Both the position numbers and the translations under genes were made by a program. A model generated the notes under the pieces. The model was not told the origin of the DNA. It ran no database searches and was given only the letters and a program-made list of their open reading frames with translations. Shown here piece after piece: positions 1 to 49,374 of a DNA stretch of 49,374 nt (positions are counted from its first letter, which is position 1; each line of letters begins with the position of its first letter). This DNA is from Bacteroidales bacterium (GTDB lineage Bacteria; Bacteroidota; Bacteroidia; Bacteroidales; P3). Where the stretch lies: NCBI GenBank assembly GCA_017479705.1, contig JAFVCA010000033.1, positions 1 through 49,374 of the forward strand. Reading direction: 5' to 3'.

Positions 1-2
1 AC

Positions 3-386
3 AGCCTCTCGCCCAAGGCCGAGGAACGCCTGTGCAAGGCCCTGGACATCAACCGCCCGCTGGCTACCGCCTACTATCTCAAGGAATCCCTCCGGCGAGT
101 ATGGCGGCAGGACAACAAACAGGATGCTGCAATCGTACTCGGCGACTGGATTGAACAGGCCAGACTGTCAGGACTGAGACCGATTGAAAGCATCGCCGAC
201 ACCCTCTCTCGCCACAGTGACGGTATACTCGCATGGTACGACTACCGCATCTCCAACGGAAAACTCGAAGGCATCAACAACAAAATCAAAACCATGAAAC
301 GACAGGCCTATGGCTACAGAGATATGGCATTCTTCAAACTCAAACTCCTATCCCTGCACGACTCCACCTATCCATTTAGCGGATGA
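3..386 (+). CDS. ISL3-family transposase, C-terminal part (5' end outside window)
   Basis: The reading frame is open from the window edge to a TGA at 384-386 (127 codons). It carries the C-terminal signature of ISL3-type DDE transposases: a helical region, then NGKLEGINNKIKTMKRQAYG and a final F-K-L-K-L stretch. In this family the E of LEGINN is the last residue of the DDE triad. The start and the rest of the element lie outside the window, so intactness cannot be judged. The last 58 bases (332-389) recur exactly at 33644-33701, showing that this IS has been active in the genome. No accessory gene follows; downstream sequence is repeat-rich non-coding DNA. Confidence 0.85.
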   Translation, partial: SLSPKAEERLCKALDINRPLATAYYLKESLRRVWRQDNKQDAAIVLGDWIEQARLSGLRPIESIADTLSRHSDGILAWYDYRISNGKLEGINNKIKTMKRQAYGYRDMAFFKLKLLSLHDSTYPFSG

Positions 387-1008
387 ACCTCATATTTTGT
401 TTTTTAACCCAAATCGGCCATTGGGTTGTACCTAAAGCGGGTTCTATACATGGATTAAGAGAAATCCCCTACGGGGAATGGGGTTTGGAATTCAAGGCAT
501 TTCTACTGAGAGGAAAGCCCTGACGGGCTATTTTTGCCCCCCTAATAGAAATCTCCTACGGCGAAATTTCCCATCCACCAACTTGATATGCTATTAAGCG
601 AAAGTCCCTACGGGACAATGCCCAATGCAGGTATCACAATCTCCCAACCACTATTCCGTAGGAGTTTCCGATTTTCTATTGACCGATTTGGGTTGAACAT
701 GCGCGCTGGCGAAGTGTGGGGAGCGACGGGGCCGCGTTGCGACGTGTTGCCACACCGGAGGCGCCGAGCCGCATGCAAGGCCAAAAGCGGTTGTATCTTT
801 GGCCCCGGAAAAACGGGAAATAAAAAATCACAAAAACCATGTTATCAAAAGATTAAAACAAACCATCAACCCTCGTTCAACGCTCGTTCAATATTGAACC
901 AATATAGAAGGAGCGTTGAACGGGGGTTTAAGAATCGGCAAGAAGGCGGAATGAGAACAAAAAAGGCCCTGCACGGATGCAGAGCCTGAAAAAAAAGGTA
1001 GATAATGT
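387..1008. repeat. Non-coding stretch with IS flank and several CCCTACGGG palindromic repeats
   Basis: No convincing gene. AACCCAAATCGG at 406-417 is repeated inverted at 683-694 (12 bp perfect, 15 of 17 with flanks), which may mark an IS end or a small element. Between them are palindromes of the form CCCTACGGG: at about 466, at about 561 (imperfect), at about 603, and as CCGTAGGAG at about 657. The segment 450-540 matches the 139-bp units at 31822-32213 at both ends (AGAGAAATCCCCTACGGGGA, then TTCTACTGAGAGGAAAGCCC), with a divergent middle. Confidence 0.7.
874..922. repeat. Dispersed palindromic element, copy 1
   Basis: The arms 874-896 and 900-922 are inverted repeats, about 21 of 23 bases, beginning CGTTCAACGCTC and separated by 3 bases. 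A near-identical element lies at 40632-40680. Both are intergenic. No gene lies within; it could fold into a long hairpin in RNA from either strand. Confidence 0.75.
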
Positions 1009-1932
1009 TTACAGAATGAAGCGGATGCCGAATTCGTGGATTTTCTTGTCGCCCGAGGAGTAGGTGGGGACGAGGTTGAAATAGATTTCGGTGCCGGGCG
1101 AGAAGATGAGCCAGCGGCTCTGCGTACCGACGGCGACGTCGCAACGGAACATGTTGAATTTGGCTCCGGCGGCATTCTCGGTGCCGAAATTGATGCCAGG
1201 GACTGCACCGAGGTACCAGCCATGGTTGTTGTCCTTGTTGATGTGGCTGAGCTTGATGGGGACAACGACGGTGCTGAAAGTGCGGGACTTTTCCTCACCA
1301 TTGAAGGAGGCGTGAGTGAGGGGTTCGGCCAACTCGGCGTCGCTGAAGAGGTGGCTGTAGGTGAGGTAGGTGAAGCGGTAGCCGATGCCGATGTTGAAGT
1401 CCCAATGCTTGGCAATGGGGCGGTGGTAGTCGAAGGTGACGCCCACGTTGGCACCAATGCTGTTGTAGAAACTGTTCTGCGTGTAGATGCGACGGTCGGC
1501 GAGGATGGAGATGGAGGGGTCGGCCGTGAAGTTGGGACGGCGGTTCCAGGCTGCGTAGTGTTCCTCGCGTTTGCGTTTTTTCTCGGCCTTTTTCTGCTCG
1601 GCTTTGGCTTTGTTCTCGGCCTTGGTCTGCTCGCGTTTGATGCGGTCCTGCTCTTTCTTGGCGGCCTTCTCAGCCTCTTTCTGCTGCTCCTGCTGCAGTT
1701 TCTGCTGTTCCTTCATGCGCTCTTCCTGAGCCTTCTGGGCAGCCTTCTGCTGCTCTCTTTGCAGCTGTTCCTGCTCTTTCTGCTGCTGTTTGAGCAGTTC
1801 CTGCTGTTCTTTCTGCTGTTGTTTCATCAAGGCTTCCTGCTGTTTGGCACGCTCGATGGAGTCGTTGCTCTGGGCAAAAGCGGTGCCGGCGGTGAGAGCC
1901 ATGGCAATCAAAAGAATATAAAATTTCTTCAT
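1009..1932 (-). CDS. Outer-membrane beta-barrel protein with long coiled-coil N-terminal region
   Basis: 307 residues. A signal peptide (MKKFYILLIAMALTAGTAFA) is followed by about 110 residues almost entirely of Q, E, K, A and R, predicted coiled coil. From about residue 125 to the end the sequence alternates like a porin-type barrel (NFTADPSISI, GYRFTYLTYSHLF, YLGAVPGINFG) and ends in a terminal aromatic/aliphatic strand (HEFGIRFIL), typical of outer-membrane proteins. I infer a barrel in the outer membrane with a periplasmic coiled coil that could reach peptidoglycan or a partner. Function unknown. It stands alone, with no close co-directional partner. The long open frame on the other strand (1036-2013) is a shadow caused by the repetitive codons. 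Confidence 0.75.
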   Translation of the reverse strand: MKKFYILLIAMALTAGTAFAQSNDSIERAKQQEALMKQQQKEQQELLKQQQKEQEQLQREQQKAAQKAQEERMKEQQKLQQEQQKEAEKAAKKEQDRIKREQTKAENKAKAEQKKAEKKRKREEHYAAWNRRPNFTADPSISILADRRIYTQNSFYNSIGANVGVTFDYHRPIAKHWDFNIGIGYRFTYLTYSHLFSDAELAEPLTHASFNGEEKSRTFSTVVVPIKLSHINKDNNHGWYLGAVPGINFGTENAAGAKFNMFRCDVAVGTQSRWLIFSPGTEIYFNLVPTYSSGDKKIHEFGIRFIL

Positions 1933-2088
1933 AGTAATAAATTATTAGTTTCTGACGATAACGCAAGGGCGGAAGAAATATTGTATCCGAGGATAAAAAA
2001 ACTTATGCTATAGTGTAAAGTATGACTGATTGCAGATAGGATGAATGTCGCGTGTCTTCGGCACGCTGAGATGTGGGGACATTTCTGA

Positions 2089-2124
2089 CCCCACACTGCG
2101 TCCCTTGTGTGGGGTTAATAGGAT
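2089..2124. repeat. Hairpin repeat ending GTGTGGGGTTAATAGGAT, copy 1
   Basis: CCCCACAC (2089-2096) pairs with GTGTGGGG (2107-2114). TGTGGGG at 2072-2078 could pair with the same CCCCACA, giving two exclusive hairpins. The 18 bases 2107-2124 recur exactly at 25711-25728, again after CCCCACACT. It lies between tRNA-Pro and the barrel gene. Confidence 0.6.
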
Positions 2125-2228
2125 TCACCCTCTTCGAGGTTGCCAAAAATCAGCCATATACGAAATTAGCGCCAAAACTTAACAAAAAAAAGAAGGAGCT
2201 TCAATGAAACTCCTTCTTCCTTTTTCAG

Positions 2229-2302
2229 TCGGGGCGAAAAGACTCGAACTTTCGACCCCTTGCACCCCATGCAAGTGCGCTAGCCAACTGCGCCACGCCC
2301 CG
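2229..2302 (-). tRNA. tRNA-Pro (anticodon GGG)
   Basis: Reading the minus strand from 2302, the acceptor CGGGGCG pairs perfectly with CGCCCCG (2230-2236), with discriminator A at 2229. The D arm GCGC/GCGC is present. The anticodon stem CTTGC/GCAAG encloses ATGGGGT, so the anticodon is GGG (proline, CCC/CCU). The T loop TTCGAGT has stem GAAAG/CTTTT (one G-U). CCA is not encoded. The first base C is usual for bacterial tRNA-Pro. Confidence 0.93.
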
Positions 2303-2348
2303 AACTTGATTTGTTCCGATGGTGATTATCTCCTCTCGAAAACGGTTG

Positions 2349-2380
2349 CAAAAGTACTACTTTTTTTTATTCTGACCAAA
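2349..2380 (-). promoter_or_regulatory. Promoter of tRNA-Pro
   Basis: On the minus strand, TTTG (2377-2380), 20 bases, then TACTTTTG (2349-2356) matches the Bacteroidetes consensus TTTG/TAnnTTTG. It ends about 47 bases before the tRNA. The same TACTTTTG box stands before the tRNA-Val pair at 44980. Confidence 0.75.
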
Positions 2381-2448
2381 TTTTTTTTGAAAAAAAATTT
2401 CACCGAGCAGCAAAGACAGAAGACAACAAACTATAATACAGAGCGGTA

Positions 2449-3882
2449 TCAGTTTCCAGACAATTCGACAAAAACTGCATCTCCCACCTCGCCGAGGGGT
2501 GATTTTTGGCCGTTTTCGACACCGTTTTTATACAAAATGCGGACATCCGAGGGCAAGCAAGACTTCAAATAGTGCTGTAGATTATTGATTCTCCGTTCGA
2601 TAACAAGGTTTGCATACATCGAATCCGCTGATTGGGAACTATATAACGTAAACTCTGCCACGACGTTAGGATTGTCGCGGAGGTAGTCGACAATGGGCTG
2701 CAAGGTCTCTTCGGACTGCGGAGAAAGTTCGATGTCGCCGCTTTCGCGGAAGATATTGTCGAATATCATGACGCGGCCAAAGGGCAGCCGTGCGAGGGTG
2801 ACATTCTGGGTTTGGGAGGCGATGAGAAGATCCTCGTTGGGGCGGCGGAGGGGGATGGTCTTGGCATAACGGAAGAAGTCGGGCTTGGCCACCTGGAGGG
2901 TGTAGCCGTCGGCAGGGTGTGCAAAAAGGCTGTAGGCGCCGGCCGAGTCGGTGGCGGCTTCGGCCACCAAACGCCCCGAGGAGAGCAGACGGACATCGGC
3001 ATGGGGAACGGGGTGGCCGTGGTCGTCGGTGACGGTGCCGGAGAGCATCACGCCGTCAAGCCGGCCGGCAAAGGTGAACAGCTGCTGCCGGCCGTTGCGG
3101 GTGGAGAGCCAGTAGCCGCGGCCGGTGGCGGGGTCGAAGGCAAGCTCCGTGTCGTCGGCGGCACTGTTGAGAGGTTGCGGCAGAGGCTGGACGACGTAGT
3201 TGGCAAAGATGACATCGTCCGCCTTGCTGCCGGAAGGGAAACGGACGGCATAGAGATGGAATCCGGGGGCCGCGCCGGGCACGCCGTTGGAGGCGAAGAG
3301 GAGGTAGTTGCCATAGAGAACGGGGCAGATCTCGTCGCCCGGAGTATTGATGATGTTGCCCAAATTGACAGGCTTGCACCACCGCTTGCCGTTCCAGAAG
3401 GAGCACCAGAGGTCGTTGCCTCCGAGCCCCACTTTGCCTTTGGCGGAGAAGATGAGCGTGGAGCCGTCGGCCGTGAAGACGGGATGGGCGACTTCGCGAT
3501 ACCACGACTTGATTTCCACTTGGCGGTTTTTGAAGAAGCGGGCATTGGTGTGGACGTTGAAGCTGTAGGGTTCGGAGTTGTCGGGGGTGGTGAAGTAGAG
3601 CAGGCTGTCGGCACCGTTGCGCACCACATAGTTGGCGCCGGGACAGAGAGGGGTGAGCACGGTGTCCGGGCTGAGGGCTGAAACCACGCTGCCCGAGGTG
3701 ACGGCGGAGACAACCACGCCGTTCTGACAGGCGTAAAGACGGCCGTCGACCACGGAGAGGTTGCTGAGCCCCCACGGGAGGGAGAGGCCGCTGACGGGGG
3801 TGACCGCAATGGGGGCCTGAGCCCAGAGGCGGGGCAGCGGCAGGAGTGCCAGCAGGAGGAGTATGGGCAGGAGGCGTTTCAT
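2449..3882 (-). CDS. PorE/OmpA-like exported protein: beta-propeller, carboxypeptidase-regulatory-like and OmpA-like domains
   Basis: 477 residues with a cleavable signal peptide (to about residue 22, LWAQA). Residues 30-270 carry PD40/TolB-type propeller repeats (VFTADGSTLIFSAKGKVGLGGNDLW, 145-170). Residues about 278-345 form a CarboxypepD_reg-like domain (LSGTVTDDHGHPVPHADVRL). Residues about 370-477 are OmpA-like (SPQSEETLQPIVDYLRDNPNV), which in this family binds peptidoglycan. The domain order matches PorE-type proteins linked to the type IX secretion system, but there is no N-terminal TPR and no lipobox, so T9SS involvement is inference. A T9SS cargo protein is encoded at 12522-14249. 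The gene starts 6 bases after the lon stop and is probably co-transcribed with it. Confidence 0.7.
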   Translation of the reverse strand: MKRLLPILLLLALLPLPRLWAQAPIAVTPVSGLSLPWGLSNLSVVDGRLYACQNGVVVSAVTSGSVVSALSPDTVLTPLCPGANYVVRNGADSLLYFTTPDNSEPYSFNVHTNARFFKNRQVEIKSWYREVAHPVFTADGSTLIFSAKGKVGLGGNDLWCSFWNGKRWCKPVNLGNIINTPGDEICPVLYGNYLLFASNGVPGAAPGFHLYAVRFPSGSKADDVIFANYVVQPLPQPLNSAADDTELAFDPATGRGYWLSTRNGRQQLFTFAGRLDGVMLSGTVTDDHGHPVPHADVRLLSSGRLVAEAATDSAGAYSLFAHPADGYTLQVAKPDFFRYAKTIPLRRPNEDLLIASQTQNVTLARLPFGRVMIFDNIFRESGDIELSPQSEETLQPIVDYLRDNPNVVAEFTLYSSQSADSMYANLVIERRINNLQHYLKSCLPSDVRILYKNGVENGQKSPLGEVGDAVFVELSGN

Positions 3883-3888
3883 AGCGTG

Positions 3889-6330
3889 CTATTGGCCGAA
3901 GGCGATGGGAAGGGCATCCTCCATGTCGGTGATATAATGGAACGTGAGGCCTTTGAGATAGTCGGCGGGGATTTCCTCGATGTCGCGCCGGTTGTCCTCG
4001 CAGAGGATGATGTCGGTGATGTCGGCCCGTTTGGCGGCCAGGATTTTCTCCTTGATGCCCCCTACGGGGGTGACGGCACCGCGCAGGGTGATCTCGCCCG
4101 TCATGGCAATGGTGGGGATGACCTTGCGCTGGGTGAAGGCGGAGACCATGGCGACGAACATGGTGATGCCGGCCGAAGGGCCGTCCTTGGGGGTGGCCCC
4201 CTCGGGGACATGGATGTGGATATTGCTGTTTTCCAACTTTTCCATATCGATGCCGAAACGGTCGGCGTTGGCCTTGATGTATTCGAAAGCGAGGGTGGCG
4301 GACTCCTTCATCACGTCGCCGAGGTTACCGGTCATGGAGAGGGTGCCTTTGCCTTTGCTGATGCTGGACTCGATAAAAAGAATCTCGCCGCCCACCTGGG
4401 TCCATGCCAGACCGGTGACAACGCCCACTTTGGGGTCTTTGCCACGGCGCTCGCTGTTGTGGATGGGGAGGCCGAGGATGTCTTTGAGATCCTCCTGCTT
4501 GATGTCGCGGGAGTATTCGTTGCCTTCGGCCTTCTGGACGGCACGACGGCGGATGATTTTGGCGATGGTCTTCTCAAGCTGGCGGACACCGCTCTCGCGC
4601 GTGTAATCATTAATGATGACTTTGAGCAGGTCATTGCTGAACTTGAGGTCGCGACGGGTGAAACCATGCTCCTTGAGCTGGCGGGGGATGAGGTGGCGCT
4701 GGGCAATCTCGAGCTTCTCTTCAAGGATGTAGCCGCTGAGGTCGATGACTTCGAGACGGTCTAACAGAGCGGGCTGGATGGTGCTGAGGGTGTTGGCCGT
4801 GGCAATGAAGAGGACGCGGGAGAGGTCGTAATCGAGTTCGAGGTAGTTGTCGTGGAAAGCCTTGTTCTGCTCAGGGTCGAGCACTTCGAGCAGGGCCGAG
4901 GTGGGGTCGCCGTTGTGGCTCATGCCCTGCACTTTGTCAATCTCGTCGAGGACAAAGACGGGGTTGCTGACGCCGGCTTTCTTCAGGCTCTGGACAATGC
5001 GGCCGGGCATGGCGCCGACATAGGTCTTGCGGTGGCCACGGATTTCGGCCTCGTCGTGGAGGCCGCCGAGGGCCACGCGGACGTATTTGCGGTGCATGGC
5101 TTCGGCAATGCTCTTGCCGAGGGAGGTCTTGCCTGTGCCCGGAGGACCGACAAGGCAGATGATGGGGCTCTTCATGTCGTCCTTGAGGCTGAGGACGGCG
5201 ATGTATTCGATGATGCGCTCCTTGACCTTCTCCATGCCGTAGTGGTCGCGGTCGAGGATTTTGCGGGCATGGGAGGTGCGGAGGTCGTCCTTGCTGTAGA
5301 CATTCCACGGCATGTCGAGCAGGAGTTCGGCATAGTTGAGCTCGACGGTATAGTCCGGGGTCTGCGGGGAGGTGCGACGGAGCTTTTCGATACTGTGGTT
5401 GAAAGCCTCCTGGACTTCCTTGTCCCACTTTTTCTTTTGCCCGCGGGCCAGCAGACGCTCGATGTCCTTGTCGGAAGAGGCACCGCCCAGCTCGTCCTGG
5501 ATGACGCGCATTTGCTGGTTGAGGAAATATTCGCGCTGCTGGCGGTCCAGTTCCTGGCGGGTCTTGCCCTGGATGTCGTCGCGGACGCGGTAGTAGTCAT
5601 TCTCTTTCTGAAGCTGCTCGAGGAGCAGGATGGAGCGGCGGTCGTAGCCGTCGGCATCGAGCATCTCCTGTTTGGGTTTGACGGGGATGTCGAGATGGGA
5701 GGCGATGAAGTTGATGAGGATTTTGTCGCTGGTGATGTTGCCGAGGGAGTTGAAAATATCCTTGGGGTTGAGCCCCACACCGTTGTTCTTCATCTGCTCC
5801 ATGTCGGAATATTCCTTGCGGATGGCGAGGACGCGATTGTGGAAGGCACGGGAACGGGGCTGACGGTTGTTCTCGTCGACAAGGAGGGCACAGCCACGGT
5901 AGTAAGGCTCTTCGGCGGTGATGCTGAGGAGCTGGCATTTCATGGTGCCCTGGATGATGGCGAGGTGGTTGTCGCGCGGGAGCTCGATGACACGGAGCAC
6001 GCGGGCTATGACGCCGATTTGGTAGAGGTCGTCCATTTCGGGGAGCTGGTTATCGTTGCGCTGGGCGACAACGATGATGCGCTCATGGTTTTTCTCGGCA
6101 TCGCGGAGCAACTTGAGCGAGGCCTTACGGCTCACGCCGATGGGCAGCACCACTCCGGGGAAAAGGACATTGCCATGGAGCGGCAGCAAAGGCATATCGT
6201 CGGGGATGGAGTCCTCGTTGAGCAGAAAGGACTCGTCCTCCTTGGTGATAAGTGGTATAATCTCGGCACGGGCAGAGAAGGCGTCGGAATCGTCTGCCTC
6301 GAAAATGTCTAAATCCTTTAATAAATCCAT
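3889..6330 (-). CDS. lon: ATP-dependent Lon protease
   Basis: 813 residues from the ATG at 6330 ([13 protein letters not shown]); an ATG 45 bases upstream is open but adds unrelated hydrophobic residues. The N-terminal LON substrate domain starts around [20 protein letters not shown]. The AAA module has Walker [10 protein letters not shown] near residue 394, Walker [10 protein letters not shown] and the arginine-bearing LLDRLEVI. The C-terminal protease domain has the catalytic serine in PKDGPSAG (near 718) and lysine in [12 protein letters not shown] (near 760), the Ser-Lys dyad of LonA. It degrades misfolded and regulatory proteins in the cytoplasm. Length is normal for Bacteroidetes. No clear TAnnTTTG box in the 126-base gap after mgtC, so it is probably an operon member. 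Confidence 0.97.
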
Positions 6331-6456
6331 CTCTATACTTAGTAATCTTAGTTGAAACAGCAGGAGCCCGAGCACCGGGAGGCAAGGATGCCTTGCGAAG
6401 TTGGCGCAGAGGAGCCGCTACTGCATTTGCTTATACGCAAAAAGGACAAAAATGTT

Positions 6457-6912
6457 TCAGTTCTGTTTGTCTTGGTTCCGTTTTTCTAAATAAATTTCAA
6501 TGTTTTTAATGACCCAGTTGATAAACAGGATGACCAGCACGGCAATGCCGGACTGGACCCAGAGGCCATAGCCACACATGCAACCCACGGCGGCACTGCA
6601 CCAGACGGTGGCGGCACTGTTGAGGCCGTGGATGTTGAGACCGTCCTTCATGATAACGCCGGCGCCCAAGAATCCGACACCCGTGACCACCTGGGAGAGG
6701 ACGCGGAGGTTGTCGTTGTTGACGGGGCCTCCCGACTGGACGGCCGCAGCGATGACGCTCTCGGACAGCAAGATGAAGAGGCACGCACCCACGGAGACCA
6801 GCGCGTTGACTGCCAGACCGGCATTGCGCTTGCGCAGCTGACGCTCGATGCCGATGAGGACACCTCCAAGGAGTGCACAGAGGAGACGGTTGAGAAAAAC
6901 GTCGTATGGCAT
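6457..6912 (-). CDS. MgtC/SapB family membrane protein
   Basis: 151 residues, mostly hydrophobic, with four or five predicted membrane helices. The MgtC-family motifs are GGVLIGIERQLRKRNAGLAVNALV, the conserved QVVTGVGFLGAGVIMKDG and GLNSAATVWCSAAVG. MgtC proteins act in the inner membrane in Mg2+ stress and virulence in other bacteria; the role here is unknown. The gene starts 17 bases after the rsmI stop and is likely in the same operon. Confidence 0.88.
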   Translation of the reverse strand: MPYDVFLNRLLCALLGGVLIGIERQLRKRNAGLAVNALVSVGACLFILLSESVIAAAVQSGGPVNNDNLRVLSQVVTGVGFLGAGVIMKDGLNIHGLNSAATVWCSAAVGCMCGYGLWVQSGIAVLVILFINWVIKNIEIYLEKRNQDKQN

Positions 6913-6929
6913 GTTGTTATACTTTTAAA

Positions 6930-7634
6930 CTATTCTGCATCCTTTTCTTCGTCATTGGCAGCGGTGTCGCTCTCGGCAGAGAGGACAACGACAATCTCGC
7001 CCTTCACCTCTTTGGCGGCAAAATGGTCATGCACCTCCCGGAGGGTTCCGCGCACAGTCTCGGCGTGGAGCTTGCTAATCTCGCGCGAGACGCTCACCCG
7101 GCGCTCCTCGCCCAGCACGGCGGCAAGCTCGTCAAGGAGCTTTACCAGACGATAGGGGGACTCGTAGATGACCATGGTGCGCTGTTCCTCGGCCAAGAGC
7201 TTGATGGCCGTTTGGCGCCCTTTTTTGTGGGGCAGGAACCCAAGGAAGACAAACCTGTCGCAGGGCAGGGCGCTGTCCACCAAAGCGGGCACAAAAGCTG
7301 TGGCACCCGGAAGGGTCTCCACAGGGATGCCGTTGCGGACGGCTTCGCGCACCAGCAGGAAACCGGGGTCGCTGATGCCGGGGGTGCCGGCATCGGTCAC
7401 CAAAGCAATGACCTGCCCGCTCAACAGGCACTCCACCACGCGGTGCAGCGTCTGATGCTCGTTGAAGATATGGTAAGGCTGCAACGGGGTGGTGATGCCA
7501 TAATGCTGCATCACCACACGCGAGGTGCGTGTGTCTTCGGCCAATATGAGGTCTGCCCCCTTCAGCACCTCGACGGCACGGAAAGTCATGTCGCCGAGGT
7601 TGCCTACTGGCGTGGGGACTATGTAAAGTTTCAT
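6930..7634 (-). CDS. rsmI: 16S rRNA (cytidine1402-2'-O)-methyltransferase RsmI
   Basis: 234 residues, the usual Bacteroidetes length without the C-terminal extension of the E. coli enzyme. The tetrapyrrole-methylase-type fold is shown by LYIVPTPVGNLGDMTFRAVEVL (1-22), ILAEDTRTS, HNEHQ-like YHIFNEHQ, ALVTDAGTPGISDPG and ETLPGATAFVPALVDS. It uses SAM to 2'-O-methylate C1402 in the ribosomal decoding centre. Its start overlaps the yebC stop by one base (TAATG), so translation is probably coupled. Confidence 0.95.
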   Translation of the reverse strand: MKLYIVPTPVGNLGDMTFRAVEVLKGADLILAEDTRTSRVVMQHYGITTPLQPYHIFNEHQTLHRVVECLLSGQVIALVTDAGTPGISDPGFLLVREAVRNGIPVETLPGATAFVPALVDSALPCDRFVFLGFLPHKKGRQTAIKLLAEEQRTMVIYESPYRLVKLLDELAAVLGEERRVSVSREISKLHAETVRGTLREVHDHFAAKEVKGEIVVVLSAESDTAANDEEKDAE

Positions 7635-8374
7635 TATTCCTCTTCGAAATCGTCGGGAATCTCCATGTCGTGGAAGACGTTGGTGACATCATCGTCCTCT
7701 TCGAGCATGTTGATAACCTTCAGCACCTTGCGCATGGAGTCCTCGTCGATGGAGCGGGTGGTGTTGGGGATGCGCTGCAGCTCGGCGCTCTCGCACTCGA
7801 TGTGCAGTTCCTCAAGCATCTTGACCATGTTGCCGAAGTCCTCGTAAGCGGTGTAGAGGGTGATGTATTCGTCGTCGACTTCCATCTCTTCCAGACCGCC
7901 GTCGATGAGGGTCATTTCCAGCTCGTCGATGTTCATGTCGGGTTTGCGGGGAATGACGAAAACGCCCTTGCGGGTGAACAGGAAGCTCAGGCTGCCATTG
8001 GTCTCCATGGTGCCGCCGTTCTTGTTCATGATGCTGCGGATGTTGGCGACGGTGCGCATGTTGTTGTCCGACAGGCATTCGATAAAGAGGGCGATGCCGT
8101 GGTTGGCGTGGCACTCGAAGGTGATTTCCTGCAAGACGGCGGCATCCTTGTCACTGGCCTTGTTGATGGCACGCATCAGGGTGTCCTTGGGCATGTTGCA
8201 GCCACGGGCATTCTGCACCAGCAGACGGAGGCGGGGGTTGCTGTCGGGATCAGGACCGCTCTCGCGGACGGCTACGGCTACCTCTTTCAGAATTTTGGAA
8301 TACTGTTTAGAGCGCTTGGCATCGGCTGCGCCTTTGGCTCTCTTAATCTTTGACCATTTGTTGTGTCCTGACAT
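7634..8374 (-). CDS. YebC/PmpR family DNA-binding or translation factor
   Basis: 246 residues. The YebC signature MSGHNKWSKIKRAKGAADAKRSK opens the protein, followed by NPRLRLLVQNARGCNMPKDTLMRAI and YECHGNHG-like FECHANHGIALFIECLSDN. These proteins are described as transcriptional regulators and more recently as factors relieving ribosome stalling; which applies here is not visible. It has a very acidic C-terminus (EEDDDVTNVFHDMEIPDDFEEE). It lies in the operon between trmB and rsmI. Confidence 0.95.
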   Translation of the reverse strand: MSGHNKWSKIKRAKGAADAKRSKQYSKILKEVAVAVRESGPDPDSNPRLRLLVQNARGCNMPKDTLMRAINKASDKDAAVLQEITFECHANHGIALFIECLSDNNMRTVANIRSIMNKNGGTMETNGSLSFLFTRKGVFVIPRKPDMNIDELEMTLIDGGLEEMEVDDEYITLYTAYEDFGNMVKMLEELHIECESAELQRIPNTTRSIDEDSMRKVLKVINMLEEDDDVTNVFHDMEIPDDFEEE

Positions 8375-8418
8375 AAATAATTACTTTTATATTATTATAC
8401 AATTAATTGTTTACTGTT

Positions 8419-9105
8419 CTATTTGACAAAGAATTTGATGTAGGTGATGGGCTTCCCCTCGGCAAGGAACATGCGCTCGTAGAAGGTCTGCGTCATCTGT
8501 GCCTCGCGCAAGCACTCTATCTCCGGGTGCTCGGCGGCAGGGGTGGCGTAGAGGTTTTCCGTGGCGTATTCCACCCTGTAGCCCGCAGGGGCTATCACCT
8601 CGTCGCGGGTGTACTGGTGCAGTTCCAGCGAGTCAGTCTTCAGATGGATGGGCGAGCCTGGCTTGAGGGATTTCTTGTAGTAGTTCAGGAAACGCTCGCA
8701 CGTGAGCCGTTTGAACTCCTTCTTGGGTTGGGGGTCGGGGAAGGTGACCCATATCTCCGACACCTCATCCTCGGCGAAGAAATTCTCTATCAACTCTATG
8801 CGGGTGCGGATGAAAGCCACATTGCCCATCTGCTCCTCGACACCCGTTTTGGCGCCACGCCACAGGCGGGCCCCCTTGATGTCCACCCCCACATAATTGC
8901 GGTCGGGATGGATGCGGGCCAGACTGATGGTGTAGTCGCCTTTGCCGCAGCCCAGCTCCAGGGTGATGGGGTTGTGGTTGCCGAAATGGTCACACCATCT
9001 GCCCTTCAGGGCAAACCCCTCAGCTTTCAATTGCTCGAACGACACCTGAAACAGATTGGGGAAGGTCAGGTTCTCGGCAAATCTCTCTAACTTATGATGA
9101 CCCAT
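8419..9105 (-). CDS. trmB: tRNA (guanine46-N7)-methyltransferase TrmB
   Basis: 228 residues. The SAM-binding motif is ITLELGCGKGDYTISLA, followed by NYVGVDIKGARLWRGAKT and the TrmB-specific EIWVTFPDPQPKKEFKRLT that positions the target guanine. It makes m7G46 in tRNA variable loops. The gene is 27 bases after the HU-SPOR gene and 44 bases before yebC. Confidence 0.95.
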   Translation of the reverse strand: MGHHKLERFAENLTFPNLFQVSFEQLKAEGFALKGRWCDHFGNHNPITLELGCGKGDYTISLARIHPDRNYVGVDIKGARLWRGAKTGVEEQMGNVAFIRTRIELIENFFAEDEVSEIWVTFPDPQPKKEFKRLTCERFLNYYKKSLKPGSPIHLKTDSLELHQYTRDEVIAPAGYRVEYATENLYATPAAEHPEIECLREAQMTQTFYERMFLAEGKPITYIKFFVK

Positions 9106-9132
9106 AGGCTGTTATTGCGGCGGCAGAAAGGT

Positions 9133-10965
9133 TTATTCGTTGAAATTATAGATCTTCACGTCGCTCTTGTACCACGACTTGATGTGCTTCTCCATAGACT
9201 CGGCAGCGGTGCGGGTGGGAGCGGAGCCCATGCTCACATAGTAGCCGCCGGACTTGCTGATGATGTAGGCATCGCTGCCCAGAGCCTTCAGCTGGTTGGC
9301 GCACTTGTTGGCCGACTTCTTCGAGGTGAAGAACCCTGCCACAATGTCGAAGCCCTGCTTGCTGTTCTTGAAAGTGGGAGCTTCGGGGACAACCTCCTCG
9401 TAAGGCTTGTCACTCACAGGCTTTGCCGCCTGTGCACGTCCTGCACCTGCCACAGCACCGCCGTCGCCTCCACGACCCTGACGGAACCCGTCGGCACGCA
9501 GACCCAAGGTCATCACCACGTCGTTGAGCATGTCGTCAAGCAGATCCAGATCCATCAGCTCGCCCTGCACCTTGTAGCGGTAGTAGCGGGCAGCTTCCGA
9601 CTTGTAGGCCACATAATGGCTCTTCAGCCAGAAATTGTTGTGCGGGAAGAAGCGTTTGGGGCTGTAGCCCTCGACCATCAGCTCATGCAGACGGCCGTCG
9701 GCATACTCGTCCACCTTGGCCATCATTGCCGCGAAGGCATTGGTGAAATGGTGGGCAGCCAAGAACGTATGCACATAGTCCTCCATATAGTTGTGCAGGT
9801 GGCCTACATTATATAAAATGTCCTGCTCCTGGAACACCAGCAGCGGGTAGTCCTCGGCGGTGAAAGGCTCGGGATAGACCAGCTCCACCTCCTGCGCATA
9901 GGACACACCCTTTGCGGCGGGAGCATGGCCCTTGCCAAAGAACCACCATGCGGCAGCACCCAGCAACAAGAGCAGCAGGATGATGACAACCCACAGCCAA
10001 CCGTGTTTCTTCTTTTTCTGCTCTTTCTTTTGCTTCTTCGGCTCCTCGGCCTTCAGCATGGCGCGTTCACTCTTTGCCATCTCCTTGGCGGCCTTCTGAG
10101 CCTCCTTCTCTTTGGCCTTGGCAGCGTTGCGTTCGGCCTCTTCGGCAGCCTTGCGGGCTTCCTCGGCGGCTTTGCGTGCCTCCTTCTCGGCCTTGGCGGC
10201 AGCCTTCTCAGCGCGGCGGGCCTCCTTGGCGTCCTTGGGCGACGAGGGGATTTCATCCAGCATGCGCTTCACCTCCGACAGGTGGTCAACCTGCGGGGCT
10301 GCGGACTTCGGGGTCTCCACCTTGACGGGTTCGGCCTTGGGCATTTCGGCCTTGACGGGCTCGGCCTTGGGTTCCTCCACTTTGGGGGCTTCCATTTTGA
10401 CGGGCTCAGGCTTAGGCTGGGGAGCCGGGGTCTCCACCGGTTTCTCAACCACGGGAGCCGGGACGGGCTCCTCCTTCACCACGGGAGCGGGAGCCGCGGC
10501 GGTGGCGGGCTTGTCGAAGGCGGCAAAGGGGTCGGCAACAGCCTTCGGCGTGTAAGTGGCTATATTCTCCAACGGCTGCTCATGTTTCTTGCCGGCATCC
10601 AAATCCAATCCTTCGATAGCATCAAACCTAACCTTACTACCCACATAACGCATGCTTCCTATGCCGGGAAACTCATGTCCATTGGCATTGCGCTGGAGCT
10701 TGTCCTTCAGTGCCGCGATATAGTTAATCCACATCTGCTCGGCAATCTCGTTCGTGACGCACTCCTTTTCGGCAATACGGCGCACTATGGCCTTGTTTCC
10801 CGTCAGCGTTTCGACCATTGTCACCGTGCGGCGTGCGGGATGGTATGTGCCTGTGGCGGCATCGTGGTGGGCACTGACATTGCTGCTGGACAATGTTCCC
10901 ATGCCGGGAAACTCAACAACATTACCCTGTTGGATGAATTCTACAATAAGATCTGTTATATTCAT
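9133..10965 (-). CDS. HU/CCDC81-like and SPOR domain membrane protein
   Basis: 610 residues. The N-terminus (1-125) has two HU-like/CCDC81-type units (VVEFPGMGTLSSSN and the echo HEFPGIGSMRYV). A proline/valine/lysine-rich region with repeated EPVKAE-like units (about 150-220) is followed by an A/K/E coiled coil (235-310). One membrane helix (WLWVVIILLLLLLGAAAWWF, about 322-342) comes next, then a periplasmic region ending in a SPOR domain (about 533-605, FKNSKQGFDIVAGFFTSKKSANKCANQLKALG). SPOR domains bind denuded glycan at division septa. This suggests a link between DNA or a cytoplasmic partner and the cell wall, but that is inference. It sits 8 bases after kdsB. Confidence 0.85.
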   Translation of the reverse strand: MNITDLIVEFIQQGNVVEFPGMGTLSSSNVSAHHDAATGTYHPARRTVTMVETLTGNKAIVRRIAEKECVTNEIAEQMWINYIAALKDKLQRNANGHEFPGIGSMRYVGSKVRFDAIEGLDLDAGKKHEQPLENIATYTPKAVADPFAAFDKPATAAAPAPVVKEEPVPAPVVEKPVETPAPQPKPEPVKMEAPKVEEPKAEPVKAEMPKAEPVKVETPKSAAPQVDHLSEVKRMLDEIPSSPKDAKEARRAEKAAAKAEKEARKAAEEARKAAEEAERNAAKAKEKEAQKAAKEMAKSERAMLKAEEPKKQKKEQKKKKHGWLWVVIILLLLLLGAAAWWFFGKGHAPAAKGVSYAQEVELVYPEPFTAEDYPLLVFQEQDILYNVGHLHNYMEDYVHTFLAAHHFTNAFAAMMAKVDEYADGRLHELMVEGYSPKRFFPHNNFWLKSHYVAYKSEAARYYRYKVQGELMDLDLLDDMLNDVVMTLGLRADGFRQGRGGDGGAVAGAGRAQAAKPVSDKPYEEVVPEAPTFKNSKQGFDIVAGFFTSKKSANKCANQLKALGSDAYIISKSGGYYVSMGSAPTRTAAESMEKHIKSWYKSDVKIYNFNE

Positions 10966-10973
10966 ATACTTAA

Positions 10974-11741
10974 TTATTTTTCGTTCTGTATGTCATTCAA
11001 ATAGCGTTCTGCGGCCTCCATGTCCTCCGGCGTGTCGATGCCGATGTTGGCTGCCGCCGTCTCCCTGACACTGATGGTGTAGCCGTTCTCCAACCACCGC
11101 AGCTGTTCGAGCGACTCGCTCCGTTCCAAGGCCGACTGCGGCAACCGCACCAGCTCGGCCAATGTCGCGGTGCGGAAGGCGTAGATGCCCACATGCTTGT
11201 AGTATGGCTGGTTCTCTATCCAGCAGTCCTGCTCCACGCCGCGCAGGTGCGGCAATGGCTGGCGGCTGAAATAGAGCGCCCTGTCCTGCCCGTCGCAGAC
11301 CACCTTCACATTGTTGGCGGACAGCAACTCCTCTGTGCTGCGGATAGCGGTCTTCAACGTGGCGATGCGCGTCACCCCGTCGGCAAAACAGTCAACCAGC
11401 GTGCGCAGCTGCTCCGCCTCCACAAAAGGCTCGTCGCCCTGCACATTGATGGCCACGTCATAGGTCCGTCCCTGCTCCCTGAGCCGTTCTACCACCTCGC
11501 CGCAACGGTCCGTGCCGCTGCGATGGTGGCTTCCCGTCATCATCACCCGCCCGCCGAAGGCCTCCACCGCGCGCACTATCCGTTCGTCGTCGGTGGCCAC
11601 CACGGCATCCGTCAGCTCAGGCACAGCCGACACACGCTCCCACACCCATTGCACCACTGGCTTGCCTCCCAGCAGTGCCAGCGGCTTGCCGGGAAAACGG
11701 GTCGATGCATACCGTGCGGGAATTATGGCCAATACTTTCAT
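10974..11741 (-). CDS. kdsB: 3-deoxy-manno-octulosonate cytidylyltransferase KdsB
   Basis: 255 residues. It opens with the nucleotidyltransferase motif IIPARYASTRFPGKPLALLGGKP and has VVATDDERI, the H-S/G-G-T-D-R motif (SHHRSGTDRCGEV) and VNVQGDEPF-like INVQGDEPFVEAEQL. It activates Kdo to CMP-Kdo for lipopolysaccharide core synthesis in the cytoplasm. One base separates it from the upstream kinase gene. Confidence 0.97.
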   Translation of the reverse strand: MKVLAIIPARYASTRFPGKPLALLGGKPVVQWVWERVSAVPELTDAVVATDDERIVRAVEAFGGRVMMTGSHHRSGTDRCGEVVERLREQGRTYDVAINVQGDEPFVEAEQLRTLVDCFADGVTRIATLKTAIRSTEELLSANNVKVVCDGQDRALYFSRQPLPHLRGVEQDCWIENQPYYKHVGIYAFRTATLAELVRLPQSALERSESLEQLRWLENGYTISVRETAAANIGIDTPEDMEAAERYLNDIQNEK

Positions 11742-11742
11742 A

Positions 11743-12360
11743 TTACGAGAATAACGAATTTATTTCAGCATCAATCATGTTATACACCACGCCCAAGTCC
11801 TCATCGTGAGCCACAAAGTCCAGCTTCGTCAAGTCCACAATGATGTACTTTCCCTTGTTGTACTTCTCCATCCAGTCCTCGTAGCGCTTGTTCAGCCCCG
11901 TCAGGTAGTCCAAGCGGATGCTGTTCTCATACTCGCGGCCGCGGGCCTGAATGTGGCGTATCAGCGTCGGCACGTCGGCTCTCAGGTATATCAGCAAATC
12001 GGGCGGTTGCAGAAACGACGACACCAGCTCAAACGTGTGCTGGTAGTTGTCAAAGTCGCGTGTGTTCATCAGCCCCATGGCGTGCAGGTTGGGCGTAAAG
12101 ATATAGGCATCCTCATACAGCGTGCGGTCCTGAATGATGTTCTTGTTCTCCTTGCGGATGTCCAACAACTGGCGGGTGCGGGTGTGGAGGTAGTATATCT
12201 GTATGTTGAACGACCATCGGCGCATATCCTCATAAAAGCTGTTGATATACGGGTTCGTCTCCGTCGACTCATAGATGGGTCTGTACCCATAGTGGCGGGC
12301 CAACAATTTTGTCAGTGCCGTCTTTCCTGAGCCGATATTTCCTGCAATAGCGATATGCAT
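11743..12360 (-). CDS. Deoxynucleoside kinase
   Basis: 205 residues. P-loop IAGNIGSGKTALTKLLA at the N-terminus; the dNK family motifs are YEDMRRWSFNIQIYYLHTR, the DRTLYED motif (IIQDRTLYEDAYIF) and a lid with arginines (QARGREYENSIRLDYL). It phosphorylates deoxynucleosides (dA/dG type is common in Bacteroidetes) for salvage; substrate choice cannot be read. First gene of the kinase-kdsB operon, with a promoter-like TATATTTG 74 bases upstream of the start. Confidence 0.9.
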   Translation of the reverse strand: MHIAIAGNIGSGKTALTKLLARHYGYRPIYESTETNPYINSFYEDMRRWSFNIQIYYLHTRTRQLLDIRKENKNIIQDRTLYEDAYIFTPNLHAMGLMNTRDFDNYQHTFELVSSFLQPPDLLIYLRADVPTLIRHIQARGREYENSIRLDYLTGLNKRYEDWMEKYNKGKYIIVDLTKLDFVAHDEDLGVVYNMIDAEINSLFS

Positions 12361-12374
12361 AATACGTCATAATT

Positions 12375-12441
12375 CGCCTATCCGTTTGGGGAACAAAAGG
12401 ATAGGCTTTTTAGTTTATTATTTTGTAACTGGCAAATATAC
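12375..12441 (-). promoter_or_regulatory. Promoter and leader hairpin of the kinase-kdsB operon
   Basis: On the minus strand TATATTTG (12434-12441) is a good -7 box, without a clear TTTG at -33. In the leader, GCCTATCC and GGATAGGC (12399-12406 and 12376-12383) form an 8-bp stem with a 15-base loop shortly before the start codon. On the plus strand the same stem is followed by TTTTT and would read as a terminator. Confidence 0.5.
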
Positions 12442-12450
12442 AAAAAAAAT

Positions 12451-12499
12451 CCGAGACCGCAGAAGTTTTTTTCAAAAAAAACCGTTTCTGCGCTCTCGG
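12451..12499 (-). terminator. Terminator of the T9SS cargo gene
   Basis: The arms 12451-12464 and 12485-12499 (CCGAGAcCGCAGAA with one mismatch) form a strong stem. On the minus strand it is followed by ATTTTTTTTG. It sits just downstream of the gene ending at 12522, and its T-run abuts the next operon's promoter. Confidence 0.75.
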
Positions 12500-12521
12500 A
12501 AGTCCCGCTCTTGGCTGCGGG

Positions 12522-14249
12522 TTATTCCACCGCCATGCGCTGGCGGCCGGTGGCCTTGTCGCGGCAGGTCAGCGTCACCATGTAGGTTCCCGACGGCAGC
12601 CCCGCCAGCTCCACGCGCTGCGGCGCGGCAGCATGAACCTCCACCCTCCTCACTTCGCGCCCCTGCATGTCCGTCACCGTCAGCACCGCCGGCAGCCGCT
12701 CTGCGCCCACCTTCGGCAGCACCGTCACCTCGCCTCGCGCCGGGTTCGGCACCAGCTCAAACAGCTCGCTCCCCTCGGCCTCCGGCATCCCAACATCTCC
12801 CGGCATCGTCACCCGCACTATCTCGCTCCACGGACCCCATATCACCGTGTCGTGGATGTAGCACTGGTGCACGCACTTCGCACGCACACGCACGCGGTAC
12901 TCCCGCCCGGGCTCCACGCCCTGCGGCATCGTCCACTGCCTGTGGCTCACTCGCTCCCGGCTCCATGAGGCGCGCTCCGGCGCATACTCCACCTCGTACT
13001 CCGTGTGCCCCACGCTACGCTCCCACTCAAAGTGCGGCCGCCCGCCGCGCATGCCCTCCTGACGGAAGCCCTCCACCACCGCGCACTCCAACGGCACCGT
13101 GTCCGGGTATCGCGTCCCCGTGTAGAAGTAGGCCTCCTCGCTCCACGGTCCCCACATCAATGTGTCGTGGACGTCGCACCCATGGTAGCCCTTGGCTCGG
13201 CACCGCGCCTTGTAGAACTTCGTCGTGTCCAGCTCCTCCGCTATCCGCACCCACGGCACCGTCGTGTCCAACGTGTCGCCCTCTGCGTACTCGTTCTGGT
13301 ACTCTGCATACTGCAGCTGATACATGTACACTCGCATCCCTTCGGGACCCCACGCGCTCGGAACCGCACTGTCCCATTGCATCACCGCCCAGCCCTCCTC
13401 CATCCTGCCCAGCCGCAGCCCCGTCACCGCCTCCGGTCCTATGGGATCCACCTGGCGCGGGTTGGCCTCCTCGCCCTCACACGCCTGCATGATCGGCTGG
13501 AAACAGAAAGTATGTTCCGTATGCATCAAAAAAAGTAGTATCGGAGTATACTGCGCAGGGTATCTGCTTTCCGGGAAATACCTTATCTGCAAATACAACT
13601 GGCTGTCCGGCGGAGTGAAGCTTGCATTAGTCGTACCTCCCGGAAATATAAACGTGGCACTCGGATGATAGTGTTCGGGGTCTGGGTCGTCCTTCAGCCT
13701 ATGATTGTATGCATTATAAAACGAATGCCCAATCCCCACAAAATAGTGATCGCCCGAATCTATGTTGCACGGTTGGTTAAAATAAAAGTCGCACATCGGC
13801 TGAACCATGACATCGGTGTGGCGGCCTCTCGACTCGAAGACCCCCTCCGCTTGTGCCACTGGCGGATGGTCTATAAAACTATATAGTTCTTCCCTCTCCA
13901 CATAGATTGTATACAATGGCATAGTATCTTGAGACTTGGGACTATAAGCATACGAATGCACCCTTGCTTTCACCAAATACACCCATAGGTACGGAAAGTC
14001 GCCAATGTTTGCCATAGGCACTGACACCCCGTACACCACCGTGTCGTGATAGGCATGGAAACCAGATCCGTCAAACCCTCCCGTCTCAGGCCATCCTGTT
14101 GACGAGCGATCGTGATACCAAATCTCCCCTATTTCACACTCTGGCGAATACAAATACCCCGGATCCCCGCAATGCCGCTGCGGAAGCTGCGCACTCGCCA
14201 CGCCCGCACCCGCCAACAATATCATTATCAAAACCGCTTTTTTCATCAT
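12522..14249 (-). CDS. T9SS-exported protein with two fibronectin type III-like domains
   Basis: 575 residues. Signal peptide MMKKAVLIMILLAGAGVASA (second Met also possible, 14246). About 230 N-terminal residues are unrecognised. Two FN3-like repeats follow (about 265-385 and 390-485), each ending in a similar C-x3-C-x(2)-HDTxxWGPWSE segment (CRAKGYHGCDVHDTLMWGPW and CVHQCYIHDTVIWGPW). The last 80 residues are a type A T9SS sorting domain: FELVPNPARGEVTVLP, LTVTDMQGREVRRVEV, ELAGLPSGTYMVTL, then a basic tail. The protein should cross the outer membrane by T9SS and be surface-attached or released. Substrate unknown. It stands alone with its own terminator. Confidence 0.85.
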   Translation of the reverse strand: MMKKAVLIMILLAGAGVASAQLPQRHCGDPGYLYSPECEIGEIWYHDRSSTGWPETGGFDGSGFHAYHDTVVYGVSVPMANIGDFPYLWVYLVKARVHSYAYSPKSQDTMPLYTIYVEREELYSFIDHPPVAQAEGVFESRGRHTDVMVQPMCDFYFNQPCNIDSGDHYFVGIGHSFYNAYNHRLKDDPDPEHYHPSATFIFPGGTTNASFTPPDSQLYLQIRYFPESRYPAQYTPILLFLMHTEHTFCFQPIMQACEGEEANPRQVDPIGPEAVTGLRLGRMEEGWAVMQWDSAVPSAWGPEGMRVYMYQLQYAEYQNEYAEGDTLDTTVPWVRIAEELDTTKFYKARCRAKGYHGCDVHDTLMWGPWSEEAYFYTGTRYPDTVPLECAVVEGFRQEGMRGGRPHFEWERSVGHTEYEVEYAPERASWSRERVSHRQWTMPQGVEPGREYRVRVRAKCVHQCYIHDTVIWGPWSEIVRVTMPGDVGMPEAEGSELFELVPNPARGEVTVLPKVGAERLPAVLTVTDMQGREVRRVEVHAAAPQRVELAGLPSGTYMVTLTCRDKATGRQRMAVE

Positions 14250-14882
14250 CGTCTGTATATTGAGCTAAATATATTCTTTTCCCTAATGAATCTCTGGTCT
14301 GCCGCCACCGTCTTGCCTTGCCCGTGCCGATAAACAGGAATATTTACGCCAAACCTTTTTTCGCCCCATTAACACATTTCACCGTATATCAATAATATAC
14401 CACCACCAAAGCGGACACATTCTTCCTCTCCCGGCATTGTAAATATACACAAAAAAAACGAACCTGCAAAATCTTTAACATTCTGTCAACAGGCCTTATT
14501 CCTGCGAAAGCCTCTGGGGGTGGCTTTTCGGGGCGGAACCGCAATCTGCAAGTTTTCCGTAGCCGTTGCATACAGCCTTTTTGCCCCTGCCCCTACCAAT
14601 CCGTTCCCCGCCGACCCCCAGCGTCCATTCCTGTATGCAAAGCCCATCTCCGATGCTCCCTCGGCCGTTGGCTCCCACATGCCCATCATCTCATCAACAT
14701 TTATCCCAATCCCAACGGGCATATTGACCCCGAAGGGAGCGGGGAGGAACAGGGAAGGAACGGCCCAGGAAACAATCTTGCGCAAAGGCATTTATACTAT
14801 CGTGACCACTTGGCGGCTACTGGGAGAGAGTTTTTTTCTATTGTGGTGCAATAATTCTACGTGAAGTACGTTAAGTTACTTG
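14250..14882. other. Intergenic stretch with no accepted gene
   Basis: TATATTTA on the minus strand near 14440 may be the promoter of the T9SS cargo gene, giving a leader of about 190 bases. Between 14486 and 14864 frames of 101 codons (minus) and 114 codons (plus) are open opposite each other. Neither has a recognisable domain or a promoter of the usual type, so I call neither. The segment is G+C-rich compared with its flanks. Confidence 0.5.
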
Positions 14883-15749
14883 ATGAAGCCATCAATACAC
14901 ATAGCATTTGATTCTGTTGTTCCTGAAGAATGGCTGGCGCAAGTCAGTGGAGGAATATCCCGGGGGCAAGGTTGTGCGCAGGGTGCTTTGGTGTATATAG
15001 ATGTTTCCGAGGCCATCGGACAAGCAGAAATCTTCCCTTACCACATAGTTTCATTGGCCGCCATGGTTGACGCCCTGAAGCAAGAGGGCGCTAAAGTGTA
15101 CATCAGGTCTAACAAAATGGGGGATTACCTGTACAATGAGTTGCATTTTAAAGACTATTTTGTAGACAACAAGAACTTCCTGCCCTCGCACGACGAATCG
15201 TTGCTGAGTTTGTGGCGTGTAAAGGAGGATGAGATTGATTTGCACCCAGAACTTATCCAGCAATATCTGAAGCGTACTTTTTTTTCAAACAAGGATTTGA
15301 GTGCCGTCAAACTGAGCTTGCTGGAGTCATATTACAACATTTTTGACCATGCCGAGGCCCGGAATAACGCATGGTCTATGATGATGTATAATGAGGAGTG
15401 CCACCGATTATATGTAGCTGTGGGTGACTTGGGTATTGGTATTCCGACTTCGGTAAAAAGAGTGATACCTTCGCTGTCAGATGAAGAGGCACTGCTGAAA
15501 GCCATGGAGCCAACGTTCACCAGCATGAGCCGAAAACACAACAGGGGCTTGGGGCTGGGATACATAAAGGATGCTTGCACAGAAGGGGACAGCCTGACGA
15601 TTGTAAGCAACCATGCAAAATTGGTGACGACACAGGATAGGACTACTACCGCGCCGATGCCATTCCTTTTCCGGGGGACATTGATTTATTACGAATTGAC
15701 GTTGACTCATTTCGAAAACGAGGAGATTATTGACAACTTTGAAATATAA
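14883..15749 (+). CDS. GHKL (histidine-kinase-like) ATPase with N-terminal STAS-like region
   Basis: 288 residues from the ATG at 14883; a TTG one codon earlier is possible. Residues 140-275 show the Bergerat ATP fold: N box LLESYYNIFDHA (E148, N152, H156), G1 box VGDLGIGIP (D182, G184, G186) and G2 box RGLGLGY (222-226). There is no dimerisation/phospho-acceptor histidine module, so it is not a sensor kinase. Residues 33-95 (GALVYIDVSEAIG...KVYIRSNKMGDYLYNELHF) read like a STAS fold. The combination resembles SpoIIAB/RsbW-type protein kinases or phosphate-switch ATPases. It is followed 6 bases later by a STAS-like DUF4325 gene, its probable partner. Target unknown; no sigma factor or phosphatase gene is adjacent. 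Confidence 0.75.
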   Translation: MKPSIHIAFDSVVPEEWLAQVSGGISRGQGCAQGALVYIDVSEAIGQAEIFPYHIVSLAAMVDALKQEGAKVYIRSNKMGDYLYNELHFKDYFVDNKNFLPSHDESLLSLWRVKEDEIDLHPELIQQYLKRTFFSNKDLSAVKLSLLESYYNIFDHAEARNNAWSMMMYNEECHRLYVAVGDLGIGIPTSVKRVIPSLSDEEALLKAMEPTFTSMSRKHNRGLGLGYIKDACTEGDSLTIVSNHAKLVTTQDRTTTAPMPFLFRGTLIYYELTLTHFENEEIIDNFEI

Positions 15750-15755
15750 CTTTTT

Positions 15756-16034
15756 ATGTGCAAAATAGACATCAAGGCACTCCTTGAAGGGAGGAATTAC
15801 CCCGAAGCAGGCGATATTTTGTTCGGGCTGATGAGCGACAGTCTCAAAAAGGGCGAGAAGGTGATACTGAACATGGAGGGTGTTGACAGTCTGCCAACAA
15901 TGTTCCTGAACACTTCCATTGGCCAGTACATCAAGGATCACGGAAAAGATTCGCTACAGGGCAACCTGGCATTTGAGAAAATCACAGCACAACAGGTGGT
16001 GCGCGTGAAAGAATATCTTTCGCGGTTTGCGTAG
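15756..16034 (+). CDS. STAS-like protein (DUF4325 family)
   Basis: 92 residues. The pattern fits DUF4325: a short N-terminal region with a LFGLM helix, a strand KVILNMEGVDSLPTMFLNTSIGQYI, then a helix and final strand NLAFEKITAQQVVRVKEYL. DUF4325 proteins are STAS-like and often encoded beside GHKL ATPases. The gene begins 6 bases after the ATPase stop, so the two are almost certainly co-translated and likely interact. In anti-anti-sigma factors a serine in the STAS loop is phosphorylated; S77-like serines are present (DSLPT) but I cannot assign one. Confidence 0.75.
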   Translation: MCKIDIKALLEGRNYPEAGDILFGLMSDSLKKGEKVILNMEGVDSLPTMFLNTSIGQYIKDHGKDSLQGNLAFEKITAQQVVRVKEYLSRFA

Positions 16035-16133
16035 AATTGTTTTCGCCGAGACGCCGAACGGGGCAATAATAGCGGCGGAGATGCGTTATTGCAAGATGAT
16101 GAGAAAAGGACAAATAATAAAACATTATAATAT

Positions 16134-17519
16134 ATGAGCTTAATTAAATCGATATCTGGTATCCGCGGCACGATAGGTGGCCGTCCGGGCGAGGGGTTGA
16201 GCCCCCTTGACGTGGTGAAATTCACATCGGCCTTTGCCACATTCCTCGGCCAGCGTGCCGGCGGGAAACGACTCACCTTAGTGGTGGGACGCGACGCACG
16301 CCTGTCCGGCGCCATGGTGGACCGCTTAGTGGTGGGCACCCTGCAGGGCATGGGCATCGACGTGATAGAGACCGGCCTCTCCACAACGCCCACAACGGAG
16401 ATGACCGTGATAGACAAGCATGCCGACGGCGGCATCATCATCACCGCCAGCCACAATCCCAAGCACTGGAACGCCCTGAAGCTGCTCAACGCCCGCGGCG
16501 AGTTTATCGACGCCGCCGAGGGTGCCGAGGTGCTGCGCCTGGCCGAGAGCGAGGAGCTGAACTTTGCCGAGGTGGACGATCTGGGCCAGGTGACCGAGGA
16601 CAACACCACGATAGAGCACCACATAGAGCGGGTGCTGGCCCTGGACCTGGTGGACGTGGAGGCCATCCGCAAGGCGGGATTCCGCGTGGCGGTGGATGCC
16701 GTCAACTCCACCGGCGGTCTGGCCATCCCCAAGCTGCTGCGCGCCTTGGGCGTGAAGGAGGTTGTGGAACTGAACTGCGACCCCACAGGCCACTTTGCCC
16801 ATAACCCCGAGCCGATACCTGCCAACCTGACCGACATATCGCGCGTGGTGCGCGAGAACGGCTGCGACCTGGGCGTGGTGGTGGATCCCGACGTGGACCG
16901 GCTGGCACTGGTGTGCGAGACGGGCGAAATGTTCGGCGAGGAGTACACGCTGGTGAGCGTGGCGGACTACGTGCTGCAACACACGCCGGGCAACACGGTG
17001 TCGAACCTGTCGTCGTCACGCGCCCTGCGCGATGTGACACGCCAGTATGCGGGTTGCGAATATAACGCCGCCGCCGTGGGCGAGGTGAACGTCACCACGC
17101 TGATGCGGCAGACGGGCGCCGTCATAGGCGGCGAGGGCAACGGGGGCGTCATCTACCCCGCCCTGCACTACGGCCGCGACGCGCTGGTGGGCGTGGCTTT
17201 GTTCCTCACCCTGCTGGCCAAACGCGGCATGAAGGTGAGCGAGCTGCGCAAGACCTACCCGGACTATATCATCTCGAAGAACCGCATAGACCTCACTGCG
17301 GGCATGGATGTGGACGGGCTGCTGAAACGGCTGGCCGACAAGTACCAGTCCAACCCGGCATGCAAGGTGACCACCATCGACGGCGTGAAGATAGACTTTG
17401 AGGACGGATGGGTGCACCTGCGCAAGAGCAACACGGAGCCCATCATCCGCATCTACAGCGAGGCCCACACCGAAGCCCGCGCCAACGAACTGGCCGAGCA
17501 GGTGAAAGCCGAGGTGTAA
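16134..17519 (+). CDS. glmM: Phosphoglucosamine mutase (GlmM-like phosphohexomutase)
   Basis: 461 residues. Alpha-D-phosphohexomutase motifs in order: catalytic serine loop IIITASHNPKHWN (S106), metal-binding loop VVVDPDVDRLALV, sugar-binding loop GGEGNGGVIYP and phosphate-binding loop RKSNTEPIIRIYSE. It starts SISGIRGTIGG, as in Bacteroidetes GlmM. It converts glucosamine-6-P to glucosamine-1-P for UDP-GlcNAc, peptidoglycan and LPS; phosphomannomutase activity cannot be excluded by motif. No TAnnTTTG box was found in the 100 bases upstream, so read-through from the STAS gene is possible. Confidence 0.9.
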   Translation: MSLIKSISGIRGTIGGRPGEGLSPLDVVKFTSAFATFLGQRAGGKRLTLVVGRDARLSGAMVDRLVVGTLQGMGIDVIETGLSTTPTTEMTVIDKHADGGIIITASHNPKHWNALKLLNARGEFIDAAEGAEVLRLAESEELNFAEVDDLGQVTEDNTTIEHHIERVLALDLVDVEAIRKAGFRVAVDAVNSTGGLAIPKLLRALGVKEVVELNCDPTGHFAHNPEPIPANLTDISRVVRENGCDLGVVVDPDVDRLALVCETGEMFGEEYTLVSVADYVLQHTPGNTVSNLSSSRALRDVTRQYAGCEYNAAAVGEVNVTTLMRQTGAVIGGEGNGGVIYPALHYGRDALVGVALFLTLLAKRGMKVSELRKTYPDYIISKNRIDLTAGMDVDGLLKRLADKYQSNPACKVTTIDGVKIDFEDGWVHLRKSNTEPIIRIYSEAHTEARANELAEQVKAEV

Positions 17520-17539
17520 GCACATTCTAAAGTGAAAGG

Positions 17540-17589
17540 TGAAAATTGAAAATTGAAATGCGGCAACCCGTTTCAATTTTCAATTTTCA
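17540..17589. terminator. Perfect 19-bp inverted repeat between convergent genes (bidirectional terminator)
   Basis: TGAAAATTGAAAATTGAAA (17540-17558) and its exact complement (17571-17589) flank a 12-base loop. It lies between glmM and the oppositely oriented gene, and overlaps the last codons of the latter. Related GTGAAAATTGAA/TTTCAATTTTCA segments occur at 29298-29416 and 49176-49195, so it belongs to a dispersed intergenic type. Confidence 0.65.
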
Positions 17590-18093
17590 CTTTTCAATTG
17601 TTTTCATCTTGTTTATCACGTGGCGAACGCCGGGTTTGTAGAGTTCGGGCTGCATGATGCTGAGGGTCTCTTGGAACTCGCGCAACAGGTCAGGATAGGG
17701 GCTGCACATACGGTGGGCCAATTTCATGCAGAGAGCCTGTACGCCTGGAGGCTCTTGGGGCAGACGCATGTGGAGCAGACAGAAGTCGAGGAGGTCGGTA
17801 CGCATCTCTTCCTGGCACATTGGCATCTTCTCGACCAGACTGAGGGCAAGCCTTCGGAGCGGGGTGTCGGATGTGGTAAGAGCCAAGTCGACAAGCCTGT
17901 CGAGCGGGAGGGCACGGATTTCGGAGAGGGGTTTGTGGGTCAGCACCCACGCGGCATTGCGCGCCACACGGATGTCCTCCTCCGCAAGACACGGCAGGAG
18001 GAGCGAACAAGGCACCTCCCTGGCAAGCGCGCGCACCTCCGCACCGCCCAACGACTCGCGTAACCGCTGCAAAACACTGTCATTGTCCCACAT
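17587..18093 (-). CDS. Hypothetical all-helical (HEAT-like) protein
   Basis: 168 residues from the ATG at 18093 (MWDNDSVLQRLRESLGG). The frame is open 45 codons further up, but that part crosses the TATCTTTG promoter box at 18124-18131, so the short start is preferred. The sequence is built of amphipathic helices in pairs (DIRVARNAAWVLTHKPLSEIRALPLDRLVDLAL, DTPLRRLALSLVEKMPM), as in HEAT/ARM-type repeats. No signal peptide or membrane helix. Probably a cytoplasmic scaffold; function unknown. The C-terminus lies in the shared palindrome. Confidence 0.65.
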   Translation of the reverse strand: MWDNDSVLQRLRESLGGAEVRALAREVPCSLLLPCLAEEDIRVARNAAWVLTHKPLSEIRALPLDRLVDLALTTSDTPLRRLALSLVEKMPMCQEEMRTDLLDFCLLHMRLPQEPPGVQALCMKLAHRMCSPYPDLLREFQETLSIMQPELYKPGVRHVINKMKTIEK

Positions 18094-18123
18094 ACTGAAA
18101 AAAAGGCCATATATTACAGCTTG

Positions 18124-18131
18124 CAAAGATA
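18124..18131 (-). promoter_or_regulatory. Promoter box of the HEAT-like gene
   Basis: TATCTTTG on the minus strand, 30 bases before the chosen start, matches the Bacteroidetes -7 consensus. No TTTG at the expected -33 position. Confidence 0.5.
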
Positions 18132-18329
18132 CACAAAAAAACGGAATAGTCACACCGACAGGAGAGAGACACTCACAAATTGCCGTGGAACATGCCATCA
18201 GGTGGCCTCTAATCCCATTGCTACCCATAGAGATTCATGGGAAAGCTTTTTATTAACACGAATTGTCATTAATTAATCATAAATTCATAACTTTTTTAGT
18301 CTATTACAATACCACACGACGAATCTGCA

Positions 18330-18427
18330 TTTTGTGCAGTTTGAAGATATAATTTTAACATATTTTGTGCAGTTTTATCAAGAATAAATCGCAATTTTGT
18401 GCAGTTTGAAAATTATTTGTATATTTG
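18330..18427 (+). promoter_or_regulatory. Three operator-like direct repeats running into the promoter of the first DUF4143 ATPase
   Basis: TTTTGTGCAGTTT occurs at 18330-18342, 18363-18375 and 18395-18407, spaced 33 and 32 bp (about three helical turns). The third copy contains the -33 TTTG (18396-18399), which stands 20 bases before TATATTTG (18420-18427). A protein bound at copy 3 would cover the promoter. The intervals between copies differ in sequence. The rest of the 352-base gap 18094-18445 holds only the divergent promoter at 18124 and A+T-rich DNA. Confidence 0.75.
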
Positions 18428-18445
18428 CAGTCAAAGAAACCCATC

Positions 18446-19723
18446 ATGAATTTGCTGCAAATACTTATAGACCAACAAGAAGAGATAAAAAACACAGACA
18501 CACGCCTACTCTGTCCACGCAAGGAAGAATCCAAAATAGAGCTTAAGAGCAAACTTGCACAGGTGGTGATTGGTGTTCGGCGCAGTGGAAAATCAACACT
18601 CTGTCAGAAAGTACTGCTTGAAAGCGGAGTGGATTTCGCATACGTCAACTTTGACGATGAACGGTTAGCAGACCTCCATGCAGACAGTTTGGACGAAATG
18701 CTCCAATGCTTGTATCGGATCAATGGGGATTTCTCTCATCTTTTTCTTGACGAAATACAGAATATCGACAAATGGCCACTATTTGTCAACCGCCTGTTGC
18801 GGCAAGGCATCAAGATAATTCTCACAGGGAGTAATGCCAATCTGCTAAGCGGGGAGCTGTCCACACACCTGACAGGGAGATACCACCAAATAGAGTTGTT
18901 CCCGTTCTCTTTCATGGAATATTGCTCATACACAAAGACCGACCTAACTGGGCAATCAACCAAAAGCCAGGCTCTTCGCCAACGTGCGTTGGATAGATAT
19001 TTGCTACAAGGAGGATTCCCCGAGCTGCTGGAAACGACTTCGCACAACGACTATGCGTCATCGTTGCTTAATGCCATTGTAAACAAAGATATTTGTCGGC
19101 GATATAATGTCCGGTATAAAGATGTGTTATGGGAAATGACCAACTTGGTGCTTGACCAGTTCTCGCAAGAAATATCCTCAACCAAGATTGCTCAGCAATT
19201 AGGGGTTAAATCTGTCCATACCACAGAGAATTATTTGACTTACCTGGCAAATGCATACCTGTTGATGCCTATTCACCGTTTTTCGTACAAGAGTATGGAA
19301 CGTCGAACAAGCCGCAAATTCTATGCTGTTGATATGCTTTTCATCACTCATCACGAAACACCATTGCAAACGGAGAATTTAGGATGGCGTTTGGAAAACA
19401 TTGTAGCTATTGAATTGTCCCGCCGGATGAATCGCGAGAGTGACAACCTATACTACATACGGAAAAGTTCAACATTCGAGGTGGATTTCGTCGTTACACA
19501 TTACAGTCATGTTAAAGAACTGATACAGGTGACATACTCTTTCAATAACCCGACAACCAAGCAATACAACCGCGAAGTTGGTGGACTGCTGAAAGGGGCA
19601 GACATTACCCACTGTGACAAGCTGACACTTATAGTGATGGAAGGCGAGACAAAAACAATCACCGTTGGCGATAAGACCATTCAACAGGTACTTGCCACCG
19701 ATTGGTTGCTTGGAAAAGAGTAA
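18446..19723 (+). CDS. AAA ATPase with DUF4143 domain (first copy)
   Basis: 425 residues from ATG 18446; the frame extends to a TTG that lies inside the promoter, so it is not used. Walker A GVRRSGKST (43-51), Walker B HLFLDEIQN (D102-E103) and sensor-like IILTGSNA (125-131). A winged-helix-like segment lies at 240-272 (SSTKIAQQLGVKSVHTTENYLTYLANAYLL). A C-terminal nuclease-like region has E317, E323 and STFEVDFVV (E345, D347), resembling PD-(D/E)XK folds. This AAA_14-DUF4143 architecture is common in Bacteroidetes and archaea and has no settled function. The gene follows three promoter repeats and starts the A+T-rich island. The DNA-binding-like segment makes self-regulation plausible. Confidence 0.85.
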   Translation: MNLLQILIDQQEEIKNTDTRLLCPRKEESKIELKSKLAQVVIGVRRSGKSTLCQKVLLESGVDFAYVNFDDERLADLHADSLDEMLQCLYRINGDFSHLFLDEIQNIDKWPLFVNRLLRQGIKIILTGSNANLLSGELSTHLTGRYHQIELFPFSFMEYCSYTKTDLTGQSTKSQALRQRALDRYLLQGGFPELLETTSHNDYASSLLNAIVNKDICRRYNVRYKDVLWEMTNLVLDQFSQEISSTKIAQQLGVKSVHTTENYLTYLANAYLLMPIHRFSYKSMERRTSRKFYAVDMLFITHHETPLQTENLGWRLENIVAIELSRRMNRESDNLYYIRKSSTFEVDFVVTHYSHVKELIQVTYSFNNPTTKQYNREVGGLLKGADITHCDKLTLIVMEGETKTITVGDKTIQQVLATDWLLGKE

Positions 19724-19730
19724 TATCAAT

Positions 19731-19761
19731 TTTGCCGAATCAGAATAATTGTGTATCTTTG
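19731..19761 (+). promoter_or_regulatory. Consensus promoter of the structured RNA
   Basis: TTTG (19731-19734), 19 bases, TATCTTTG (19754-19761): a perfect match to the Bacteroidetes consensus. Transcription should begin near 19768. Confidence 0.8.
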
Positions 19762-19767
19762 CACTGT

Positions 19768-19996
19768 TGAACAAAAAAAAGCATTGACATGTAAACAATA
19801 GTAATACAAATACATATTGAGCTCGACGCTCTTGTTTCCTTAGTGTAAACGTCTGGAAAACTTTTATCACGGAATGGGAATAAGATTGCGGATAGTTCAC
19901 GCGCTGGCGTGGATTCTTTCCCACTTATTTATTCCAAGGTATTCCAGACACCCACACTAAGAATAAGTGGCAGACAAAAGGATTTGCGCCTTTTTT
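19768..19996 (+). ncRNA. Candidate structured RNA (6S-like rod or long 5' leader)
   Basis: Four nested helices form a rod of about 123 bases. CTTAGTGT 19839-19846 pairs with ACACTAAG 19954-19961. GTCTGGAA 19851-19858 pairs with TTCCAGAC 19942-19949. GGAAT...AATAAG 19871-19884 pairs with CTTATT...ATTCC 19924-19935. CACGC 19897-19901 pairs with GCGTG 19906-19910. Unpaired bulges separate them. A small GAGC/GCTC hairpin precedes the rod. AAAAGG...CCTTTTTT at 19977-19996 may be a weak terminator. Size and rod shape resemble 6S RNA, but the leader to the next gene (20095) is an equal alternative. No search was possible. Confidence 0.5.
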
Positions 19997-20094
19997 CACA
20001 CCCCATCTTAAACACAAGCTTCCTGCTCATAAAAAAGAACAAGCAGAGAAGCCGAAAACTGCATCAAAGAGTAGGCATTATTTTATGTTTACAC

Positions 20095-20913
20095 ATGAAA
20101 AAAAATATTCTGACAATTGCATTTACAATATTGTTGTGCTGCAATTCATTTGCACAAAAGAAATCTCAATGGTCAATAAACATCGGCGGTTCCTTTCCAA
20201 TTGGTGATTTTGCCAAAATGGAATATGATAAAAATACTTTGGGAACAGACTGTGCTCTATTTGATGATAAGACCTTCTGTGGTGCTGCATCTTCTGGACT
20301 CAGTCTTGGTAGCACAGTTCTTTTCCCCCTACAATTTGAACGGCTTAGTTTTGCGGTTTCACTTGATTTACATTATAACCCTCTTAACAGTAATGCAAAA
20401 TCGTATTTAACACAGGTGAGTTACATGATAGACGCAGGCTGTCGACAAGAGATTGCTAATGGTGGAGGGTCATCAATCACCTCTTCTTGTTCATTGGATT
20501 GGAGTGGCGCATATTACAATATTCCGATCTTAGTGGGTCTTCGGTACACTTTACCCTTTCAAAACGGAATGAGTGCTTTTGCTGAGGGGAATATAGGTTA
20601 CAATCTCAGGATACTCTCACCAATACGATTCACCGAAAGGATCAGTTGTCTCTATCGCGGACAATACATTTCCTTCAAAATGAAAGAGACTCTTTCGTAT
20701 GCCACAAAAGGCACGGTAACATTCCGTATGGGTGTCGGGATATGTTTTACTGAGAAACTATCCCTGTCCGCTTTTTACTATTATTTAGGCAAAGGAGAGG
20801 TCTTTTCTACATCAACAGTTGATGATGGAGAAAGTCAACCATCTAAACAGAGCTTTCAACTCGGTACACTTACACCGATGGTAATCACATTAAAAATAGG
20901 TTACAACATTTAA
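20095..20913 (+). CDS. Outer-membrane beta-barrel protein
   Basis: 272 residues from ATG 20095 (MKKNILTIAFTILLCCNSFAQ, signal peptide); an upstream in-frame ATG at 19909 lies within the structured RNA and is rejected. The mature protein has alternating barrel strands (WSINIGGSFPIGDF, LSFAVSLDLHYNPL, IPILVGLRYTLPF, FAEGNIGYNLRIL, VTFRMGVGICFTEKLSLSAFYYYLG) and ends VITLKIGYNI, a typical outer-membrane terminal strand. OmpW/PorT-like size; function unknown. It heads a run of three exported proteins. Confidence 0.75.
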   Translation: MKKNILTIAFTILLCCNSFAQKKSQWSINIGGSFPIGDFAKMEYDKNTLGTDCALFDDKTFCGAASSGLSLGSTVLFPLQFERLSFAVSLDLHYNPLNSNAKSYLTQVSYMIDAGCRQEIANGGGSSITSSCSLDWSGAYYNIPILVGLRYTLPFQNGMSAFAEGNIGYNLRILSPIRFTERISCLYRGQYISFKMKETLSYATKGTVTFRMGVGICFTEKLSLSAFYYYLGKGEVFSTSTVDDGESQPSKQSFQLGTLTPMVITLKIGYNI

Positions 20914-20927
20914 TACCACATAACATA

Positions 20928-21506
20928 ATGAAAAGATTAGTTGTCTTAATGATGCTTTTGGCTTGCACCTCCGTCACAGCACAGACAGAACACCTTACAT
21001 TCAAAGGTGTTCCAATTGACGGTACATTAAGTACATTTGTCAGCAAACTGAAACAAAAAGGCCTTACACATCTTGGAACAGAGCAGGGGGTAGCTTTATT
21101 CAAAGGGGAATTTGCTGCCTACAAGGGATGTTCTATTGCTGCAATTGCTCACGAATCTGGATATGTTTACCGAGTCGGTGTCATATTCCCAGAAAAAGAC
21201 ACCTGGATTCGGCTGTACAATGACTACTCATCGTTAAAAGAAATGCTCACACAGAAATATGGCGAGCCAATATCTGTTGTTGAAGAATTCCAATCCTATG
21301 GAAGCGGTAAAGAAGATAGCGATGACATAAAGATGCATTATGTCAGACATGACAGATGCCAGTACATTACCGATTTCTCAACCGAGAACGGTTCAATTGA
21401 ATTACGAATTGACCACAACGACATGTTGGAGTGTTACGTAATCCTGGTTTACGAGGATAATACAAACGGCGACAAAGTCCGTTCCGATGCAATTGATGAC
21501 CTTTAA
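20928..21506 (+). CDS. Exported hypothetical protein
   Basis: 192 residues; signal peptide MKRLVVLMMLLACTSVTAQ. The mature part (LTFKGVPIDGTLSTFVSKLKQKG, then GCSIAAIAHESGYVYRVGVIFPEKDTW and LKEMLTQKYGEP) is an alpha/beta domain I do not recognise. No lipobox and no enzyme motif. It begins 14 bases after the barrel gene and ends 11 before the next, so it is in the same operon. Likely periplasmic. Confidence 0.65.
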   Translation: MKRLVVLMMLLACTSVTAQTEHLTFKGVPIDGTLSTFVSKLKQKGLTHLGTEQGVALFKGEFAAYKGCSIAAIAHESGYVYRVGVIFPEKDTWIRLYNDYSSLKEMLTQKYGEPISVVEEFQSYGSGKEDSDDIKMHYVRHDRCQYITDFSTENGSIELRIDHNDMLECYVILVYEDNTNGDKVRSDAIDDL

Positions 21507-21517
21507 ACATATTTATC

Positions 21518-21913
21518 ATGAAAAAGATTTGGATTTATTTACTGGGTGTAGTGACGGGTATTGTCGTCACCTTTATTGTACTATTTATCATCGGCAATAG
21601 CAACAACGAGCATTCTCCTGATGGAATGGAATTCTTTAAAGAAGCAGGAGAGGTTATGGAGTGCTCAAGCTATCAGGTATTTCAGGCCTTAAGTGATGGA
21701 TGTGCATTGGCATGGGAGTCTGACGAGGGTGGTCTCCCTAATCTATTAGGAGCTATCGTTCTTTTATACAACGAGGAAGGTTCTCCATATTATGATCGCC
21801 AAACGATATCTGCATCTCATGAGGAATGTTTTCGCCAAGTAGGAATATTTCGCTATAAGAACGGGGATGGGAACTACTCCACTGTCCCTATAATCATGTT
21901 AATGAAAGAATGA
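21518..21913 (+). CDS. Single-pass membrane hypothetical protein
   Basis: 131 residues. One N-terminal membrane helix (IWIYLLGVVTGIVVTFIVLFIIG, about 4-26) without a cleavage site. The soluble part has an aromatic/acidic domain (MEFFKEAGEVMECSSYQVFQALSDGCALAW, then PNLLGAIVLLYNEEGSPYYDRQ). The topology suggests a periplasmic domain anchored in the inner membrane. Last gene of the three-gene exported run; partner of 20928 by position only. Confidence 0.6.
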   Translation: MKKIWIYLLGVVTGIVVTFIVLFIIGNSNNEHSPDGMEFFKEAGEVMECSSYQVFQALSDGCALAWESDEGGLPNLLGAIVLLYNEEGSPYYDRQTISASHEECFRQVGIFRYKNGDGNYSTVPIIMLMKE

Positions 21914-22470
21914 CAATAGAAAAGGAGAAATATTGAATCCGCTGCATAGGTACCAACCTTTTTCCATCCATGCAAGGGGAGAGGGATTTTTCCCTCTCCC
22001 TTTGCTGGGGAAAAAAACTTTCACCAGCCTTGTTTCTCTCTCAAAAAGTCGCGTTTCTATTGGAACTTATCGTTTTTAGATATCTCCTCAGTGAGGTAAA
22101 ATTATCAACAACGCCATACAAGCAATAGGCACAGAGGATAATCAACTGCAACAAGACCTTTGCATCCAGTAGGGTCACACTAAATATAAAATATAGGTAA
22201 AGCCTACCCGGAAAGGCCAACTGCAACCTCCTCAACGTTTCTTGGAAAAGTATAATCTACAATTCTCATCAATTCTCATCTTATCACAGCAGTCTCTCCA
22301 ATGTACCGCAAATCTTCACATTCTTAAAGACCCATTGTTTTAGGTAAATAGATACAGCCTATATGTATTTTTCTTGCCAATTGATATTTTTTGCGTATAT
22401 TTGCAAACCAAAAACTCATTTGGTGGCTGATGTTGTTTGCTCAGCTTCGAGACTTTAATTGCATATTGTT
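21914..22470 (+). promoter_or_regulatory. Long gap with a 15-bp hairpin and the promoter of the helicase gene
   Basis: At 21972-22005 GCAAGGGGAGAGGGA pairs with TCCCTCTCCCTTTGC around a TTTT loop. It is strong, but followed by A rather than T, so it is only terminator-like. 22006-22370 shows nothing coding. TATATTTG at 22396-22403, with CTTG 19 bases upstream (22373-22376), is the likely promoter of the helicase gene, leaving a leader of about 60 bases. Confidence 0.55.
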
Positions 22471-25425
22471 ATGACATTACAAAATCTATGTAAGTACTAT
22501 ATTAGCTGCATTGAATTAGAAAGTAATACTACTCTTCGTGCGTCAATAAAGAATAATACATCTTTCATCAGTCTTCCATGGATTAATGACGATGCACTAA
22601 AGTTGTCTAACATTAGCAGTTTCCTCAACGTAAAACAAGAAAAAGAAAAAGAATTATTGATAGGTTACCCCATACTAAAGGTCCAACATTTTCTGTCTCC
22701 CGTATTTATTGTCCACGTAACCCATCACGAAAGTTCATCCGGAAAACCTGAAGGATTCTATATCGACGACGAATTGCTAATAAATAAAGATGTGGTTGAT
22801 AAGTACTCCTCAAATGAAAAGACTGAAAACATTTATGAATTAAGAGCGTTAGAAAAAGAGCTGGGGTTTACCGATGGACATGCCTCATTTGCTGATTTAG
22901 CAGAAAAAGTTAGTTTGCTCAAAACAATTCGTCCCAATTGGGATTGGAATGATATCATTGAGCCGGATAATCTCAAGAAAGGGGCCGTGAGAATGGACGA
23001 GAAAGATGGTATTCTAAATCGTGCCATCATTATCGCAAAGGATCCAACACCATATACAGTGGGTCTAAGCAACGAACTTGCTCGTCTGGAAAGTAGTATA
23101 GATTTAAATATTCAGAATTCTATATTGTGGAAATTCCTTAATCAGAAGTTCAACGAAACGAGACCATTGAAAAATGAGATATTAGAGGTGCTACCACTAA
23201 ACGATGAGCAAGAAAAAGCCATCAAATCAGCCTTGAGTGCTGATGTTACATTAATATCAGGGCCTCCAGGAACGGGAAAGACACAAGTGGTTGCAAATCT
23301 AATTATCAATGCTGCAATAAACAATCAGACAGTTCTATTCACAAGCAAGAACAACAATGCGGTGGATGTCGTTGTAAGGCGAGTCAACTCTCTTAACAAA
23401 GAGCTACCATTAATTCTTAGACTTGAAAAGGATGTCATACAATGTATTTCGGAATATACCCAACTGTGGGTAAAAGCTACAGCAAAAAAAGACACTTTAC
23501 GAGATGCTTTTGATAAATACAAGTGGGTATATCATAGCTATCATTCAAAGCAAGAACAGAAGCAACAGATAGTAACCAACAGAAACAAGCTTGATGAGTT
23601 GGAGCAAACGGTCTGTGGCATCAGAGACAAACTCAACCATTGGAACAATCCAGCGAATGAGGAAGAAATAAAAGAAGCAAAGAAAGCCTATGAGATTGTC
23701 AAGAAAAACAGGAACAAAATCAACAAAGGCCCTACAAGGCTGATTGACAGGGTATTCAAAAAGAAATGGCTAAAGAAAATCCAAGAACGTAATCTAACTT
23801 CTTCCTATACCATCAACTCATTTACTGAAAAATACAATCCCAAATTGACAATCAAGCCCCAGATGTCAGAACGTGAGTGGTTGTCTTTTGATGGTGAATT
23901 TAACAAACTATGTTATGACTTGGCCTTAATAATAGAATATAAACATGAACTCCTCAAATTAAGCGATTCGGCTTCTCTTGAACAACTTGATGCTGCGATG
24001 ATGAATGAACATGTAGAACTACAAGCAGAGGCGAAAACCGCATGGAACGCTTGGTTGAATCACCACATCGGTGCTTTTAACTTTAATAACCGCGGGAGGC
24101 TATATGACTATATGAGGTTTATCGAATATGACAAAATTGATGCATATCCACCCATTATTAGTACGCTGTTGCCAATCAATGCTGTCACCTCTCTTAGCGT
24201 TCGTAGGAGGATTCCCTTTAAACCAGCCTTGTATGATTTGCTGATAATCGATGAGGCAAGTCAATGCGACATTGCTTCCATGATACCATTACTATTGAGA
24301 GCAAAACGTGTAGCCGTAATTGGCGACAGTAAACAACTGAATCATATTTGTTTACTAAGCAAGCAGACTGACTTGTCGCTAATAAAGAAAAACGACATAG
24401 AAATCCGTTGGTCATACCGTGCAAGTTCAATTTATGATCTTGCGTCATGTATGTCCAAAGCAGAGAATATAATTCAACTGCGCGACCATCACCGAAGTTT
24501 CCTTGATATTATCCAATTTTCTAACAAGGAGTTCTATGACAATGCTCTTCGAATTGCTACGGACTATAGCCGTTTGGTATCGCCCAATAACGGGAAACCA
24601 ATCCTTGGGATGCAATGGATGGATGTTAAAGGCAAAACAGTACGTCCCGAGTCTGGCGGTGCATACAATCTTCAGGAAGCCGAGAGTGTTATTCGCATCC
24701 TAAGACGTTTATCCATCGGTCTCAACTTCAATGGCACTATTGGGGTGACAACCCCGTTCCATTTACAGGCTGAAATGATTTCACGAGCTTTGGAGCGGGA
24801 TTCCGAATTAAGAAACCATTTGGAACTCCATAACAAGATATTGATAGACACCGTACACAAGTTTCAGGGTGATGAACGCGATGTGATAATCTTCTCCCCT
24901 GTAGTATCTGACGGCACAAAACCACAAAGTCTATTGTTCTTAAAGTCAACTGGAAACCTATTCAATGTTGCCATTACCAGAGCAAGGTCATTACTTGTTA
25001 CTGTTGGCGACAAGCACTATTGCAAACAATGTGGAGTGAGTTATCTCGAACACTTTGCCGAATATAGTTGTGGAGAATCTGCTCCTGTTGAATCTTCAGA
25101 ATGGGAGCACATTTTACAAAAGGCACTTTCAGATGCCGGAATCCCTGTCACTGCACAATATCCCGTTGACAAATACTATCTGGACTTGGCTCTATTTTAC
25201 AAAGGGAGGAAACTTGACATAGAGGTTGATGGAGCAATGTATCATCAAACCTGGACTGGTGAATTGTGCTACAATGACCAACTCAGGAATCAAGCATTAA
25301 TGCGTGAAGGCTGGGATGTAATTCGTTTTTGGGTTCAACAAATACGAGACCTGATGCCCTGGTGTATAAAGCAAATAAAGGATTGGATGGACAATGTGGA
25401 TAAATCAAATCCTTTAATAATCTAA
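22471..25425 (+). CDS. Superfamily 1 helicase with C-terminal Vsr/DUF559-like endonuclease domain
   Basis: 984 residues from ATG 22471. SF1 motifs: Walker [14 protein letters not shown] (near 265), Ia-like VLFTSKNNNAVDVVV, motif II LLIIDEASQ (near 594), III VAVIGDSKQLNHI, V DTVHKFQGDERDVIIFSP, VI LFNVAITRARS (near 831). About 320 residues between motifs Ia and II are lysine-rich and partly coiled coil. From about 876 there is an endonuclease-like domain: EWEHILQKALSDAG, DLALFYKGRKLDIEVDG, then RNQALMREGWDVIRFW, as in Vsr/DUF559 (very-short-patch-repair-like) folds. The first 230 residues are unrecognised. Helicase plus Vsr-like nuclease in one chain is known from anti-phage genes such as Hhe; defence is the likeliest role, by analogy only. 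It is flanked by mobile-looking ATPase genes. Confidence 0.8.
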   Translation: MTLQNLCKYYISCIELESNTTLRASIKNNTSFISLPWINDDALKLSNISSFLNVKQEKEKELLIGYPILKVQHFLSPVFIVHVTHHESSSGKPEGFYIDDELLINKDVVDKYSSNEKTENIYELRALEKELGFTDGHASFADLAEKVSLLKTIRPNWDWNDIIEPDNLKKGAVRMDEKDGILNRAIIIAKDPTPYTVGLSNELARLESSIDLNIQNSILWKFLNQKFNETRPLKNEILEVLPLNDEQEKAIKSALSADVTLISGPPGTGKTQVVANLIINAAINNQTVLFTSKNNNAVDVVVRRVNSLNKELPLILRLEKDVIQCISEYTQLWVKATAKKDTLRDAFDKYKWVYHSYHSKQEQKQQIVTNRNKLDELEQTVCGIRDKLNHWNNPANEEEIKEAKKAYEIVKKNRNKINKGPTRLIDRVFKKKWLKKIQERNLTSSYTINSFTEKYNPKLTIKPQMSEREWLSFDGEFNKLCYDLALIIEYKHELLKLSDSASLEQLDAAMMNEHVELQAEAKTAWNAWLNHHIGAFNFNNRGRLYDYMRFIEYDKIDAYPPIISTLLPINAVTSLSVRRRIPFKPALYDLLIIDEASQCDIASMIPLLLRAKRVAVIGDSKQLNHICLLSKQTDLSLIKKNDIEIRWSYRASSIYDLASCMSKAENIIQLRDHHRSFLDIIQFSNKEFYDNALRIATDYSRLVSPNNGKPILGMQWMDVKGKTVRPESGGAYNLQEAESVIRILRRLSIGLNFNGTIGVTTPFHLQAEMISRALERDSELRNHLELHNKILIDTVHKFQGDERDVIIFSPVVSDGTKPQSLLFLKSTGNLFNVAITRARSLLVTVGDKHYCKQCGVSYLEHFAEYSCGESAPVESSEWEHILQKALSDAGIPVTAQYPVDKYYLDLALFYKGRKLDIEVDGAMYHQTWTGELCYNDQLRNQALMREGWDVIRFWVQQIRDLMPWCIKQIKDWMDNVDKSNPLII

Positions 25426-25944
25426 TTTTCTCTGATACATTCGCTATTTTTACGAGTTCGGTTTATTTGAGAATATGAAAACAACCAAGCGAAAGATTAT
25501 TATGGAGTCCTGTTCTCGGTTTGAGACAACCCGCTAATCCCATCTATTTGTTCTCATTGTCGCGTCCCGCCGGGACTCTCTTGCTTTTTGCTTTTTCACC
25601 GATAGTCACCACACTATATATATGTCTTGCAAGGGGTTACTAAAGACCTCAACTCTCCGACACGCATAAGACGGTCTCTGTTCCCCCACACTAAACACCG
25701 TAGGTGTGTAGTGTGGGGTTAATAGGATAGCTTACTTTCAGTACGCAAGACCCCGCCACTTCATTAAGTTCATATCCATTTAAGAAACAAGAAGACGACT
25801 GGCATTTGCCAATACAAAACGCTCCAACCATGCCCAAGCGCTAAGGGAATAAGGATTCATTAACTGGACAATGAATGACATATTCCTGCATCAGAAAGTA
25901 TCCATATCTGAAAAGAAATAACGATTCGGCAAAGTAAAAACATC
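25426..25944. repeat. Non-coding stretch with a TTAATAGGAT hairpin repeat (copy 2)
   Basis: No gene seen. CCCCACACTA (25684-25693) pairs perfectly with TAGTGTGGGG (25709-25718), with ACACC/GGTGT inside the loop. 25711-25728 is identical to 2107-2124. A GTCCCGCCGGGAC palindrome stands near 25564. Confidence 0.6.
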
Positions 25945-26015
25945 AGAATTTTCTATTATAACAGACAAATCTTATAAGAATTTTCTATTATAATCGAAAT
26001 TTCTTAGTATCTTTG
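25945..26015 (+). promoter_or_regulatory. Two operator-like direct repeats and promoter of the second DUF4143 ATPase
   Basis: AGAATTTTCTATTATAA (17 bases) occurs at 25945-25961 and 25977-25993, spaced exactly 32 bp. The promoter box TATCTTTG is at 26008-26015, so the second repeat covers the -33 region. The sequence differs from the repeats at 18330, but spacing and placement match. Confidence 0.72.
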
Positions 26016-26038
26016 CAGTCGGAAAAGGCGAAAGAATT

Positions 26039-27172
26039 ATGATAGAACGGATGCTTAAAAAACTGATTGAAAAAAGATTATATCGCAACAAAGCCATTAT
26101 TGTGATTGGTCCAAGGCAGGTTGGAAAAACCACACTGCTGAAAATGTTAGTTTCCGAGACCAAAAACCGGGTGCTGGAATGGAACTGCGACGAGCCCGAC
26201 GTGAGGCGCAAGTTGACCGAGCCCAGCTCCACCGAGATGAAAGCTGAAATCGGGGATGCCAACTTGATATTGATCGATGAGGCTCAGCGCGTAAAGAATA
26301 TTGGCATCACGCTAAAACTGTTGATTGACAACTACCCGGAAAAGCAGGTCATCGCTACTGGATCTTCGGCTATCGAGATGTCCAATTCAATCAACGAACC
26401 TCTGACAGGTCGTAAATATGAGTACGTGATGTATCCTTTCTCCTGCCAAGAGCTCTTCAATGAGTTTGGCGAACTGGAAGAACGGCGTATGCTTGAACGG
26501 CGGTTAATATACGGTTCCTATCCTGAAGTTGTGAATAATGCAGGGGAAGAGCGGGAGACTTTGACAGAGCTTGTGGGCAGCTATCTATACAAGGATATTT
26601 TCTCATTCCAGGATGTACGCAAACCCGAAATCATCGAGCAACTGCTTCAGGCATTGGCCCTGCAGCTTGGCAGCGAAGTGTCATACAATGAGCTGGGGCG
26701 ACTGCTGGGACTGAACACGGCAACCGTCCAACGATACATTGATCTGTTAGAAAAGTCATACGTTATATTCCACCTACGTTCGTTTAGCCGCAATGTACGG
26801 TCAGAGTTGAAGAAAAGCCGGAAGATATACTTCTACGACAACGGAGTGCGCAACGCCTTGATAGGCGATTATAAACCACTGCCACTACGGGCAGACGTGG
26901 GTGCCTTATGGGAAAACTACATGATTGTGGAGCGCATAAAACACAATGCCTACAATGCTTTTTACGGCAAAAGCTACTTCTGGCGCACACAGCAGCAACA
27001 AGAGATAGACTACATTGAAGACCTTGACGGGGTGCTGCATGCTTACGAGTTTAAATGGAACGACAGCAAGCGTCCCCGTTTGACTGACACTTTTGCCAAG
27101 GCATATCCCGACCACACATTCACCGTGGTGAGTCCCGAAAACTATCAATCCTTTGTAAAAGGCGAACTATAA
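26039..27172 (+). CDS. AAA ATPase with DUF4143 domain (second copy)
   Basis: 377 residues. Walker A IGPRQVGKTT (23-32), Walker B LILIDEAQ (D80-E81), sensor-like VIATGSSA (104-111). A winged-helix-like segment lies at 214-246 (VSYNELGRLLGLNTATVQRYIDLLEKSYVIFHL). The C-terminal nuclease-like DUF4143 region has ENYMIVE (E292), EIDYIE (E322, D324) and HAYEFKW (E337, K339), fitting a PD-(D/E)XK pattern. It is only distantly similar to the gene at 18446. The start ATG lies 24 bases after the promoter box. The downstream alcohol dehydrogenase begins 29 bases after the stop, without its own visible promoter. Confidence 0.87.
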   Translation: MIERMLKKLIEKRLYRNKAIIVIGPRQVGKTTLLKMLVSETKNRVLEWNCDEPDVRRKLTEPSSTEMKAEIGDANLILIDEAQRVKNIGITLKLLIDNYPEKQVIATGSSAIEMSNSINEPLTGRKYEYVMYPFSCQELFNEFGELEERRMLERRLIYGSYPEVVNNAGEERETLTELVGSYLYKDIFSFQDVRKPEIIEQLLQALALQLGSEVSYNELGRLLGLNTATVQRYIDLLEKSYVIFHLRSFSRNVRSELKKSRKIYFYDNGVRNALIGDYKPLPLRADVGALWENYMIVERIKHNAYNAFYGKSYFWRTQQQQEIDYIEDLDGVLHAYEFKWNDSKRPRLTDTFAKAYPDHTFTVVSPENYQSFVKGEL

Positions 27173-27201
27173 GAATACAACACAACAAAATACAGAATAC
27201 C

Positions 27202-28386
27202 ATGCAAGGAAATTTCATTTACCACAATCCCACGAAGCTTTACTTTGGCGAGGATGCAATGAACCATCTGATTGACGAACTGAAGAGCTATGGCCCGACA
27301 GTGATGCTGAGCTACGGCGGCGGCTCGATCAAGCGCAACGGCATCTACGACGCTGTGACCGCTGCCCTGAAGGCGGCGGGCAAGACCGTTGTGGAGGACG
27401 CCGGCGTGATGCCCAATCCCACCTATGAGAAAGTGCAGGAGGGCTGCCGTCGGGTGCGGGAGAACAAAGTTGACCTCATCCTGGCCGTGGGCGGCGGCTC
27501 CACCATCGACTATGCCAAGGGCGTGAGCGCCTCCGCCTACTGCGAAGAGGAGCCTTGGGAGAAGTACTGGGTGAAACAGGGCAACCCCACGTGCCAGACG
27601 GTCCCCGTGGGCTCCGTGCTCACCATGGTGGGCACCGGCAGCGAGATGAACGGCGGCAGCGTCATCACCAACCGCAAGGCCGGATTCAAACTGGGCAAAG
27701 TGTTCGGTCCGGCCCTCTACCCGAAGTTCACCATCCTCAATCCCCGCTTCACCATGACGGTGCCGCAGTACCAGATGGTGGCCGGCTTCTTCGACATCAT
27801 GAGCCACCTGATGGAGCAGTACTTTGCCGGCACGGCGGACTGCACCACGGACTACATCAACGAAGGCCTGATGCGCTCGCTCATCCACGCCACCCGCATT
27901 GCGGCCAAGAACCCGCAGGACTACGAGGCACGCGCCAACATCATGTGGACAGCCACCTGGGCACTGAACACCCTGCTGAAATGCGGCAAGGGCGGCGACT
28001 GGGAGGTACACCAGATTGGCCACGCCATAGGCTTGGTGACCGATGCCACCCACGGCATGACGCTTGCCAGCGTCTCCCTGCCCTACTACCACCACGTGAT
28101 GCACGACGGTCTGCACCAGTTTGCCCGCTTTGCCAAGAACGTGTGGGACGTGCGCCCCGAAGGCAAGAGCGACGAGCAGGTGGCCACAGAAGGCCTCGCC
28201 TGTTTAGAAAGCTGGATGAAAGAAATCGGTGTGGTGATGAACGCGGCCGAACTGGGCGTGACCGAAGAGAACCTGCAACAAGTGGTCGACGCTGTCCTCA
28301 TTCTGCCTGTGGGCTACCGCACCCTCACCCGCGACGAGGTGGTGGACATCCTGCGCCAAAGCATGTCCGGCCCTAGAGCCAACTAA
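27202..28386 (+). CDS. Iron-containing alcohol dehydrogenase (NADPH-dependent butanol dehydrogenase type)
   Basis: 394 residues. Group III iron ADH features: NPTKLYFGEDAM at the N-terminus, VMLSYGGGSIKRNG, the nucleotide-binding AVGGGSTIDYAKGV, VLTMVGTGSEMNGGSVITN, and metal-ligand histidines in SHLMEQYF and HQIGHAIGLVTDATHGMTLA. Closest in pattern to BdhA/YqhD enzymes that reduce aldehydes with NAD(P)H in the cytoplasm. Codon use is G+C-rich like the core genome, unlike the ATPase gene just upstream, so the island boundary falls here. Confidence 0.93.
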   Translation: MQGNFIYHNPTKLYFGEDAMNHLIDELKSYGPTVMLSYGGGSIKRNGIYDAVTAALKAAGKTVVEDAGVMPNPTYEKVQEGCRRVRENKVDLILAVGGGSTIDYAKGVSASAYCEEEPWEKYWVKQGNPTCQTVPVGSVLTMVGTGSEMNGGSVITNRKAGFKLGKVFGPALYPKFTILNPRFTMTVPQYQMVAGFFDIMSHLMEQYFAGTADCTTDYINEGLMRSLIHATRIAAKNPQDYEARANIMWTATWALNTLLKCGKGGDWEVHQIGHAIGLVTDATHGMTLASVSLPYYHHVMHDGLHQFARFAKNVWDVRPEGKSDEQVATEGLACLESWMKEIGVVMNAAELGVTEENLQQVVDAVLILPVGYRTLTRDEVVDILRQSMSGPRAN

Positions 28387-28397
28387 AATCAGAAAAG

Positions 28398-28428
28398 GAG
28401 GGCGTTGCACAGGGACGCCCTCTTTTTT
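28398..28428 (+). terminator. Terminator of the alcohol dehydrogenase gene
   Basis: GAGGGCGT (28398-28405) and ACGCCCTC (28415-28422) form the stem, followed by TTTTTT. The convergent lipoprotein gene ends at its edge. Confidence 0.85.
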
Positions 28429-29198
28429 CAGTCTGCGGCAACAAACTCCATGTAGGTAGCTGTGTCGTGGTAATAGATGCGGATGGTATTGGAACCCACG
28501 TCGCATCGCACGGCGGCATTGAGCGCGTCGAGCATGCGGTCTTCCCATCCCGTGCCGTCATATACCTCGGTCATGGTACCGATGGTGATAGTCATGTACT
28601 TATTGTCAGTAAAAGTATACCTACCATACAAGTGGTTCACGCCGCCGCCCGTGAGGGTGCCGTCCTCATTGAAGACTATCCAGTACGAGAGTTCCCGTCC
28701 GTTGTAGGTGGGGGTCTCGGTGGTTTGGGTGCGGCGGTCCACAAAGCTCGAAAGCTTCCACTTCTTGCCCGCCAGGGTGGGTTTCACGTATGTGGTGTAG
28801 ATGGTGCGGACGGATGCGGGGTCGATATTGTAATAGTCAAAACCCAAGCCGGCAATGCCAAAGAGGAGCCCAAGCGGGCGACCCTGACAGTCGACAAAAG
28901 AGAGCCCTCGGTCAGGGCAAAACATGCAGTCGGTAAAAAGGAACCCGTCCTTGCCCCCGTCGTACTTACAGACGAGCACCTCGGCATCCCTTGTGCCGCG
29001 CTGCGTTTCGAACAAGAGAATCAAATCGTGCAACCACTGTATGTCCTGCAAAGCGTCGTCGGAGCCGCAGTGGCACACCTTCTCGCCAATGGGGACGGCG
29101 GCTTCGCGCTTGGAGCAAGCGGCGAGGACAAGGCTAAGCCCTGCCGCACAAAGAGAAAGGCTCATGACCCGTTTCAGTGTTGAGATTGTAGGTTTCAT
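28428..29198 (-). CDS. Lipoprotein with C-terminal META/HslJ-like domain
   Basis: 256 residues from ATG 29198 (MKPTISTLKRVMSLSLCAAG); an upstream ATG at 29276 gives an implausible leader. The lipobox LVLAACSK places the lipidated cysteine near residue 28. Residues 40-130 contain several cysteines (VCHCGSD, VLVCKYDGG, TDCMFCPDRG, FVDCQG) and resemble short Bacteroidetes lipoprotein domains. Residues about 145-255 (KKWKLSSFVD..., YWIVFNEDGTLTGGGVNHLYGRYTF) fit a META domain. Outer-membrane or periplasmic lipoprotein; function unknown. Confidence 0.7.
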   Translation of the reverse strand: MKPTISTLKRVMSLSLCAAGLSLVLAACSKREAAVPIGEKVCHCGSDDALQDIQWLHDLILLFETQRGTRDAEVLVCKYDGGKDGFLFTDCMFCPDRGLSFVDCQGRPLGLLFGIAGLGFDYYNIDPASVRTIYTTYVKPTLAGKKWKLSSFVDRRTQTTETPTYNGRELSYWIVFNEDGTLTGGGVNHLYGRYTFTDNKYMTITIGTMTEVYDGTGWEDRMLDALNAAVRCDVGSNTIRIYYHDTATYMEFVAAD

Positions 29199-29515
29199 CT
29201 TATAGGAGTGTTGATGGTGATTGAATTGTATGTCCATATAACGTGGAACATAGAGAAATCTTACAGGCATTAACACTCTTTAACACACAGCATAGAGGTG
29301 AAAATTGAATGTGTTAATTCGTTGATGTGTTAATGTGTGAGTCATGTTTCAATTTTCAATTTAAATGAGGCGACCACACTGGCGACCCTTTTCGATTTTC
29401 ATTTTTTAATTTTCAATTCCAAAAAAAGTCGTATATTTGCATTCGGGAATAGGCCATGAAGCCTTTCTGCTGCAGCAATACTGCAACCTACATAGACATC
29501 AACATCTTACACACA
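29199..29515 (+). promoter_or_regulatory. Intergenic gap with TTTCAATTTTCA repeats and esterase promoter
   Basis: GGTGAAAATTGAA near 29298 and TTTCAATTTTCAATTT near 29346, plus a further copy near 29405, belong to the dispersed type at 17540. TATATTTG at 29432-29439 is the promoter box of the esterase gene, with a leader of about 70 bases. Confidence 0.5.
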
Positions 29516-30463
29516 ATGAAAAAGCACATAATCCTCATCGCTGCCGCACTGCTAAGCGCGGTTGGATGCACCCAAAATCCCAACAACGGCGCGGGGCAGC
29601 ACCATTTCCACGAAGGCATGGAAATGAACAAAGAGGCGGACAGCACATTTGTCGCCTTGAAGAACGAGACCCTCGGCAAATTCAAGCAGTACACCTTTGA
29701 AGATGCCGTGACGGGCAAAAAGATGGAATACAACCTGCTGGTGCCCGCCACCTACGACGGCACCACCGCACTGCCCTTGGTGCTGTTTATGGCCGATGCC
29801 AGCACCGTGGGGAAAGCTGTCACAGCCCCGCTGACGCAAGGCTACGGAGCCCTGGCCTTCGCCTCGGACCGCGACCAGGAGCGTCATCCCTCCTTCGTGC
29901 TGGTGCCGCAGTACACACAATGGGCCGTGCAGGACGACTGGAGCACCACCGACGAGGTGGAGATGACCATCCGGCTGCTGCAAGCCGTGTGCCAGGAATA
30001 CCGGGTCGACACCCGTCGGCTGTACACCACAGGGCAGTCGATGGGCGGCATGATGTCGTTCTACTTCAACATCGCCCACCCCGACCTCTTTGCCGCCTCA
30101 CTCTTCGTGAGCAGCCAGTGGGACACCTCCAAGATGGGCGACTTTGGCACGCACAAGTTCTTCTACATCGTGGCCGGTGGCGACGCGAAAGCCTCCGGCG
30201 GCATGCGCGGACTGGCCCAAGTGCTGAAAGAACACCACGCCACCGTGGACTCCGCCACATGGAGCGCCAAACTGCCCGCCGAGGAGCAGGAGCGGTTAGC
30301 CGAAGAGCTGATAGCCCGTGGCAACAGCATCAACTTCATCCGTTGGGAGACGGGGAGCGTGCTGCCCGAGACGGGGAAAGGCATGGAGCACATGGCCTCA
30401 TTCGACTATGCCTACAAGCTGGCCGCAGTGCGCGACTGGCTGTTTGCGCAACAAAAGGATTAG
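29516..30463 (+). CDS. Alpha/beta-hydrolase lipoprotein (esterase/PHB-depolymerase-like)
   Basis: 315 residues from ATG 29516. Lipoprotein signal MKKHIILIAAALLSAVGCTQ with lipobox SAVGC. The hydrolase core has YNLLVPATYDGTTALPLVLFMADAS, the nucleophile elbow YTTGQSMGGMMS and a late GMEHMASFDYAY that could carry the catalytic histidine. Pattern closest to LpqC/Esterase_PHB proteins that cleave feruloyl or acetyl esters from plant polysaccharides. Substrate not readable; no polysaccharide-utilisation genes adjoin. Confidence 0.82.
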   Translation: MKKHIILIAAALLSAVGCTQNPNNGAGQHHFHEGMEMNKEADSTFVALKNETLGKFKQYTFEDAVTGKKMEYNLLVPATYDGTTALPLVLFMADASTVGKAVTAPLTQGYGALAFASDRDQERHPSFVLVPQYTQWAVQDDWSTTDEVEMTIRLLQAVCQEYRVDTRRLYTTGQSMGGMMSFYFNIAHPDLFAASLFVSSQWDTSKMGDFGTHKFFYIVAGGDAKASGGMRGLAQVLKEHHATVDSATWSAKLPAEEQERLAEELIARGNSINFIRWETGSVLPETGKGMEHMASFDYAYKLAAVRDWLFAQQKD

Positions 30464-30702
30464 CCGCCCGAAAGTCCTTGTCCCCTGCTCACTCCCGACA
30501 TCGGTTGCCCTTATACAACATTTTTACCGCATTTTGTTTCTACGGCAGAAACTAAGCAGAATCAAAAAAGAATCAAAAGAGAATCAAAAAAGAGGAGAAA
30601 GAGGAATCATTCAAATAATTAAAAATTGGCTCACGAATTAACACAATAACACATTTACGAATTAAAATTAAATGCCTGCGGAGGTTCTCCGCTCATCCGA
30701 AC

Positions 30703-31236
30703 ATGAAGAAAGTACTCATTATCTGTGGCAGTCCGCGCAAAGGCGGCAACAGCGACCTGCTGGCCGGGCAGTTTGCCCGCGGGGCTGCCGAAAGCGGCAA
30801 CGAGGTAGAGACCGTCTACCTGCGCGACTTGAAAATCGACTATTGCATCGGCTGCCTTGCCTGTCAGCGCACAGGCTCTTGTTTCCAGAAGGACGACGCC
30901 AACAGCCTGCTCGGCAAAATGCTGGAAGCCGACGTGGTGTGCTTCTCCTGCCCCGTGTATTACTACTCCGTCAGCGGACAGATGAAGGTGTTCATTGACC
31001 GCATGAACCCCCTCTACGGCCACATGGCACACAAGGACTTCTACTACATGGTGACAGCCCAGGACGAGAGCCACACCCAGTTAGACCGCGCCATGGACGC
31101 CATGGAAGGGTTTGCCGACTGCTTTGAGGACATCCGCCGCTGCGGACGCATCTATGGTGGCGGAGCCGTGGACAAAGGCGACATAGTGCAACTGCCAGCC
31201 TATCAGGAGGCCTACGCCATGGGGCGCAACATCTGA
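30703..31236 (+). CDS. NADPH-dependent FMN reductase / flavodoxin-family protein
   Basis: 177 residues. FMN-binding flavodoxin-like fold: VLIICGSPRKGGNSDLLAGQFARGA (4-28), then the cysteine pair CIGCLACQRTGSC typical of the iron-sulfur-flavoprotein-like subgroup, and VVCFSCPVYYYSVSGQMKVFIDRM. Probable cytoplasmic oxidoreductase. A paralogous but broken gene lies at 33695. The 240-base gap upstream contains repeated AGAATCAAAA units and no standard promoter. Confidence 0.88.
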   Translation: MKKVLIICGSPRKGGNSDLLAGQFARGAAESGNEVETVYLRDLKIDYCIGCLACQRTGSCFQKDDANSLLGKMLEADVVCFSCPVYYYSVSGQMKVFIDRMNPLYGHMAHKDFYYMVTAQDESHTQLDRAMDAMEGFADCFEDIRRCGRIYGGGAVDKGDIVQLPAYQEAYAMGRNI

Positions 31237-31238
31237 CC

Positions 31239-31817
31239 ATGGAGACGCGCAACATACTGGCCGTTCGCAACCGCACGGAGTTCCGCGCATGGCTTGCAGC
31301 GCACAGCAGCAGCGAAAGCGAATGCTGGGTGGAGCTGAAGCGCGGCCGACCCGTGGACGAGGCGCACTTCTGGTACATCGACGCTGTGGAGGAGGCGTTG
31401 TGCTTCGGCTGGATAGACAGCACCATGGCCGTGGTGAACGGAGTGCGGATGCAGCGTTTCTCGCCCCGCAGGAGCGGCAGCCCCTGGTCCGAGCAGAACA
31501 AGGAGCGCGTGCGGCGGTTAGAACGGTTGGGCCTGATGACCGATGCCGGACGAGCCGTGCTGCCCCCGATGGGGCCGCGGAGCTTTGTGTTCGACCCCAA
31601 CGTGGCAGCCCAGCTCAAAGCCCACAGGGTGTGGACGCGCTTCAGGAGTTTCCCTCCACTATACCAGCGCATACGGGCCTACAACGTGGCCTTCTACAAA
31701 CAGCGCGACCCCGCAGCCTACAGCCAGGCGCTGGATCACCTGATTGCCGAGACACGGCAAGGCCGCATGTTTGGCCAGTGGGACGATTACGGCCGGCTGA
31801 CATCCACAGGGAACTGA
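31239..31817 (+). CDS. YdeI/OmpD-associated family protein
   Basis: 192 residues, starting 2 bases after the flavoprotein stop. Family motifs: ECWVELKRG, the conserved EALCFGWIDSTMAVVNG, RFSPRRSGSPWSEQNKERV and a C-terminal helical region. Function of the family is unsettled (linked to bacteriocin protection and TA-like roles in some reports). The stop codon lies almost at the edge of the 139-bp tandem array, and the last bases resemble the unit junction, so the C-terminus may have been reshaped by the repeat. Confidence 0.82.
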   Translation: METRNILAVRNRTEFRAWLAAHSSSESECWVELKRGRPVDEAHFWYIDAVEEALCFGWIDSTMAVVNGVRMQRFSPRRSGSPWSEQNKERVRRLERLGLMTDAGRAVLPPMGPRSFVFDPNVAAQLKAHRVWTRFRSFPPLYQRIRAYNVAFYKQRDPAAYSQALDHLIAETRQGRMFGQWDDYGRLTSTGN

Positions 31818-31821
31818 TACT

Positions 31822-32213
31822 GGTATGTATGATGAATTAAGAGAAATCCCCTACGGGGAACCGAAGTCGATAATCAATGAGGTTCTACTGAGAGGAAAGC
31901 CCTAACGGGCTATTTTCAGCCCCCATGGGGAAACCCTATAAATCACATCGAACTAATATAGGTATGTATGATGAATTAAGAGAAATCCCCTACGGGGAAC
32001 CGAAGTCGATAATCAATGAGGTTCTACTGAGAGAAAAGCCCTGACGGGCTATTTTCAGCCCCCAGGGGAAACCCTATAAATCACATCGAACTAATATAGG
32101 TATGTATGATGAATTAAGAGAAATCCCCTACGGGGAACCGAAGTTGATAATCAATGAGGTTCTACTGAGAGGAAAGCCCTGACGGGCTATTTTCAGCCCC
32201 CCTATAAATCACC
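31822..32213. repeat. Tandem array, units of 139, 138 and about 115 bp
   Basis: Units begin GGTATGTATGATGAATTAAG at 31822, 31961 and 32099 and are nearly identical. Each carries two palindromic cores: ATCCCCTACGGGGA and AGCCCTGACGGGCT. Related single copies are at 450-540 and, inverted, at 49236-49374. Units have no open frame and no variable spacers, so this is not CRISPR. 32214-32283 is plain intergenic. Confidence 0.9.
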
Positions 32214-32283
32214 TTGGAAAGGTGAGACCATTCATAATGAAAACAATTAGATAGAAACCACTAAAAAACAATCACCGTCAATT

Positions 32284-32832
32284 ATGAGCAACACAACCCC
32301 AACAGGAAAAGATTATGTAGGCAGCGACAGCCTCTATGCCGACGTGCAACACACCATGAATGTGGCCGCTGAGATGAACACCGGATGGCACACCGACGAG
32401 GAGGTGCGCCAATACATGAGCCAAATCACCGGGAAAGAGGTGCCGCAGACCCTCCGCATCTTCACCCCCTTCCATATCAACTATGGCCGCACCACAACCT
32501 TTGGCGAGGACAGCTTTGTCAACTTCGGCTGCACCTTCCTGGCCTTGGGTGGCATCACCATTGAGGACGGCGTGTTTATCGGTCCCCATTGTGTGCTGGC
32601 CACGGAATACCACCCCGAAGAGCCCGCACGCCGCCATGAGCTGCTCACCAAACCCATCGTCGTCAAACGCAACGCCTGGCTGGGAGCCGACGTGAAGGTA
32701 CTGGCGGGAGTGACCATCGGCGAGAATGCCATCGTGGCCGCGGGCAGCGTGGTGACACGGGACGTGCCAGACAACATGGTGGTGGCCGGCAGCCCGGCGC
32801 GCATCATCCGCGAGATACACCGTGAGGCATAA
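32284..32832 (+). CDS. Sugar O-acetyltransferase (maltose/galactoside acetyltransferase type, left-handed beta-helix)
   Basis: 182 residues. The N-terminal helical region (TGWHTDEEVRQYMSQITG) matches the Mac domain. Hexapeptide repeats follow: FGEDSFVNFGCTFLALGGITIEDGVFIGPHCVLAT, the conserved EYHPEEPARR with catalytic histidine, then NAWLGADVKVLAGVTIGENAIVAAGSVVTRDVPDNMVVAGSPAR. It transfers acetyl from acetyl-CoA to sugars; the acceptor is unknown. Trimeric in the family. Confidence 0.92.
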   Translation: MSNTTPTGKDYVGSDSLYADVQHTMNVAAEMNTGWHTDEEVRQYMSQITGKEVPQTLRIFTPFHINYGRTTTFGEDSFVNFGCTFLALGGITIEDGVFIGPHCVLATEYHPEEPARRHELLTKPIVVKRNAWLGADVKVLAGVTIGENAIVAAGSVVTRDVPDNMVVAGSPARIIREIHREA

Positions 32833-32850
32833 ACCCCTTCCGTCACTCCC

Positions 32851-32961
32851 ATGGACAAGACCGAGACAATCATCAACAGCATCGGCAGCAAAAGCCACAA
32901 AGAGCTGGCCACATCCAACGGCAGCGCCGCTGTAAAAGCATCACAGCACCGAGACCTATAA
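32851..32961 (+). CDS. Possible 36-codon small protein
   Basis: ATG at 32851 to TAA at 32959-32961, encoding MDKTETIINSIGSKSHKELA and 16 more residues. It begins 18 bases after the acetyltransferase stop and has core-like codon use. No homologue recognised; could be a small protein or the remnant of a larger one. Confidence 0.3.
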   Translation: MDKTETIINSIGSKSHKELATSNGSAAVKASQHRDL

Positions 32962-33011
32962 TAGAAAAAAGTTAAAAAACAAACCGGCTGCTTGCTTATT
33001 CAAAAAAAAAA

Positions 33012-33138
33012 TATATTTGCAAATGTTTTCTATCTATAGAAACAAATTGTAATGCCTTGACCGATAGAAACAAATCCGCAATGGTCAAAGCAATTGCAAA
33101 CAGCGGATTTGAAAAGTAGAACCTTAAACAACAAAAAG
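33012..33138 (+). promoter_or_regulatory. Promoter and structured leader of the small lipoprotein gene
   Basis: TATATTTG at 33012-33019. The leader has ATAGAAACAAAT twice (33036-33047 and 33064-33075, 28 bp apart) and a 9-bp stem, CAAATCCGC (33071-33079) with GCGGATTTG (33103-33111), just before the start codon. Confidence 0.5.
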
Positions 33139-33513
33139 ATGAAGAAAAGAACAACTTTTTTTGCCCTTGCGGCTATTGTCATTGGAATGATTCCGGCTAT
33201 GATGTCGTGCAACAGTAGTAAGAAGAGCTGTTCTTCCCCTACTCAGGACACTGCCAATATCAAAGAGACTCTTGCACCGGACTTTTTGGAGAAGAACCAA
33301 AGCTTACGCGAAGCATTGACAGCCGTGGGAACGCCCACCACAACTGCAATAGCCAACAAGTTGGCCGAATTCGACGACCTGATTGCTCAGTATGGCTATG
33401 AATACACCTCGCGCGAAGCCTTGACGAGCTACCACCAGATAGTGGACTATGTAGACTCCGTGTCGCAGAACCTTACAGTGAAGGAACTCAACCTGCTGGA
33501 AGACTATCTATAG
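33139..33513 (+). CDS. Small lipoprotein, function unknown
   Basis: 124 residues from ATG 33139 (MKKRTTFFALAAIVIGMIPA); an open extension to 33094 lies in the leader. Lipobox AMMSC with cysteine near residue 23. The mature part is helical (NIKETLAPDFLEKNQSLREALTAVG, NKLAEFDDLIAQYGYEYTSREALTSYHQIVDYVDSV). Monocistronic, with its own promoter and terminator. Confidence 0.7.
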   Translation: MKKRTTFFALAAIVIGMIPAMMSCNSSKKSCSSPTQDTANIKETLAPDFLEKNQSLREALTAVGTPTTTAIANKLAEFDDLIAQYGYEYTSREALTSYHQIVDYVDSVSQNLTVKELNLLEDYL

Positions 33514-33540
33514 CCCTCCATGCTTCGGCCTTGCGCTGCT

Positions 33541-33576
33541 GGTGCTGCATAATCCTTGCCATGCAGCACCGGCTTG
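33541..33576 (+). terminator. Terminator of the small lipoprotein gene
   Basis: GGTGCTGCAT (33541-33550) and ATGCAGCACC (33561-33570) form a perfect 10-bp stem, followed by GGCTTGTTTTT. Confidence 0.8.
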
Positions 33577-33643
33577 TTTTTGATTCAGCCTCTTCGTTGT
33601 TGATAGAAAACCAGGCATATACAGCAGCCGAGCCACAACTTTC

Positions 33644-33701
33644 CTTCAAACTCAAACTCCTATCCCTGCACGACTCCACCTATCCATTTAGCGGATGAAC
33701 C
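33644..33701 (+). mobile_element. 58-bp scar of the ISL3-type transposase 3' end
   Basis: Bases 33644-33701 are identical to 332-389, the last 18 codons, stop codon and three following bases of the transposase at the left edge. Sequence on both sides differs. No other part of the IS is present within this locus, so it is a deletion remnant. Confidence 0.93.
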
Positions 33702-34343
33702 ATCTTTATTATGGAAGCCCCCGCAAGGGATGGAACACTGCCCAGTTGTTGCAACGGGCCATGGAGGGTGCCGCCGATGCCGGTGCCGAGACAGAAATGG
33801 TGAATCTCTACGACCGCTCACTGACTTACAAAGGCTGTATGAGCTGCTTTGCCTGCAAGGTGAGAGGGGGGTCGGAAAGGCATCTGCTCCTTTAAGGACG
33901 ACCTGCAACCCATCCTGGAGCGTACCCTACAGGCCGATGTGCTGGTGTGCGGGGCTCCCGTCTATTGCGGCTACCCTTCGGCAAGCCTCCGCGCCTTTAT
34001 GGAGCGGCTGATTTTCCCCGCCGTCAACTACGCTGATTTCGGCCACCCTGTGGTGCTGAAGAAACTGCGTTCCGCCACCATCTACACAACGAACTGCCCC
34101 AACGAGGCCATATACCGTGCCAACGATTACAACATCCTGATGGACACCAACGCCCGCCAACTCGGCATGTTCGGCCCGACGGAAATTCTCTGTTCCTTCG
34201 ACACCCTGCAGTTCACGGACTACAACCGCTACGATACCGACGCCATAGATGCTGAACATAAAAAGCAGGTGCACGACACCCGATTCAACGACGACCTACA
34301 GAGAGCCTACGCCCTGGGTCGTCGGCTGGTGGAGGAGGCGTGA
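33695..34343 (+). pseudogene. Flavodoxin-family NAD(P)H reductase, frameshifted, start codon supplied by the IS scar
   Basis: The first part, from ATG 33695, reads YGSPRKGWNTAQLLQRAMEG and ...YKGCMSCFACKVRGG, then hits a stop at 33893-33895. Removing one G from the run GGGGGG near 33865-33871 joins it to GICSFKDDLQPILERTLQADVLVCGAPVYCGYPSASLRAFMERL and onward to 34343, giving about 215 residues of a normal family member. The ATG lies inside the IS scar (GGATGAACC), and only six residues precede GSPRKG where eight are usual, so the native start was replaced. Either a dead gene, a slippage-tolerant gene or a sequencing error in the G run. Confidence 0.8.
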
Positions 34344-34446
34344 TTTTACGCACTGACATGAGCCTGAGAAAACGCTTTCGCGCTCACATTTTTTATCCAT
34401 TTCAATTTTTATTGCTATTTTTGCATCGAAAAAAATAACACAATCT

Positions 34447-35538
34447 ATGAAACACCTACAGTATCTTACCATGCTGACAATCTGCGCAATTATTGCAGCT
34501 TGCAGCGGAAAAGCCCAACAGGCAGAACCCACAGACAGTACCAGCCAAAAGCCCACTCCGGGCACAGGAGGAGACCACTATGTCCCCATGGCTGAACGCA
34601 CAGGCGACACTGCCATCGTTTATTTTACCCGCGACCTCTCTGCCAACGGCCTGATAAAGGCTTACGAGCAGGTGAACGGCAACATTGAAGGCCGCGTAGC
34701 CGTGAAGCTCCATACCGGCGAGAAGAACGGCCCCAACATCATCCCGCGCGAGTGGGTGAAGGCCCTTATGGCCAAGGACCTCAAGGATGCCTCCATCATT
34801 GAGACCAACACCTACTACAAAGGCGACCGCTACACCACCGAGAAACACCGCGAAACCCTGAAAGTGAACGGATGGACCTTCGCCCCTGTCGACATCCTGG
34901 ACGAGGAGGACACCGTCACGCTTCCCGTGGTTGGCGGCAAATGGTTCACCCGCATGAGCATGGGCAGCCACATGAAGAACTACAACAGCCTTGTGGCCCT
35001 CACCCACTTCAAGGGGCATACCCAAGGCGGCTTTGGCGGCAGCAACAAGAACATCGGCATCGGATGTGCCGACGGCCGCATTGGCAAAGCCTGGATACAC
35101 ACTACCCCCGGCCAACCCAACCAATGGGACATTGCCACCGAGGAATTCATGGAGCGCATGACGGAGAGCACCAAGGCCACTATTGACTTCTTTGGCCCCC
35201 GCGTGTGCTACGTCAACGTGATGCGCAACATGTCCGTCTCCTGCGACTGCGAGGGCACCGCTGCCGCTCCCGTGGTCACGCCCAACGTGGGCATCCTCTC
35301 CTCCACCGACATTCTGGCCGTCGACCAGGCTTGCATCGACATCATCTACGCCATGTCCGAGGCCGAGCACCACGACATGGTTGAACGCATCGAGAGCCGC
35401 CACGGCCTACGCCAGCTCAGCTACATGAAGGAGATGGGCATGGGACATGATGTCTACATCCTTATCGACCTCGACAACGGTGGCCGCCGCATCACCGCCG
35501 CCGATGCCGCCAAGGGCCTCAAACCCTTCAAGAAATAG
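34447..35538 (+). CDS. DUF362 domain lipoprotein
   Basis: 363 residues. Lipoprotein signal ending AIIAACSG. The DUF362 pattern runs through GRVAVKLHTGEKNGPNIIPREWVKAL, NTYYKGDRYTTEKHRETLKVNGW, NSLVALTHFKGHTQGGFGGSNKNIGIGCAD and a C-terminal CYVNVMRNMSVSCDCEG...DILAVDQACIDIIY. In the family this region often accompanies 4Fe-4S ferredoxin domains; here only a C-D-C pair is seen and no ferredoxin domain. Function unknown. Promoter box TATTTTTG at 34416-34423. Confidence 0.85.
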   Translation: MKHLQYLTMLTICAIIAACSGKAQQAEPTDSTSQKPTPGTGGDHYVPMAERTGDTAIVYFTRDLSANGLIKAYEQVNGNIEGRVAVKLHTGEKNGPNIIPREWVKALMAKDLKDASIIETNTYYKGDRYTTEKHRETLKVNGWTFAPVDILDEEDTVTLPVVGGKWFTRMSMGSHMKNYNSLVALTHFKGHTQGGFGGSNKNIGIGCADGRIGKAWIHTTPGQPNQWDIATEEFMERMTESTKATIDFFGPRVCYVNVMRNMSVSCDCEGTAAAPVVTPNVGILSSTDILAVDQACIDIIYAMSEAEHHDMVERIESRHGLRQLSYMKEMGMGHDVYILIDLDNGGRRITAADAAKGLKPFKK

Positions 35539-35714
35539 TTCTGTACACAGAAGCACCCGCCTGTCGCGAAACCTCGCGACAATGGCAACCAACAGAGGCC
35601 GCACCCGCAGACTGACGGGTTCGGTCTCTCCTTTTTTGCAACCGGCACCAAGACAACGCAACTTTTTGGCCAGAGCAATACAATAATAATAGCCAAAATC
35701 CGTTATGGGCTATT

Positions 35715-37136
35715 ATGAAACGTTTCTTTAAGATTATCACACTCCTCACGCTGGCGCTCCTCGTGGCTCTTCCGGCCCAAGCCAGAAAGAAAAACAAGTA
35801 CGAAATAACCCTCACCATCAAAGGGGGAGCCGACACGGTCATGTACCTTGGCTACTACTACGCCAAGGGCAACGACGTGGTGGACACAGCCTTCCGCGAC
35901 AAGAAAGGGCGCTTTGTCTTCTCCGGCACCGACACCCTGCCCAACGGCCTATACTTCTTTGCCAATCCTAAGGGGATGTACGTGGAATTCGTGGTCTACC
36001 GCGAAAAGCCCTTCTTCACCTTCGAGACCGAACAGCGCGATTGGACGGCAAACATGAAAGTGAAAGGCAGCCGCGAAAACGACTTCTTCTTCCAGTTCCA
36101 CCGCACCGACGCCGCCTTCACCGCCGACCTGAACGACAAAAGCTTCACAATGGATTCCCTCCAGTTTGCCCGCTATCGCTACCGCAAACTCGTAGAACTG
36201 GACAGCATCAAGATGGACCTGATTGAAAACAACCCCGACCGTTTCCTCTCCAAGATGATGCTTGCCACCAAAGAGGTAGAGCCCCCGATTATAGGTTCCA
36301 ACGGCGACAGCCTCACCATAAACCAGCGGCGAGAGTACTACCTTGAGCACTATTTCGACAACATACCATTAGAGGACAACGCCATCATCCGCACCCCCAA
36401 GGCCGTCTTCTACGACCGCGTGATGAACTTCTACGACAATGTCCTTAAATTCACACCGCCGGAAGTCATCATCAAGTACATGGACCCCATGCTGGAACGC
36501 GCCAAGAAAGCCCCGGACGTGTTCATGTACCTCGTCATACAACTCACCCAGAAATACCTGCAAAGCAACGTCATGGTATACGACGAAGTGTACGTCCACT
36601 TAGTCAATAACTACTATGCCACGGACGACAATTTCTGGTCCTCCCCCTCCTCCATCGACAAAGAGGTGCAGCGTGCCACCAAATGGGAACGCCTCCTTGT
36701 GGGACGGGAAGCCCCGGAGCTCATCCTCTTCGACACGCTCCACATCCCCCACTCCCTCCATGCCCTGCCCCACAAATGGAAACTCCTCGTCTTCTGGTCG
36801 CCCAACTGCGGCCACTGCAAGCACGTCATCCCCAACGTCTACAAAGTCTTTGAGAAATACAGCACACAGTATGACATCGGTGCCTTCACCATCCTCAGCG
36901 ACCCCGACGACAAGACCCGTGCCGAATGGCGCAAATTCATGGCCGACCACAATATGAACAGCCCCGCATGGCTCAGCTTAGACGGCGGCGAAGCCAATGT
37001 GGACTGGCATGACGTCTACGACATTGTCACCACTCCGCAGATATACCTCATCGACGAGAACAACATCATCCAAGCCAAGAAAATCGGCGAGGATACCGCC
37101 GAAAAGATCATCACCGCCATCTGCGGGCAGCAGTAA
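35715..37136 (+). CDS. Thioredoxin-like (TlpA-type) exported protein with DUF4369/DUF5106-like N-terminus
   Basis: 473 residues; signal peptide MKRFFKIITLLTLALLVALPAQA. Residues 25-110 resemble DUF4369 (YEITLTIKGGADTVMYLGYYYAKG); the middle (115-325) is helical as in DUF5106. The C-terminal thioredoxin fold begins at GREAPELILFDT and has the active site NCGHCKHV (cysteines near 368 and 371), and the cis-proline strand TTPQIYLID. Periplasmic thiol oxidoreductase of the Bacteroidetes type. Confidence 0.85.
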   Translation: MKRFFKIITLLTLALLVALPAQARKKNKYEITLTIKGGADTVMYLGYYYAKGNDVVDTAFRDKKGRFVFSGTDTLPNGLYFFANPKGMYVEFVVYREKPFFTFETEQRDWTANMKVKGSRENDFFFQFHRTDAAFTADLNDKSFTMDSLQFARYRYRKLVELDSIKMDLIENNPDRFLSKMMLATKEVEPPIIGSNGDSLTINQRREYYLEHYFDNIPLEDNAIIRTPKAVFYDRVMNFYDNVLKFTPPEVIIKYMDPMLERAKKAPDVFMYLVIQLTQKYLQSNVMVYDEVYVHLVNNYYATDDNFWSSPSSIDKEVQRATKWERLLVGREAPELILFDTLHIPHSLHALPHKWKLLVFWSPNCGHCKHVIPNVYKVFEKYSTQYDIGAFTILSDPDDKTRAEWRKFMADHNMNSPAWLSLDGGEANVDWHDVYDIVTTPQIYLIDENNIIQAKKIGEDTAEKIITAICGQQ

Positions 37137-37187
37137 GCCCTTCCGCACAAACCCATAAGAAACAAATAAACAATAAAATACCTCAAC

Positions 37188-39284
37188 ATGAAAAAATCAT
37201 TATTAGTGGTAGGACTGGCAGCCGCCACCCTCCTCTCCACAGGATGCAAAAAGACTATGGACAATCCCTTCTTCTCACAATGGGGAACACCCTATGAAAT
37301 CCCCGACTTCGGGAAAATCAAACCCGAACACTACATGCCCGCCTTCGAGGAAGGCATGAAACAGCAAGTGGCCGAAATCGACGCCATTGTCAACAACCCC
37401 GACGCTCCCACCTTCGAGAACACCATCGAAGCCTACGAGTACAGCGGCGAGCTGCTCAACACCGTCTCCGGTGTCTTCTTCAACCTCAGCGAGTGCGAGA
37501 ACAGCGACGAGATGGAAGCCATCGCCGAGGAGGTGACACCCCGGCTCTCCGCCCACGGCGACAACATCGCCCTCAACGCAAAGCTCTTCCAGCGCATCAA
37601 AGCCGTCTACGACCAGCGCGACGCCCTCGGCCTCAACCCCGAGCAACGCCGTCTGCTCGACGAGACCTACAAAGGCTTTGTCCGCAGCGGTGCCAACGTC
37701 CCCGCCGACAAGCAGGACCGTTTCCGCCAGCTCAACGAGCAGATAGCCTCCCTCACCCTCCGCTTTGCACAGAACGTGCTTAAAGCCACCAACGCCTACC
37801 AGCTCGTCCTCGACACCGCCCCCGCCGGCCTCACCCCTGACCAGATTGCCGCCGCCAAGGAGACCGCCGATGCCGACCCCGCCACCAAGGGCAAACTCGT
37901 CTTCAAACTCAACCTCCCCAGCTGGGAACCTTTCATGCAGAACTGCGCCGACCGCAACCTGCGCCAGCAGATGTGGGAAGCCTACACCACACGCTGCAAC
38001 GGCGGCGAGTATGACAACACCAAGATTATCGACACCCTCGTCAACCTCCGCCTTGAGCGAGCCAACATCCTTGGCTTCAAAACACATGCCGACTATGTCC
38101 TCGACGACTGCCTTGCCAAGACCCCCGAAGCCGTCAACCAGTGCCTCATGCAGATATGGTCTCCCGCCCTCGCCAAGGCCAGGCAGGAATGCGCCGAATA
38201 CCAGAAGATGATCAAGGCCGACGACCCCGCCGCCAAGCTCGAACCCTGGGACTGGCGCTACTATAGCGAGAAACTCCGCAAGGCAAAATACGACCTCGAC
38301 GACGACGTGGTGCGCCCCTATTTCAGCCTCGACAACGTGCGCGAGGGTGCCTTCGCCACCGCCACCAAGCTCTACGGCATCACCTTCCGCGAGAACGACA
38401 CCCTCCCCACCTACAACAAAGAGGCCCACTCCTACGAGGTCCTCGACGGCGACCGCGTCATTGGCATCCTCTACATGGACTTCCATCCCCGCGCCAGCAA
38501 ACGCAGCGGAGCCTGGATGACCGAGTTCCGCGGTCAGAAAGTGGACCGCGACGGCAACAACGTCATCCCCATCATCCAAGTGGTCTGCAACTTCACCAAG
38601 CCCACTGCCGACAAACCCTCGCTCCTCAATTTCGACGAGAGCGAGACCCTCTTCCACGAGTTCGGCCACGCCCTCCACGGGCTTCTCAGCAAGTGCCACT
38701 ACCCCTCGCTTGCCGGCACCAACGTGCCCCGCGACTTTGTCGAACTCCCCTCCCAGATCATGGAGAACTGGTGCCGCAACCCGCAGGTCATGAAGACCTA
38801 CGCCCGCCACTACCAGACCAGCGAATCCATCCCCGACAACCTCATTGCCAAGATTGCCGCCGCCCAGACCTACGGCCAAGGCTTCATCAACACCGAGCTC
38901 CTTGCCGCCTCGCTGCTCGACATGGCCTACCATGGCATCACCGCTCCCCAGCACGTCGACCCCAACACCTTTGAGAGCGACTACCTCAACGGCATCGGAC
39001 TCATCCCCGAAATCATCAGCCGCTACAAGAGCCCCTACTTCCAGCACATCTTCACCACTGGCTATGACGCGGGCTACTACAGCTACACCTGGACCGCCAT
39101 CCTCGACCACGACGCCTTCGCAGCCTTCGTTGAGAGCGGCGACCTGTACAACCCCGCCCTCGCCAAGAAATTCCGCCACATCCTTGAAAGCGGCAACACC
39201 ATCGACCCCATGCAGATGTACGTCGAATTCCGCGGCCAGCAGCCCAGCGTGACGCCCCTGCTCAAAGACCGCGGCCTTATCTGA
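37188..39284 (+). CDS. M3-family metallopeptidase lipoprotein (peptidyl-dipeptidase Dcp/oligopeptidase type)
   Basis: 698 residues. Lipoprotein signal MKKSLLVVGLAAATLLSTGC. N-terminal M3 helical region (NPFFSQWGTPYEIPDFGKIKPEHYMPAFEEGM). Zinc site LFHEFGHALHGLLS (H490, E491, H494), with the downstream E ligand in FVELPSQIMENW. The C-terminal half closes with YFQHIFTTGYDAGYYSYTW and FRGQQPSVTPLLKDRGL. It cleaves dipeptides from peptide C-termini, here probably in the periplasm. Starts 51 bases after the thioredoxin-like gene. The 696-codon frame on the opposite strand is a codon-bias shadow. Confidence 0.95.
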   Translation: MKKSLLVVGLAAATLLSTGCKKTMDNPFFSQWGTPYEIPDFGKIKPEHYMPAFEEGMKQQVAEIDAIVNNPDAPTFENTIEAYEYSGELLNTVSGVFFNLSECENSDEMEAIAEEVTPRLSAHGDNIALNAKLFQRIKAVYDQRDALGLNPEQRRLLDETYKGFVRSGANVPADKQDRFRQLNEQIASLTLRFAQNVLKATNAYQLVLDTAPAGLTPDQIAAAKETADADPATKGKLVFKLNLPSWEPFMQNCADRNLRQQMWEAYTTRCNGGEYDNTKIIDTLVNLRLERANILGFKTHADYVLDDCLAKTPEAVNQCLMQIWSPALAKARQECAEYQKMIKADDPAAKLEPWDWRYYSEKLRKAKYDLDDDVVRPYFSLDNVREGAFATATKLYGITFRENDTLPTYNKEAHSYEVLDGDRVIGILYMDFHPRASKRSGAWMTEFRGQKVDRDGNNVIPIIQVVCNFTKPTADKPSLLNFDESETLFHEFGHALHGLLSKCHYPSLAGTNVPRDFVELPSQIMENWCRNPQVMKTYARHYQTSESIPDNLIAKIAAAQTYGQGFINTELLAASLLDMAYHGITAPQHVDPNTFESDYLNGIGLIPEIISRYKSPYFQHIFTTGYDAGYYSYTWTAILDHDAFAAFVESGDLYNPALAKKFRHILESGNTIDPMQMYVEFRGQQPSVTPLLKDRGLI

Positions 39285-39364
39285 AACTGATTTATTTGCA
39301 ACCCCAGTGCGTCCGTATGCCGTCCACTCCGACATACGGACGCATTCCAAAAAACAAAAACACA

Positions 39365-39580
39365 ATGGACAACAATATCCGCAAACTGACCCGAAGCACC
39401 ACCGACCGCAGGATTGCCGGGGTGTGCGGCGGCCTTGCGCAATACCTCAACGTCGACCCCACCGTCATCCGCATCCTCTTCCTCTTAGCCCTTCTCTGCG
39501 GCAGCTTCGGTTTCTGGGCCTACCTCATCGTATGGATAGCCGCCCCGGAAGACAACCGCCTCAACCCTCGGGAACAATAG
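39365..39580 (+). CDS. PspC-domain membrane protein
   Basis: 71 residues from ATG 39365 (MDNNIRKLTRSTTDRRIAGV). The PspC domain is essentially the whole protein: RIAGVCGGLAQYLNVDPTVIRILFLLALLCGSFGFWAYLIVWIAAPE, with one hydrophobic helix. Stress-response-type membrane protein. The 3' half and downstream flank are duplicated at 40404-40555. Confidence 0.9.
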   Translation: MDNNIRKLTRSTTDRRIAGVCGGLAQYLNVDPTVIRILFLLALLCGSFGFWAYLIVWIAAPEDNRLNPREQ

Positions 39581-39700
39581 CCCTCACCCGGCACCGCCCA
39601 ACAAATAAAATCATAGTTCAGTCGCCCCCGCCCTGCGTCGATGCGCCGGCTGCTCGACGGGGGCGAATGTCAGTGTCTGCGGTATTGTGTTGGCTGTGGA

Positions 39701-40112
39701 TTAGATTTCAAGCAAGTCAAGTCCACCGTGTTCGATGTACCACGGGAATTTGCCATCGGAACTGACGAGGGCCAGTCCGTGGCTTATGGCGGTTGCGATA
39801 ATTGCTCGGTCAAATGGGTCGGAATGGGTCTTTCTGTTCATCGGAAGCGAAGACAATGTCACCAGAGTCTCGTCAGCCAATGGCACAGTGTAGATGTTCA
39901 TTTTCGCAAAGTTGGCAAGGAGTTCTTTTCCATACATATGAACGTTTATCTTGCCACATTGTTGCAAATGCACAATCTCAATTATTGAGAGGTTGGATAC
40001 AAAAAAACATCGCATCCGAGTACATCAATTCGTCACACAAGTGATTCGGGAACTCGGAACTGTTTGACATAAGCCAGATTGCTGCCTGTGTGTCTAACAA
40101 ATATCTGGTCAT
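39701..40112 (-). pseudogene. PIN-domain (VapC-like) toxin gene with a one-base frameshift
   Basis: From ATG 40112 the frame reads MTRYLLDTQAAIWLMSNSSE and ...DELMYSDAM, then passes a run of seven A (plus strand 40001-40007). One base fewer joins it to FFVSNLSIIEIVHLQQCGKI...HSDPFDRAIIATAISHGLALVSSDGKF, ending at 39701. The joined protein (136 residues) has all PIN acidic residues: LLDT, SIIEI, SDPFD and SSD. Its ATG overlaps the stop of the upstream small gene (ATGA, 40109-40112). As written the toxin is interrupted; a 102-104-codon C-terminal frame remains open. Sequencing error, decay or slippage are all possible. Confidence 0.8.
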
Positions 40113-40255
40113 CTTCCAGTGCCGAATGGGTCGGGAACGAGGTATTCACAATAGAAGCCTGGTATATATGGCACTACAACGGGCTTTCTTTCTTTTTTCT
40201 CTTTTACACCCTTACCTGCTGTTTCTTTTGGTGTTGTGTTGTTCTTTGTATTCAT
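40109..40255 (-). CDS. Probable antitoxin of the PIN module, unrecognised type
   Basis: 48 residues: MNTKNNTTPKETAGKGVKEK, a second lysine-rich stretch, then PYIPGFYCEYLVPDPFGTGR. It sits directly after a consensus promoter and its stop overlaps the toxin start by four bases, the standard antitoxin position. No AbrB, RHH, Phd or DUF2281 pattern is visible, and it is short, so the antitoxin may be new, truncated or not an antitoxin. The ATG at 40255 fits the promoter; a further upstream ATG (40306) lies in the -33 box. Confidence 0.55.
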   Translation of the reverse strand: MNTKNNTTPKETAGKGVKEKKERKPVVVPYIPGFYCEYLVPDPFGTGR

Positions 40256-40276
40256 CTTAATGGGGTTTTCAGAATT

Positions 40277-40307
40277 CAAAGATACGGACTTTTTTTGAAC
40301 TGACAAA
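40277..40307 (-). promoter_or_regulatory. Consensus promoter of the PIN module
   Basis: Minus strand TTTG (40304-40307), 19 bases, TATCTTTG (40277-40284), 21 bases before the small gene's ATG. Confidence 0.8.
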
Positions 40308-40403
40308 ATAAAAAATTCACTTATAAGTGATTATCTTCTTGCCGTGGGGCAAAAAAGAACGCCCCGACACGGCTTTGGGAAACTTGTTTTCGGGAGATGC
40401 CAA

Positions 40404-40555
40404 TACCCTCTTCTGCGGCAACTTCGGTTTCTGGGCCTGACTCATCGTATGGATAGCCGCCCCGGTAGGCAACCGCCTCAACCCTCGGGAGCAATAGCCC
40501 TCGCCCTGCGCCGCCCAACCTATAGTTCAGCCGCACCCGCCCTGCGCCGATGCGC
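40404..40555 (+). pseudogene. Duplicated 3' end of the PspC gene with internal stop
   Basis: Aligns to 39486-39652, with only scattered changes in the coding part. It reads LFCGNFGFWA, stop (TAC changed to TGA), then LIVWIAAPVGNRLNPREQ and the native stop. The similarity continues into non-coding sequence (ATAGTTCAG...CGCCCTGCG). The copy has no start and no promoter. Confidence 0.88.
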
Positions 40556-40631
40556 AGACATCTGTCCGGCAGAAGAATCTCCCCAAAGGGAACACTGCCG
40601 TGCACCGCACTGCCACCAATAGCCAAATTCC

Positions 40632-40680
40632 CGTTCAACGCTCCTTCAATATTGACTCAATATAGAAGGAGCGTTGAACG
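40632..40680. repeat. Dispersed palindromic element, copy 2
   Basis: Arms 40632-40654 and 40658-40680, 22 of 23 paired, 3-base loop. Nearly the same sequence as 874-922. Confidence 0.8.
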
Positions 40681-40798
40681 GGGATGAGCAAAGCATCGGA
40701 ACTGCGACGGAAGAGACCGCTGAAACGAAACAACGGCGCGGGTTTGAATGGGAGAGGACGCAACCACAAGGCGTGTGGTTCAGCTGGATGTAAAAAAA

Positions 40799-40830
40799 TG
40801 AAAGGCTATGCAACTAAACATAGCCTTTCA
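40799..40830 (-). terminator. Terminator of the fimbrillin-like gene
   Basis: TGAAAGGCTATG (40799-40810) and CATAGCCTTTCA (40819-40830) form a perfect 12-bp stem; on the minus strand it is followed by TTTTTTT. Confidence 0.85.
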
Positions 40831-40860
40831 CTTATGTTCTTTTCAGATAAGAAACTAATT

Positions 40861-42912
40861 CTACCAGTCAGATCTGGGGGCTTCACGAACCAGACGGACT
40901 GCACAACGGTCTGTGCGGCTCTGTCCATTCATGCCGTAACTGCCACCGTTGTTGTGGACGTAGATCTGGAAGGCGCTCCCAGTGTTACCCGCTGTGTTGG
41001 TTATGCCATTGGCATTCCGCATCCACTCGTAGGGAGTAGCCGTCCAGTAATACAATGAACCTTCCTGACCATTCCCAGGTGCACTATAGTTGCCAATGGT
41101 ACCACCGAGAGCGGCTTTACCTACAGCGGGCAGCCAAGCAACACCGTATTCCTCAAGAGCTTTCAACTGCTGTTTGGATAACACCACCATATCCATGTTA
41201 TTACCATTTTGGTCAGGATGATTTCCGATGTTATTAATTGCATTAGAGGGAATACTTGCACGGTTGGTAGCTGCATTCCACTTATCCAGAGTAAAATCAT
41301 CCGGGAAAATCAGAATACCGTCCTGCTCATACACATATTCTGTTGATGTATACCCCACTTTTTTATAAGGGTTTTTAAAATAGATAACATTTTCTGAATA
41401 ATCTGGACTGTGCACAATAACGCCAGACTCAAAATCATTCTCAATATTGGGGTTATAGATATGGCGGATATTGTTTTCCCAATAATCTTCCGTGCTATAA
41501 GTCACATTATGTTCAACAGTTTCTGTGTATCCCATAGTGGTGGCAACCCAACGGACCGTAGTGCCGTTATAAGTGAAGTTGGTTGCACGCTTATACAGAA
41601 GGACTTCCCACTCCTCCACAGGCATCGTATACCAAGGGGAGCCCTTGCCGAAGGCCTTCTCACCCCACTCCTTGAACGGAGAGGCAAGGGAACCATCTTC
41701 ATAATCGGAAGAATTTAATGATTGGCCGTACTTTGAGTTGGTTGTACTCCAACCGAAGAGGTCTTGGTTGAAGTTAGTAGCGGTATCAGTGGTGTAGGAA
41801 GAGCCAGCATAGCCGTGCAGAACCTCGTATTGCTGGGCAGCAAACTGCCAGTTGGTGTTCTTGTACTGGAGGTTGCCGGGTGAGAAGTAGATCTTTTTAG
41901 TGGGGTTGCCGTAGGAAGACTGAGCAACGGTGAAAATACCGCTCTTCTTGACGAATTCGTCGACATTGGTGACATCGCGGTTAAGCAGGGTCATCTGGCT
42001 GCGGATGATGGGGATTTCATCATAGGTCAACACCTTGATGTGGTTGGTGGAGGAAGTGACGGTGATTTTGCAGTTGGTGTAGACGTGATATCCTTCGTAG
42101 TCACCCGTACCAGGAGTAAGAGGCTCAGGCAGGGAGAAGAAGAACTGCTGGTATCCATTGCTAATATCAATGGGCTGGTGGTAGACGAGCTTGGTCACCT
42201 TGTTGTCGTCGGTATAGCCTTCGACCGGGGTGAGGACGGGAGTCCAGCTGTTCTTGGAACCAGTCCAAGAGATTTTAAAGTTACCATTGGAAGGTTCGTT
42301 GGCTTCGAACGTAATCTCGGAGACAGCACCGTCAATGCCGTCTTCACCACTAAGCCAGAGGACGAAAATGCCACAGAGGTTTTTATAGCTGTAGGTGCTG
42401 TAGCCAGCAGCGCACTTGGCAGCACGGGGGAAACGAGTCAGGTGAAGACGATTAATATCGTTGACATCGTTATCCAGCACCTGCTGGTTGGGGAGGTCTA
42501 CAACAAACACTGGGTCACCATTTGCAGTGCTATAGCTACACCCATTCATAACAGGACTTACTGAGAATTCGGGGTAGAAAGCATACTTCTGCTGTTGTTT
42601 TGTGAAAGCAGGAGCATCGGCGGAATCTACTACGTGTTTTACGTTCGTCGCAGTATTTTCACCCGTCAAGGGACATCTGTACAATTTGGAGCCGTCGGCA
42701 GCATTGTTGGTGTACATTCTCACATTGTCATTCTTCTTCCAGAGCAATGCGTAGCTGTCAGGATCCAGAAAAACTTTTGACTGCGTGTCAACAAAAGAGA
42801 GCTGCTCAAGATTGGACATGTCATCTCCACCCTCAAGCTCGTCTTTCTGACAAGAGACCATTGACATGGTCATGGCTGCCATGGCAACCAGAAAAAAGGG
42901 GATTTTTTTCAT
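40861..42912 (-). CDS. Fimbrillin-like surface lipoprotein
   Basis: 683 residues. Lipoprotein signal MKKIPFFLVAMAAMTMSMVSCQK. The N-terminal 320 residues resemble the fimbrillin (FimA/Mfa-like) fold: ALLWKKNDNVRMYT, YAFYPEFSVSP, FPRAAKCAAGYSTYSYKNLCGIFVLWL, PIIRSQMTLLNRDV. The C-terminal half (from IFTVAQSSYGNPTKKIYFSPGNLQY) is the Bacteroidetes surface domain with WQFAAQQYEVLHGYAG, SSDY, MPVEEWEVLLY and a final YYWTATPYEWMRNANG...AVRLVREA, a fibrobacter-succinogenes-major-paralogous-like module. Likely exported to the cell surface. Preceded 19 bases upstream by a small partner gene in the same operon. Confidence 0.8.
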   Translation of the reverse strand: MKKIPFFLVAMAAMTMSMVSCQKDELEGGDDMSNLEQLSFVDTQSKVFLDPDSYALLWKKNDNVRMYTNNAADGSKLYRCPLTGENTATNVKHVVDSADAPAFTKQQQKYAFYPEFSVSPVMNGCSYSTANGDPVFVVDLPNQQVLDNDVNDINRLHLTRFPRAAKCAAGYSTYSYKNLCGIFVLWLSGEDGIDGAVSEITFEANEPSNGNFKISWTGSKNSWTPVLTPVEGYTDDNKVTKLVYHQPIDISNGYQQFFFSLPEPLTPGTGDYEGYHVYTNCKITVTSSTNHIKVLTYDEIPIIRSQMTLLNRDVTNVDEFVKKSGIFTVAQSSYGNPTKKIYFSPGNLQYKNTNWQFAAQQYEVLHGYAGSSYTTDTATNFNQDLFGWSTTNSKYGQSLNSSDYEDGSLASPFKEWGEKAFGKGSPWYTMPVEEWEVLLYKRATNFTYNGTTVRWVATTMGYTETVEHNVTYSTEDYWENNIRHIYNPNIENDFESGVIVHSPDYSENVIYFKNPYKKVGYTSTEYVYEQDGILIFPDDFTLDKWNAATNRASIPSNAINNIGNHPDQNGNNMDMVVLSKQQLKALEEYGVAWLPAVGKAALGGTIGNYSAPGNGQEGSLYYWTATPYEWMRNANGITNTAGNTGSAFQIYVHNNGGSYGMNGQSRTDRCAVRLVREAPRSDW

Positions 42913-42931
42913 ATAAAATATGTTTTAAGGA

Positions 42932-43150
42932 TTAAAAGCTATGGCTGAAATAGTCGTTATTGTCTTTGTCGGAGGCACTCATTGTCATATCCGATGTAGA
43001 TTCTACAGGTTTCGGCCCCCAAGGCCCCCAACCCGTTTCTTCAGAATCCTCTGAATATGAATCCTCAAAGCCTCTTTCAATGGTGAATGCGACAACCTTT
43101 ATTAAAGGTTCTTGGTACAATGCTAAATGCTTTCTTGTTTGCATAATCAT
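42932..43150 (-). CDS. Small acidic peptide upstream of the fimbrillin-like gene
   Basis: 72 residues (MIMQTRKHLALYQEPLIKVV...); Met3 at 43144 may be the true start. It has the layout of Bacteroidetes small peptides that accompany surface lipoproteins: a basic start, (Y)xxPxxxVVxFxxExGF, then an acidic, glycine/proline/serine-rich tail (EDSYSEDSEETGWGPWGPKP). No signal peptide. Co-transcribed with the gene at 40861. Function unknown. Confidence 0.6.
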   Translation of the reverse strand: MIMQTRKHLALYQEPLIKVVAFTIERGFEDSYSEDSEETGWGPWGPKPVESTSDMTMSASDKDNNDYFSHSF

Positions 43151-43192
43151 AAATGTTTTTATTGATGAATAATTAATTAATCATTTTCAAAA

Positions 43193-43316
43193 CAATTGAA
43201 GTAAATCACTTTCAGCAACTTACTTCAATTGCATCGTCTCTTTTTCCGTTTGCAAAAATACACATTTATTTTGAATGGCTAAGAAAAAAAATTTGCCAAG
43301 ATTTGGAGGGGGGGGG
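43193..43316 (-). promoter_or_regulatory. Promoter, leader hairpin and G9 tract upstream of the fimbrillin operon
   Basis: TATTTTTG on the minus strand (43245-43252). The leader contains a perfect 12-bp inverted repeat, CAATTGAAGTAA (43193-43204) with TTACTTCAATTG (43220-43231). A run of nine G stands at 43308-43316, about 60 bases upstream of the -7 box. The rest of 43151-43455 holds no gene. Confidence 0.5.
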
Positions 43317-43455
43317 TAATACATTAATTTACAGCCAATTATATTGGTTAGATTTTTTGGCAGAGAGAGTATTGAGGGGATAGGGGAAAAACCGTGGAGC
43401 GGTTGATGGATTTCTGTGTTTTTGGGGAGAGGACGGTTTGGCTGGGGGCGTGCGC

Positions 43456-44034
43456 TTAGAAAGGCTGGGTCAGGAGGTGCTGGAGGAGGATTTTTGTGCC
43501 AAGGGCTGTCAGCACAAGGCCAGCAACGATGGTGGCGGCACGTTCGGGGACGGGGATGCTTCGCCGTCCAAGGTGGACACCAAGGAGGGAGACTCCAAAG
43601 GTCATGGCCCCTATGAGGGCCACGGTCCAAAGGACGTCGGCAAGGGTGTGTTCCAACCCAAGGCCGATACCGACGGCAAAGGCATCGATGCTGGTGGCCA
43701 CGCCGAGAAGGAACATGGTGGGGAGGGTTATGGAAGTGCGTGGCGCGGCTGCGGAGTCATCCTTGCTGCGCAGACCGTCGAGGAGCATCTTGCCACCCAC
43801 GGCGAGCAAAAGGCCGAAGGCCACCCAATGGTCAACGGCTTCGATGAAAGCCCGTGCCACGTCGCCTATGAGCGCCCCGGCAAGGGGGAACGCCCCTTGG
43901 CAGAGCCCGAAGACGGCCGCCATGAGCCAGCCGCGGCGCAGGGTGATGCGGCTGTGGAGGGCGGTGGTGGCGGAGACGACGAGGGAGTCGACGCAGAGGG
44001 AGAGGGCTATGAGGAGGGCTTCAACGAGGTTCAT
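43456..44034 (-). CDS. mntP: Manganese efflux pump MntP
   Basis: 192 residues with six membrane helices. Family motifs: LLIALSLCVDSLVVSATTAL with the helix-1 aspartate, RRGWLMAAVFGLCQGAFPLAG, VGGKMLLDGLR and the repeated LGVATSIDAFAVGIGLGL with the second conserved aspartate. Exports Mn2+ across the inner membrane. The start is 30 bases downstream of a terminator-like hairpin, and no yybP-ykoY-type leader is seen. Confidence 0.93.
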   Translation of the reverse strand: MNLVEALLIALSLCVDSLVVSATTALHSRITLRRGWLMAAVFGLCQGAFPLAGALIGDVARAFIEAVDHWVAFGLLLAVGGKMLLDGLRSKDDSAAAPRTSITLPTMFLLGVATSIDAFAVGIGLGLEHTLADVLWTVALIGAMTFGVSLLGVHLGRRSIPVPERAATIVAGLVLTALGTKILLQHLLTQPF

Positions 44035-44063
44035 TGCACATGCTTTGGTTTCTGAAACAGAAA

Positions 44064-44112
44064 GAGCATCGCCACAATGCGATGCTCGATGCTTTCTGTG
44101 GTCTGTGGCAGA
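44064..44112 (-). other. tRNA-Val 3'-end duplicate followed by a terminator hairpin (possible attachment-site scar)
   Basis: TCTGTGGTCTGTGGCAGA at 44095-44112 is identical to 44733-44750, which spans the 3' end of tRNA-Val(CAC) plus five flanking bases, in the same orientation. On the minus strand it is followed by GAGCATCGC (44079-44087) pairing with GCGATGCTC (44064-44072), then TTTCTGTTT. This is the layout expected if the segment 44113-44732 was inserted at the tRNA end. Confidence 0.6.
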
Positions 44113-44266
44113 CCACTTAACATCGATACAGTTTGCTGTACATCAGTGTTTGCAGCCTTAGAATAACTTTTCGAGCAACAAACGGGTAACAAAATTGTAC
44201 CTTTATAGGCGCTGTTTCTAACTCTCATAAACGGTGCATAAATGCTTTTTCCCATAATGGCACAAC

Positions 44267-44539
44267 CTATCGTGCAACCTTTACAATGTTCGTTCCAAGT
44301 GCTGATGAAATCAACGCAATGGTACGGCAAGTGAAGTTGTGGTTTCCCCCAAGCCATTTTGTAACCTCACTTGACCGGTGTCCCGTCATCTTGGCCAACT
44401 GGCTTTTGGTTATTCCCTTTTGTTTCATCACCGCATCAATCTTGGCCGCAATCCCGTCTGTCAGTGCCGATGTTGCCCTGTCAAGCGGTGTAATCTTTGC
44501 CAGCTCCTCTTTCAATATGTCATCGTATATCTCTGTCAT
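44267..44539 (-). CDS. XRE/Cro-type helix-turn-helix regulator (antitoxin-like)
   Basis: 90 residues. An N-terminal helical part (MTEIYDDILKEELAKITPLDRATSA) is followed by an HTH_3 domain: IAAKIDAVMKQKGITKSQLAKMTGHRSSEVTKWLGGNHNFTCRTIALISSALG. This form is usual for HigA-like antitoxins. The expected toxin gene directly upstream is reduced to a short open frame whose stop overlaps this start (ATGA). It lies within the putative inserted segment beside tRNA-Val. Confidence 0.85.
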   Translation of the reverse strand: MTEIYDDILKEELAKITPLDRATSALTDGIAAKIDAVMKQKGITKSQLAKMTGHRSSEVTKWLGGNHNFTCRTIALISSALGTNIVKVAR

Positions 44540-44676
44540 AGGTCAAAATTTGCCTGTTCTATTCCTGTTATTACCGTCTGTTCAATTGTTATTGTACCAT
44601 CACGCTGAGCCAGTTTTAGCAACTCGTCAAACTTCTGCAATAGCCCCCGAAACCGCAATAGCTGTATTTTGGTATA
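44536..44676 (-). pseudogene. Short open frame upstream of the XRE gene, probable toxin-gene remnant
   Basis: Open for 46 codons without ATG (RFRGLLQKFDELLKLAQRDG and TITIEQTVITGIEQANFDL), ending in a TGA that overlaps the XRE start by four bases. The coupling implies a former operon partner. Too short to assign a family; could start at a TTG as a small protein. Confidence 0.35.
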
Positions 44677-44707
44677 TTAGCAATGAAAATCAACACTTTA
44701 TGGCATT

Positions 44708-44730
44708 AAAAAAGCCCCTTTGTAGGGGCT
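44708..44730 (-). terminator. Terminator of the tRNA-Val pair
   Basis: Minus strand AGCCCCT, 4-base loop, AGGGGCT (44713-44730), then TTTTTT. It is 7 bases from the tRNA end. Confidence 0.88.
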
Positions 44731-44736
44731 TCTCTG

Positions 44737-44811
44737 TGGTCTGTGGCAGATTCGAACTGTCGACCTCTTCCGTGTGAAGGAAGCGCTCTGAACCAACTGA
44801 GCTAACAGACC
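44737..44811 (-). tRNA. tRNA-Val (anticodon CAC)
   Basis: Acceptor GGTCTGT/ACAGACC is perfect. The anticodon stem CTTCC/GGAAG encloses TTCACAC, giving CAC (valine, GUG). T loop TTCGAAT. Discriminator A at 44737; CCA not encoded. Confidence 0.93.
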
Positions 44812-44860
44812 CTTTAGAAAAGAAGCGGAGGTCTGCGGCCTCCGTCCTGTTCCCTGATGG

Positions 44861-44935
44861 TGATCTGTAACAGATTTGAACTGTTGACCTCTTGCCTGTC
44901 AAGCAAGCGCTCTAAACCAACTGAGCTAACAGATC
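44861..44935 (-). tRNA. tRNA-Val (anticodon GAC)
   Basis: Acceptor GATCTGT/ACAGATC is perfect. The anticodon stem CTTGC/GCAAG encloses TTGACAG, giving GAC (valine, GUC/GUU). T loop TTCAAAT. Discriminator A at 44861. It is 49 bases upstream of, and co-transcribed with, tRNA-Val(CAC). Confidence 0.93.
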
Positions 44936-44979
44936 ATTTTTGCTTTTTAGGGTGCCTCCGTATCTCTCGAAAGCGGGTG

Positions 44980-45010
44980 CAAAAGTACGAACTTTTTTCG
45001 AACTGGCAAA
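44980..45010 (-). promoter_or_regulatory. Consensus promoter of the tRNA-Val pair
   Basis: Minus strand TTTG (45007-45010), 19 bases, TACTTTTG (44980-44987), 44 bases before the first tRNA. Between here and the rsmG stop (45191) nothing else is seen. Confidence 0.82.
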
Positions 45011-45190
45011 ATTTTTTTGCCAAAAAGATTGCAACAGGCTGATTGATAGTGGCAGATTTTTTTGTCTGAGACGGTTTTTCGCGTGGTTTTTCGGATGGCT
45101 TTTGGGTGGATTTTCTGGTTTTTGGGGGTGAACCTGTTGGATTTGACAGAGCGAAGAGCGATGGACGGGATAGAGCGGGATGGTCCCCGA

Positions 45191-45820
45191 CTATAGAGGG
45201 AGGTGGATTACTTGTTTGGCTTCAAAGTAGTCCTCGGTGAAGAAGTCGGAGATGGGCCATGTGCGGACTTTCTTCCGGAAGGGGGCGAGTTCGGCAGTAA
45301 GGTCGCCGCCTTTGAGATAGAGGATGCCGTTGCGCAGCTTGTGGTACTGGACGTCGGAGACCTTGCCGCGAACCCACTGGGTGAATTGCGAGAGGTCGGT
45401 GACGGCCCGCGAGACGACAAAGTCAAAATCGCCCTGCACCTGCTCGGCACGGATCTGCTCGGCACGTACATTTTGGAGGCCGAGCTGCTCCACCACATCC
45501 TGCACCACTTTTATCTTCTTCCCGATGGAGTCGACAAGATAGAACTTGGCATCCGGGAAAAGGATGGCCAAGGGGATGCCCGGAAAGCCGCCGCCGGTGC
45601 CGACATCAAGCACCTCCGCCATTGTCTTAAAAGGTTGCACTTTGGCGATGGCAAGGCTGTGAAGAACATGGTGTTCATAGAAATGGTCCATGTCCTTGCG
45701 GGAGATGACGTTGATTTTGGCGTTCCAGTCTTGGTAAAGCGGCAATAGAGCGGCAAACTGTTCTTTTTGCCGCTCTGTCACATGAGGAAAATATTTCAGG
45801 ACCGATTCTACACCATCCAT
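45191..45820 (-). CDS. rsmG: 16S rRNA (guanine527-N7)-methyltransferase RsmG
   Basis: 209 residues. Motifs: NVISRKDMDHFYEHHVLHSLAI, SAM loop VLDVGTGGGFPGIPLAILFP, FYLVDSIGKKIKVVQDVV, then FDFVVSRAVTDLSQFTQWV and LYLKGGDL. Methylates G527 of 16S rRNA. Starts 3 bases after the rpoD stop. Confidence 0.95.
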   Translation of the reverse strand: MDGVESVLKYFPHVTERQKEQFAALLPLYQDWNAKINVISRKDMDHFYEHHVLHSLAIAKVQPFKTMAEVLDVGTGGGFPGIPLAILFPDAKFYLVDSIGKKIKVVQDVVEQLGLQNVRAEQIRAEQVQGDFDFVVSRAVTDLSQFTQWVRGKVSDVQYHKLRNGILYLKGGDLTAELAPFRKKVRTWPISDFFTEDYFEAKQVIHLPL

Positions 45821-45823
45821 AGG

Positions 45824-46684
45824 CTACAAGTAGGCTTGAAGGTGCTTGCTCTTGCTGCTGACGCGGAGACGCTTGATGCCTTTCTCTTTGATTTGGCGCA
45901 CACGCTCGCGGGTGAGGCCAAACTTCATGGCAATCTCGTCGAGGCTCAGGGCGTGGGGAAGCCCGATGCCGAAATACATCTTGATGACCTCGCGCTCATA
46001 CTCGGTGAGGGTGGAGAGGGCGCGCTCAATCTCCTGCGAGAGGGATTCCTGCATCAGGGCACTGTCAGTGGGCGGTGTATCCTCGTTGGGCAGCACGTCG
46101 ACAAAGTTGACATCCTCGTCAGCCACAAGGGGTGCGTCAATGGAGATATGGCGACCCGAAATGCCAAGGATGCTTTTGATTTTCTCCTCGGGGATATCGA
46201 GCATGTCGGCCAGTTCCTCCTCCGACGGGGGGCGCTCCAGTTCCTGCTCCAGACGGCTGATTTCCTTCTTGAGCTTATTCAGGGCGCCAAGCTGGTTAGA
46301 GGGAAGGCGGACAATGCGGGAGTTCTCGGCAATGGCCTGAAGGATGGACTGGCGGATCCACCAAACGGCATAGGAGATAAACTTGAAGCCACGGGTTTCG
46401 TCAAAACGCTTGGCCGCTTTGATAAGGCCTACATTGCCCTCGTTGATGAGGTCGGGCAGACTGAGCCCCTGGTTTTGGTACTGCTTGGCCACAGAAACCA
46501 CGAAACGGAGGTTGGCCTTGGTGAGGCGGTCGAGGGCTTCCTGGTCGCCGGTCTTGATGCGCTGCGCCAGCCGCACCTCCTCTTCGGGGGTGAGCAGTTC
46601 CTCGCTACAGATGTCCTGCAGATACTTGTCCAGCGACTTGATGTCGCGGTTGGTGATGGAATGTGTAATTTTTAATTGTCTCAT
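45824..46684 (-). CDS. rpoD: Primary RNA polymerase sigma factor (Bacteroidetes sigma-70 type)
   Basis: 286 residues from ATG 46684 ([20 protein letters not shown]); an in-frame ATG 63 bases upstream is rejected because known Bacteroidetes factors begin here. Region 1.2 [25 protein letters not shown]; region 2 [57 protein letters not shown]; region 3; region 4 [26 protein letters not shown]. It lacks region 1.1 and is short, as usual for this phylum, matching the TTTG/TAnnTTTG promoters throughout the window. Confidence 0.96.
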
Positions 46685-46784
46685 AGCTGATATTTCAGTT
46701 CCACACTTCTTTCCCCTCATAACGTCAAAATTGCAAAAAAGTTTCACGAGAGCAAAAAAAAAGTTGTTAATTCTTTTTTAAGAG

Positions 46785-46815
46785 ATTGAAGTTTCAAAAA
46801 AAAGACGTAAATTTG
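46785..46815 (+). promoter_or_regulatory. Promoter of ffh
   Basis: ATTG (46785-46788), 19 bases, TAAATTTG (46808-46815), 28 bases before the ffh ATG. It lies in the divergent rpoD/ffh gap. For rpoD only a weak CAATTTTG (minus strand, near 46725-46732) is seen. Confidence 0.65.
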
Positions 46816-46843
46816 CACTTTCAACCGAACGAGAACAAGACCT

Positions 46844-48166
46844 ATGTTTGAAAGTATTAGTAGCAAGATAGAGAAAGCGTTACACACGCTTAAAGGCAAG
46901 GGAAGCATCACCGACATCAACATCGCCGAAACCGTGAAAGAGGTGCGCAAGGCGTTGTTGGATGCCGATGTGAGCTATCCGATAGCAAAGGAATTCACCG
47001 ACAAAGTGAAGGCCGAAGCCTTGGGGCGAAACGTCATCCAGAGCATTGAGCCCGGACAGTTGATGGTGAAGATTGTGCACGAGAAACTGACCGAACTGAT
47101 GGGCAGTGCGGCGGTGGACATCAACACCAAGGGCACACCGGCCATCATCCTGATAGCAGGTTTGCAAGGCTCCGGCAAGACCACTTTCTCAGCCAAGCTT
47201 GCCCACTACCTCAAGACCAAGAAGAACAAGAGCGTCATGCTGGTGGCGGGCGACGTCTACCGTCCCGCCGCCATCAGCCAGCTGCAGACCTTAGGCCAGC
47301 AGATACAGGTGCCCGTCTTCACCGAAGAGGGCAACAGCGACCCCATCGACATCGCCACCAAGGCCATCCGCGACGCACGGATGAAGGGCACCAACGTTGT
47401 CATCGTCGATACGGCAGGACGACTGGCCGTCGACGAAGAGATGATGAACGAGATTTCAGGCCTGAAACAGTCTCTCAAACCCCAGGAGACCCTCTTTGTG
47501 GTCGACGCCATGACCGGCCAGGATGCCGTGAACACCGCCAAAGCCTTCAACGACCGCTTGGACTTCGACGGCGTGGTGCTGACCAAACTGGACGGCGACA
47601 CCCGCGGCGGTGCGGCCCTCACCATCCGCTACTCCGTGCAGAAGCCCATCAAATTCGTCGGCATCGGCGAGAAGATGGAAGCCCTTGACGTGTTCCACCC
47701 CGACCGTATGGCCAGCCGAATCTTAGGCATGGGCGACGTGGTCTCCCTCGTGGAACGCGCCCAAGAGCAATACGACGAGGAGGAAGCCCGCAAGATACAA
47801 AAGAAACTCATCCACAACGAATACAACTTCGAAGACTTCCTTTCGCAAATAGGCCAGGTGAAGAAAATGGGCAGCATGAAAGACCTCATCGGCATGATTC
47901 CCGGCATGGACAAGCTGACCAAGAACGTGGAAATTACCGACGATGCCTTCAAACCCATCGAGTCCATGATTGGCAGCATGACCCCCTACGAGCGCCGCAA
48001 CCCCAACTGCCTGAACGGCAGCCGCAAGCAGCGCATTGCCGCGGGCAGCGGCCATTCCATCCAGGACGTCAACCGCTTCGTCAAGCAGTTCGAAGAGACC
48101 CGCAAGATGATGAAAGCAGTGAGTTCAAAGGGCAAACCTCCCCGGCTGCCCAAACGCCACAGATAA
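46844..48166 (+). CDS. ffh: Signal recognition particle protein Ffh (SRP54)
   Basis: 440 residues. N domain MFESISSKIEKALHTLKGKG; G domain with LQGSGKTTFSAKLA, VMLVAGDVYRPAAISQL, VVIVDTAGRLAVDEEMM, TKLDGDTRGGAAL and FVGIGEKMEALDVFHPDRMASRILGMGD; methionine-rich M domain (QIGQVKKMGSMKDLIGMIPGM, GSGHSIQDVNRFVKQFEETRKMMK). Binds SRP RNA and signal sequences of nascent membrane proteins. Confidence 0.97.
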   Translation: MFESISSKIEKALHTLKGKGSITDINIAETVKEVRKALLDADVSYPIAKEFTDKVKAEALGRNVIQSIEPGQLMVKIVHEKLTELMGSAAVDINTKGTPAIILIAGLQGSGKTTFSAKLAHYLKTKKNKSVMLVAGDVYRPAAISQLQTLGQQIQVPVFTEEGNSDPIDIATKAIRDARMKGTNVVIVDTAGRLAVDEEMMNEISGLKQSLKPQETLFVVDAMTGQDAVNTAKAFNDRLDFDGVVLTKLDGDTRGGAALTIRYSVQKPIKFVGIGEKMEALDVFHPDRMASRILGMGDVVSLVERAQEQYDEEEARKIQKKLIHNEYNFEDFLSQIGQVKKMGSMKDLIGMIPGMDKLTKNVEITDDAFKPIESMIGSMTPYERRNPNCLNGSRKQRIAAGSGHSIQDVNRFVKQFEETRKMMKAVSSKGKPPRLPKRHR

Positions 48167-48222
48167 TCCACGCAACGACGAATAAAGATTATTAACCCAC
48201 CGACAATACAAAACCACTTCCC

Positions 48223-49104
48223 ATGTTTCAATTATTAGACGGCAAAGCCTTATCCACCCAAATCAAAGAAGAAATCGCAACCGAAGTGCGCCACCTCATG
48301 GCCGAGGGGCACCGCACCCCACATCTTGCCGCCGTCATCGTAGGCAACGATGGCGCCAGCCAGACCTATGTGGCCAACAAAGAAAAATCCAGCCACGAAG
48401 TGGGATACACCTCCTCGGTCTACCGCTACCCCGAGTGCACCACGGAGAAGGAACTCCTCGAATCCATCCACTTCCTCAACAACGACCCCGAAATCGACGG
48501 TTTCATTGTCCAGCTCCCCCTGCCCAAACACATCAACGAGCAGCATGTCATTGACGCCATCTCGCCGGACAAAGATGTCGACGGCTTCACAGCCATCAAC
48601 GTCGGTCGCATGGTGCTGGGCGAAGAGGCCTTCGTCCCCGCCACCCCAATGGGCATCTGCACCCTCCTCAAACGCTATGGCATCGAGACCGCCGGCAAAC
48701 ACTGTGTCGTCATTGGGCGCAGCAACATCGTCGGCACCCCCGTGGCCAACCTCCTTTCGCGCAAAGGCTACGACTGCACCGTCACCCTCTGCCACAGCCG
48801 CACGCAGAACCTGGCTGAAATCACCCGCACCGCCGACATACTTGTAGTGGCCATCGGCAAGCCCGAATTTGTCACTGCCGACATGGTGAAACCCGGTGCC
48901 GTAGTCATTGACGTGGGCATCCACCGCATTCCCGACGAGAGCCGCAAGAGCGGCTATCGCATCATCGGCGATGTGAAGCACAGCGAAGTGGACAACCTCT
49001 GCAGCTGGGTCACCCCTGTTCCCGGTGGCGTAGGGCCCCTGACCATCATCTCCCTGCTGGAGAACACCATGAAAGCCTACAAGCGGAACCTCAACCTGAA
49101 ATAG
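48223..49104 (+). CDS. folD: Methylenetetrahydrofolate dehydrogenase/cyclohydrolase FolD
   Basis: 293 residues. Motifs: [28 protein letters not shown] with the catalytic lysine, [54 protein letters not shown] for NADP and [20 protein letters not shown]. Interconverts methylene-, methenyl- and formyl-tetrahydrofolate. Follows ffh by 56 bases. Confidence 0.97.
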
Positions 49105-49130
49105 CATCCGCCCAAAGCTATACACACAAC

Positions 49131-49170
49131 TCCCCGCAATGGCCCTTTGACCTTTGCGGGGAAACTTTTT
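49131..49170 (+). terminator. Terminator of folD
   Basis: TCCCCGCAA (49131-49139) and TTGCGGGGA (49154-49162) form a perfect 9-bp stem, followed by AACTTTTTT. Confidence 0.85.
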
Positions 49171-49235
49171 TAAATTGAAAGGTGAAAATTGAAATTATCC
49201 TGTCGGGGATTCCGCTTAAAGCGAAATGTGGAATT

Positions 49236-49374
49236 ACCCCGTAGGGGTTTCCTCTTAGTAGAAAAGCCTTGCGCATCCATCATACCCCGTAGGGGTTTCC
49301 TCTTAGTAGAAAAGCCTTGCGCATCCATCATACCCCGTAGGGGTTTCCTCTTAGTAGAAAAGCCTTGCGCATCC
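49236..49374. repeat. 48-bp tandem array, cut by the window edge
   Basis: Identical 48-bp units start at 49236, 49284 and 49332. Each contains ACCCCGTAGGGG and CCTCTTAGTAGAAAAG. In reverse complement the core TTTCTACTAAGAGGAAACCC, followed by CTACGGGG, matches the TTCTACTGAGAGGAAAGCCC core of the array at 31822. There are no variable spacers. Confidence 0.9.

Follow-up and report, generated by a model that had tools for sequence, protein, structure and literature searches.

The ATPase gene analysed here, which matches the candidate defence family PDC-S01, is preceded by two palindromic sites 32 bp apart that lie over its own promoter, and across its homologues the sequence of such sites co-varies with three residues of a predicted recognition helix in the protein that the gene encodes. 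We consider that these genes probably (at a probability of roughly 0.7) constitute self-addressed, autoregulated and probably autorepressed ATPase-nuclease modules, each comprising one gene and its private operator. This reading is supported by comparison, i.e. by the repeats, their phasing to the promoter, the covariation, the private occurrence of the operators scanned, and the intact active-site residues. We would assign the roles of regulator and effector to the same polypeptide, its binding to the operator being predicted with high confidence from these sequence patterns; that it represses rather than activates its own transcription is proposed with moderate confidence, and the trigger, the nuclease target and the defence role assigned to the module below are putative.

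The window (i.e. the whole stretch of 49,374 nucleotides of Bacteroidales DNA that was analysed) contains the sequence AGAATTTTCTATTATAA in two identical copies, at 25945-25961 and 25977-25993, with a spacing of exactly 32 bp. No direct repeat in the 338 bp upstream of the gene is longer than these 17 nucleotides, and in 1000 mononucleotide shuffles the maximum was 13, which excludes a chance origin. Each copy of the 17-mer shows part of a degenerate dyad, TTTTC-TATTA/TAATC-GAAAA (the slash marking the centre), with centres at 25958/25959 and 25990/25991. The repeats are followed at 26008-26015 by TAtcTTTG, which we take to be a -7 box of the Bacteroidota type. This box lies 17 bp downstream of the centre of the proximal copy, so that this copy extends over the -33 region. 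An earlier note on this DNA, which had described an exact repeat at a spacing of 32 bp covering this region, and unrelated in sequence to the repeat of another ATPase near position 18330, is confirmed on both points (ATTTTGTGCAGTTT, the repeat of that second ATPase, differs from AGAATTTTCTATTATAA). The features of the locus are as follows.

25948-25969, + strand: distal operator, a degenerate palindrome centred at 25958/25959, overlapping the first 17-bp repeat (25945-25961).
25980-26001, + strand: proximal operator, centred at 25990/25991, 32 bp from the distal centre, overlapping the second 17-bp repeat (25977-25993) and lying over the -33 region.
26008-26015, + strand: -7 promoter box TAtcTTTG, 17 bp past the proximal operator centre.
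26039-27172, + strand: ATPase of 377 residues with AAA_14, predicted wHTH and DUF4143 (PD-(D/E)XK-like) regions; PADLOC PDC-S01 (PDLC04789, E 1.9e-163).
26714-26722, + strand: codons for residues 226-228 (N-T-A), with which the predicted recognition helix begins and which covariation marks as the specificity residues.
27002-27055, + strand: codons of residues 322-339, with the PD-(D/E)XK-type motif E322, D324, E337 and K339 (conserved in 144, 144, 144 and 142 of 144 loci of the subfamily).

Relatives of the window protein (E <= 0.001) are present in 107 of 120 genomes of the genus and in 203 of 395 genomes of the phylum, and homologues occur in 505 of 72,556 plasmid records and 13 of 50,697 phage records. 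The 80 named loci that were kept from 122 confirmed stretches carry titles that include Saprospiraceae, Flavobacteria, Gammaproteobacteria, Treponema and Clostridia. Amongst 152 distinct upstream regions (169 loci, reduced to 155 by removal of duplicates and of two partial hits, L004 and L006, with at least 120 bp upstream required; close relatives remain), the best direct-repeat lag was 32 or 33 in 131, compared with about 7 of 152 for dinucleotide shuffles. The same lags were found upstream of 55 of 67 modules of the named loci, as against 4 of 112 other genes of those loci, three of these four also scoring at least 14; shuffles and other genes together exclude AT-rich background as the cause of the repeats. 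Further loci from the phylum gave lag 32 or 33 in 52 of 69 cases. As the operator scanners and one operator listing were preset to lags of 31-34 or 32-34, the period is best quoted from scans of lags 15-60, from which all period figures given here (131/152, 52/69 and 4/112, as well as 26/28 and 21/30 for the two further subfamilies described below) were obtained. Each copy tends to a palindrome, TTTnnGGAwTr/yAwTCCnnAAA, with variable inner bases, of which the degenerate dyad given above is the window's version. A clear lag of 32 or 33 was seen in none of seven distant plasmid homologues (28-30% identity), nor in a Desulfosarcina homologue of 55% identity. By eye, five distant plasmid homologues (L214-L218) have a private inverted repeat near the start codon in place of the 32-bp direct repeats; L214 is situated directly behind repC and L216 some 950 bp behind RepA.

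At most loci with a -7 box the operators lie at set distances from it. A TAnnTTTG box was found in the last 70 bp at 98 of 144 loci (7% of shuffles), the remaining 46 having none. The distance from this box to the centre of the proximal operator is 13-18 bp at 53 loci, and one or two periods more at others (45-49 bp at 16, 80 bp at one); at a further 17 it is -13 to -15 bp, such that the proximal operator lies over the box and the distal operator 17-19 bp before it. In all, the operator centre is in phase with the -7 box at 87 of the 98 boxed loci, with 11 at other distances; because of this phasing, control site and promoter look like a single unit, and the arrangement is that of an autoregulator, with its site over its own promoter at fixed phase. 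As the operators overlie their own promoter, at the -33 region or, in the second class, at the -7 box itself, the bound protein most likely represses its own transcription. The protein might instead be an auto-activator that, on the -33 region, recruits RNA polymerase in a timing loop like that of C proteins, at least where the operator lies upstream of the -7 box. The 53 loci with an operator centre 13-18 bp upstream of the box, i.e. at the place of the -33 element, could accommodate such activation, and the operator bases there vary with the address, which would leave little room for a constant -33 sequence; the 17 loci with the proximal operator over the -7 box, however, fit a repressor, and activation seems to us unlikely.

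For the analysis of covariation, operators were taken from DNA alone. A first set, from which seven low-scoring operators (L077, L100, L078, L109, L178, L179 and L074) were dropped, comprised 148 loci, of which 91 were non-redundant (<85% identity); the same seven were excluded from the set of 144 non-redundant loci, for which the operator scorer had no base preference at positions -8 to -5 (9 of 217 loci in this larger set lay under the null threshold). Three loci with gaps at residues 226-228 (L021, L037 and L116) were entered as gaps in the 91-locus ranking and in the table of the code, and omitted from the Mantel test, the earlier and smaller tree test described below and the 144-locus analysis. 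In the 91-locus set, columns 228 and 227 of the 377 were the most informative on the operator, with column 226 first for position -5 and sixth overall. With 144 loci, columns 228, 227 and 226 ranked first to third of 377 (1.58, 1.20 and 1.02), followed by column 136 (0.92), and each had its own position in the operator, column 228 being best for -6 (0.85, next 0.34), column 227 for -7 (0.37, next 0.24) and column 226 for -5 (0.57, next 0.33); at -8 column 136 leads (0.27), followed by column 227 (0.23). Judged by sequence pattern, residues 226-228 stand at the beginning of the second helix in a helix-turn-helix motif (SYNELGRLLGLNTATVQRYIDLLEKS), and residues 201-240 of the window protein give a sub-threshold Pfam match to HTH_11.

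The resulting code is partly readable. At residue 228, Lys or His is found with G, Glu, Gln or Asp with C, and Asn, Val or Ile with T, Leu being split between T and A; at residue 226, Asp accompanies G, Ser accompanies C, and Asn accompanies T or others; at residue 227, Lys or Asn goes with G and Ser with T. The window protein has Ala at 228, which is ambiguous (C, T and G all occur with it), and its operator is palindromic in degenerate form only; the window pair is therefore a member of the pattern and not among its best examples. When a prediction table trained on 86 earlier loci was applied to new loci, the held-out base was predicted correctly for 228/-6, 227/-7 and 226/-5 in 37 of 46, 37 of 43 and 41 of 53 cases, respectively, against majority-base baselines of 12, 9 and 23; scoring covered those of 58 loci at which at least three of four half-sites agreed and the residue had occurred in training (it was unseen in 3, 2 and 1 more).

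Shared ancestry alone does not account for this pattern. The partial Mantel statistic for the three residues, with the rest of the protein controlled, was 0.526 over 88 loci, a value that none of 2000 permutations equalled, and the best of 348 other three-residue windows reached 0.176. On a tree built without the HTH columns, none of the supported independent pairs ran in the opposite direction: for Glu, Gln or Asp with C at 228/-6, 6-7 of 7 supported pairs agreed (median sign-test p 0.016), and the median p was 0.031 for Asn, Val, Ile or Leu with T and likewise for Asp226 with G, 0.0625 for Lys or His with G, and 0.125 for 227/-7. An earlier and smaller tree test had two supported pairs only, with 57 of 57 rows in agreement. 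The other protein columns, the partial Mantel test and the independent pairs together exclude phylogeny alone as the source of the covariation; the site co-varies with the protein's own predicted DNA-reading residues, as would be expected of an autoregulator.

The residues expected of an active enzyme are intact in the window-type subfamily. Walker A residues G24 and K30 and Walker B residue D80 are present in 144 of 144 loci and E81 in 143, whilst in the C-terminal domain E298, E322, D324 and E337 are found in all 144 and K339 in 142, an assignment made by motif only. At this level, the window ATPase shows the PDC-S01 architecture of an ATPase fused to a predicted PD-(D/E)XK domain with its catalytic residues. 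PADLOC models for PDC-S01 were matched by all nine of the own-genome proteins scanned (out of 14), with best E values of 1.9e-163 and 1e-91 for the two in the window and from 1e-23 to 1.5e-182 for the other seven. Sequence searches against solved structures retrieved AAA+ ATPases only (E 0.001-0.003), and scans of NCBIfam and PHROGs yielded weak matches only, mostly to P-loop ATPases.

The second PDC-S01 gene of the window has an operator array of its own.

18329-18407, + strand: operator array of the second ATPase, three copies of ATTTTGTGCAGTTT at 18329, 18362 and 18394 (lags 33 and 32).
18446-19723, + strand: second PDC-S01 ATPase (PDLC04787, E 1e-91), of a sister subfamily with QV[STAC] at the ExK position of its nuclease motif.

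QV[STAC] stands in place of ExK in all 30 fetched loci of this sister subfamily (L180-L209), so canonical nuclease action is not common to all of these proteins; as most of its members nevertheless keep the repeats, self-addressing repeats are present even without a canonical nuclease motif. Its best lag is 32 or 33 in 21 of 30 loci, including all 19 with at least 44% identity to the second ATPase of the window; the 11 most distant of those fetched (30-37% identity) have mostly other lags, six of them 42. These lag-42 upstream regions (6 of the 30 loci) fall among the distant members L199-L208. Matching recognition helices seem to accompany matching repeats in the sister subfamily, which, given its few clades, is suggestive only. 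A third subfamily, that of L006 (30 loci, two of them partial), has a lag of 32-34 in 26 of 28 cases, and the repeats of both the sister and the third subfamily, at 32-34 bp, differ in sequence from those of the window type. In the window's own genome, L008 and L010 read QAS at the ExK position.

In the assembly that contains the window (2.1 Mb, 75% complete), DUF4143 was detected 15 times, in 14 open frames. At least six of these genes (L001, L002, L004, L006, L007 and L009) are preceded by clear direct repeats with a spacing of 32-34 bp, and the sequence of these repeats differs from gene to gene; L006 has five copies at 33 bp, L004 four at 33, L009 three at 34, and L001 two with an imperfect third at 32. 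An 11-bp repeat is found at lag 61 for L005 and at lag 33 for L011, the start of which is uncertain; the repeats of L003, L010, L013, L014 and L015 look imperfect or inverted, as judged by eye on the printed sequence with no statistic, and upstream of L008 no repeat was seen. On contig C47 (12134-15014), L006 and L001 stand back to back, and the intergenic region between them contains two operator arrays that are unrelated to each other.

The operators are also private. In its own assembly the exact window site occurs twice, both copies at its own promoter, and the three exact copies of ATTTTGTGCAGTTT are likewise confined to the promoter of the second ATPase. Inexact copies elsewhere are single, i.e. 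one with one mismatch (between open frames) and one with two for the window site, and two with one mismatch each, both overlapping open frames, for ATTTTGTGCAGTTT. An operator of the GGTGA type, with one mismatch allowed, was found in 4 of 20 genomes, each time at a module of that address and as two sites 32 bp apart; it was absent from the other 16, the modules of G273 and G313 carrying a variant outside the pattern. In G231 (L335) a third, inexact site lies about 400 bp upstream of the module; by eye its neighbours look decayed, as might be expected had an insertion interrupted a formerly longer array. A wider regulon is excluded for the three operators scanned, exact sites being located solely at their own promoters and, because the private address is matched to the three predicted DNA-reading residues of the protein, each gene appears to control only itself. 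The earlier note had proposed that each ATPase recognises its own repeat, and that a family of self-addressed ATPase/operator modules exists, and had suggested a comparison of repeat and winged-helix sequences over many homologues; either a lack of covariation or the sharing of repeats by unrelated genes was to count against it. As far as tested, the repeats do co-vary with the protein, most strongly in the predicted recognition helix (228, 227 and 226), and no exact copy of the three scanned repeats lies at another gene; both proposals thus find strong support in comparison of sequences.

Confinement of the exact scanned sites to their own promoters, together with intact ATPase and nuclease-motif residues, would also suit a sensor of operator loss, as the earlier note had suggested, in which the bound protein is inactive and is released when the operator, and hence the chromosome or module, is destroyed. 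No result, however, favours this idea in particular, the sister subfamily has the repeats without the ExK motif, and we consider a sensor of this kind improbable. Exclusion between modules of the same address, in which a resident protein would act on an incoming element that carries its own address and modules would compete, draws on the presence of homologues in 505 of 72,556 plasmid records and on patchy placement with varied flanks; the resident's own copy would, however, also be attacked unless protected, and equal addresses within genomes are not significantly avoided (1 near-identical pair in 59, versus 2.28 expected for the divergence), such that we give exclusion very little credence.

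The borders of the module were examined by DNA comparison of thirteen orthologues with the window. For six of about 80% identity (L048-L052 and L054) the main homology runs from 25931-25945 to 27144-27165, i.e. operator plus gene, one of them (L050) having an extra 25-bp match in the next gene. Four orthologues at 92-93% identity share more DNA: one matches upstream only from 25947 and downstream to 29285, two match from 25875 to 28366 with a further patch at 25784-25876, and one at this identity has about 1.2 kb between the gene and the next gene. The module consists of operator and gene, set in unrelated flanks. Upstream of the neighbouring alcohol dehydrogenase gene (30 loci, window included), this module is found within 45 bp in four cases and a different PDC-S01 module in one, a PDC-S01 match lies about 1.2 kb away in two (an intact gene in G096 and an apparent C-terminal fragment in G007), and no PDC-S01 was found within at most 1500 bp in 23. 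In the window the module ends about 30 bp before this iron-type dehydrogenase gene (27172-27202); as G096 (L303) has, by eye, a separate promoter-like stretch before the dehydrogenase, that of the window may be read from the ATPase promoter.

Borders of this kind, with homology of the orthologues of about 80% identity starting at the first repeat and stopping near the stop codon, raise the possibility that the repeats serve a mobile or replicating element as its ends or iterons and have no part in promoter control. A pattern search of the window's own genome, however, found exact copies only upstream and, with up to two mismatches allowed, no repeat copy at the 3' end of the gene, which rejects the ends of a transposable element; the phasing to the -7 box likewise argues against this idea, which we regard as highly improbable. 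Type III toxin-antitoxin systems, too, carry tandem repeats of similar period ahead of a gene, with repeats and toxin read from one promoter, and the repeats here could by analogy be transcribed as an antitoxin RNA. Against this, the repeats of the window and of most boxed homologues precede the -7 box, so that the type III layout is rejected, and the bases of the palindrome co-vary with the predicted DNA-reading helix; a transcribed antitoxin is therefore scarcely credible.

Between the two PDC-S01 genes, 22459-25425 encodes an SF1 helicase (AAA_11/AAA_12) with a REase_MTES_1575/DUF559 nuclease-like end, the nearest PADLOC entries to which are MkoC, MkoA, PDC-S37 and Hhe. The second PDC-S01 gene and this helicase both lie within 8 kb of the window ATPase, and in gene content the stretch looks like a small defence island. 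The region 14880-16034 contains the gene for an unassigned 289-residue protein followed by that for a DUF4325 STAS-like protein.

PDC-S01 has been described as an ATPase fused to PD-(D/E)XK that ranks fourth in frequency amongst the defences of all prokaryotes (PMC12988326), and as the most frequent individual locus in rumen genomes, with 10,358 occurrences (PMC13356809); the accessible portions of these two papers, both from 2026, report its abundance and give no mechanism. Both window ATPases and seven other scanned paralogues match PDC-S01 models and have the same fusion, whilst the published description, in its accessible portion, is without a private operator or recognition code, and one subfamily here lacks ExK. 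The closest regulatory parallels come from the available part of PMC12255303. RptR, the repressor of a defence island, resembles the present modules in binding three direct repeats, each with a palindrome, that overlie its own promoter; it is, however, a small, separate regulatory protein, and its 6-bp site (reported in four variants) is part of 9-bp repeats (PMC12255303), whereas here the presumed regulator is the ATPase-nuclease itself, the site varies from paralogue to paralogue, and the period is 32-34 bp. The C proteins of type II restriction-modification, BrxR/CapW and CapR likewise provide dedicated transcriptional control of defence, but with control and effector as separate proteins (PMC12255303), functions that here would reside in one polypeptide. 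In toxin-antitoxin autoregulation a DNA-binding antitoxin represses its native promoter (PMC12255303), similar to the repression proposed here, although no second gene is seen to be needed for the present modules, in which an AAA+ ATPase and a nuclease-like domain occur in the same protein. Thermus TT_P0211, labelled AAA 14/DUF4143, was 6.6-fold up when plasmid and Argonaute were both present, according to the accessible part of PMC4406477, a rise that would be compatible with an inducible promoter if the paper's label is taken as the link to this family; other Thermus plasmid homologues are only 28-29% identical to the window protein. In literature on DUF4143, COG1373, AAA_14, PDC-S01 and PF13173/PF13635 we found no recognisable report of such operators, which is weak evidence of absence as subscription papers and preprints lay mostly beyond its scope.

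For self-addressed, autorepressed modules we propose that residues 226-228 of the recognition helix would read positions -5 to -7 in both half-sites of two palindromes 32 bp apart. As this period is approximately three helical turns, the two dimers would lie on one face of the DNA, where parts of the ATPase could bridge them. A change of ATP or DNA state, e.g. on invasion by a phage or plasmid, may then free the protein and give a burst of ATPase and nuclease. Each module would set its own level, leave the other modules in the genome alone, and move together with its own switch. A bolder and rather doubtful extension would cast PDC-S01 modules as one-gene immune sentinels that target only their own promoter: the ATPase would clamp its private two-site address and be silent while clamped, expression and nuclease would be freed together when invasion removes or overrides the address, diverse addresses would let a dozen modules coexist per cell, and changes at three residues would re-key them.

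PDC-S01 is a very common yet unexplained candidate anti-virus ATPase family, to which these results add a defined DNA target for each protein, partly readable from three residues. Such defined targets make binding, regulation, induction and cross-talk directly testable, and the modules may offer a set of orthogonal promoter-regulator pairs for Bacteroidota.
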